Shown here: positions 1-40,060 of the stretch, in pieces
Layout of the letters: each line of letters begins with the position of its first letter
Position numbering within the stretch: the first letter of the stretch is position 1
Source of the DNA: Candidatus Latescibacterota bacterium
Lineage (GTDB): Bacteria > JAAXHH01
Assembly: GCA_022823465.1 (NCBI GenBank)
Contig: JAJEHX010000015.1
Span: forward strand, 1-40,060
Reading direction: 5' to 3'
DNA: 40,060 bases
Notes under the pieces: model-generated
Databases searched by the model: none
What the model saw: only the letters and a program-made list of their open reading frames with translations
What the model was told of the DNA's origin: nothing
Made by a program: the position numbers and the translations under genes

Positions 1-704
1 GTTCTCGCCACATCTCGCCTGTGTCTCCGCGGCCAGCGTGGCGGCCACGACATCGCGCACATCGACCCAGTCGTAGCCACCAGCGATCAGCGCGGGAAGA
101 CGCCTGCGGTAGAGGTCGAGAAACAGCTGCCCCATGGGCGACGGAGCGCCGTCATAGGGTCCGAGTACGCTGGTCGGATTAAGGATCACGGCGTCCAGAC
201 CGCGGTCGATGCCACGGCGGACTTCCACTTCGCCGGCGGCCTTCGAACGGTCGTAAGGCGCGGCGCGCCGGTTGTCCGCCGGACCGCGGCTCTCGTCGAG
301 CACTTCGTCCAGCGGGTGCTGATCGTATGCATGTATCGAGGAAACGTGAACCAGACGCCGCACACCGCATGCAAGGGCCGCTTCCACGACATTGCGGGTG
401 CCCAGGACATTCGTGCGGTGGAATTCCTGCGCCCTGACGCTACCGATCGAGACCAATGCGGCCAGATGGAACACGGTTTCCGCGCCCGCAAAGGCGGCGA
501 TCAGCGATTCCTTGTCGAGTATGTCGCCCTTGACCCATGCGATGTCGAGATCCGCCGCCGTCCCTCGACGCTTCCGAAAGATCGCGCGACCTGACGGGGC
601 CCGTACCTGTCGGCAAGGGCCCGCGCCAATACCCCGCCGATCTGCCCGCTCGCTCCCGTAATCACCCGTACGGTGTGAGGTCGTCCGTCGTCAGATGATC
701 TCAT
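1..704 (-). CDS. NAD-dependent epimerase/dehydratase, partial and frameshifted
   Basis: An extended-SDR sugar or terpenoid epimerase/reductase. The N-terminus read from ATG at 704 has the Rossmann motif TGASGQIGG. After about position 590 the homologous reading continues in the -1 frame (DLDIAWVKGDILDKE, then VFHLAALVSIGS, VSSIHAYDQHP, PYDRSKAAGE, NPTSVLGPYDG and YDWVDVRDV). That second frame stays open to the window edge, so the C-terminus lies outside. The catalytic-type Y-x3-K is PYDRSK. A single missing base at about 580-592 would join the two parts. This is either a real frameshift or a sequencing or assembly error; the intact downstream motifs favour an error or a recent lesion. The gene is co-directional with the P450 fusion, 64 bp downstream of it. 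The substrate is unknown. Confidence 0.75.
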
Positions 705-768
705 TGCGAATGACTCGATCCGCGAAACGCAGGCCGGACCAGGCGCTGGAGAAGCGGGCGCAGCGAAC

Positions 769-2796
769 TCAGGTTCGCAGTTCGTGCCGCTGCTCGGCGA
801 TCCTGAACTTGAGTTTGTTGCTGGGGGACTGTGAGGGAAAGGGGTCCATCGGCAACCGCTTGTAGGGGCGGGCCAGCTCGAGCTTGAAGTAATGCGCGAG
901 CATCAGCAGGTTGATCGCCATGTGCATGTTGGCCCAGCGGTGCCCGAGACAGGAGTGCGTGCCCAGTCCGAAGGGGGCGTAGCCTCTGCCGAGGTGCTCG
1001 TTTCGCGGGGGCAGGTAGCGGTCGATGTCGAACTTCTGTGGATCGGGAAACGCCTCTGCCAGGTAGTGCGGGGCCGTCTGCGCGATCACGAGTTGCGTCC
1101 CGACCGGTAATTCGAAACCCTCCACCACGCAGGTATTCATCACCGTGCGCATGGCCATGGGCGCGATCGGACTCATCCGCAGCGTCTCCATCAACACCCG
1201 GTGGGTCACGTCGATCCGGTCCGGCCTGAAGTCATCCTCGCCAGGATCACCCTCGGCCCACAGCGCGTCCGCTTCGGCCGTGACCCGCTCGTACAGATCG
1301 GGATTCTGCAGCAACCAGTAAAGGGCGAAGCCAACCTGGTCGCCCAGGTACATGGCGGTCATCAGGATCGCCCCCAGCGGCAGCGACAGGTCCGATTCGG
1401 GAAGGAACTGGGGATCCGTCGCGTGCAGGGCCAGATACGCGTCCACCACGTCCTTATGCATCCCGACCCGCTGCGCGGCCGTATGCGTCCTTTGCATACG
1501 TTCCATGATCCTTTTCATGGTTTTCGCCCGGCGGCGCATCGACGGGGTTTTAAGCATGAAACGCGGCAGCATCTTCATGATGCCTACATTGAGCACCCGT
1601 GCCTTGTATTTGAGCGCGTCGACGATCTCGGCTTGCGTGTCAATGCTGGCAAATAGCGGCGAAGACTGCGCGTTCAGCAAGGGTCGCAGCATCACCTGGG
1701 CCGGCATCGTGCTGCCGACATCCCAGTTCGCCATATGTGCGCGGGTCAGGTCATAGACCTCGTCCAGGCGGTCAGTCAAGGTCTTGCGGGAGTAGGCGGG
1801 CTGAAGCGACTTGCGAAAACGAAAGTGATCGGCCCCGTCAACCGAATGCATCGAGCGCGACACGCCATACGCCTTGTCCACATCCTCGAAGTACTCCTTG
1901 GACCGCAAGAACACGCGCCCCATGCGTTGGGCCCATTCGTTCGTCTTTACACCGGCCAGGAAGATGATGTTCTGGCGGAACGGAATCCGTAGCTCGAATA
2001 CCGGACCATACTTTTCGGCCAAAATGGCGAACGCTGCCGGCAGCCTGCCCGCTATCAGTTCGCGATTGAATACCAGGTCACGGAGGGCCACGGCTGGAAT
2101 CGGCTTGGTCAGCGAAGGCTGGCGAAGCGAGGGCGCGACGATGCTCTGGCCCACCGCCGCCGCAATCGCCCGCCCGATCAGGTCCATCTTGCAGATAAAC
2201 TCTACGCGCTTTTCCGCCTCCTCATCCAGTTGGAATATGAAGCGCATGACGTCGCAGGTATTTAACAGGCAAATAACGATGATGTCTCTGGGATCGGGGA
2301 TTTCGTTCAGAAAAATCGCCTTGCTGATGCGCGTTTTGATGAATTGGCCTGCGGTTCCTTCCTGGGAGTCGCTGGACTGGTCCGTGTGCCAGACAGAAGG
2401 AGCCAACGTCCAGAAGTCACCCTCGTGGTGTTCCAGGATCTTCTGGTCAACCATGCGATCCAGCACCGAATCTATAATCGATTCCGAGCGGGGAGCGAGT
2501 TTTTCTATCCAGTACTGCGTGTTGTGTTGGACGGGTTCGCTAGCGACTTCTTCCAGTATGAAGTCCAGGGTGGCGTTGCCCGTTTCCGTCCGGTCCACCA
2601 GGAACAGGGACTCCATGTCCGTGTCGATGCGAGATTGCAGCGAAAGTTCCCCGAGCACCGCGCCGACCACGGCGCAGTTCAGATTCCAGCCGGGCACCTG
2701 ATGGAAGTAGCCGGTCTCCTCGTTGAGGAGCATCAGGATGAACTCTTGGGTCAAAGTCAAAGGTTGGGTCTTCACTGCTTCTGTAGGAGTAGCCAT
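769..2796 (-). CDS. GPP34 (GOLPH3-like) domain-cytochrome P450 fusion protein
   Basis: A 675-residue protein. Residues about 12-200 match the GPP34/GOLPH3 family: LTLTQEFILMLLNEETG, then AVVGAVLGELSLQSRI, a LFLVDRTETG segment, LDRMVDQKIL and IPDPRDIIVICLL. Known members bind phosphoinositides in eukaryotes and are abundant but uncharacterised in bacteria. Residues about 240-675 are a cytochrome P450: E537-x-x-R540 in helix K and the haem loop FGLGTHSCLG with Cys616. The I-helix reads AMYLGDQVGF and lacks the usual acid-Thr pair. I chose ATG 2796 because an AGGGAG-type ribosome site lies about 10 nt upstream; reading on to 3183 adds about 129 residues with no recognised domain. It is divergent from the Rieske oxygenase, suggesting a shared oxidative pathway. 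The substrate is unknown. Confidence 0.88.
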   Translation of the reverse strand: MATPTEAVKTQPLTLTQEFILMLLNEETGYFHQVPGWNLNCAVVGAVLGELSLQSRIDTDMESLFLVDRTETGNATLDFILEEVASEPVQHNTQYWIEKLAPRSESIIDSVLDRMVDQKILEHHEGDFWTLAPSVWHTDQSSDSQEGTAGQFIKTRISKAIFLNEIPDPRDIIVICLLNTCDVMRFIFQLDEEAEKRVEFICKMDLIGRAIAAAVGQSIVAPSLRQPSLTKPIPAVALRDLVFNRELIAGRLPAAFAILAEKYGPVFELRIPFRQNIIFLAGVKTNEWAQRMGRVFLRSKEYFEDVDKAYGVSRSMHSVDGADHFRFRKSLQPAYSRKTLTDRLDEVYDLTRAHMANWDVGSTMPAQVMLRPLLNAQSSPLFASIDTQAEIVDALKYKARVLNVGIMKMLPRFMLKTPSMRRRAKTMKRIMERMQRTHTAAQRVGMHKDVVDAYLALHATDPQFLPESDLSLPLGAILMTAMYLGDQVGFALYWLLQNPDLYERVTAEADALWAEGDPGEDDFRPDRIDVTHRVLMETLRMSPIAPMAMRTVMNTCVVEGFELPVGTQLVIAQTAPHYLAEAFPDPQKFDIDRYLPPRNEHLGRGYAPFGLGTHSCLGHRWANMHMAINLLMLAHYFKLELARPYKRLPMDPFPSQSPSNKLKFRIAEQRHELRT

Positions 2797-3207
2797 CAGC
2801 CTCAGTCTCCCTGCATGATCTCCAAACCATCGGCCAATCGCCCTTGTTGCACTTGAACTTAATGTAACATTCCGGCCTGAGGGAAGCAAGTCATATTTCA
2901 GTTGGAACAGGCTCGGGGCAGTGTGGGAAATGGCCTGCTGCAGAGACCGATCGGCGAACAAGCGGACTATCCCTTCGACGATCCCGAGGCCCGGCGTATT
3001 TTCAACTCCTGCGGAAGCATTCTGGACGGCCGGCGTTTCAGATGGCGAGAGGCTGAAAACCGCTTCGAGAGACGCCACCTCCTTACGGCCACCTCCGCGC
3101 CGCGCATAATATACTTGACAATCAAGCGTCTCACCTGAGCAATTTAAACTCAGGATCCCTTCGCTACACCGACAGACGGCCACAACGCCCTTACGGATGT
3201 GCGAGCC
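2797..3207. promoter_or_regulatory. Divergent intergenic region between P450 fusion and Rieske oxygenase
   Basis: About 410 bases without a convincing gene. Leftward it holds the ribosome site of the P450 fusion and a weak TTGCTT/TACATT candidate promoter (around 2854-2893). Rightward there is a perfect TTGACA at 3115-3120, but no good -10 at 16-18 nt. A perfect 6-bp inverted repeat (CCTGAG, 9-nt spacer, CTCAGG) spans 3134-3154. The continuous leftward reading frame across this region is best taken as chance. Confidence 0.4.
3134..3154. repeat. Inverted repeat, possible operator
   Basis: CCTGAG and CTCAGG separated by nine AT-rich bases form a perfect dyad 14 bases downstream of a TTGACA hexamer, where a rightward RNA polymerase would sit. 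This is the position and shape of a repressor site for the Rieske gene, but no regulator gene lies nearby. It is inferred from symmetry alone. Confidence 0.35.
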
Positions 3208-4290
3208 ATGAACTCGAACACTATCGAGCGGATCGGCGAACCGGACGTAGAAAGAGCCGCCAGCCGCCCAGCTTCCGGTCGGCCGGATCGACTGCCTCCC
3301 TTCCCCGAAGGCTGGTATCTGATCGCACCCCGCGAAACTCTGCTAAAAGAGAAGTTGATCGAGAAGACGTGGATGGGTGAGGATATCGTCGCCTGGTGTG
3401 ATGAGGAGGGCCGTGTCTGCGTGGCCGAAGCCGTTTGTCCGCACCTGGGCTCGCACCTGGGTCCTGCCGTTGGCGGCCAGGTGTGCAACGGACGCCTCGT
3501 CTGCCCGTTCCACGGGTTCGAGTTCGATGCGACCGGCCAGTGCGTCGCGACGCCGAATGCGCCGGCGCCGAAAGCCGCTAAACTGAGTGTATACGAAACC
3601 CGGGAGATCTTCGGCCTGGTCTTCGCCTGGTACGGGGCCGGCGGGAGGCCGCCGCACTGGTTTCTGCCTGACGAGCCGCCCACCGGCGCGGAATGGGGCC
3701 GACTGGGATTCAGGACCCTCCGGTTCCGCAGTCATCCCCAGGAAACCGGAGAAAACTCGGTGGACCTCGGTCACCTGCGGTACGTACACGGCTACGACAA
3801 TGTGAACCAGGTCGGTTCGGTTACGGCGGAAGGCGCCTATCTGAAGAGTTGCTTCGACTTCAGACGCGTCCGCAGGATCCTGGGAGTAAAGGACCTGGTC
3901 TACGATGTTTCAGCCGTCACGCACTTGCACGGACTGGGCTACTCCTTTGTCGAAATCCACGAGAAAACCATCGATATGCACGCGAGGCTCTGGGTCCTTC
4001 CAACCCCTGTCGACGGTACCAACATCGATCTCGTACTGGCCAGTCAGTTGCAGGAAATCCGAAAGCCCCGGCGGTTCATCTCAGGCCTGGGATTCCTGCC
4101 GTCCAGGTTGCGCCAAAGACTCATGAATCAAATACTGCTTTCACAACAGAAAAGGGATGTGCTGCAGGACGTGGTGATCTGGGAAAGAAAGCGGTTTCGG
4201 ACGCCTCCCCGGCTGTGCAAGGCCGATGGCCCCATCGGATTGTATCGCCGCTATTGCCGGCAATTCTATCCTGAGTCATCCATGGACTGA
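3208..4290 (+). CDS. Rieske [2Fe-2S] aromatic-ring-hydroxylating-type oxygenase
   Basis: A 360-residue terminal oxygenase. The Rieske cluster ligands are C77-P-H79 and C99-P-F-H102 (CPHLG and CPFHG boxes). The mononuclear iron site is D186-x2-H189-x4-H194 in NSVDLGHLRYVHG. The single-chain layout and Rieske spacing resemble the KshA/DAF-36 (Neverland) class that oxidises steroids or other hydrophobic substrates, rather than two-subunit dioxygenases; this is a family impression. No ferredoxin or reductase gene is adjacent, so electrons must come from elsewhere. GTG at 3199 would add three residues; ATG 3208 is preferred, though both have weak ribosome sites. Its partner across the divergent promoter is the P450 fusion. 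Confidence 0.88.
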   Translation: MNSNTIERIGEPDVERAASRPASGRPDRLPPFPEGWYLIAPRETLLKEKLIEKTWMGEDIVAWCDEEGRVCVAEAVCPHLGSHLGPAVGGQVCNGRLVCPFHGFEFDATGQCVATPNAPAPKAAKLSVYETREIFGLVFAWYGAGGRPPHWFLPDEPPTGAEWGRLGFRTLRFRSHPQETGENSVDLGHLRYVHGYDNVNQVGSVTAEGAYLKSCFDFRRVRRILGVKDLVYDVSAVTHLHGLGYSFVEIHEKTIDMHARLWVLPTPVDGTNIDLVLASQLQEIRKPRRFISGLGFLPSRLRQRLMNQILLSQQKRDVLQDVVIWERKRFRTPPRLCKADGPIGLYRRYCRQFYPESSMD

Positions 4291-4358
4291 CCGATGCGAC
4301 GACCGGATACACGTGCAGAGGCTTAGTGAGGAAGCGGTGAGTCAGGCGAGGCGAAGAA

Positions 4359-4378
4359 GCACAGAAGCCTGCCTGTGC
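4359..4378. terminator. Stem-loop between convergent genes
   Basis: GCACAG, 8-nt loop, CTGTGC: a perfect 6-bp stem between the convergent Rieske gene and TPR gene. There is no T-run on either side, so an intrinsic terminator role is tentative. Confidence 0.3.
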
Positions 4379-4393
4379 CGGCTGGTCAAATCA

Positions 4394-5179
4394 CTAGTCG
4401 TCTTCACCGCCTTCTTCCAGCTCCGCCAGGGCTTTCAGTACATCCTGCTGGATGAACTCCCCATAGGCATCCCGCACCGGTAGTCCGGCCGCCCTCGACA
4501 GCAACGCCCCGGCCCGCTCACGGCCGCCCTCGCGGTCGAGTTCAGGAAGATTGAGCGCATATTCCATCAGTATGACCTTCGAGTCCGGTTCGAGTTCCAG
4601 CGCCCGCTCGTAATGGATGACGGCGTCCTTTCCGTTTCCCTTGTATATGAACCGGGCAATGCGCCCGGCACTGGCGATGCCGGCGTGCCAGCTCCCCAGG
4701 GCCATGTGCGCCTCGGCGAAGTCGGGTCTAATGGCAAGCGTGTCCTCGAGCAGACCGCGGATCTTGCCCGCCAGGCCCCGGCGAAGCGCCGTCAACTTAC
4801 CGACGCTCTGCGCATACCGGCCAACGGCATGGGCGGACTGGTAGTACGCTTCGGCGTTGGCCGAATCGGCGCGCACCGCCTCCTCCCCGAGCCGCATCGC
4901 GCGTTCCAGGAACCTTTTCCGTTCATCCCCGGTCGCCATATAATGACCGTGGACCGCGAGCGATTGCGCCGCCAGGGCGTATCCATCGGAGGTCTGAAAG
5001 GCTTCCGCGAGATCCGCCGCCTCGAGAAAGCGGCCTTCCCTGAAAGCGGCCCTGGCGTCATCAATCGACTGGGCGTTTGCGCCGGCCGCGTCGAACAGGC
5101 CGGCCAAGCAGGCCAAGCCGACCGCAATGAGCACGAATCCCCCGACTGCTGCGAGTCGGACAAATCGGGTAAGGGTCAT
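4394..5179 (-). CDS. Exported TPR-repeat protein
   Basis: A 261-residue protein with an N-terminal hydrophobic segment (residues about 8-30) ending in ANA-QS, typical of a Sec signal peptide. The rest is helical tetratricopeptide-like repeats, for example LGEEAVRADSANAEAYYQSA, LLEDTLAIRPDFAEAHMALG and YERALELEPDSKVILMEYA. Such proteins are periplasmic scaffolds; the arrangement resembles the RMD-like TPR group. The acidic C-terminus ends in GGEDD. It lies 146 bp downstream of the RND pump gene on the same strand and could be read by run-through, although a hairpin lies between them. No catalytic motif is visible and its function is unknown. Confidence 0.8.
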   Translation of the reverse strand: MTLTRFVRLAAVGGFVLIAVGLACLAGLFDAAGANAQSIDDARAAFREGRFLEAADLAEAFQTSDGYALAAQSLAVHGHYMATGDERKRFLERAMRLGEEAVRADSANAEAYYQSAHAVGRYAQSVGKLTALRRGLAGKIRGLLEDTLAIRPDFAEAHMALGSWHAGIASAGRIARFIYKGNGKDAVIHYERALELEPDSKVILMEYALNLPELDREGGRERAGALLSRAAGLPVRDAYGEFIQQDVLKALAELEEGGEDD

Positions 5180-5301
5180 CTGGACGTCCCGGTTCGATTC
5201 AGGAAACGGGCAATTCGTACAACTACCCGGCGATGCGGATTCTCAGTTGTAAATGTATGTTGCGAATGGGAGTTACGCAAGTCTATTTGTCGTGGCGCGA
5301 T

Positions 5302-5321
5302 CGTTCCGGGGACCCGAAACG
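5302..5321 (-). terminator. Stem-loop just after the RND pump gene
   Basis: On the minus strand CGTTTCGG, a 4-nt loop and CCGGAACG form an 8-bp stem with one G-U pair, starting 5 nt after the pump stop codon. Flanking GGCG/CGCC could extend it. There is no U-tract, so it may attenuate rather than end transcription into the TPR gene. Confidence 0.35.
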
Positions 5322-5325
5322 ACGC

Positions 5326-8300
5326 CTACGCCGGAATCTGTTCGTGCACCGCAGCAGGGCCCGCGGAATGGCCGCGCAATGCGATAAGCCGCTGATGTAT
5401 GGAGGACAGTGCGGGGACGACCACCATCAGTATGGCCGTGGTGAAGAGTATCCCGCAGCCGAGCGACGCGGCGAAGGGGATCAGGAACTGGGCCTGAATG
5501 GCGGGTTCCAGGATGAGGGGCATGAACCCGAGGAACGTGGTCAGGGAGGTGAGCATGATCGGGCGAAAACGACCCTTGGCGCCTTCGATGATGGCCGTTC
5601 GCACGGGGTTGCCTTCCCGGAGTTTCTGGTCGATGAAATCGATCATCACCAGGGAATCGTTCACCACGACGCCGCTGAGGCCGAAGATGCCCATGAAGGA
5701 TACCGCGCTCAGGGCCAGCCCCAGGACCCAGTGTCCCAGGATCACGCCAATGAACCCGAAGGGGATGACGGCCATGATGATAAACGGCTTGGTATACGAA
5801 CGAAGCGGGATGGCAAGCAGCGTGAAGATCATGATCAGGGCAACGGCAAATCCGCGATACAGCGCGTCCAGCGATTCCAGTTGTTCCTGTTGCTCGCCGC
5901 CGAACGTGTAGGCCAGGTCCGGGTAGGTGGCGGTCAGGTCCGCCAGGATCGAGTTCGCCAGGACGTCGTTGGCTTCGTTGCCGGTAATAACCGCGGCGTC
6001 CACGTCCGCGGTGACCGTGACGATTCGATGACCGTCCTTCCTTCGGATGGCCGGCGGCGACATACCTGATTTCAGCGAGGCTATGCTGGTAACCGGGACC
6101 TCCCCTCCGCCCGGCGTGCGGAGCAGGTATCCTTCGATGTCCGTGATGGAACTCCGTTCGTCGGCGGGCAGACGGACGTAGACCCGGACTTCCTCTCGGC
6201 CGCGCTGCACCCGGACTGCCTCGGCGCCAAAAAACGCCGCGCGCGCCTGCCCGGCCAATCCTTCGAGTGTAAGACCAAGGGTCCGGGCTTCCGGCCGCAA
6301 CTCGAGCTGGATTTCCGGTATGCCCGGCGTGTGATCCGAGCGTACGTCGTAAACGCCGCCCACTTCACGTAGACCATTGACGACGGAATCCGCGATCTGA
6401 CCGAGACGGTCCGGGTCCGGATGGGACAGGACGGCCTCTACGGGATTGCCGAGATCGATAAGTTCACCGCTGAAGGTAATGCCCCGGACGTAGGGCAAAA
6501 CCCCCACCTCCTCGCGCCAGGCCTGCACGAAATCCACGGTGGAGATCTCTCGGTGCTGCGCGCCGAGCAGCTTGAATTCAATGGTGGCTACGTTCGGTTC
6601 CGGGTTCAGGGTCGGCGCGGGATTCAAACCGCCACCCTGTACCCGGGGCCGCTGGCCGACGGTGACGATTACGCCGGACAGCAGCGGAGGCGCGTCCGCG
6701 GACCGGCCGCGGGAGAGCCGTTCTATGACCCTGTGCCCGGCCTCCTCCAGTTCCCGCGCCACCTCGTACGTCCTCGGCGCGGTAGTTCCATCGGGCATGT
6801 CCAGCGTAACCGTCGCGTAATCCCCTTCCACATCGGCCGCCAGCGTGGTGGGGACGATCCCCGCCGGTATCAGGGAGATACTCAGTACGAGCAGGCCGGC
6901 GGCTCCCGCCATCGTCACCACGGGCTGATCCGTCGCGAAACGCAGTGCCCGGTCCAGGGGGCCCTGCACGAACCGGTCCAGCCAGGTGTTCACACCTCCC
7001 TGAAGCCCTGCGAAGAATCGGTCTAAGGCATTCTTCGGCGTCCATTCCGGACCAGGCAGGTGGGAAAGGTGGTTCGGCAGGATCAGCACCGATTCGATCA
7101 GGGAAACCAGCAGGATCGCAATCATGATGATCGGCAGCGCCCGCCATACTTCACCTACGCCGCCGGGGATGAACAGCAGCGGGACGAAGGCCACCACGGA
7201 AGTGAGGACCGCGAACGTCAACGGCGTTTTAATGCGGCGGACGCCCCGTATCGCGGCCTGGAGTCCGGGGGTTCCCCGCTTTCTTTCGTACTGGATGTGC
7301 TCGGCTACGACGATGGCGTCGTCGACGACGATACCAATGGCAAGGACAAAGGAGAACAGGCTCTGGGCATTGATCGCCACGTCGAGGATCAGCATGACCG
7401 CGAGGGCGCCGACGCCCGAAACGGCCAGGCCCACGGCCACCCAGATCGCGAGCCTGATTTCGAGAAACAGGCTGAGGGCGATCAAGACCAGCAACAGCCC
7501 CAGGATACCATTCTTGATGAGTATATCTACGCGTTCTGCGTAGTCCTGGGATTCGTCGTTCCAAATGGTGATGCCCACGCCGTCCGGCAGGGACGGGATC
7601 ACCTCGCTCGCCAGGTGCTCCCGGACAGCCGTGGCGACCTCGGTCACGTGCTCGCCGCCGGCCCGGTAGACCTCGATGAACGCGGCTGGATGGTTCTGAT
7701 GGCGGACGATCAGGTCGGATTCCCGGAAGTCGTCGCGAACCGCGGCGATGTCGCCAAGGCGTACGACCGTGCCGTCACTGCCGCTGAGCAGGACGATCTC
7801 CTCGAAATCCTGCTGGTCGTAGTTCTGGCCCAGGGTCCGGACACGTACCTGGGATTCGTGCGTGTTGATACTGCCGGAAGACAGCTCCAGGGAACTACTG
7901 CGAATCGTGCCGGCGATGTCGTCGAGCGTAAGTCCAAGGGCGCTCAACCGATACAGCGGCACCTCGATGGAGATTTCGTAGTTACGGACGCCGCTGACTT
8001 CGACCTGGGACACGGACGGAAGCGTCGTGAGCTCATCCTCGACCTGGTAGGCCAGTTCCTTCAGCGAGCGTTCGGACACATCGCCGTAGACAATGAGCCG
8101 CATCATGCTCTGGCGGTTGGTCATCTCCCTGAACTGGGGGCGCTCGGCGCCGCCCGGGAAGGACTGGATACGATTTACCGCGGACTCGACTTCGTTCAAC
8201 GCCTGGGCCATGTCCGTGCCGGACTCCATTTGAATCCGGACGGACGCCATACCCGGCGCCGCCACGGATTTTACGGCCTTCACGTCATCCAGCCCGCTGA

Positions 8301-8544
8301 CCTGGTCCTCGATTTTGACGACGATCGACTCCTCCACCTCCTCCGGCGTGGCGCCGGGATAGGCCATCGAGACTTCAACGTGGTAGAAGGGGACGGTCGG
8401 CCACGCTTCGCGCTCCAGGCCGGTAAGCGACACCAGCCCGAAGGCGACGATTGCGCACATCAGCAGGTTGGCGGCCACGCTGTTGCCCGCCATGTAGGCG
8501 ATCGGACCGCCGGGTTCTTTGTGATTGCCGTTGTCTGTACTCAT
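5326..8544 (-). CDS. RND-family efflux pump, inner-membrane subunit (AcrB/MexB-like)
   Basis: A 1072-residue, twelve-helix proton-driven exporter, at normal family length. A first transmembrane segment at about 22-44 precedes a periplasmic porter domain with the typical YPGATPEEVEESI motif. TM4 holds the proton-relay pair D408-D409 (GIVVDDAIVVAEH). The second half repeats the fold, with LSGVVVNDSLVMIDF in TM10 and a second porter domain. Its start codon overlaps the adaptor stop as ATGA, so the two are translationally coupled. It forms the inner-membrane engine of a tripartite complex with the adaptor and outer-membrane lipoprotein encoded just upstream. The substrate cannot be told; the sequence resembles the diverse MexF/AcrB-like drug and lipid exporters rather than CusA-type metal pumps. 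Confidence 0.95.
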   Translation of the reverse strand: MSTDNGNHKEPGGPIAYMAGNSVAANLLMCAIVAFGLVSLTGLEREAWPTVPFYHVEVSMAYPGATPEEVEESIVVKIEDQVSGLDDVKAVKSVAAPGMASVRIQMESGTDMAQALNEVESAVNRIQSFPGGAERPQFREMTNRQSMMRLIVYGDVSERSLKELAYQVEDELTTLPSVSQVEVSGVRNYEISIEVPLYRLSALGLTLDDIAGTIRSSSLELSSGSINTHESQVRVRTLGQNYDQQDFEEIVLLSGSDGTVVRLGDIAAVRDDFRESDLIVRHQNHPAAFIEVYRAGGEHVTEVATAVREHLASEVIPSLPDGVGITIWNDESQDYAERVDILIKNGILGLLLVLIALSLFLEIRLAIWVAVGLAVSGVGALAVMLILDVAINAQSLFSFVLAIGIVVDDAIVVAEHIQYERKRGTPGLQAAIRGVRRIKTPLTFAVLTSVVAFVPLLFIPGGVGEVWRALPIIMIAILLVSLIESVLILPNHLSHLPGPEWTPKNALDRFFAGLQGGVNTWLDRFVQGPLDRALRFATDQPVVTMAGAAGLLVLSISLIPAGIVPTTLAADVEGDYATVTLDMPDGTTAPRTYEVARELEEAGHRVIERLSRGRSADAPPLLSGVIVTVGQRPRVQGGGLNPAPTLNPEPNVATIEFKLLGAQHREISTVDFVQAWREEVGVLPYVRGITFSGELIDLGNPVEAVLSHPDPDRLGQIADSVVNGLREVGGVYDVRSDHTPGIPEIQLELRPEARTLGLTLEGLAGQARAAFFGAEAVRVQRGREEVRVYVRLPADERSSITDIEGYLLRTPGGGEVPVTSIASLKSGMSPPAIRRKDGHRIVTVTADVDAAVITGNEANDVLANSILADLTATYPDLAYTFGGEQQEQLESLDALYRGFAVALIMIFTLLAIPLRSYTKPFIIMAVIPFGFIGVILGHWVLGLALSAVSFMGIFGLSGVVVNDSLVMIDFIDQKLREGNPVRTAIIEGAKGRFRPIMLTSLTTFLGFMPLILEPAIQAQFLIPFAASLGCGILFTTAILMVVVPALSSIHQRLIALRGHSAGPAAVHEQIPA

Positions 8545-9767
8545 GGGGTCTGTTCGGTTTCCGTCTGGACGCGCATGCCTTCCGTGGCGAACTGGATTCC
8601 GCTGGTGACTACGGCCTGGCCGCTTTCAAGAGTACCTGTCACTGAACCCGTCACATAGGCCTTGTCGCCGCTGCGCTGCAGCACCTGAACCTGGACGATC
8701 CCAACCGTGCCGCCATCCTGCAAGGTCCAGACCACGTTACCGGACTGCAGTGCCGCGCGCGGGATCAGGTAGTAATCATCCGGTTCACGTCCTGCTATTT
8801 CCACGTCGACGAATTTACCCACCAGCAGGGGGGGACTCCCGTCTTGCGGCATCGTGCCGTCGGCCGGTCGGCCGGAACGAACCGGGTCCGGTACGCGCAC
8901 GATCACGTCGATGGTGCGGGTCTGGCTGTCGAGGTATGCCTCGCCCCGGTCCACGTACCCGTTCCAGGTAAAGGACCCCTCGCCGAATCGGGCGACGACG
9001 CGCGCCGTCACGCGCCGGTTCCCGTCGCCGGCCTTCAGCGACCACAACCCCGGAATCAGGGCTGCATCGGAATCGGAGAGCGGGACGACGATTTCCACGG
9101 CATCCGCGGCGAAAACCGTTGCGACTGGCCGGCCCGCGGCCACGATCCGGCCCATGTCCACAGATTCTTCCTGCACGAAGCCATCGAAGGGTGCGGCTAC
9201 CTGGGTTCTGGAAAGGGCAAGATTGGCCTCGGCAAGCCGTGCCTCGTCTCGATCCAACGCGGCCTGGGCCGCCTTCAGTTGCGGTGCTCTCAGTGCGAGA
9301 GGATTCGCGGAGTCAGGTGAAGCCTCACTTCCTTGCCGGGATGCGTAAAGCGCGTGCTGCGCGCGGGCAATCGACGCCTGTTCCTGCTCCTTCAGCAAGG
9401 CGACCCGGCTGGCGGCGAGATTGGCCTCCGCTTCCTGTACCCGGTACTGGTAATCGATCTCTTCAATGCGAAAGAGCGTCTGTCCCGCCGCAATCCGCCC
9501 GCCACTCTGGAAACCGGGATCCACCCAGGTAATCTTGCCCCCCACCTGGGGAACGATTTCCACCTGTGCGCTCGGCCTTACGGTGCCCGAACCGAATACC
9601 GGAATGGGGTCGGATCCGGCGATGACCAGGCCGGTCTGAACAAAGGGAATCTGGGGCGGCTGTTCCGTGCGCGTCGGTTCCGGAGCCAGTGAAATCAGCA
9701 GGGCGGCCAATGCCACGGAAACGCCGAAAATGCCGCCGGCAACGAGAAAACTGGTTAAACGCGACAT
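8541..9767 (-). CDS. RND efflux membrane-fusion (adaptor) protein, HlyD/AcrA-like
   Basis: A 408-residue periplasmic adaptor. An uncleaved N-terminal membrane anchor (about residues 5-27) is followed by the lipoyl/barrel-sandwich half GGKITWVDPGFQSGG, with the matching half AAPFDGFVQEESVDMG. Between them lies an Ala/Glu-rich helical hairpin (about residues 115-185) that reaches toward the outer-membrane channel. The C-terminal part is beta-barrel. It bridges pump and channel. The gene follows the outer-membrane gene by 6 bp and overlaps the pump gene by 4 bp, so the three form one operon. Confidence 0.93.
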   Translation of the reverse strand: MSRLTSFLVAGGIFGVSVALAALLISLAPEPTRTEQPPQIPFVQTGLVIAGSDPIPVFGSGTVRPSAQVEIVPQVGGKITWVDPGFQSGGRIAAGQTLFRIEEIDYQYRVQEAEANLAASRVALLKEQEQASIARAQHALYASRQGSEASPDSANPLALRAPQLKAAQAALDRDEARLAEANLALSRTQVAAPFDGFVQEESVDMGRIVAAGRPVATVFAADAVEIVVPLSDSDAALIPGLWSLKAGDGNRRVTARVVARFGEGSFTWNGYVDRGEAYLDSQTRTIDVIVRVPDPVRSGRPADGTMPQDGSPPLLVGKFVDVEIAGREPDDYYLIPRAALQSGNVVWTLQDGGTVGIVQVQVLQRSGDKAYVTGSVTGTLESGQAVVTSGIQFATEGMRVQTETEQTP

Positions 9768-9773
9768 GTAGAT

Positions 9774-11291
9774 TTACTCCGTTGGAGGGCGGGAAGGGAG
9801 ACGCCGGCCCGGCTGCTGCCAGAGGGTCTCCAGGTCGTCGGCGGTCCAGGCGCCTCCCAGTGCGCGGTGCAGGGCGAGGCGGGCGTAACCGAGATCGCGC
9901 ATCGCCGCGGAAAGTATCGATTTTGTGGCCAAATGAGTCTGTTCCGCCGCCAGGAACGCTTCGTATTCACCCACCCCTGAAAGGTATCTTTGCTCCTGCA
10001 AGGCGGATTCCGCCCGGGTTTCATCGGAAAGAGACTGAAGCAGCGCATGTCGCCGCCGGCCGGCTTCGAGCGCCGTGAGCGCGGATTCAACCTCGTTTAC
10101 CGCGGTTACCACGGAACGTCCGTAGGCGGCCGCGGCCTCGTTCAGCCTGGCCTCCGCGAGCGCGACATTGTTTTGTAACCGGGTACCCTGGAAAACGGGA
10201 CCCAGCAGATTGGCGGTGAGGTTTCGGAACCACTGATCCGGATCGAACAAGTCGCTCGAATCCGTACTCTGCAGTCCGATTGCGCCCTGCAGAGACAGCC
10301 TCGGCAGCAGGTCCGCGCGGCGTGCGCCGACCGCGAACCGCGCCGCCTCCACGCGCTGCCTGGCCGCAAGGACGTCGGGACGCTGAACCATGAGATCGGC
10401 CGGAATGCCCGGCGGGACGGGATCAGGCGCGGCGGATGACTTGAGGGAATCGGAGAGCATATGGGCCAGGTCGGCGCGGAATCCGCCCATGAGTATCCAG
10501 AGCCGTCCCTCGGCGTCCGCCCGCAGCGCTTCGATCTGCGGCAATTCGGCCTGGGCTTCACGTAAACCGCGTCGCGCCGCGTGAATTCCGCGCAAATCGA
10601 TTAGCCCGCGTTCATACCTGGATTCGGCCAGAGATTCCAGCTGTTGCAGGACTTCCACGATTTCTCCCGCCAGCCGCTGCTGTTGACGCAGATTGACGAT
10701 TTCCAGGTAGGTACGCACGGTCTCGGCCAGCACCCCCATGCGCGCACTCAGGTAGTCCGCCTCCGTTGCAACCAGTTCGGCTCCGGCGGCGCGAGCGTCA
10801 TTGCGATTGCGGCCCCAGAAGTCGAGTTCGTAGGCAAATTCCACGCTCAGGGTGTAGGTCGTCAGACCGAGCCGGTCGGGGATGTTCACACCGGCCGCGC
10901 CCAGGGCTTCCGGATCCAGCCCCACTTCTTCCAGTTGCGCTCCGATGCCCGCATTTGTCGGACCGTCGAAGTCGTTGATGCCCGCGGAAGGCTGAAGCAA
11001 TGGAAAAACCGAAGCCCGGGCGATGCCCGCCCGACTTCGGGCCTGCTGAACCCGGGCGACCGCCCCGGCCAAATCGAAATTCGAAGAAAGCACTTCTTCG
11101 ATAACCCGGTCCAGGGCAGGGTCTTCGAATGATTTCCACCAGGCCAGCGGCTGGTATGTACCGGAATCCCCGCTGCCGGAGTACTCGCCGGGCAACTCCG
11201 GAACCGACTCGAGTGCGGGGAGATTCCGGCCGGGGAGAAAGGAACAGGCCGAGAGGAAAATGAGGGGAATCAGTAGATAAAATCGTAACAT
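9774..11291 (-). CDS. Outer-membrane efflux lipoprotein (OMF/NodT-TolC family)
   Basis: A 505-residue outer-membrane channel subunit. The start at 11291 gives MLRFYLLIPLIFLSAC, a classical lipoprotein signal with lipobox LSAC and Cys16; ATG at 11315 would add eight residues before it. Two repeated OEP domains of long helices follow, for example AGAVARVQQARSRAGIARA and ALAEARLNEAAAAYGRSVV, and the duplicated family motif QRPDVLAARQRVEAARFAVG is present. It is the exit duct of the efflux complex encoded downstream, and first gene of the operon. Confidence 0.93.
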   Translation of the reverse strand: MLRFYLLIPLIFLSACSFLPGRNLPALESVPELPGEYSGSGDSGTYQPLAWWKSFEDPALDRVIEEVLSSNFDLAGAVARVQQARSRAGIARASVFPLLQPSAGINDFDGPTNAGIGAQLEEVGLDPEALGAAGVNIPDRLGLTTYTLSVEFAYELDFWGRNRNDARAAGAELVATEADYLSARMGVLAETVRTYLEIVNLRQQQRLAGEIVEVLQQLESLAESRYERGLIDLRGIHAARRGLREAQAELPQIEALRADAEGRLWILMGGFRADLAHMLSDSLKSSAAPDPVPPGIPADLMVQRPDVLAARQRVEAARFAVGARRADLLPRLSLQGAIGLQSTDSSDLFDPDQWFRNLTANLLGPVFQGTRLQNNVALAEARLNEAAAAYGRSVVTAVNEVESALTALEAGRRRHALLQSLSDETRAESALQEQRYLSGVGEYEAFLAAEQTHLATKSILSAAMRDLGYARLALHRALGGAWTADDLETLWQQPGRRLPSRPPTE

Positions 11292-11397
11292 GATGGCATT
11301 CCGGGGCCATGTCATGCGTAACTGCCTGAACCCTGTCCTTTCGAACCGTACAATTGAATATCAAACAGGGTTGAAATGACTTGGGAACTGGTAACCT

Positions 11398-11427
11398 ACT
11401 ATACTGTACCGTTTTAACAAGGGTCAA
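11398..11427 (-). promoter_or_regulatory. Probable sigma-70-type promoter of the efflux operon
   Basis: On the minus strand TTGACC (11427-11422), an 18-nt spacer and TATAGT (11403-11398) match the consensus at 5 of 6 positions each. The first gene starts about 107 nt downstream, leaving a leader where a regulator could act. No regulator gene is adjacent. Confidence 0.55.
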
Positions 11428-11606
11428 GGGCCAATTTCCTTCTTCTCCACAGGCCACTCGTAAAGCGCGGGCCAACATGGGATCCTCTCTTTGTGTCATG
11501 GATGTGCCTGATATACCGGTATTGACAAACGCCCGGTCATCCGCTAACATCAGCGCGGTCTCCACACACTGCCACCTACGGTGAATTCGTCCACGTACGA
11601 GATCTC

Positions 11607-13298
11607 TTGAATCAGCCGATCCTCACGCTTAACGACCTTGCCTTCACCTACCGGGACGCCGGGAAACCGGCACTCGACCAGATCACCTACAGCCATCGCC
11701 GCGGCGAGTTTACCGTTATTGTCGGCGAGACCGGCGCGGGTAAGTCCACCCTGTGCCGCTGCCTCAACGGACTGATCCCATCCTTCATCAAGGGCAGGCT
11801 GGACGGCGATTTTCAAGTAGCCGGCAGCCGGCAGTCCGGCCATCCGCACGTTTACGAACTGGCCCGCGTCATCGGCCTGGTGTTCCAGGACTTCGAGGCC
11901 CAGCTGTTTTCCACCAACGTGGAACTGGAAACGGCTTTCGCCCTCGAGAACTTCGCCGTGGACCGCGATGAAATGCGAACCCGCGTCGAACAGGCGCTGA
12001 ACCGCGTCGGCCTCGCGGGCTTCGAACAGCGGGATCCCTCCAGCCTGTCGGGTGGTGAAAAACAGCGCCTGGCCATCGCGTCGGTACTCGCGGGCCGCCC
12101 CGCGCTGGTCGTTATGGACGAGCCGACGACGGACCTGGACCCTGTCGGGAAAAGAGACATCTTCAAGCTTGCGCAGGTCCTCCGAAATGAAATCGAGGGC
12201 ATCATCCTGGTCGAACACGAGACCGAACACATATTGTCCGCGGACCGGATCCTGCTGATGCATGAAGGACGCATCATAGGCGAGGGACCGCCCGGTGAGA
12301 TGCTCTCCGATCCCCTGCGCATAGAGCGGCATGGCGTCCGGCCGCTACAGACCACCGTGCTGCTGTCCGAGCTGGGCCTGGAAACCGATGCGTTGACCAT
12401 CCGGGAGGCAGCAAGTCGTGTCCGTTCGGCCGGATGGCGGGTAAAGGCGTCCGCCCAGGCGAACCTGAACGGCGACCGGAAGCCTGAATCAGGCGGTTCA
12501 CTGGTGCAGATCGAAGACCTCGTCTTTCAGTATGGGGACGCGCAACCCGCCGTGGACGGCGTTTCCCTGGACATCAAGGCCGGCGAATTCGTCGCCCTCG
12601 TCGGACAGAACGGCTGCGGAAAGACGACGCTCGCCAAGCATCTGAACGGACTGCACCTCCCGACGGAGGGAGAGGTTCGGGTCCTGGGCAAATCCACCGC
12701 CGACTGGACCCTGCCCGAACTTGGACGCCGGGTCGGATACGTTTTCCAGAACCCGGACCACCAGATTTTCGCCAATACCGTGCAGGAAGAAGTCGCCTTC
12801 GGCGCCCGCAACTACGGACTTCCCGAAGAAACGGTCCGGGAGAAGGTGGGCGCGGCCCTGGCCGTAACCGGGCTTGCCGGCCGTGAGCTGGCCGATCCCT
12901 TCAACCTGACCCGGGGAGAAAGGCAGCAACTGGCCGTGGCGTCGGTGCTGGCCACGGACCCCGAGATCCTCGTCCTGGACGAACCGACGACCGGATTGGA
13001 CTATCACGGCCAGGTCGCCATTCTGAACCTCATCCGACGCCTTAACGAATCCGGAAGAACCGTGGTCATGATCACCCATTCGATGTGGGTCGTCGCCGAG
13101 TATGCCGACCGCTGTGTCATCATGTCCGGGGGCCACGTCGTCCGTGACGGGGACGTCCGGTCGTGTTTCAGCGATCCGAAGCTGCTGGAGTCGCTGTACC
13201 TGGAAGCGCCCGAGGCCGTGCGCCTCGGGTATGAGTTCGGGCTCGTGGTGCGTTCCGTAAAAGAGATTGTCGACAGCCTTGAACATCCCGATGGATAA
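11607..13298 (+). CDS. ECF-type ABC transporter duplex ATPase (two fused ATP-binding domains)
   Basis: A 563-residue protein with two complete ABC domains of the EcfA/CbiO class. Domain 1 (about 5-245) has Walker A GETGAGKST, signature LSGGEKQR and Walker B LVVMDEP. Domain 2 (about 290-540) has GQNGCGKTT, ILVLDEP and an unusual signature LTRGERQQ instead of LSGGQ. Both have the Q-loop type VFQDFEAQLF / VFQNPDHQIF seen in ECF ATPases. The start is TTG at 11607, with GAGAT a few bases upstream. Two bases separate its stop from the permease ATG. It would energise uptake of a vitamin or metal when paired with EcfT and a substrate-binding S component, but no S gene is visible here. Confidence 0.92.
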   Translation: MNQPILTLNDLAFTYRDAGKPALDQITYSHRRGEFTVIVGETGAGKSTLCRCLNGLIPSFIKGRLDGDFQVAGSRQSGHPHVYELARVIGLVFQDFEAQLFSTNVELETAFALENFAVDRDEMRTRVEQALNRVGLAGFEQRDPSSLSGGEKQRLAIASVLAGRPALVVMDEPTTDLDPVGKRDIFKLAQVLRNEIEGIILVEHETEHILSADRILLMHEGRIIGEGPPGEMLSDPLRIERHGVRPLQTTVLLSELGLETDALTIREAASRVRSAGWRVKASAQANLNGDRKPESGGSLVQIEDLVFQYGDAQPAVDGVSLDIKAGEFVALVGQNGCGKTTLAKHLNGLHLPTEGEVRVLGKSTADWTLPELGRRVGYVFQNPDHQIFANTVQEEVAFGARNYGLPEETVREKVGAALAVTGLAGRELADPFNLTRGERQQLAVASVLATDPEILVLDEPTTGLDYHGQVAILNLIRRLNESGRTVVMITHSMWVVAEYADRCVIMSGGHVVRDGDVRSCFSDPKLLESLYLEAPEAVRLGYEFGLVVRSVKEIVDSLEHPDG

Positions 13299-13300
13299 AG

Positions 13301-14056
13301 ATGGTACTCTATATCCCCACTGATTCTCTGCTGCATCGGCTCCATCCCTCGACGAAGATCGTGGGATTGGTGATGCTGCTGATCCTCACCGTAGCTTTCC
13401 AGTCGCCCTGGTACCAGTTGATCATCCTTTCAGGGGTGCTGTTACTGGCCCGTTCGGCCGGCGCATTCAGAAACCTCCGGCGCATCCTGCCGCTCATGAT
13501 CACCGTGCTGGTGTTCAGCGTCCTTTCATGGTCGCTGTTCAAACGCGTAGGCGAACCATTCTGGTCCTTTGGACTCCTTACCCTCTCCACTGAGTCCATA
13601 CGGTTCGGGTTCGCCATGGGGTTCCGGCTGGAGGCCATGCTCGTTTCCGGCATGATCTTCGTATCCTGCACGAAAGTGGAGGAATTTGCCTACGGACTCA
13701 GGGCCATCGGGCTTCCATTTGCCGTGAGCTTCGCGCTCTCCCTTGCCTTTCGGCTCGTTCCCCTGTTTTTTACCCGTATAGGCACGGTCGTCCAGGCCCA
13801 GCAGGCACGGGGCCTCGATCTCAAGAGCGGGAACGTGCTTCAGCGGGCCCGCAAATACGTCCCGTTGCTGGTGCCCATATTCGTGTACGCGATCCGGGAT
13901 ACCGACCTGCTCTCCATGGCCCTCGAATCCAAGGGTTTCGGGATGCAAGGCAAGAGAACGGAGTTCCTCTCTTTCCCCTTCGTCTGGCGCGACTATGCCA
14001 TACTGGGCTTTCTGCTGGTCTTGAACCTTGCCGGCTGGCTGATGCCGGTCCCGTGA
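13301..14056 (+). CDS. ECF transporter transmembrane subunit EcfT (CbiQ family)
   Basis: A 251-residue integral membrane protein with five to six hydrophobic segments (for example about 20-50, 62-80, 105-130 and 230-250). It has the two conserved cytoplasmic coupling motifs: QQARGLD near residue 170 and ALESKGFG near residue 208, the latter a variant of the second Ala-Arg-Gly motif. These helices dock on the two ATPase domains encoded just upstream. The gene begins 2 bp after the ATPase stop. The cargo is set by an S component that must be encoded elsewhere. Confidence 0.9.
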   Translation: MVLYIPTDSLLHRLHPSTKIVGLVMLLILTVAFQSPWYQLIILSGVLLLARSAGAFRNLRRILPLMITVLVFSVLSWSLFKRVGEPFWSFGLLTLSTESIRFGFAMGFRLEAMLVSGMIFVSCTKVEEFAYGLRAIGLPFAVSFALSLAFRLVPLFFTRIGTVVQAQQARGLDLKSGNVLQRARKYVPLLVPIFVYAIRDTDLLSMALESKGFGMQGKRTEFLSFPFVWRDYAILGFLLVLNLAGWLMPVP

Positions 14057-14105
14057 GCGATCCATGGCGAGAAGCCGAAGCGAGAAGCCGATGGAAGGGG
14101 ATAGA

Positions 14106-15224
14106 ATGGACAGACGATACCGGGCGGGTGTGATCGGTCGTACCGGCCGGGGCAACTACGGCCATGGCCTGGACACGGTGTATCTGGAAATGGAGGACGT
14201 GGACGTCATAGCCGTGGCCGATGACGACCCGGCCGGCCTGCGGGAAGCGGGCCGGCGCCTGGGCGTGCAGAACCTGTACACCGGCTACCGGGAGATGCTG
14301 CGAAACGAGTGGTTCGATATCGTCAGCATCTGTCCCCGGTGGCTGGATCAGCACGCCGCGATGACCCTGGCCGTCGCGGAAGCGGGCGCGTGCATATTCC
14401 TCGAAAAACCCATGGCCCGCACGCTGTCCGAGGCGGACGCCATGATAGAAGCCTGTGAGAAGGCCGGCGTCATGATGGGTATCGCCCACCAGGGACGGAT
14501 GCACGCCGCCGCCTGGCATGCCCGCCAGTTGCTCGCCGAGGGCGCTATCGGGGACATACTCCACGTCCGCATGAACGGCAAAGAGGATCACCGGGGAGGC
14601 GGCGAGGACCTCATGGTGCTGGGCACCCACCTTTTCGACATGCTCCGGTTCCTTCTGGGCAGGAATCCCGCCTGGGTGCAGGCGACGGTGACCGTGGCAG
14701 CCGGCCGGCCCGCGACCCTGGAAGACGCCGTCGAGGGACCGGAAGAACTGGGGCTCATCGCGGGCGACGCCATCCACGCGATGTACGGATTCGGTCACGG
14801 CGCGACAGCTACGTTCGAAACGCGCCGAAACCAGTCGAGCGACCCCAAGCGGTACGGCATGTGGATCTTCGGCTCGGAAGGCATCATGACCGTGCACGAA
14901 TCATCCCAGCAGATCCGGATCTACGAATCCCCAGTCTGGCATCCGGATGACGACGTGACCGTCCGTGACGTGACCGCGGAAGCCCTGGAACTGCTCCCCG
15001 CCGGGCAGCCCGCCATGAGCGCACTCCAGACGGCGGCCAACGTCTCCATCGTCCGAGACGTGTTCGCGGCGAGACGGGATGGCCGAAGGCCGGTGAACAG
15101 CGGCTATGACGGGCGCTGGGCCCTGGAAATGATCCACGGCGTCTACGCCGCCCACCTGTCGGGAAGCCGAATTGCCCTTCCGCTAGAAAACCGGGATCAT
15201 CCGCTGTTGCCGAACCTGATCTAG
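14106..15224 (+). CDS. Gfo/Idh/MocA family NAD(P)-dependent oxidoreductase
   Basis: A 372-residue dehydrogenase. It has an N-terminal Rossmann domain (GVIGRTGRGNYGHG, with VIAVADDDP ending strand 2) and the family's EKPMA box, whose Lys is the usual catalytic or cofactor residue. The C-terminal alpha/beta domain includes GTHLFDMLRFLLG. ATG 14106 is chosen because GAAGGGG lies just upstream; the open frame extends to 14064. These enzymes oxidise or reduce sugars, inositols or related polyols. It lies 49 bp after EcfT on the same strand and before a flavoprotein; no sugar genes are next to it, so the substrate is open. Confidence 0.88.
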   Translation: MDRRYRAGVIGRTGRGNYGHGLDTVYLEMEDVDVIAVADDDPAGLREAGRRLGVQNLYTGYREMLRNEWFDIVSICPRWLDQHAAMTLAVAEAGACIFLEKPMARTLSEADAMIEACEKAGVMMGIAHQGRMHAAAWHARQLLAEGAIGDILHVRMNGKEDHRGGGEDLMVLGTHLFDMLRFLLGRNPAWVQATVTVAAGRPATLEDAVEGPEELGLIAGDAIHAMYGFGHGATATFETRRNQSSDPKRYGMWIFGSEGIMTVHESSQQIRIYESPVWHPDDDVTVRDVTAEALELLPAGQPAMSALQTAANVSIVRDVFAARRDGRRPVNSGYDGRWALEMIHGVYAAHLSGSRIALPLENRDHPLLPNLI

Positions 15225-15327
15225 AAGAAACGCCTAGCCGGAACGAACCGCGCCTGTTTCAGGTTTGCCATGCGTGCCTGGGACTCGAACTGAACCGGGC
15301 CGCGTTGATGCGATTTACGTGGAGTGG

Positions 15328-16989
15328 ATGACGAACATGGGCATTCGTAACAATGAATCCGCGGCATCCGGACCCTCGACATCGCCGCCGCCGGCCGCCC
15401 CTCACGGAACCTGCCGCGACGCCCTGGGCCGCATCGGCCTGCCCGAGCCGGTAAAGTCGCTGGCGGCTCGCGACTGGGACGTGATCGTCGTGGGCGCCGG
15501 CCATAACGGATTGACCTGCGCGGCCTACCTGGCCCGGGCCGGCAAGCGGGTGCTGGTCCTGGAAGCCCGGGAGCGCGTGGGGGGCGCCTGCACGCTCGAA
15601 GAGACCTGGCCGGGATACCGTGTTTCGCCCTGCGCCTATCTCGCCGGCCTGCTCCACCCCCTCGTGATCGAAGAACTCGGCTTTCCCCGTTACGGTTATC
15701 GCTGGACCCCGGCGGAGTCGGGCATGTTCGTCCCCTTCGAGGACGGGTCGAGCGTTCAACTATGGGAGGACGACGGCCGCTGCAGGGAGGAGATACGCCG
15801 CCTGTCACCCCGGGACGTGGATGGCTTCGAGGCCATGTACGCGCCGATGAAGCGCATACGGCAGGCCCTTCGGCCGCCCGGAGAAGGAGACATCTGGATT
15901 GGCAGGGCGCCAACACGGGAACAGATCGAAACGCGCCTCAAAGGCGACCGGGAGGCCATCGACCTGCTCTTCGAATGGTCCATGGCCGAGTACGTCGAAA
16001 GGTATCTGAAAGACGAACGGCTGCGCATGGCCCTGATCGGCCAGGGGGTGATCGGGACGAACGCCAGCCCCCGTGAGCCCGGGACCGCCTCCGTCCACGT
16101 CTTTCACTCCACGGGAACCATGGCCGGGATGCCCGGCATGTGGGGGTACGTCGAAGGAGGCATGGGTACGGTCTCCTTCATTCTGTGTGATATCGCCCGG
16201 GATGCGGGAGCCTTCGTGGCCGCCGGTGTGCCTGTCGCCCGCATATTGCCGGGCGAGGGCGTGGAGCTCGAAGGCGGCGAGCGTGTCAGGGCGGCTGCCG
16301 TCGTATCGAATGCCGATCCCCGGGTGATGCTGCGCCTGCTCGGCGATCAGGCCGATGGGGCGTGGAGGGAGCGCGTGCAATCGATACCCCAGACCGGGGC
16401 GACCGTAAAGATCAACGTGGCGCTGTCAGCATTGCCGGATTTCATCAGCCGGCCGGGAACGGACGAAGAACATCACCGCGGACAGGTCAATATTCCGCTT
16501 ACTTCGCGGCAATGGCACGAGTTTCACGCCATGGCCGGGGCCGGACAACTGCCCCCGCGTCTATGGGAGGAACTCTACTTTCACACCGCCCACGACGGCA
16601 GCGTGGCGCCCCCCGGCCGTCACACCATGAGCATCTTCGCCCAGTTCGTGCCCTACGCGTTCGCCGAGGGCGATTGGGATTCCCGGCGGGAGGAAGTGGG
16701 GCGGCTGGCGCTGGAATCGCTCGGCCGCTTCTGCCGCAATATCCCGGACGCCGTCCTGCACATGGACGTCATGGGGCCGCCGGATATCGAGAAAAAGGTG
16801 GGCCTGACCGGCGGGCACATCTTCCAGGGCGAGATCCTGCCGGCCTACATGTGGGACAAGCGGCTAGAACCGCGGACGCCCATGCCCGGAGTCTACCTCT
16901 GCGGGGCCTGCACCCATCCCGGCGGCAGCGTGATCGCCATCAATGGGCGCAACGCGGCGATGGAAGTGCTGGGGATGTACGGGGATTAG
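15328..16989 (+). CDS. FAD-dependent oxidoreductase, phytoene-desaturase/PYROXD2-like
   Basis: About 553 residues. An N-terminal low-complexity stretch rich in Pro and Ala (about 10-30) precedes the FAD-binding Rossmann motif VIVVGAGHNGLTCAAYLARAG and the second glycine motif EARERVGGAC. The C-terminal FAD signature is GVYLCGACTHPGGSVIAINGRNAA. The whole matches the carotenoid-desaturase-like NAD(P)/FAD oxidoreductases typified by PYROXD2, which are larger than typical phytoene desaturases and of unknown substrate. The start at 15328 or 15337 is ambiguous; a GGAG lies a few bases upstream. No carotenoid genes are nearby, so a pigment role is not supported. Convergent with proS. Confidence 0.85.
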   Translation: MTNMGIRNNESAASGPSTSPPPAAPHGTCRDALGRIGLPEPVKSLAARDWDVIVVGAGHNGLTCAAYLARAGKRVLVLEARERVGGACTLEETWPGYRVSPCAYLAGLLHPLVIEELGFPRYGYRWTPAESGMFVPFEDGSSVQLWEDDGRCREEIRRLSPRDVDGFEAMYAPMKRIRQALRPPGEGDIWIGRAPTREQIETRLKGDREAIDLLFEWSMAEYVERYLKDERLRMALIGQGVIGTNASPREPGTASVHVFHSTGTMAGMPGMWGYVEGGMGTVSFILCDIARDAGAFVAAGVPVARILPGEGVELEGGERVRAAAVVSNADPRVMLRLLGDQADGAWRERVQSIPQTGATVKINVALSALPDFISRPGTDEEHHRGQVNIPLTSRQWHEFHAMAGAGQLPPRLWEELYFHTAHDGSVAPPGRHTMSIFAQFVPYAFAEGDWDSRREEVGRLALESLGRFCRNIPDAVLHMDVMGPPDIEKKVGLTGGHIFQGEILPAYMWDKRLEPRTPMPGVYLCGACTHPGGSVIAINGRNAAMEVLGMYGD

Positions 16990-17098
16990 TTTCCGGCTCG
17001 CGTGAGGATTCCGGGATCAGTAGGCCGCTTGCGTCATCCGGCCCGCTCAGTGTGCGCAAAATCCTTGAACCGGACAGAAGCGGCATCTTCCGGTGAAA

Positions 17099-18577
<1,479 letters not shown>

Positions 18578-18673
18578 TTACGAGGTTACGGCGGCACCGC
18601 CATCCGCTCGAGTCCTTCAGGCATCAGCGGTAACCGCCTGAAATCGGTTCGTGTTAAACCGCCGATGCGCGAG

Positions 18674-19084
18674 CTAACCGGATTCCACCTTCTCATCAGA
18701 CGTGACGGCGAGGTAGAACCGTCCGATCTCCACTTCGAAATGACCGCCTTCTCCGTCCTGCATTTCGTATTCGCCTTCCATGGTGCCCCACTCTGTGTCC
18801 AGCGGGCAGAGGCTCTGGTATTCGTGACTTTCGCCGGGTTCGAGTTCCGGTTGCTGTCCCACGACGCCCGGGCCCCTCACCTCGCTCCGTTTCCCGTCGG
18901 CATTGATGATGATCCAGTGCCGGTTGATCAGTTTCACCCAGCGTTCGCTGCCGTTGGTGATGACGATACGGTAGCCGAATACAAACTGGTCGTTACCGGG
19001 ATCGGAATGTTCGGGGAGATAACCGGGGAACACCTGTACCCTGATGCCGTGGGTGATGGTGTCGGAATCCAGTGTTGTGGGCAT
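18674..19084 (-). CDS. apaG: ApaG-family protein (DUF525 domain)
   Basis: A 136-residue immunoglobulin-like beta-sandwich protein. The characteristic ApaG segments are visible: FVFGYRIVITNGSERWVKLINRHW, then GPGVVGQQPELEPGESHEYQS and MEGEYEMQ. The family is linked genetically to cobalt/magnesium resistance and to diadenosine tetraphosphate, but its biochemical role is unsettled. ATG 19084 is preferred because GGAG lies 8 nt upstream; the open frame runs on to 19159 without family similarity. It is divergent from citrate synthase and upstream of proS on the same strand. Confidence 0.9.
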   Translation of the reverse strand: MPTTLDSDTITHGIRVQVFPGYLPEHSDPGNDQFVFGYRIVITNGSERWVKLINRHWIIINADGKRSEVRGPGVVGQQPELEPGESHEYQSLCPLDTEWGTMEGEYEMQDGEGGHFEVEIGRFYLAVTSDEKVESG

Positions 19085-19210
19085 CGCCTTGCTCCGTAGA
19101 TACAACGCACGAAATCGAAGATGTACAAGATAAATGTACGGGGTTCTGTTGCCAAACAAAAACCTGCAGATAATCCGAATCCGGGGAGCGAGTCCAGGGA
19201 CAAAAACACC

Positions 19211-19239
19211 TTGACACCGGCGGGTCGCCGCGCTATGCT
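19211..19239 (+). promoter_or_regulatory. Probable sigma-70-type promoter of citrate synthase gene
   Basis: TTGACA (19211-19216), a 17-nt spacer and TATGCT (19234-19239). The -35 is a perfect consensus and the -10 matches at 4 of 6. The expected start point leaves a leader of about 35 nt before ATG 19281. Confidence 0.55.
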
Positions 19240-19280
19240 CTCCACGGCAAAAAACAGTTATTCAGTTGGGAGGGATCGGG

Positions 19281-20402
19281 ATGGTTCAGCAGGGCCTGGA
19301 AGGCGTCGTAGCCGCGAACTCGGCCATTTGTTTCATCGATGGCTTACAGGGCAGAATGCTCTACCGGGGCTATGATATTCACGATCTGGCCGCCCATTCC
19401 ACTTTCGAAGAAACCGCCTGCCTGTTGTGGCACGGCGCCCTGCCGGGGGCGGGTCCCCTGGCGGAACTCAACGGACAGCTTCTCGCCGGCAGGAAGTTGC
19501 CTGGCGACGTCATGGATTTGCTGCGGGCGATCCCGCGCGACGCGGCGCCCATGGATGTGCTTCGTTCGGCGGTGTCCTGCCTGTCGGCGTACGACCCGGA
19601 CGTGGCGGACCATTCCCGCGAAGCGAACTTGCGCAAGGCCGTCCGTCTGACCGCCCAGCTTGCCTCCGTCACCGCGGCATGGCATCGTATCTTGAACCGG
19701 CAGGACGTGATCGATCCGAACCCCGAACTCGGTCACGCGGCCAACTTCCTGTATATGTTGAGCGGCCTGTCGCCGGATCCTGAGCACGCGAAGGCTTTTG
19801 ACATCGCGCTGATCCTGCACGCGGACCACGAACTGAACGCGTCGACCTTCTCCGCAAGGGTGACCGCGGCCACGCTGTCGGACATGCATTCGGCCGTCAC
19901 ATCGGCCATCGGCACCCTCAAGGGGCCGTTGCACGGCGGCGCCAACAAGGACGTGATGGACATGCTTCACGAGATCGGCGAGATAACAGACGCCGAAGAC
20001 TACGTCCGCGAAAAGCTGGCCGCCAGGGCGAAAGTCCCCGGTTTCGGCCACCGGGTCTACAAGACGGAGGATCCACGGGCGACGCATCTGCGCCGGCTTT
20101 CGGAGGAACTCGGCAGAAAGTCAGGCGACCTGAAGTGGTTCGAAATGTCCCGCGCGATCGAGCAGGCCATGATGGACCAGAAGGGCATCGCCTGCAACGT
20201 GGACTTCTATTCCGGCTCGGTCTACTCCGCCATGGGAATTCCCGTGGAGTTGTTTACCCCGGTATTCGCTTGCAGCCGCATCACCGGATGGACCGCCCAT
20301 CTCCTGGAGCAATACGCCGACAACCGGATCATCCGGCCGGTAGGGGCGTATACCGGTCCGACAGAAGCCGTCTACGTACCCATGGCAGGCCGCCCCGCGT
20401 AA
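19281..20402 (+). CDS. Citrate synthase (possibly 2-methylcitrate synthase)
   Basis: A 373-residue enzyme condensing oxaloacetate with acetyl-CoA (or propionyl-CoA). Catalytic and binding residues are present: H183 in LHADHELNASTF, H218 in GPLHGGANKDVM, H257 in PGFGHRVYKTEDPRA and D308 in NVDFYSG. The length fits the short, hexameric-independent Gram-positive/archaeal-like form (about 370 residues) rather than the E. coli form of about 427. GGAGG lies 7 nt upstream of ATG 19281, so that start is preferred over TTG 19266. No prpB or prpD genes are adjacent, so a citrate cycle role is more likely, though sequence alone does not exclude methylcitrate. It is followed after 23 bp by an outer-membrane protein gene. 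Confidence 0.93.
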   Translation: MVQQGLEGVVAANSAICFIDGLQGRMLYRGYDIHDLAAHSTFEETACLLWHGALPGAGPLAELNGQLLAGRKLPGDVMDLLRAIPRDAAPMDVLRSAVSCLSAYDPDVADHSREANLRKAVRLTAQLASVTAAWHRILNRQDVIDPNPELGHAANFLYMLSGLSPDPEHAKAFDIALILHADHELNASTFSARVTAATLSDMHSAVTSAIGTLKGPLHGGANKDVMDMLHEIGEITDAEDYVREKLAARAKVPGFGHRVYKTEDPRATHLRRLSEELGRKSGDLKWFEMSRAIEQAMMDQKGIACNVDFYSGSVYSAMGIPVELFTPVFACSRITGWTAHLLEQYADNRIIRPVGAYTGPTEAVYVPMAGRPA

Positions 20403-20425
20403 CCGCGCTAACCAGGGAAAGCGAA

Positions 20426-21013
20426 ATGACACAGGCTCTACGTACGCTGGTCGTCCTGGCCGTGCTCGGCGCTTTCACCCAGCCGGCACACGGCCAGTTC
20501 AATTTCAATCTGGGCGGCGAGTTGGCCCGTCCCACCTCCGGCCTTGCCGACCTGGTCAAAGAGGATTACGGTTACGGCGCCCATGCCGCGCTGACCTACT
20601 GGTTGAGCTATAGAGCCCAACTCATCGGTTCAGGGGCATACGTCACCTACGGCAGCGAGGCCTTTGAATCCCGCACGGAATTGGAAGACCTTGTCGACCA
20701 GGACCTGGATGACGTCGTAGACCGGATCGAAGGCGACTACTCCAGCATTCCTATTACGCTGGGCCTGCGTTACTATCCCCTGGAACGGCTGTTTGTTCAG
20801 GGATCAGCCGGTGTGGTCTACAAGAGAACGCGGCAGAAGGACAACGCGGGCTCCGGCGCGAACAAGGACTTCGTCACGAAAAGAGACCTGATCGTATCCC
20901 CGGGAGTCGGGCTGTTGATCGGCCGGTTCAGCTTCCAGGCCCAGTATAACGTCGCCCAAGACGACTGGAAGTGGATCAGCCTCGGGGTTTCGATGATCTT
21001 CGGGAAGCTGTAG
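20426..21013 (+). CDS. Outer-membrane beta-barrel protein (OmpA/OmpX-like barrel)
   Basis: A 195-residue protein with a signal peptide (about residues 1-23, cleavage after AHG). Alternating hydrophobic strands follow, such as FNFNLGGELARP, YGAHAALTYWLSYRAQLIGSGAYV and FVQGSAGVVYKR, and it ends FGKL after a strand SLGVSMIF. This is typical of small eight-stranded barrels with unknown ligands. AGGGAAA lies just upstream of ATG 20426. It follows citrate synthase by 23 bp on the same strand, so the two may be co-transcribed, although no functional link is apparent. Confidence 0.8.
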   Translation: MTQALRTLVVLAVLGAFTQPAHGQFNFNLGGELARPTSGLADLVKEDYGYGAHAALTYWLSYRAQLIGSGAYVTYGSEAFESRTELEDLVDQDLDDVVDRIEGDYSSIPITLGLRYYPLERLFVQGSAGVVYKRTRQKDNAGSGANKDFVTKRDLIVSPGVGLLIGRFSFQAQYNVAQDDWKWISLGVSMIFGKL

Positions 21014-21076
21014 GCTACGCGCCCCGATTCGGATTTTCTCGATCCGGTTCCACAAGACACACCATTGATCTTCCAG

Positions 21077-21943
21077 TCAAGGCAGGTCCCCGCCGCGGTA
21101 TTTTTCGATCAGGCTCCAGAGGATGGCCGCAGTTTCCACGTCGGGCACGCCACGATAGTCCGTGGGGCGAAAATGCAATTGAAACGCGCGTACGGCGAAG
21201 CGCGTCTGGTGGTCGAGTTCGCCGGTCGGTTCGACCAGGTATCCGAGCCTTAGCAGCGCGGCCTGCAGTCTTTCGACCGTCGGAGGCCGGTTTTCGAATC
21301 GCTCCATGTATACCAACCTGGTTTCCTCGTCATACCAGGCGCCTATGCCCTCGTCGTACAGCCGCCGCCAGGGAAAAAGGGGACCCGGATCCGACCGGCG
21401 CCTGTGCGGGATCGCAATATCGGAGTGAGCGACGAAGTCGAGGGGGCCAATGCCGGGGTACCGCCGCTGAATGCCCCGAAGCAACTCGACCAACATCTCG
21501 ATCTGCGCTTCGCTGAAAGGCGGGAATTCGCAAACGAGCGCGTCCGGACCATAATCCTCGGCAGCGTCCGGATCCGAAACGCAACTGAACTCGTTTACAA
21601 TCTCGATCCCGATGGATCGGTCGTTAAGCCCTGTCTCCTCGGCCCAATAGCTGATCCCGGCGTGCCATGCCCTTTGACTTTCCTTCACGAACTGATGCAA
21701 ACGCAACCGGCCGTGACCGTAGGACGGGTCGTTTTCGGCGGGGATCAGGTAATGCGCGCTGACCGGATTCCCGGTCCGGATGGTGAGCAATCTTACAGAT
21801 TCCGCGTAATTCGCCGAGGTGGCGTGAATCACCACGTAGTCGACCCGGCTGTTCTGATTCGCCGATTCTATATAGATGACGTTCGAACAACCGGTCATAA
21901 ACACCGAAAGTATCCATAACCGCGTAACACTCGTTATCTTCAT
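21077..21943 (-). CDS. N-acetylmuramoyl-L-alanine amidase lipoprotein (AmpD/Amidase_2 with peptidoglycan-binding domain)
   Basis: A 288-residue zinc amidase that cleaves the bond between MurNAc and L-Ala in peptidoglycan. The signal has a lipobox MTGC with Cys19, so it is probably an outer-membrane lipoprotein. The zinc site is H40 (YVVIHATS), H173 (FVAHSDIAIPH) and D185 (RRSDPGPLFPW), with the conserved Glu in IGIEIVNE (E114). Residues about 219-285 form a peptidoglycan-binding_1 domain. The layout matches AmiD-type recycling or remodelling enzymes. ATG 21943 gives the expected lipoprotein signal; TTG 21961 is an alternative. Convergent with the barrel gene. Confidence 0.92.
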   Translation of the reverse strand: MKITSVTRLWILSVFMTGCSNVIYIESANQNSRVDYVVIHATSANYAESVRLLTIRTGNPVSAHYLIPAENDPSYGHGRLRLHQFVKESQRAWHAGISYWAEETGLNDRSIGIEIVNEFSCVSDPDAAEDYGPDALVCEFPPFSEAQIEMLVELLRGIQRRYPGIGPLDFVAHSDIAIPHRRRSDPGPLFPWRRLYDEGIGAWYDEETRLVYMERFENRPPTVERLQAALLRLGYLVEPTGELDHQTRFAVRAFQLHFRPTDYRGVPDVETAAILWSLIEKYRGGDLP

Positions 21944-22053
21944 GTCTGGTTCCGTTCGCAATACAGGCAGCAGCGCTGTGTTTGAGATTGAAACACCGGG
22001 TGCGAGTCAGCACATTGATGAGCCGTGTTGCCGCGAAACATGCCCTGTTTGGA

Positions 22054-22082
22054 TTTACAATGTAATGAATCCGGTGTAGAAT
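22054..22082 (+). promoter_or_regulatory. Probable sigma-70-type promoter of the 22181 gene
   Basis: TTTACA (22054-22059), a 17-nt spacer and TAGAAT (22077-22082), each 5 of 6 to consensus, with a leader of about 90 nt before ATG 22181. Confidence 0.55.
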
Positions 22083-22180
22083 CCAACCAGGAAGCAGGTT
22101 CTGGATATCTTAAAACGAATGGGTGGATGGGCACGGGCCCGATTGACCTGATTGTCAAACGCTCCACGCCGGAGTACTGA

Positions 22181-23164
22181 ATGAGCCGTTTCAGGGAAGC
22201 GCGAGACCGCGGCGGACGATACCTGCTCGGACAGGTACGCGAGGACGGTGGGTTCGGGGATGCCGCGTTGGGCGTGACCGAGTACTACAAGGTGCCGGCC
22301 GCGTTTCTCGTATGCGGGCTGTCCCACGCCGCAAACGGGTTACTTAACTGGGTCCGGCACCGCGGCATCCTGGCTAACGGCGACTTCGGTCCGAGGCCAT
22401 CCGGCCAACTCGACAGTTACTATTACACCTATCACAACGCCTGGGTGATCAAGGCGGCGCACCGCCTGGGCGCCTTCGACCTCGCCCACCGCGGCATGGA
22501 TTACCTCCTGGGGTTTCGGGATGCTGAAAGCGGCGGATTCTACTCCCATCCAACGGCGCGCGACGCCAGGACCAAACAGGATCTCTGGGTCGTGAGCGGA
22601 TGCGGATGGTGCGCCATTTATACCGGAAGGCTGGACGTGGCGCGAGGCGTCGGCGGATGGATGCGGCGCATGATGGAGGAACAGCCCGATTACCCCCGCG
22701 AATTGTGGACGGTCTACAGCCGCGAATGCGGACTGATCACCGAGGTGCTCGACGGCGACGACTTCAGGTACGTCCTGACGCGGGACGAGTCGCGGGACCA
22801 GTCCTTCTACCACCCCGGTATCGCGGCCGGATTCCTGTGTCGGCTTTACATGGCGACGGGCGAAGAGAAATGGCTGGAACTCGCCCGGGAGTACATGCGG
22901 TTCTGCGAATACGTAGGGGATTACCACTTCAGACTGCTGCGCGCCGGCAAGGTCGGATGGGCCGGGGCGATGCTCTATACGCTCACAGGCGACGCAAAGT
23001 ACCGCGACATGGCGGTCAGGGTAGGAAACAACCTGGTTGAAGCCCAGATGGACAACGGGGCATGGAGTTGGCCGGAGATGGGCCTGACCGGACCGCACAA
23101 CGACATCACCGCTGAAATGGTCGTGTGGCTGGACGAGATCCATCAGGCGGTGGGAGAAGATTAG
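22181..23164 (+). CDS. Alpha/alpha-toroid protein (prenyltransferase/squalene-cyclase-like or six-hairpin glycosidase-like), function unknown
   Basis: A 327-residue protein of helical repeats, each with a glycine-rich aromatic turn: EDGGFGD, SGGFYSHP, NGAWSWPEMG and the like. Recurrent segments such as YHNAWVIKAAHRLGAFDLAHRGMDYLL and GIAAGFLCRLYMATGEEKWLELAREYM are typical of the alpha/alpha barrel. That fold is shared by terpene cyclases, protein prenyltransferases and six-hairpin sugar hydrolases. I see no DxDD cyclase motif, so terpene cyclisation is not supported. There is no signal peptide. GGAG lies 7 nt before ATG 22181, and a good promoter precedes it. The gene stands alone, divergent from the amidase and next to the foreign island. 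Confidence 0.6.
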   Translation: MSRFREARDRGGRYLLGQVREDGGFGDAALGVTEYYKVPAAFLVCGLSHAANGLLNWVRHRGILANGDFGPRPSGQLDSYYYTYHNAWVIKAAHRLGAFDLAHRGMDYLLGFRDAESGGFYSHPTARDARTKQDLWVVSGCGWCAIYTGRLDVARGVGGWMRRMMEEQPDYPRELWTVYSRECGLITEVLDGDDFRYVLTRDESRDQSFYHPGIAAGFLCRLYMATGEEKWLELAREYMRFCEYVGDYHFRLLRAGKVGWAGAMLYTLTGDAKYRDMAVRVGNNLVEAQMDNGAWSWPEMGLTGPHNDITAEMVVWLDEIHQAVGED

Positions 23165-23182
23165 CGAATATGGCCAATTTCT

Positions 23183-23197
23183 TTCTGAAATTCAGAA
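23183..23197. repeat. Palindrome abutting the left inverted repeat
   Basis: TTCTGAA, one central A, TTCAGAA: a perfect 7-bp dyad ending at the base before the left inverted repeat starts. It could be an insertion target or a remnant of a hairpin. Its role is unknown. Confidence 0.5.
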
Positions 23198-23223
23198 TGT
23201 AGTGCCCCAAAATGCCCAAATGT
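23198..23223 (+). repeat. Left terminal inverted repeat
   Basis: TGTAGTG followed by CCCCAAAATG, partner of the copy at 24470-24496 on the opposite strand. Similarity fades beyond about 17-25 bases. Confidence 0.65.
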
Positions 23224-23325
23224 CTTTCTTATTGGGATGAGTGGTATGCGCACCTAATTTAAATTTATCGTGTACCAGTCGTTATGGCGTTTTCTTAGGA
23301 TTAGATGCGCATGAGAACCCAATAG

Positions 23326-24447
23326 CTATGACCCCTCAGGCAGGTAGAGTCGAACTTGATTATTGAGGCGTCCCGTACCTTTTACGTCCTCAAATTCAAG
23401 TTTTTTGTCATTTACGAGCTTTTTGACCGAAGCTCTATACTCTTTGGCTGTGTACTGCATGAAGTGATTCTGAATGATCTCTACCCATAAGTCCGACCTG
23501 CTCTTATATGGTGATTGGCGAGCAGTTGTAAGGATTATGTCCTCAAGTTTTAGTGTTTCACGGTTTTCCTGCCAGTTCATATTTTCAAATAACGTGTTTT
23601 CACTCCATGCCTCATTCATCCTCTGATGGTAGGCCTGACACATTGCGTCGTTCATTAACACCAACGCATCTTGATGTCGGGAATAGAATGTCACGTACGA
23701 CTTTAAACGACTGCCAACTTTTTCTCGAACCGGACAGGATCCACTGAATCCATTGGGCTCCACAACCTTTATCATTTTTTCTCGGTAAATTTCCATGATG
23801 TTCACAGCTTTCTTCTCTGGATCCATTGAGCCGTCCAGAAGTATATCTTTCCAATACTCTCCACCAAGAACCTGTGTAAGCTGTTCATGATAGGCGCGGA
23901 TTCGACTGTTGTCGGACCGACCAGCCGCAACTGCGTGTCGCGCAGCTAGTCGGTGCATTATAGGTATGCTTAGATTGATTATGATTTCGGTACTGAACGC
24001 CTTATCACGTTTCAGGAATGGCTCAATAGCCGAGAACTCACAACCTTTTAAGCCAAATGGATCGAGGTAAAGAAAGACAGTTTGATCTTCAAGGATTTCA
24101 TGCACCCAGCCAAGAATCGCATCTGCATTTCCGAGGATTGGATGCACCCTATTTTGGTCGATGAATCGTGAGAGGATATAAGATAACTTTTCGTGTTGAT
24201 CCTGTTCTTTGTTCACAAAGATGGCCAGGTATCTATCTTGAACAAGCCTCTCAGCTGCATGACAGATAATTAGTGGTGATCCAGGCGAACCGTCATCAAA
24301 CTTCGCGGGACCGGCGAAGGCGTCGATTAGAATGATCGGTTTTCCTAATTTTGATACCTTCGCAAGGTATGCAGGCATGTACTGGCCAAGAATCTGATCT
24401 TTTATCTTGGACCAAGGACGCTTTCCGGTAAAGAACGTCGCCTCCAT
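23326..24447 (-). CDS. tcmP: Three-Cys-motif partner protein TcmP
   Basis: A 373-residue protein of the TcmP family, found next to three-Cys-motif (DUF5131) proteins, as here. Visible family features are KIKDQILGQYMPAYLAK, the IDAFAGPAKFDDGSPGSPLI box (D42) and LYLDPFG (D129-P-F-G), the last two resembling the SAM and catalytic loops of methyltransferases. The C-terminal 90 residues are charged and look like a winged-helix. The reaction is unknown. GGGAG lies 6 nt upstream of ATG. Codon and base composition are clearly AT-richer than in flanking genes, indicating transfer. The partner gene is 121 bp upstream on the same strand, but lies outside the inverted repeats. Confidence 0.88.
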   Translation of the reverse strand: MEATFFTGKRPWSKIKDQILGQYMPAYLAKVSKLGKPIILIDAFAGPAKFDDGSPGSPLIICHAAERLVQDRYLAIFVNKEQDQHEKLSYILSRFIDQNRVHPILGNADAILGWVHEILEDQTVFLYLDPFGLKGCEFSAIEPFLKRDKAFSTEIIINLSIPIMHRLAARHAVAAGRSDNSRIRAYHEQLTQVLGGEYWKDILLDGSMDPEKKAVNIMEIYREKMIKVVEPNGFSGSCPVREKVGSRLKSYVTFYSRHQDALVLMNDAMCQAYHQRMNEAWSENTLFENMNWQENRETLKLEDIILTTARQSPYKSRSDLWVEIIQNHFMQYTAKEYRASVKKLVNDKKLEFEDVKGTGRLNNQVRLYLPEGS

Positions 24448-24469
24448 CGTTTCTCCCTATGGCTTAACT

Positions 24470-24496
24470 ACTTGTCCCATTTTGGGGTGCACTACA
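24470..24496 (-). repeat. Right terminal inverted repeat
   Basis: On the minus strand it reads TGTAGTGCACCCCAAAATG, then GGGACAAGT. It starts 23 bp upstream of the tcmP start codon, inside the DUF5131-tcmP gap. Confidence 0.65.
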
Positions 24497-24568
24497 CTAT
24501 CTAAGTCACAATGATAATGTGTCACGGTGTCAAGGATACAACTTAAGACCAATAAAAATGGAACCTCA

Positions 24569-25324
24569 TCACTTAAACACGTGAATCTTGGTGTTCTCCG
24601 TGATATGCTTCGGCATCGCGTTATGCTCAACTCCTTCTAGTATGCGACCGCCAGCTTTAGGGGTCCGGCCCCCCCACTGCTTGAAGAAAAAAGGTACTTC
24701 CGCTCTTGCGCAACAATCCCGGATTTCGCGCACCCATTCGGGTCTTACGGGCCGGGCATGTGGACCACTCTCGCCACCGACAATCACCCAAGAGATCCCT
24801 TCAAGATTAACTTCTCCTACTGGACCGAGAAGTGGCTCTATCGACAGAAAACGAACTGGCACCGGTGAGTTTCTAAGATGTCGGATTCTCGATTTTGCGG
24901 AATGGTCTTCAATAGATACCCCACACCAAATATGATCGGGAGCTGAGCAAACCGCATATCTACTCTCTAAGTAATCCTTCATTAGCGAACTGCGTTTTGT
25001 TAAGACCTGATATATATGCCAATCCACAGTTTCCATCGTATCGAATACCAAGTCAATAAACCCAATATCTACGTTTTTATGGAACAAATCGCTCATTGAA
25101 TTCACAAATATCAATCGGGGTTTGATCCATCGAGATGGTTGGGCAAGTCGGGATGACCACAATCGCAGGTCGAAGCCCTGCTCGTATGGATGACCCGAGA
25201 CACCACGCCACCGTTCTGCAAATCGTTCTGCATAGCAGTTGTCGCAGCCTCGTGATATCTTTGTGCAACCTGTTACAGGATTCCAAGTCGCATCAGTCCA
25301 CTCAATTGCCGAATTATTAGCCAT
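24569..25324 (-). CDS. DUF5131 family protein (phage Gp37/Gp68-like, three-Cys motif, radical-SAM-like)
   Basis: A 251-residue protein with the family's N-terminal IEWTDATWNPVTGCTKIS and a cysteine triad C20-x6-C27-x2-C30 (GCTKISRGCDNCYAE). By family knowledge this probably binds an iron-sulfur cluster in a radical-SAM-like way. Other conserved blocks are present: VNSMSDLFH, TKRSS, WCGVSIED, FLSIEPLLGPV, WVIVGGESGPHARP and FFFKQWGG. It is complete. It occurs in phages, plasmids and genomic islands with TcmP; the pair's reaction is not established. The gene is AT-rich like tcmP. A GGGG-type ribosome site lies near ATG 25324. A TTGACA at 25461-25466 upstream (minus strand) may be part of its promoter. 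Confidence 0.9.
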   Translation of the reverse strand: MANNSAIEWTDATWNPVTGCTKISRGCDNCYAERFAERWRGVSGHPYEQGFDLRLWSSRLAQPSRWIKPRLIFVNSMSDLFHKNVDIGFIDLVFDTMETVDWHIYQVLTKRSSLMKDYLESRYAVCSAPDHIWCGVSIEDHSAKSRIRHLRNSPVPVRFLSIEPLLGPVGEVNLEGISWVIVGGESGPHARPVRPEWVREIRDCCARAEVPFFFKQWGGRTPKAGGRILEGVEHNAMPKHITENTKIHVFK

Positions 25325-25560
25325 ATTGACCCCAATCAGTGAGTAAGTTTTTAATGTTAAACTCTCCAGACAGTATTCCAGACTGCCCTTGATTCTTCAA
25401 GACCCTTCGTAATATACTTAACATTTGTTTGGTGCAATAGAAAGAAATATCTCGCTTCTGTGTCAAGCTGTATGATTTAGGAATAATGGCTGAATCTACC
25501 TTCAAAGATCATAATTTGTGGTCCATTCTTTGGGGACAAGCTCACCTCCTCGGATGTAGA
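25325..25560. other. AT-rich non-coding flank of the island
   Basis: No convincing gene. On the minus strand a perfect TTGACA (25466-25461) lies 17 nt from a poor -10 (TTTCTA, 25443-25438), a possible promoter for the DUF5131 gene. A 62-codon TTG-started frame (25505-25317) overlaps the DUF5131 start but has no ribosome site and would begin upstream of that promoter. The GC-rich cupin gene stop at 25561 marks the island's right edge. No att repeat or tRNA is seen. Confidence 0.45.
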
Positions 25561-26250
25561 TTAGCTGCCATTTGCCGCGTTCTCCCGAACGACAACCGCT
25601 CTGGTTGCCTCATCTTCCGCACACACCTCTCGGTTAGTTCCAGCCCGCAGCAGCGCGATGTCCCCCGAATGCAGGGACATCCCCTTACCATCTATCTCCA
25701 CGTCCAGGGCTCCTTCAAGGACCATCCAGTGCTCGTGCTGCCGCAATTCGCCAGCCCTTGGCGCGTTAATGTCCTCGCATCGCTGCAGTCTCCACTCGGA
25801 TATCGGGCAGCGCGGACCCGGATCCCGGATAGGCCCCGTATTCCGATCACCCGGTACGACGAACCCGGGAACGGTCGGTTCAGGCGGACCATACTCCTCG
25901 ACGGTCAGGTGCAGCGGACGCCGTTCTCTCTCCAGCCGCGTCACGATAGCGTTGTTCTCGTATGGCGTGAACATCTGGAACTGGTGCACGCAACCCATGG
26001 GCGTGTAGACCAGGGTGTTGGGTGTGATCTCGTGCCTGATGCCGTCCAGCCGGACCTCCCCGCGGCCCGCAGTGAACAGCCAGATCTCGTCGTTGTCGTG
26101 GTAGTGGGGTTCGACGCCGGTCCCGGTCCCGCCGTCCGGAAAGTGCCGGTAGCAGTTCAGGGCGGTCCATGCCGGAAACACACCCTGTTCCCAGTAGGTC
26201 TGGTTCGAATTCAGCGAGCGAATCGTGAAGCGGGGGGCGGTGATAATCAT
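25561..26250 (-). CDS. Double-cupin domain protein
   Basis: A 229-residue protein with two cupin barrels. The first has PHYHDNDEIWLFTAGRGEV and a later CVHQFQ, giving the His/His/Glu/His metal set. The second has QHEHWMVLEGALDVEIDGK, then LHSGDIALL, with fewer metal ligands. Such proteins include sugar isomerases, dioxygenases (quercetinase-like) and regulatory sensors; this one cannot be placed further. ATG 26250 is preferred because GGAG lies 6 nt upstream; TTG 26262 would add four residues. It stands alone beside the foreign island, with normal GC-rich composition. Confidence 0.8.
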   Translation of the reverse strand: MIITAPRFTIRSLNSNQTYWEQGVFPAWTALNCYRHFPDGGTGTGVEPHYHDNDEIWLFTAGRGEVRLDGIRHEITPNTLVYTPMGCVHQFQMFTPYENNAIVTRLERERRPLHLTVEEYGPPEPTVPGFVVPGDRNTGPIRDPGPRCPISEWRLQRCEDINAPRAGELRQHEHWMVLEGALDVEIDGKGMSLHSGDIALLRAGTNREVCAEDEATRAVVVRENAANGS

Positions 26251-26609
26251 TCGAATCTCCAATCACGGGCGCCAAGTCGTCATCCTTTGCTGGCCGTCGA
26301 GCATGTCGAGTTCCTGATTGTCCGCTGATCGCAATACCAGATAACCCGAACAGGTTAGCCTCTCCAGTGTAATGAACTCGTCTGGACTATACAAGTTTCC
26401 TCGTTGTCTGGCGTGGGTGATCCGGATTTCACCGGGCGGCCGTTTCGCATATTCCGATCACGATAGCCTGTTTGATTGCGGCCAGGTTTGATACGCGGTC
26501 AACCCAATTGAATAAAAAAGTTCTTTAAATTCGAGAATTGGAGGATAACCGGGACTAATGGGGTATCTCATGCCGATAGTGTCCACGCCCAGGGATTGGA
26601 GAACGACAA
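26251..26609. other. Intergenic region between the cupin and small membrane protein genes
   Basis: About 360 bases without a supported gene of normal size. A rightward candidate promoter is TTGATA (26488-26493), 17-nt spacer, AATAAA (26511-26516). A 19-codon frame (ATG 26558 to TGA 26617), preceded by GGAGG, overlaps the start of the next gene and could be a coupled leader peptide. A minus-strand TATAGT at 26386-26391 has no matching -35. Confidence 0.35.
26488..26516 (+). promoter_or_regulatory. Candidate promoter of the small membrane protein gene
   Basis: TTGATA and AATAAA with a 17-nt spacer, in an AT-rich patch 94 bp before the gene. A moderate match only. Confidence 0.3.
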
Positions 26610-26825
26610 ATGAATGATGATCCAGGACGTAAACAGGCAGATTTGGCCCTTACAGAAACGGACAGACTCGATCTGCTGTTTTCGGAAGTGTATACGAAGG
26701 ATCATAGCATCCGGGATCGACTTAGTTCCATAGAAGTCAAATTGAACCTCCTTATTGGTGCGATCCCCTTGATTACTATAATACTCTTGAAGATCGTCGA
26801 TCATCTGTTTCCCGGTCTGAGGTGA
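26610..26825 (+). CDS. Small membrane protein (coiled coil plus one transmembrane helix, XhlA/holin-accessory-like shape)
   Basis: A 71-residue protein. Residues about 14-45 are charged and heptad-like (RLDLLFSEVYTKDHSIRDRL, then SSIEVKLN). Residues about 47-64 form one hydrophobic helix (LLIGAIPLITIILLKIV), followed by a short tail DHLFPGLR. That shape is shared by XhlA-type phage lysis accessories and by many small stress or toxin-like membrane proteins; sequence alone does not decide. GGAG lies 8 nt before ATG. No lysis genes are nearby, so a phage origin is not supported. No homologue is recognised with certainty. Confidence 0.5.
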   Translation: MNDDPGRKQADLALTETDRLDLLFSEVYTKDHSIRDRLSSIEVKLNLLIGAIPLITIILLKIVDHLFPGLR

Positions 26826-27035
26826 CCATCTGTTCCCAACTGCTTGCACACTTCGATGGGGAGCGGCGACCGGCTGCGCCATCTGTCCCGACGCGCTTTC
26901 ATCGGAAAACAGACAACACCGGGCACGCCTGCAACATCCGGATTTCCCGGTTGACAATCCACCCGTGCCGCAACTTCATTACCGCGTGTCGGCTCACTGC
27001 CTGAAATCCCGGGCAGCCAACCTGCGAGCGTGTCC

Positions 27036-28562
27036 ATGACTGCCGGTAACCAGATAGAACGGATGGAAGCCAGTATCAGGGCGGCCGGCGACCTTGCCAC
27101 CGCCTTTGCCCGCGACCCGCACCGGCCGGCCTATCACTTCATACCGCCGGCGGCGTGGATGAACGATATCAACGGAGCCCTGTTCTGGAAGGGCCGTTAC
27201 CACATCTTCTACCAGTACAATCCGGACGGCGCCTACTGGCATCTCATCCAGTGGGGCCATGCCTCCAGCATCGACCTCGTGCATTGGGTCCACCATCCGG
27301 TGGCGCTGACACCGGATGCGGACGGACCCGACCGAAAAGGCTGCTATAGCGGCGGAGCCCTGGTCAGCAAGGAAGGGATTCCAACGCTGATCTACTACGG
27401 CAATCCGGACGGCCTCTGCCTTGCCCGCAGTAGCGACGATCTGCTAATCAAGTGGACGAAAGATCCGGGCAACCCGGTGATCCCCCAGCCGGCGGCGGGG
27501 AGCGCCGACTATGGCCGCTACACCATCCACGACCCCTGCGGATGGGTGGCGAACGGCCTGTATTACGCCGCCGTCAACAAAAGCGACCCGCAAGGCCAGG
27601 GGGACGCGGCGTACCTGTTCAGATCAACGGACCTGCGCGCATGGGATTTCGTCGATTTGTTCTACCAGTCGCGGCGGGAATGGACCGAAGGGGAGGAAGA
27701 CTGCGCCGTGCCGGATTTCTTCCCTCTCGGCGACCGGCACATGCTGCTCTTCTGCAGCCATCTGCAGGGAAGCCAGTATTACATCGGCCAGGTCCGTAGC
27801 GAGCTGTTCTATCCCGAGGTTCACGGGCGCATGAGCTGGGAAGGAGGTCATCTCGGCGGCCCGCGCACCCTGCTGGACGCGAACGGCCGGCGCGTCTTCT
27901 TCGACTGGGTACGCGAGTTGCGTGGCGACGAGCGCGAGCGCGCCTCTGGATGGTCGGGCGTAATGACGGTACCGCGACTGTTGTCGCTGGGGCCCGGCGG
28001 CCACCTGCAGATCGATCCTGTCCCGGAGTTGGAAGTCTTGCGGTTGGATGACCGTCGGCACGAGTCCATTGACGTGCCCGCCGATTCCGAGGTGGCGGTC
28101 GAGGGGATCGGAGGCGACTGTCTGGAGTTGACCGTTGAGATCGATCCCCGGGAGGCACGGGAAGTGGGGCTGAAAGTGTGGCGCTCCCCGGGAGGCGAGG
28201 AGGAAACAGCGGTCTCCTACGATGCCGCGGCCTCCGTGCTGAGAGTCGATGTCACCCGGTCATCGCTCGACCAGGAGATACGGTACACCCGCTACCGCAG
28301 ATCCCAGCCGCATCTGGCCGAGCGCGAGCAGTACGTCTCCGCCCAGGAGGGGCCGTTCGAACTGGCGCCGGGTGAACCGCTGACTCTGCGCATCTTCCTG
28401 GACCGGTCGATCCTCGAGGTTTTTGCCAATCGCCGGCAATGCGTTACCCAGCGCATCTACCCGACACGGACAGATGCCGTCGGCGTCAGCCTGTTCGCTC
28501 GCGGAGGCGCGGCCAGAGTGCTGTCGCTGCAAGCCTGGCCTCTGGCCCCGACGCGCATGTGA
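27036..28562 (+). CDS. Glycoside hydrolase family 32 (beta-fructofuranosidase/levanase-like)
   Basis: A 508-residue retaining fructosidase-like enzyme. The nucleophile box is WMNDING (D44), a small change from WMNDPNG. The transition-state Asp is in IHDPCG (D166; usually RDP) and the acid/base Glu is near EEDCAVPDFF (E221; usually EC). An N-terminal five-bladed propeller (about 30-330) is followed by a C-terminal beta-sandwich with FLDRSILEVFAN, typical of GH32. There is no signal peptide, so it probably acts on imported sucrose or short fructans in the cytoplasm. GTG 27030 is an alternative start. No sugar transporter is adjacent, and the variant motifs leave the substrate uncertain. Confidence 0.88.
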   Translation: MTAGNQIERMEASIRAAGDLATAFARDPHRPAYHFIPPAAWMNDINGALFWKGRYHIFYQYNPDGAYWHLIQWGHASSIDLVHWVHHPVALTPDADGPDRKGCYSGGALVSKEGIPTLIYYGNPDGLCLARSSDDLLIKWTKDPGNPVIPQPAAGSADYGRYTIHDPCGWVANGLYYAAVNKSDPQGQGDAAYLFRSTDLRAWDFVDLFYQSRREWTEGEEDCAVPDFFPLGDRHMLLFCSHLQGSQYYIGQVRSELFYPEVHGRMSWEGGHLGGPRTLLDANGRRVFFDWVRELRGDERERASGWSGVMTVPRLLSLGPGGHLQIDPVPELEVLRLDDRRHESIDVPADSEVAVEGIGGDCLELTVEIDPREAREVGLKVWRSPGGEEETAVSYDAAASVLRVDVTRSSLDQEIRYTRYRRSQPHLAEREQYVSAQEGPFELAPGEPLTLRIFLDRSILEVFANRRQCVTQRIYPTRTDAVGVSLFARGGAARVLSLQAWPLAPTRM

Positions 28563-28788
28563 TCCCCGCCGCGCTCAACGCACACCTGTGCCGTCCACGG
28601 AGCATGGAGCCCTTTGCGCGCCTGGCTGACTGTTCCTGACCTCCTTAAATCTCAATTGACAAAACCCCCTGATGACGGCTTTTTGATCAGGCTGTAATCC
28701 ACTTGTTTGTTGATTCGTTGGATGGGTTGAAACCAGGCGATCCATTCAACCTTGCGTTCGAACCGGGTTTTTGATCAAGGAAACACGC

Positions 28789-29559
28789 ATGTCCATATTG
28801 GATGCATTCAGACTGGATGGCAAAACCGCACTCGTAACCGGCTGCCGCAGGGGGATCGGCAGGGGCCTTGCGGAGGCGCTGGCCGAAGCAGGCGCGGATA
28901 TCATCGGTGTAAGCGCATCGATGGAGACGTCCGGAAGCGAAATCGAAGGAGCGATCACGGCCCTTGGCCGTAGGTTTACAGGTTACAGCGCCGATCTTAA
29001 CGACCGGGACGCGTTGTATGATTTCGTCCGCAGGGTCAAGGCCGATTTTCCGGTAATCGACATCCTCGTGAACAACGCCGGCTTGACGCTGCGGGCACCG
29101 GCCGCGGAGCACTCCGACGAGTACTGGGACACGGTCCTGAACGTGAACCTGCACGCGCCGTTCATCCTAAGCCGGGAAATCGGCCGGGACATGGTGGCTC
29201 GCGGCAAAGGCAAGATCGTGTTTACCGCCTCCGTGCTTTCCTTTCAGGGCGGTATCACGGTACCCAGTTACGCGGCCTCCAAGGGAGCGATCGCGCAACT
29301 GGCCATGGCCCTGTCCAACGAATGGGCGTCGCAGGGCGTCAACGTAAACGGTATCGCGCCGGGGTATATCGCGACGGACCTGACTTCCGCGCTGCAGACC
29401 GACCCGGAGCGGTCCCGAACCATATCCGAGCGCATCCCCGCCGGCCGCTGGGGCGCCCCGGAAGATCTCAAAGGCGCCGTGGTCTACCTCACCTCGGATG
29501 CGTCCAATTACGTCAACGGGGCGATCCTGACCGTCGATGGCGGCTGGATGGGCAGGTGA
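28789..29559 (+). CDS. Short-chain dehydrogenase/reductase (gluconate/2-deoxy-gluconate dehydrogenase-like)
   Basis: A 256-residue classical SDR. The cofactor motif is TGCRRGIG (T17-G24), with NNAG at 95-98. The catalytic residues are S148, Y161 and K165 (YAASK). The C-terminus ends DGGWMGR, as in KduD/gluconate 5-dehydrogenase-like members. ATG 28789 has AGGA 7 nt upstream; TTG 28771 would extend it by six residues. It opens a rightward run: PhyH dioxygenase, the Sec-type CMD protein, then TauD. The substrate is probably a sugar acid or polyol; this is inferred from the subfamily look only. Confidence 0.9.
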   Translation: MSILDAFRLDGKTALVTGCRRGIGRGLAEALAEAGADIIGVSASMETSGSEIEGAITALGRRFTGYSADLNDRDALYDFVRRVKADFPVIDILVNNAGLTLRAPAAEHSDEYWDTVLNVNLHAPFILSREIGRDMVARGKGKIVFTASVLSFQGGITVPSYAASKGAIAQLAMALSNEWASQGVNVNGIAPGYIATDLTSALQTDPERSRTISERIPAGRWGAPEDLKGAVVYLTSDASNYVNGAILTVDGGWMGR

Positions 29560-29675
29560 CCGCCCGCCGCGCTTGCGGTTTAATTGCCGGGTGTTTTGAT
29601 GCCGCCGAATCGACGGACCGAAACGCGATCGCTGACGCCACGGTATTTGCTGACTGAAAAGGTAGCGCACAGTCC

Positions 29676-30524
29676 ATGCCTTCGGACTACGCCCACTTAT
29701 TGACCGACGACGAGAAGTGGCATTTCGACCTGCGGGGATTCCTGCATCTGCGCGGCGTGATCGCGCCGGAACGCCTGGCGCGCATCCTGGAGGTCACTGA
29801 TCGCTGGCTTACCGCGGACGAATCCGAAATACCCGCACCGGTTTTCAGACACCGCCAGGAGCCCTACAAGACACATTTGGACCACATCCAGTACGGGCAC
29901 AGGCTGTTCCAGGACCTGAACGCCGATCCGGAGATCATCCGCGTGGTGGCGGGCCTGACCATGGGCATGCCCCGGCTTTTTCACTGCAATTTCACGAAAA
30001 TGGACCGCGCGGCGCCGGGTGACGAAGACCACCAGGCCTATCACCGGGACGACAGTGGCTTCAAATTCCCACCGGGTTTCCGGAATCCCCACAACGACTA
30101 CCAGGCGGCGGGCGGCGAGATCTACTGCAGCCACCTGGCCACCTGGATCGCGCTGGCGGACGTGCCCGCGGGAACGGGTTTCAGCCTGGTGCCCGGCAGC
30201 CACAAATCGGTCTTCGGCACGCCTGAGGGACTGAAGGTCGGCGACCACCCGCCCGTATCGATCACCGTACCCATGGACGCGGGCGACGTCCTCGTGTTTT
30301 CGACCCACGCGCTGCACGACGCGGCGGTGTGGACGCAGGACTATCCCAGGATGAACATCTTCCAGCGCTACCAGCTCAGCGCCTATTTCAACGAAACCGG
30401 CAAGGGCGGGCTGCCCTTCGACGAGTACAAGGATCAAATCTCCGAAGAGGAGTACGAACTCGAATCGTTGAGTAAAGAGGAAAAGGCCGCCGTGACCCGG
30501 ATGCGGTGCCACTTCGGACTGTAG
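29676..30524 (+). CDS. Phytanoyl-CoA dioxygenase (PhyH) family protein
   Basis: A 282-residue Fe(II)/2-oxoglutarate-dependent hydroxylase. The iron triad is H123-R-D125 (AYHRDDSG) and a distal His (H211 in FSTHALHDAAVW, or H214), with R225 (YPRMNIFQRYQ) as the likely 2-oxoglutarate ligand. The family is hugely expanded in uncultured marine and soil lineages; substrates include lipids, ectoine and secondary metabolites. It has normal length and no signal peptide. The next gene starts 20 bp later with its own strong ribosome site, so they are probably co-transcribed. Confidence 0.9.
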   Translation: MPSDYAHLLTDDEKWHFDLRGFLHLRGVIAPERLARILEVTDRWLTADESEIPAPVFRHRQEPYKTHLDHIQYGHRLFQDLNADPEIIRVVAGLTMGMPRLFHCNFTKMDRAAPGDEDHQAYHRDDSGFKFPPGFRNPHNDYQAAGGEIYCSHLATWIALADVPAGTGFSLVPGSHKSVFGTPEGLKVGDHPPVSITVPMDAGDVLVFSTHALHDAAVWTQDYPRMNIFQRYQLSAYFNETGKGGLPFDEYKDQISEEEYELESLSKEEKAAVTRMRCHFGL

Positions 30525-30544
30525 TCAACCCACAGGAGATCACC

Positions 30545-31108
30545 ATGGCGTGGATACGCACCATCGACGAATCGGAAGCGGAAGGCCCGCTGGAAAGGAT
30601 CTACCAGGGCTCGATGCGCTCGTGGGGCGGCGTGGACAACATCATCAAGGCCCACAGCCTCAACGTGCAGGCGCTGCGGGCCCTGATGACCTTCTACAAG
30701 GGCCTCATGCACGGGGACTGCGACCTCACGCTGGGACAGCGGGAGATGATCGCGACGACCGTCTCGGCCCTGAACGAGTGCGAGTACTGAGTCCGCCATC
30801 ATGGGGAGGGGCTCCTCAGAGAGATCAACGACCGTGAACTGGTGGACGCGATCAAGAAGGACTACCGCGAGGCGGACCTGGATACCGCCGACCGCGCCAT
30901 GCTGGACTACGTCCGCAAGCTGACCCTGGCGCCTGCTTCGACCACGGAGGCGGACATCAATGCGTTGCGGCAGGCGGGTTTCGGCGACAAGGCGATCCTG
31001 GAGATCAACCAGATCACGGGTTTCTTCGCCTGGTGCAACCGGACGGTGGACGGCCTGGGGGTGGAGCTCGAAGCGTTCTGGGACGATCCGAACGCGACCA
31101 ACGTCTAG
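30545..31108 (+). CDS. CMD/AhpD-like peroxidase-related selenoprotein (in-frame TGA read as Sec at residue 82)
   Basis: A 187-residue protein if TGA 30788-30790 is read through. Upstream, AGGAG sits 6 nt before ATG 30545 and the frame reads MIATTVSALNECEY. After TGA the same frame continues VRHHGEGLLREI and on to NQITGFFAWCNRTVDGLGVELEAFW. The AhpD/carboxymuconolactone decarboxylase family needs E-C-x-x-C-x-x-H-H here; the TGA sits exactly at the second Cys, giving C79-E-Y-U82-V-R-H-H. Both halves align without frameshift, stop or gap, and a hairpin fits a bacterial SECIS. AhpD-like selenoproteins are known from marine metagenomes. Such proteins act as thiol peroxidases or reductants. It is the third gene of the SDR-PhyH-CMD-TauD run. 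The alternative is a pseudogene with one TGC/TGT-to-TGA change. Confidence 0.8.
30791..30829 (+). promoter_or_regulatory. Candidate bacterial SECIS element
   Basis: After the TGA (30788-30790), bases 30802-30808 (TGGGGAG) pair with 30812-30818 (CTCCTCA). They form a 7-bp stem with one G-U pair and a GGG loop at 30809-30811. There are 18 bases between the TGA and the loop, inside the 16-37 range known for bSECIS, and the loop starts with G, as the SelB contact requires. It lies within coding sequence, as bacterial SECIS must. Confidence 0.6.
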
Positions 31109-31178
31109 ACACGGCCAGTGTACAAGGGCCAATATCCAGACGCGGCCAATGTCTAGACGCGGCCAATGCACAGGGGCC
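31103..31178 (+). repeat. Direct repeats with GGCCAAT core upstream of the tauD-like gene
   Basis: A 28-bp unit at 31103-31130 recurs at 31151-31178 with four transitions (24 of 28 identical). Between and within them AGACGCGGCCAATG occurs twice exactly (31138-31151 and 31155-31168), 17 bases apart. The first unit overlaps the stop codon of the CMD gene. It could be regulator sites or slippage products. Confidence 0.8.
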
Positions 31179-31245
31179 GGAAAACCACGCAATGCAATGA
31201 ACCCCGGAATCGATTTCAAGGGGAGAGCCGTGTTTAAGAGGAACG

Positions 31246-32049
31246 ATGGATCCGTTTGAAGTCATACCAACCGGCGGTGCCCTCGGCGCGGAGGTGCGCG
31301 GCCTCGATCTGCGAAATGAACTGGACGCGGTGACCGTGCGCCTGGTGCGCGGCGCCTTTCTCGATCACGGTGTGCTGTATTTTCGCGATCAGCGGATCAG
31401 CCAGGCCGACCTGGTTCGGTTCACCCGGTACTTCGGCGACCCTGTTCCCCATGTGAGGCCGCAACCGGACCGTCCCATTAAGGAAATCTTCGTCATCTCC
31501 AACGTGACCGAGGACGGCAAGCCCATCGGGGCCCTCGGAAGCGAGGAGATTCCTTTTCATTCCGATCTGTCCTACCTGCCGGAACCCGGTACCATCTCCA
31601 TGCTTTACGCGTTGGAGATCCCGGATAAGGGCGGCGAAACGATGTGGGCCAGCGGGTACGCGGCCTACGAGGCCCTCGATCCCGATTTGAAGCAGAACAT
31701 CGACCGGCTTCATGCGGTCCACCGCCATCCCATCGATGCGCTGAACACCCCGGAACCCACGATGCACCCCGTCGTGCGCACCCACCCGGAGACGGGACGC
31801 AAGGTCATCTACGTCAGTCCCCACCTGACCCACCACATCGCGGATCTGGCACGGAAAGAAGGCAAGGTCTTGCTGGAGGAATTGATCGCCCACGCGATCG
31901 ATGGACGATTTGTCTGGAAGCACCAGTGGCGGGTCGGGGACCTGGTCATGTGGGACAACCGCTGCACCATGCACCGACGCACGCCCTTCGACGACCGGCA
32001 ACGCCGCGTCATGTGGCGAACGCAGGTTTTCGGCGCGGGGACTGGCTAG
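31246..32049 (+). CDS. TauD/TfdA family Fe(II)/2-oxoglutarate dioxygenase
   Basis: A 267-residue hydroxylase. The iron facial triad is H105-S-D107 (FHSDLSY) and H243 (TMHRRTPFDD), with R254 region (RQRRVMWR) for 2-oxoglutarate. The N-terminal start MDPFEVIPTGGALGAEVRGL is typical. Members cleave taurine, alkylsulfonates, phenoxyacetates or carnitine-type substrates; which applies is not visible, and no sulfonate transporter is adjacent. AGAGGA lies 4 nt before ATG. It ends the rightward run begun by the SDR and is convergent with the MBL hydrolase. Confidence 0.92.
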   Translation: MDPFEVIPTGGALGAEVRGLDLRNELDAVTVRLVRGAFLDHGVLYFRDQRISQADLVRFTRYFGDPVPHVRPQPDRPIKEIFVISNVTEDGKPIGALGSEEIPFHSDLSYLPEPGTISMLYALEIPDKGGETMWASGYAAYEALDPDLKQNIDRLHAVHRHPIDALNTPEPTMHPVVRTHPETGRKVIYVSPHLTHHIADLARKEGKVLLEELIAHAIDGRFVWKHQWRVGDLVMWDNRCTMHRRTPFDDRQRRVMWRTQVFGAGTG

Positions 32050-32050
32050 T

Positions 32051-32068
32051 CAGAACGCGCCAATATCC
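32051..32068 (+). repeat. Degenerate copy of the GGCCAAT repeat downstream of tauD-like gene
   Basis: CAGAACGCGCCAATATCC resembles the upstream units; its GCCAATATCC is identical to 31128-31137. The repeat family therefore flanks the tauD-like gene on both sides. Confidence 0.55.
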
Positions 32069-32082
32069 GGCCGGGCCCGGCC
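32069..32082. terminator. GC-rich palindrome between convergent genes
   Basis: GGCCGGGCCCGGCC is a perfect 14-bp palindrome between the convergent TauD and MBL genes; as RNA it folds to a 5-bp stem with a GGCC loop. It has no T-run, so a bidirectional terminator role is tentative. Confidence 0.35.
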
Positions 32083-32107
32083 TGTCTGGCGACCTTGGTC
32101 ACGCAAA

Positions 32108-32938
32108 CTACCGGTTCAATTCCACCGCTTCGAATCCGAACCGGTCCTCACCCTCGCTGAAGATCCTGCCCGATGACGCGCTGGCGTCATGGTCCAGGAC
32201 GATGATCCACCCCTCGTCGGCCGCCTGCCTGAGCAAACGCATCTTGGATACCATGGTATCGTAGGGAAACAGGTCGTAGGCCATGTTGTAAGGGGCGCGC
32301 AGGTGGGTCGTCATGGGCAGTATATCGCCTGAATACACGGCCCGGGTATCACCGGACTCTACCTTTACCAGTTGGTGGTATCGTGTATGTCCGCCGGTGA
32401 CCTCCACGCTGATCCCCTCCTCGATCTCCACGTTGCCTTCCAGCAGGGTCAGCACGCCCTGGTCCATCAAAGGCTGATAGTTCTCCGGGCGATAGGTGGT
32501 CTTCATGGTTCCGTAATCGTTCAGCGCGTCTTCCCATTCGCCTCTTTGAACCACGTACTGCGCATTGGGGAAAGCGGGCACGACCCCGCCTTCGTCGTCA
32601 GTCCGGGTCGCACCGCCCGCATGGTCGAAATGGAGGTGGCTCAGGATGACGAGATCGATGTCTTCCGCGGATACGCCCTGGGCCGACAAAGACCCAAGGA
32701 TGGTGGGCCCCGACATGTCGTAGATGCCGCGGTCGCGGTCGGTCATCTTACCGCCGTAGCCCGTGTCGACCAGGATGTTGCGGCCGTCTTTCCGGATGAG
32801 GAGACAGTTGGTGTCGTTGGTGATCCGGTTCAGTTCGTCGGGAGGACAGATCTTCTGCCAGAGCGGCTTCGGAACGATACCGAACATGCTCCCGCCATCC
32901 AGTTTGAATACGCCGCCGCTTACGACAGACAGTTCCAC
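32108..32938 (-). CDS. Metallo-beta-lactamase-fold hydrolase (lactonase-like)
   Basis: A 276-residue MBL-fold enzyme. The dizinc motif is H101-L-H103-F-D105-H106 (SHLHFDHAGG), with further ligands in GHTRYHQ and YSGDILP, and the terminal LDHDAS. The layout resembles N-acyl-homoserine-lactone lactonases and related esterases; the substrate is not determined. The GTG start at 32938 has AAGGAG 7 nt upstream. The promoter candidate overlaps that of the divergent deaminase gene. It lies next to the oxidative gene run and is convergent with tauD. Confidence 0.9.
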   Translation of the reverse strand: MELSVVSGGVFKLDGGSMFGIVPKPLWQKICPPDELNRITNDTNCLLIRKDGRNILVDTGYGGKMTDRDRGIYDMSGPTILGSLSAQGVSAEDIDLVILSHLHFDHAGGATRTDDEGGVVPAFPNAQYVVQRGEWEDALNDYGTMKTTYRPENYQPLMDQGVLTLLEGNVEIEEGISVEVTGGHTRYHQLVKVESGDTRAVYSGDILPMTTHLRAPYNMAYDLFPYDTMVSKMRLLRQAADEGWIIVLDHDASASSGRIFSEGEDRFGFEAVELNR

Positions 32939-32951
32939 TTTGCGCTCCTTG

Positions 32952-32982
32952 TTGACATTTGATTTGACCCGGACAGTATAGT
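32952..32982 (+). promoter_or_regulatory. Candidate rightward promoter of the deaminase gene
   Basis: TTGACA (32952-32957), a 19-nt spacer and TATAGT (32977-32982). The hexamers are strong but the spacing is long. The leader is about 100 nt. Confidence 0.4.
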
Positions 32983-33003
32983 AATGGGCGTGGCGATTGT
33001 CAT
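32975..33003 (-). promoter_or_regulatory. Candidate leftward promoter of the MBL gene
   Basis: On the minus strand ATGACA (33003-32998), a 17-nt spacer and TATACT (32980-32975), each 5 of 6. Its -10 overlaps that of the rightward promoter, so the two would compete for polymerase. Confidence 0.5.
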
Positions 33004-33090
33004 GGCAAATGTCTATTGAGGTTGTCCGCGTGACGGAATAGCCGTTACTTGTATCCAGGTTTTCAGCAAGACTGAATTCGGAACAGCAAC

Positions 33091-34143
33091 ATGTCCCTCT
33101 ATGAATACATCGCCGCCGCGCCCAAGACGGAATTGCACGTGCACCTGGAAGGGGCCATCCAGCCGTCCACGCTGCTTATGCTGGCCGGCCGGCACCGTGT
33201 AGACCTGCCGGCCGAAAACGAGGAGGAGTTGCGCAACTGGTACCGGTTCAGGGACTTCCACCATTTTATCGAGGTGTACGTCGCTATCACGAAGTGCCTG
33301 CGTACCGTCGAGGATTTCGAGCTGATCGTATACGAATTCGGCGCCGACATGGCCCGTCAGAATATACGATACGCCGAAGTCACCTTCTCGCCGAGCACCC
33401 ACCTCTGGATCAACGGGGTCCACCAGGACGTGTGGTTCACGGGCCTTACGGAAGGACGCCGCCGGGTGAAGGAGTCCTTCGACTGCGAGATCAACTGGGT
33501 GTTCGACGTGGTGCGCAACGACTACCCCGAAAGAGCCCGGTTCGACTATACGACGGAAGTGGCCATCGAGGGCAGGAACGACGGCGTGGTGGCCCTGGGA
33601 CTGGGCGGCCTGGAGACCGGGTACCCGCCCGCTCCTTTCGCACCGTGGTTCGACCGGGCCAGGGCGGCCGGACTGCACAGCGCGCCCCATGCGGGTGAGC
33701 ACGTCGGCCCGGCAAGTATCTGGAGCGCTATTAGGGACCTGGGCGCCGAACGCATCGGCCATGGCGTCAGGGCTATCGAGGACCCGAAGCTCGTCGACTA
33801 CCTCGCGGAACATTGCATTCCGCTCGAAATCAGCCCAACGAGCAATATCAGCCTGGGCATTTACCCCGACATGGCGTCCCATCCCCTGAAACGCCTCCAC
33901 GAGTCCGGCGTGGCCGTCACCGTCAATTCGGACGATCCGCCCCTGTTCAATACCACGCTTACTGATGAACTGAATTTACTCGTCGACCCCTGCGGATTTT
34001 CCCGGGAGACCATCGACGAGATCCTGCTGAACGGGGTTCGATTCAGCTTCCTTCCGGAAGAGAATAGGAGGCGTATGGAGGCGGATTTTCTTGAGGAACT
34101 GCGCGCGTTGCGGGACGAACCTGCCAACCGGCCGGGCCTTTAG
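33091..34143 (+). CDS. Adenosine deaminase family protein
   Basis: A 350-residue zinc-dependent purine deaminase. The metal and catalytic motifs are H16-V-H18 (LHVHLEGA), HAGEH near residue 208, GHGVRA near 230 and the catalytic NSDDPPLF near 285. Glu in HAGE is the proton relay. The family includes adenosine deaminase, adenine deaminase and aminodeoxyfutalosine deaminase of menaquinone synthesis. The SDDPP form is found in several of these, so the substrate is not fixed by sequence. No menaquinone genes are adjacent. A candidate promoter lies about 110 bp upstream. It is convergent with the ABC ATPase gene, with only 16 bp between stops. Confidence 0.88.
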   Translation: MSLYEYIAAAPKTELHVHLEGAIQPSTLLMLAGRHRVDLPAENEEELRNWYRFRDFHHFIEVYVAITKCLRTVEDFELIVYEFGADMARQNIRYAEVTFSPSTHLWINGVHQDVWFTGLTEGRRRVKESFDCEINWVFDVVRNDYPERARFDYTTEVAIEGRNDGVVALGLGGLETGYPPAPFAPWFDRARAAGLHSAPHAGEHVGPASIWSAIRDLGAERIGHGVRAIEDPKLVDYLAEHCIPLEISPTSNISLGIYPDMASHPLKRLHESGVAVTVNSDDPPLFNTTLTDELNLLVDPCGFSRETIDEILLNGVRFSFLPEENRRRMEADFLEELRALRDEPANRPGL

Positions 34144-34159
34144 ATACCTGACCGGACTG

Positions 34160-35164
34160 TCAGACCAGGTGGCACGCTGCCTTATGTCCGTCCCCCTTGT
34201 CTTCGAGCACGGGGACTTCGGTCCTGCAGCGGGCTTCCGCCAGGGGGCACCGGGGGTGGAAAGGGCATCCCGGGGGCAGGTTCGCCGGATTGGGCACGTC
34301 CCCCTTGAGGATGATCCGGTCGCGCCCGAGCGTGGGGTCGGGCAGGGGTACCGCCGAGAGCAGGGCGGTGGTGTAAGGGTGTAACGGCTTCGCGTAAAGC
34401 TGGTCCCGGGTCGCCGTCTCGACGATCTTGCCCAGGTACATGACGGCCACCCGGTCGCTGATGTGGCGTACGACGCGCAGGTCGTGGGATATGAAAAGGT
34501 AGCTGAGCTGGAACCTGTCCTGCAGCACCTTGAGCAGGTTGATGATCTGCGCCTGGATCGAGACGTCAAGCGCCGAGACCGGCTCGTCGGCGATAATCAG
34601 TTCGGGCCGGACGGCCAGGGCGCGCGCGATGCCGATGCGCTGGCGCTGGCCGCCGCTGAACTCATGGGGATACCGCCGGGCGTGGGCAGGATTGAGCCCC
34701 ACCGTTTCGAGCAGGTCGGCCACCCGGTCACCGGCCTCCATACGCGTACTCAAGCCGTGTACGGTAAGAGGTTCCCGGAGCAGGGCGCCCACGGTCATGC
34801 GCGGGTTGAGCGAACCGTAGGGGTCCTGGAAGACGATCTGCATCTGGCGTCGCAGCCGTCTGAGATCGCCTTTCTTCATGGAAAAGACCGCGTGAGGTCT
34901 TCGTTCTTCACCGTCCTCGAGGGCGGTATGGAAGGTCGCCGTTCCCGCGGACGGATCTATCAGACGCAGGATCGCCCGGCCTATCGTGGTCTTGCCGCAT
35001 CCGCTTTCACCCACCAGGCCCAGCGTTTCACCCCGGTCGAGCGTCAGATCGACGCCGTCGACGGCCTTGATCATCGACCGGTGCCGACCGAACAGCCCGC
35101 CGCCCACGGGGAAGTGTTTCTTAAGGCCCTGAACCTGTAACAACATTTCATTCGGCGTTGTCAT
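34160..35164 (-). CDS. Peptide/nickel-type ABC transporter ATPase (DppF/OppF-like)
   Basis: A 334-residue ATPase that powers import by the permease pair encoded upstream. Walker A is GESGCGKTT, signature FSGGQRQR, Walker [13 protein letters not shown] and the switch His is in LFISHDL. The C-terminal oligo_HPY domain has the usual cysteines ([17 protein letters not shown]), a possible iron-sulfur site by family. It lies 14 bp after the DppD-like gene and is the last gene of the operon. Confidence 0.94.
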
Positions 35165-35178
35165 GCGGTCTCACTCCG

Positions 35179-36165
35179 TCAGGCCATCGCTTCCTGCATT
35201 ACCTGCTGCCATTCCGCGCATCGCACCACGTGGCTGCCTTCCACGTCAAGCAGCGCCTGCGGCCGTCCGCAGGCTTCTACCGCGAAATCGCAGCGCGGCG
35301 CGAAGCGGCATCCGGCCGGGAAGCTCACCGGATCCGGCACCGTGCCTTCTATGGTCGAAAGCTCTCCGGTTCCCGAACTCATGGTCGGCACGGAAGCAAG
35401 CAAGCCGCGGGTATAGGGATGGCGTGGACTCCCGAAGAGCGTTTCCACGTCGGCCTGCTCCACGACCTGCCCCGCGTACATGACCAGCACCTCGTGGGCC
35501 ATCTCGGCCACGATGCCCAGATCGTGGGTAATCAGCATCAGTCCCATGCCCAGTTCTTCCTGCAGTCGCCGCAGGACGTCGAGAATCTGCGCCTGTATGG
35601 TGACGTCCAGTGCCGTCGTCGGTTCGTCGGCGATCAACAGCTTCGGGTCGCACGAAATCGCCATGGCGATCATCGCGCGCTGCCGCATGCCGCCGCTGAG
35701 CTCGTGGGGATAGTTCCCGGCCCTTTCCTCCGGCAGCGGTATGTCCACCAGTTCCAGCAGTTCGACGGCCCTCCGCCAGGCGTCCCTCCGGTCCGCGCCC
35801 CGGTGCAGACGAATAGCCTCGGCGATCTGCTCGCCCACGGTAAACACCGGGTTGAGTGACGTCATGGGTTCCTGGAAGATCATGGCGATGTCGTTGCCCC
35901 GAATGGCGCGGATCTGGCGGGGCGAGAGTTGCAGCAGGTTCCTGTCCTCGAAGAGAATCTCGCCTCCGGCTATTCGGCCCGGGGGTTGAGGGACCAATCC
36001 CAGGATGGAATAGGCGGTCATGCTCTTGCCGCACCCGGACTCTCCCACGATGCCGAGCGTCTTGCCGGCCTCCACCTCGAAGCTGACGCCGTCGACCGCC
36101 CGCACTATGCCGCCCTCGGTGTCGAAGTAGGTCTTCAGATCGTTTACGCGCAGGATGCTATTCAA
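35179..36165 (-). CDS. Peptide/nickel-type ABC transporter ATPase (DppD/OppD-like)
   Basis: A 328-residue first ATPase of the importer. Walker A is GESGCGKSM, the Q-loop [11 protein letters not shown], signature LSGGMRQR and Walker [13 protein letters not shown]. The C-terminal [15 protein letters not shown] cysteines match oligo_HPY. I chose TTG 36165 because AAGAGG lies 6 nt upstream and the protein then starts [13 protein letters not shown], as family members do. GTG 36258 would add 31 unrelated residues and overlap the permease gene end. Confidence 0.93.
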
Positions 36166-36220
36166 ATTTCGCCTCTTAGGGATTTGCACTTCCAGTTCTG
36201 AAGCGTGCCCAGGTTGGATC

Positions 36221-37303
36221 TCATGCGTTACCCCGCTGCCTGGGATCGAGTGCGTCACGCAGCCCGTCTCCCAGCAGGTTGTACAGGGTCACCGTGATAA
36301 AGATAGCGAATCCGGGGACAATCACAAGCCACCATGCGGCGATATTGCTCCGGGCCCCGGCCAGCAGGGATCCCCAGGTGATGACCTCGGCGGGCACGCC
36401 GATCCCCAGGAAGCTCAGCCCCGATTCGGCCAGGATGGCGCCGGCCACGCCGAAGGCCGCGGGGATCAGGACGGGCGCGATGGCATTGGGCAGGATGTGC
36501 ACCGCCATGATGCGCAGGTTCGAACAGCCCAGGGCCCGGGCGGCCGCGATATAGTCGAAGGCCCGGACCTGGAGGAACTGGGACCGGGTCAGCCGGGCGA
36601 TGCCCACCCATCCCGTGAACCCGATGATGATCATGATCCAGAACAGGCTCGGCGGGAAGAAGGCCGCCGCTGTAATGATCAGGAAGAAAGGCGGGATGGC
36701 GGCCCAGAGTTCGAATACGCGGGACAGGAACAGGTCGGTCCATCCCCCGAGATATCCCGCCATTGCGCCGAGTCCGACACCGATGAGCAGGGAGATGCCC
36801 ACCGACACCAGCCCGATGGTCAGCGAGTACCGCGTGCCGTGAATGAGTCCCGCCAGCACGTCGCGGCCCAGCCGGTCCGTTCCGAAGAGATGGGCGCCTC
36901 CCGGCCGCTCGTACCGGTCACCGAGCTGGATCTCGTCCGGCGCGTAGGGGATGATTGGAAACACGGCGTCACTGTAGGCGTACCGCTTGAAGTTCTTCCG
37001 GGTCCGAAGCTCCTCCGGCCAGTCCATCAACCCGGTATGAACGGCGTACTGCCTGAAGGCCGGGAAGTAGGTTTCTCCCTTGTAGACCATGTAGTAAGGC
37101 TTGTTGCCGGCAATCAGGTCCGCGGTGAGTGCGATAACGGCCATGGCTACGAGAACGTACAGACTGTACAGCGCCGGACGGTTCTTGCGAAACTCCTTGC
37201 GCGTAAGCCGCCAGAAGCTTTCGCCGCCCTCGTTTTTCACGGCGTCGGCCAGTGTGCCGTCTGCAGCAGTCGGTTCGTCTTTTTTGGCTATGTGCGATCC
37301 CAC
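36221..37303 (-). CDS. ABC transporter permease (DppC/YejE-like)
   Basis: A 360-residue inner-membrane permease. An N-terminal cytoplasmic stretch (about 1-35) leads to TM1 near 45-62. The extra periplasmic segment [16 protein letters not shown], with [18 protein letters not shown], recalls YejE of the microcin C/peptide importer. Then [21 protein letters not shown] opens the core, and the EAA-type loop is [23 protein letters not shown] 37303 has AGGAG 7 nt upstream and lies 10 bp after the DppB stop; the open frame further upstream (to 37408) is only shadow. Confidence 0.92.
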
Positions 37304-37313
37304 TGCCAATCTC

Positions 37314-38615
37314 CTAACCCTGCAACTGGTCGAAGGTAATCCGCGGATCGACCACCTTGAGCAGGATGTCCGCAACCAGGATGCCCAGGAGCGAAAGCAG
37401 GGAGCCAATGGTGAAAATCGCCATGACCATGGGATAGTCCCTGGTCAGCACGGACTCGAATCCAAGCAGCCCCATCCCGGGAATCGTGAATATCGTTTCG
37501 ACGAATACGGAACCCGCGATCAGGGCCGGCAGCAGCCCGGCGGAGGTGGTTACAATCGGGATCAGGGAGTTCCGGTAAACATGCCGCAGGACAACGACTT
37601 TTTCCGACAATCCCTTGGCTCGGGCGGTCCGTACGTAGTCCTGGCGCAGGTTCTCCAGCATGCTGGTCCGCATGAAGCGGGAAATGGTCGCGAAGCTGAT
37701 GTAGGCGGAGGTCAGCACGGGAAGAAACATGTGGTACATATGGTCCGTGAGGAGCCGCCAGGTACTCCATTCACTGGACGCGTCCAGCGACTGTATGCCC
37801 GATGCCGGGAACCAGTAGAAGAACTCCCGGTTGCACAGGAATATGATCAGCAGCATGCCCACCCAGAAGGAAGGCATGGACCAGAGGACGAAGGTGCCGG
37901 TCGTGAGCAGCCGGTCCGTAAGGGTATTCTGCTTGACCGCGAGCCAGACGCCCAGGGGCAGGCCGACCAGGTAGGCGATGACGAGCGCGATGAGATTGAT
38001 CTCGAGCGTGACGGGCAACCGCTCCATGATCCGGCCGATTACGGGCTGGTTATCCTTGAAGGAGCGGCCGAAATCCAGCGTGACGAAACGGTGTCCCCCG
38101 AGTCTGAGAAGCTCGATCCCCGCGCCCCTGTAGGCGTAGTTGCCCTCGGCGCTGAAGGTCCTGCCTTCCCAGAACGAGGACCGTTCCAGTTCGCTCGCCT
38201 CCTGTGGCGCGTCATCGCGCACGAGGGCAAGGAACCGTTCTTTCTGTTCCTCCCGGTCCAGCGCCGTCAACGCTCTGCGCTGCGATGCTTCGAGGCGCTC
38301 AAGCAACCCGTCCGCCTGCAAAGCGCTGCGATCGAAGGCGTTGATGGTTTCGACTTTCAGAAACAGTGCCGTGACCCAGTTGAAGTACTGCACGTGGACC
38401 GGCTGGTCCAGTCCCAGCTGTCTGCGCAGTTCCTCGCGGGTCTTCTCGATATCCTGCTGCCGGTCGGACGCCAGCCCCTCGCCTCCGGCCACGCCGCCCA
38501 GGAACAGGTCCACGGGGTCGCCGGGGGCGAGGTGCATGATGAAAAAGGAAATCACCGTGATCCCGACCAGCGTGGGGACCATGAGCAGACTGCGCTGAAG
38601 TATGTAACCGAGCAT
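37314..38615 (-). CDS. ABC transporter permease (DppB-like) with long periplasmic insertion
   Basis: A 433-residue inner-membrane permease, about 100 residues longer than usual DppB. TM1 is at about 10-30 (LLMVPTLVGITVISFFIMHL) followed by APGDP. The extra stretch, about residues 80-185, is charged and partly helical (LERLEASQRRALTALDREEQ). The core resumes at DFGRSFKDNQPV. The EAA loop is RTARAKGLSEKVVVLRHVYRN, with TIPGMGLLGFESVL near the end. The gene forms an operon with the upstream binding protein and downstream DppC. Confidence 0.92.
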   Translation of the reverse strand: MLGYILQRSLLMVPTLVGITVISFFIMHLAPGDPVDLFLGGVAGGEGLASDRQQDIEKTREELRRQLGLDQPVHVQYFNWVTALFLKVETINAFDRSALQADGLLERLEASQRRALTALDREEQKERFLALVRDDAPQEASELERSSFWEGRTFSAEGNYAYRGAGIELLRLGGHRFVTLDFGRSFKDNQPVIGRIMERLPVTLEINLIALVIAYLVGLPLGVWLAVKQNTLTDRLLTTGTFVLWSMPSFWVGMLLIIFLCNREFFYWFPASGIQSLDASSEWSTWRLLTDHMYHMFLPVLTSAYISFATISRFMRTSMLENLRQDYVRTARAKGLSEKVVVLRHVYRNSLIPIVTTSAGLLPALIAGSVFVETIFTIPGMGLLGFESVLTRDYPMVMAIFTIGSLLSLLGILVADILLKVVDPRITFDQLQG

Positions 38616-38660
38616 AGGAGAATTGGGCTCCCGCCAGGCTATGGTCGAAATCGCGGTACG

Positions 38661-40060
38661 CTACTGGTACAGCCGGTCGGCGGGCTCGACCCACCACTCC
38701 TGCGGAACGGCGCCGGCGGGATACCAGTTGACGCCATGGTAGCGCCGGCTGTAGGCCACTGCGGTACGGGACTTCCACAGAAACGTGTAGGGTTGCTCCT
38801 CGTGGAGGATTTCCTGGAAACGGCGATAGAGATCGATCCGCTTGTCCATGTCGAACTCCTGCCGGTAGGTCTCAAGGATGGCGTCGGTTTCTTCGTTGCG
38901 GAAACTGATGAAATTCGACCCGTTCCCTTCCGCCTGCGAGGAATGCCAGATCTGGTAGGAATCGGGCGGGAAGCGCAGGCCGGTCCCGCCGGTCCATCCC
39001 AGGGTGACGGCCGCGAAGTCCTTGTTCTTGACTCTTTCCAGGAAGATGGACCAGTCCAGCTCTCGCACCTGGCAGTCGATGCCCACGTCCTCGAGGGAAC
39101 TCTGGAGCGTGAGCGCGATGTCCTTGCGGATCTGATTCCCGGAGTTCACGAGAAACTCGAAACGGAAAGGCGTGGAGGTCCCGTCGATTTCCTTGTCGAG
39201 TATCCCGTCGTTATCGGAATCCGTCCATCCCGCTTCATTCAGCAGCGCCAGGGCCCGGTCCGGGTCGTAGGAATAGGGTTGTAGATCGTGATTGTATTCC
39301 GGGCGGAATTTGTGAATGGGACTTTCCACCGTCTCGGCGAGTCCGAACAGCAGGTTCCGTACCATGCCCTCCCGGTCGGTCAGGTGGGTCATGGCCTGTC
39401 TGACGCGCCGGTCCTGGAACAGGGGATGCCTGTTGTTCCAGCCGATGTAGTTGTATCCTCCGGCGTATTGAATGCCCTTCATGAAACGGTCCACGAACCC
39501 GGGCGACCAGCTCTTCTCCTTGAATTCCAGCGGTTTCATGCCATGGTAGTCCAGGTTGCCGTTGGTCAGTTCGATGAACGCGGCGTCCAGGTTGTTGATG
39601 ATCTTGAACACGATCTTGTCCACGTGGCCGGTGGCGGGCAGTCCTTCCACACCCTGTCCCCAGTAATCGTCGTTGCGAGTGAGCACGACCTTCTGGCCCG
39701 TCACCACGTCGTTCTCCCAGTCCGCCACGTAATACGCGCCGGTGCCCATCATATTGCGGTTGAAATCCTGGTTGAAGCGTTCACCAAAAAGCCGCACCCG
39801 GTCCGCGTGTTCACCCTGTTCCCAGCTGCTGTCTCTCAGGCTCCTGATCGGCACCGGGTCCAGCAGTCCGTCCGGATCGTAGAAATGCCTGGGAAGAATA
39901 TCGAAACTCCCCAGGAATAAATCGTTCAGAATATACGGCACCTCGCAGACGAAACTGATCTCGTATTCCCCGATTTTCCTGACGTCCTGGATGGAGGAAT
40001 AGTAGTTCCTCAGGTGGGGCGCCCGTACCGTGGGCGTCTGGATGACCTTCATGCTGAAGA
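38661..40060 (-). CDS. Extracellular solute-binding protein family 5 (DppA/OppA-like), partial
   Basis: At least 463 residues; the N-terminus with signal peptide lies beyond the right edge. The middle and C-terminal parts fit SBP_bac_5: VPYILNDLFLGSFDILPRH, YYVADWENDVV, the RRVRQAMTHLTDREGM hinge and AVTLGWTGG. A segment DSDNDGILDK resembles calcium-binding-like loops common in this family. It captures peptides or similar ligands for the permease-ATPase set downstream. The true start is not in the window; an internal Met at 40052 is not the start because family members have about 150 more residues before it. Confidence 0.9.
   Translation of the reverse strand, partial: FSMKVIQTPTVRAPHLRNYYSSIQDVRKIGEYEISFVCEVPYILNDLFLGSFDILPRHFYDPDGLLDPVPIRSLRDSSWEQGEHADRVRLFGERFNQDFNRNMMGTGAYYVADWENDVVTGQKVVLTRNDDYWGQGVEGLPATGHVDKIVFKIINNLDAAFIELTNGNLDYHGMKPLEFKEKSWSPGFVDRFMKGIQYAGGYNYIGWNNRHPLFQDRRVRQAMTHLTDREGMVRNLLFGLAETVESPIHKFRPEYNHDLQPYSYDPDRALALLNEAGWTDSDNDGILDKEIDGTSTPFRFEFLVNSGNQIRKDIALTLQSSLEDVGIDCQVRELDWSIFLERVKNKDFAAVTLGWTGGTGLRFPPDSYQIWHSSQAEGNGSNFISFRNEETDAILETYRQEFDMDKRIDLYRRFQEILHEEQPYTFLWKSRTAVAYSRRYHGVNWYPAGAVPQEWWVEPADRLYQ

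Follow-up and report, generated by a model that had tools for sequence, protein, structure and literature searches.

A predicted AhpD-like selenoprotein gene with a CxxU motif in a Latescibacterota-related bacterium

Introduction

An AhpD-like selenoprotein family with a CxxU motif was reported in the Sargasso Sea survey of 2005 (PMC1088965), and an "AhpD-like protein, TIGR01926, CxxU" is listed in a 2026 review. The GOS survey of 2008 counted 299 selenocysteine (Sec) and 902 cysteine (Cys) forms of the AhpD-like family (PMC2398784). In AhpD-type proteins the redox pair belongs to a relay, which in P. aeruginosa PA0269 consists of E36, C48, Y50, C51 and H55 (PMC3141380). In the published model of the bacterial SECIS the loop has 3-9 nt with a G in its first two positions and the stem 4-16 bp, the hairpin being placed 16-37 nt from the UGA and having an MFE of at most -7.5 kcal/mol (PMC13188914).

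The gene described here is a further example of the selenoprotein family listed since the Sargasso Sea survey, and the initial annotation of this DNA was correct that marine bacteria have known AhpD-like selenoproteins of the CxxU type (PMC1088965). With AhpD-like 1 (COG2128, TIGR01926, CxxU) it shares the family model, the position of the CxxU motif and a bacterial SECIS that follows the UGA directly (PMC1088965, PMC2398784, PMC13188914), but it comes from a lineage whose Sec machinery is complete, and the sampled phylum yielded no Cys form, whereas the GOS data held both forms. Two further families have a related domain: the AhpD-related (seleno)protein NF041238 (CFYUT), which also has a CxxU motif, and the YciW-related (seleno)protein NF053654. 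The gene is a member of neither, scoring 51.8 bits against a cut-off of 175 for the former and 28.4 bits against 310 for the latter. M. tuberculosis AhpD and PA0269 have the same relay spacing, E-x11-C-x-(H/Y)-C-x3-H (PMC3141380), but in our gene the second Cys is Sec and the full-length family is TIGR01926, not AhpD itself. No dedicated selenoprotein study on Latescibacterota-related bacteria was found in the literature searched.

Results

We analyzed a stretch of 40,060 nucleotides, hereafter called the window. Its plus strand contains a frame of 187 codons at 30545-31108, which starts with ATG at 30545, ends with TAG at 31106-31108 and is interrupted only by a TGA at 30788-30790 (codon 82), as the initial annotation had described. 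A Shine-Dalgarno-like GGAG (30535-30538, plus strand) can be read within AGGAGA ahead of the ATG, and a GGAG or GGGAG-type motif precedes most of the genus orthologues at a similar spacing. When the 88 TGA-interrupted frames of the window are compared by the GC3 of their weaker side, this one ranks first, and the orthologues carry the same single TGA; the broken frame is therefore more than chance. Right behind the stop codon, at 31103-31180, lie short imperfect repeats of about TCTAGACGCGGCCAATGT in roughly three copies. The window gave no match in an Rfam scan at gathering thresholds, and no tRNA genes were found in it.

The read-through product matched TIGR01926, a peroxidase-related (AhpD-like) family, with an E-value of 2.7e-41 and 141.3 bits, above the curated cut-off of 81.8, over residues 2-173 (profile positions 1-173 of 178). 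The two halves had been claimed to lie in one frame and to belong to one family, and each indeed matched TIGR01926 separately, the N-terminal half at 3.8e-11 (profile 1-81) and the C-terminal half at 6.4e-22 (profile 85-173), so that the matches are consecutive and in order. The Pfam CMD match (residues 43-97) runs across the TGA; the C-terminal half alone had no match in Pfam, while it did in NCBIfam. Around the TGA the product reads E78-C79-E80-Y81-U82-V83-R84-H85-H86 (context NECEYUVRHHGEGL), which puts the in-frame UGA where CxxC has its second redox cysteine, as proposed; four homologues (L041, L044, L045 and L131) have Cys in this column. Its PDB relatives, 2pfx (3.7e-30) and 6k40, named "AhpD", indicate that the product probably adopts the AhpD fold. 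E67, C79, Y81, U82 and H86 stand at the fixed spacing of the AhpD-type relay, E-x11-C-x-Y-U-x3-H, the same as in PA0269, which also has Tyr in place of His.

The TGA is kept in 13 of 13 close orthologues. Ten of the 11 other genomes of the genus have an orthologue of 90-93% identity with exactly one TGA, and in the eleventh (G009, 87% complete) only a paralogue was found. All 33 family members found in 16 genomes of the phylum contain one TGA each, and no Cys codon was found at the U82 column in these genomes. The closest named records are MAGs that carry the label Candidatus Latescibacterota or, in some cases, Gemmatimonadetes. We further collected 87 homologues, a set drawn for the most part from many phyla by way of the 80 best named genome contigs. 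In it the codon at the U82 column is TGA in 82, TGC in three, TGT in one and GGA in one; because the scan used two peptide patterns typical of the query's clade, the set is biased to that clade and these counts give no estimate of the family-wide Sec/Cys ratio. The GGA (Gly) codon is in L130 (3001-3543; CP070677.1, Latescibacterota bin70) and means either that Sec has been lost or that a TGA was misread at one base in sequencing; given this codon, Sec seems not to be indispensable everywhere. Two selenoprotein homologues from planctomycete-type MAGs (L128 and L132) have one extra TAA or TAG inside the matched frame.

Across the 13 orthologues, pN/pS was 0.177 before the TGA and 0.202 after it, which shows equal purifying selection on both sides. 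The codons surrounding the UGA and the hairpin described below had the smallest number of synonymous differences.

A candidate bacterial SECIS was predicted at 30802-30818 (plus strand) by folding and comparative tests. The hairpin has a 7-bp stem, UGGGGAG/CUCCUCA, with one G-U pair and an apical GGG loop of 3 nt at 30809-30811; the stem begins 12 nt and the loop 18 nt after the UGA, and with -9.1 kcal/mol it lies within all limits of the model. Despite many synonymous sites, GGGGAGGG(G/A)CTCCTCAGAGA is constant across the 13 orthologues save one base in one sequence. A SECIS-type hairpin was present in 62 of 69 distinct homologues, related by descent so that the hairpins are not independent events, compared with 11.8 (sd 2.9, max 19) in 200 synonymous shuffles, and at other offsets in the same genes it occurred in 0-13 of 68-69. 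The stems differ in sequence while pairing is kept (ACGGAG/CUCCGU, UGGGGAG/CUCCUCA, ACGCAGA/UCUGCGU, UGAGGAG/CUCCUCA). Folding z-scores against synonymous shuffles were -1.15 and -1.13 in segments starting 0 and 6 nt past the UGA and -0.65 at 12 nt, and ranged from -0.60 to +0.27 elsewhere in the gene. Taken singly, the hairpin of our sequence did not clearly exceed dinucleotide shuffles in stability (z -1.0 to +1.4), and no consensus emerged when 70 homologues were folded with plain RNAalifold, probably because the stem registers are shifted by about two bases among homologues. These null results are resolved by the synonymous-shuffle tests, and the support for a SECIS is comparative, not a matter of single-sequence stability.

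The genome to which the window belongs (3.86 Mb, 55 contigs, 98% complete) contains a tRNA-Sec gene (70.6 bits), which ARAGORN reports as tRNA-SeC with anticodon tca. On the same contig and just upstream of the tRNA gene is selB (350 bits), whose product carries the beta-barrel and winged-helix domains of SelB, and selA (492 bits) and selD (254 bits) are also present. The genome thus has selA, selB, selC and selD, the set expected of a selenoprotein-making organism; the initial annotation had asked for this search and had held that a lack of selB or selC would refute Sec. The weaker tRNA-Sec matches that were inspected proved to be ordinary tRNA-Ser and tRNA-Leu genes. selB above cut-off was not found in G009 and G015, two fragmented genomes that have TGA-containing members, and tRNA-Sec was not found at the strict setting in G009, G012 and G015, perhaps owing to incompleteness. 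In our genome (C46; L024:1396-3741, minus strand) selD is part of a fusion in which a pyridine nucleotide-disulfide oxidoreductase domain comes first, giving a protein of 781 aa of the Ndh-SelD type, a fusion described previously (PMC2398784).

Directly upstream of the selenoprotein gene is a gene for a PhyH-family Fe(II)/2-oxoglutarate dioxygenase (29676-30524, plus strand; PF05721, 4.1e-11), which ends 20 nt before it and is probably co-transcribed with it. A PhyH gene occupies this place in 10 of 10 other genus orthologues. A short-chain dehydrogenase (SDR) gene (28771-29559, plus strand) precedes the pair, and a TauD/TfdA-family dioxygenase gene (31246-32049, plus strand; PF02668, 4.7e-69) follows. 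The order SDR, PhyH, selenoprotein and TauD, together with an MBL-fold gene encoded on the opposite strand (28771-32938 in the window), was kept in the 10 genus loci examined. This arrangement suggests that the selenoprotein may be tied to oxygenase chemistry.

Discussion

Computed support covers the frame, the family, the conserved UGA, the SECIS, the Sec machinery and purifying selection. From it we infer actual Sec insertion, and with very high confidence we read the gene as encoding an AhpD-like selenoprotein of 187 residues, in which the UGA would be decoded via SelB and the hairpin and C79 and U82 would carry out redox chemistry. The claim that the TGA is a functional Sec codon and not a stop is supported by the machinery, the conservation of the UGA, the equal constraint, the SECIS and the use of TGA as a stop elsewhere; the SECIS evidence, which the initial annotation lacked, agrees with it.

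A Cys gene (TGC/TGT) that acquired a nonsense mutation and is now decaying, or a sequencing error, would give the same picture if the TGA were isolated in a single assembly. It is instead shared by all 13 close orthologues from separate genomes and by 82 of the 87 homologues, and pN/pS downstream of it is 0.20. The initial annotation had named two more observations that would refute its Sec reading, further lesions beside the TGA in sister genomes and a Cys codon in its place in clean reads; the sister genomes keep the TGA in an intact frame with no further lesion, and the 16 phylum genomes yielded no Cys codon at that column. We regard a pseudogene or an error as extremely improbable and as ruled out by the orthologues. 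Reassignment of TGA in this genome, for example to Trp, is a point on which a single TGA in a frame cannot decide by itself, but of the window's 28 main ORFs 12 terminate in TGA, which is therefore still a stop in this genome. Two of the orthologues (L028 and L039) also use TGA as their own stop codon, and the U82 column is Cys, not Trp, in most of the relatives lacking TGA. With TGA in normal use as a stop, reassignment is ruled out, and its probability is close to nil.

The function of the Sec-containing product leaves more room. It may be a thiol/selenol adaptor or disulfide oxidoreductase instead of a peroxidase, perhaps serving the adjacent dioxygenases, a possibility that we take seriously while not favoring it. 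M. tuberculosis AhpD itself serves AhpC as an adaptor (PMC3141380), the selenoprotein gene has PhyH and TauD genes on its two sides throughout the genus, and an order-level relative (L063) also has a PhyH-family gene upstream. In L062, however, the upstream neighbor is a BNR-repeat-like protein and not PhyH, which argues that the dioxygenase link is lineage-restricted. A broader proposal, which we consider rather unlikely, would have Sec as ancestral and nearly obligatory in this TIGR01926 clade, and the protein recruited in this genus, in a conserved operon, as redox partner of the adjacent Fe(II)/2-oxoglutarate dioxygenases.

In our preferred reading, in which the selenoprotein has peroxidase-type chemistry, codon 82 would be decoded by Sec-tRNA(UCA), brought by SelB recognizing the hairpin past the UGA. 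C79-x-x-U82 would form the catalytic pair within the AhpD fold, with E67, Y81 and H86 in the relay. The expected chemistry would pair a U82 selenol with the thiol of C79: the U82 selenolate would most likely attack a hydroperoxide (or a disulfide partner) and then form a selenenyl-sulfide with C79, which a cellular thiol system would reduce.

With this locus, uncultured Latescibacterota-related bacteria gain a Sec gene that comes with both machinery and SECIS. What is new is a lineage in which no Cys form was found, together with a second Sec paralogue and the conserved SDR-PhyH-selenoprotein-TauD neighborhood. In our clade-biased homologue set the nearest cross-phylum relatives are almost all Sec forms, as against the excess of Cys forms in the ocean survey. 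Gene finders that treat each UGA as a stop will probably split or shorten such genes. Latescibacterota of sponges have been published (PMC12993501), and an origin of the source bacterium from a sponge is plausible. The second, about 41% identical family member in the same genome (C30:73789-74238, minus strand) likewise has one in-frame TGA, and the sequence in its orthologues from the genus (L050-L056) is NRCVYUIDSHAEF.
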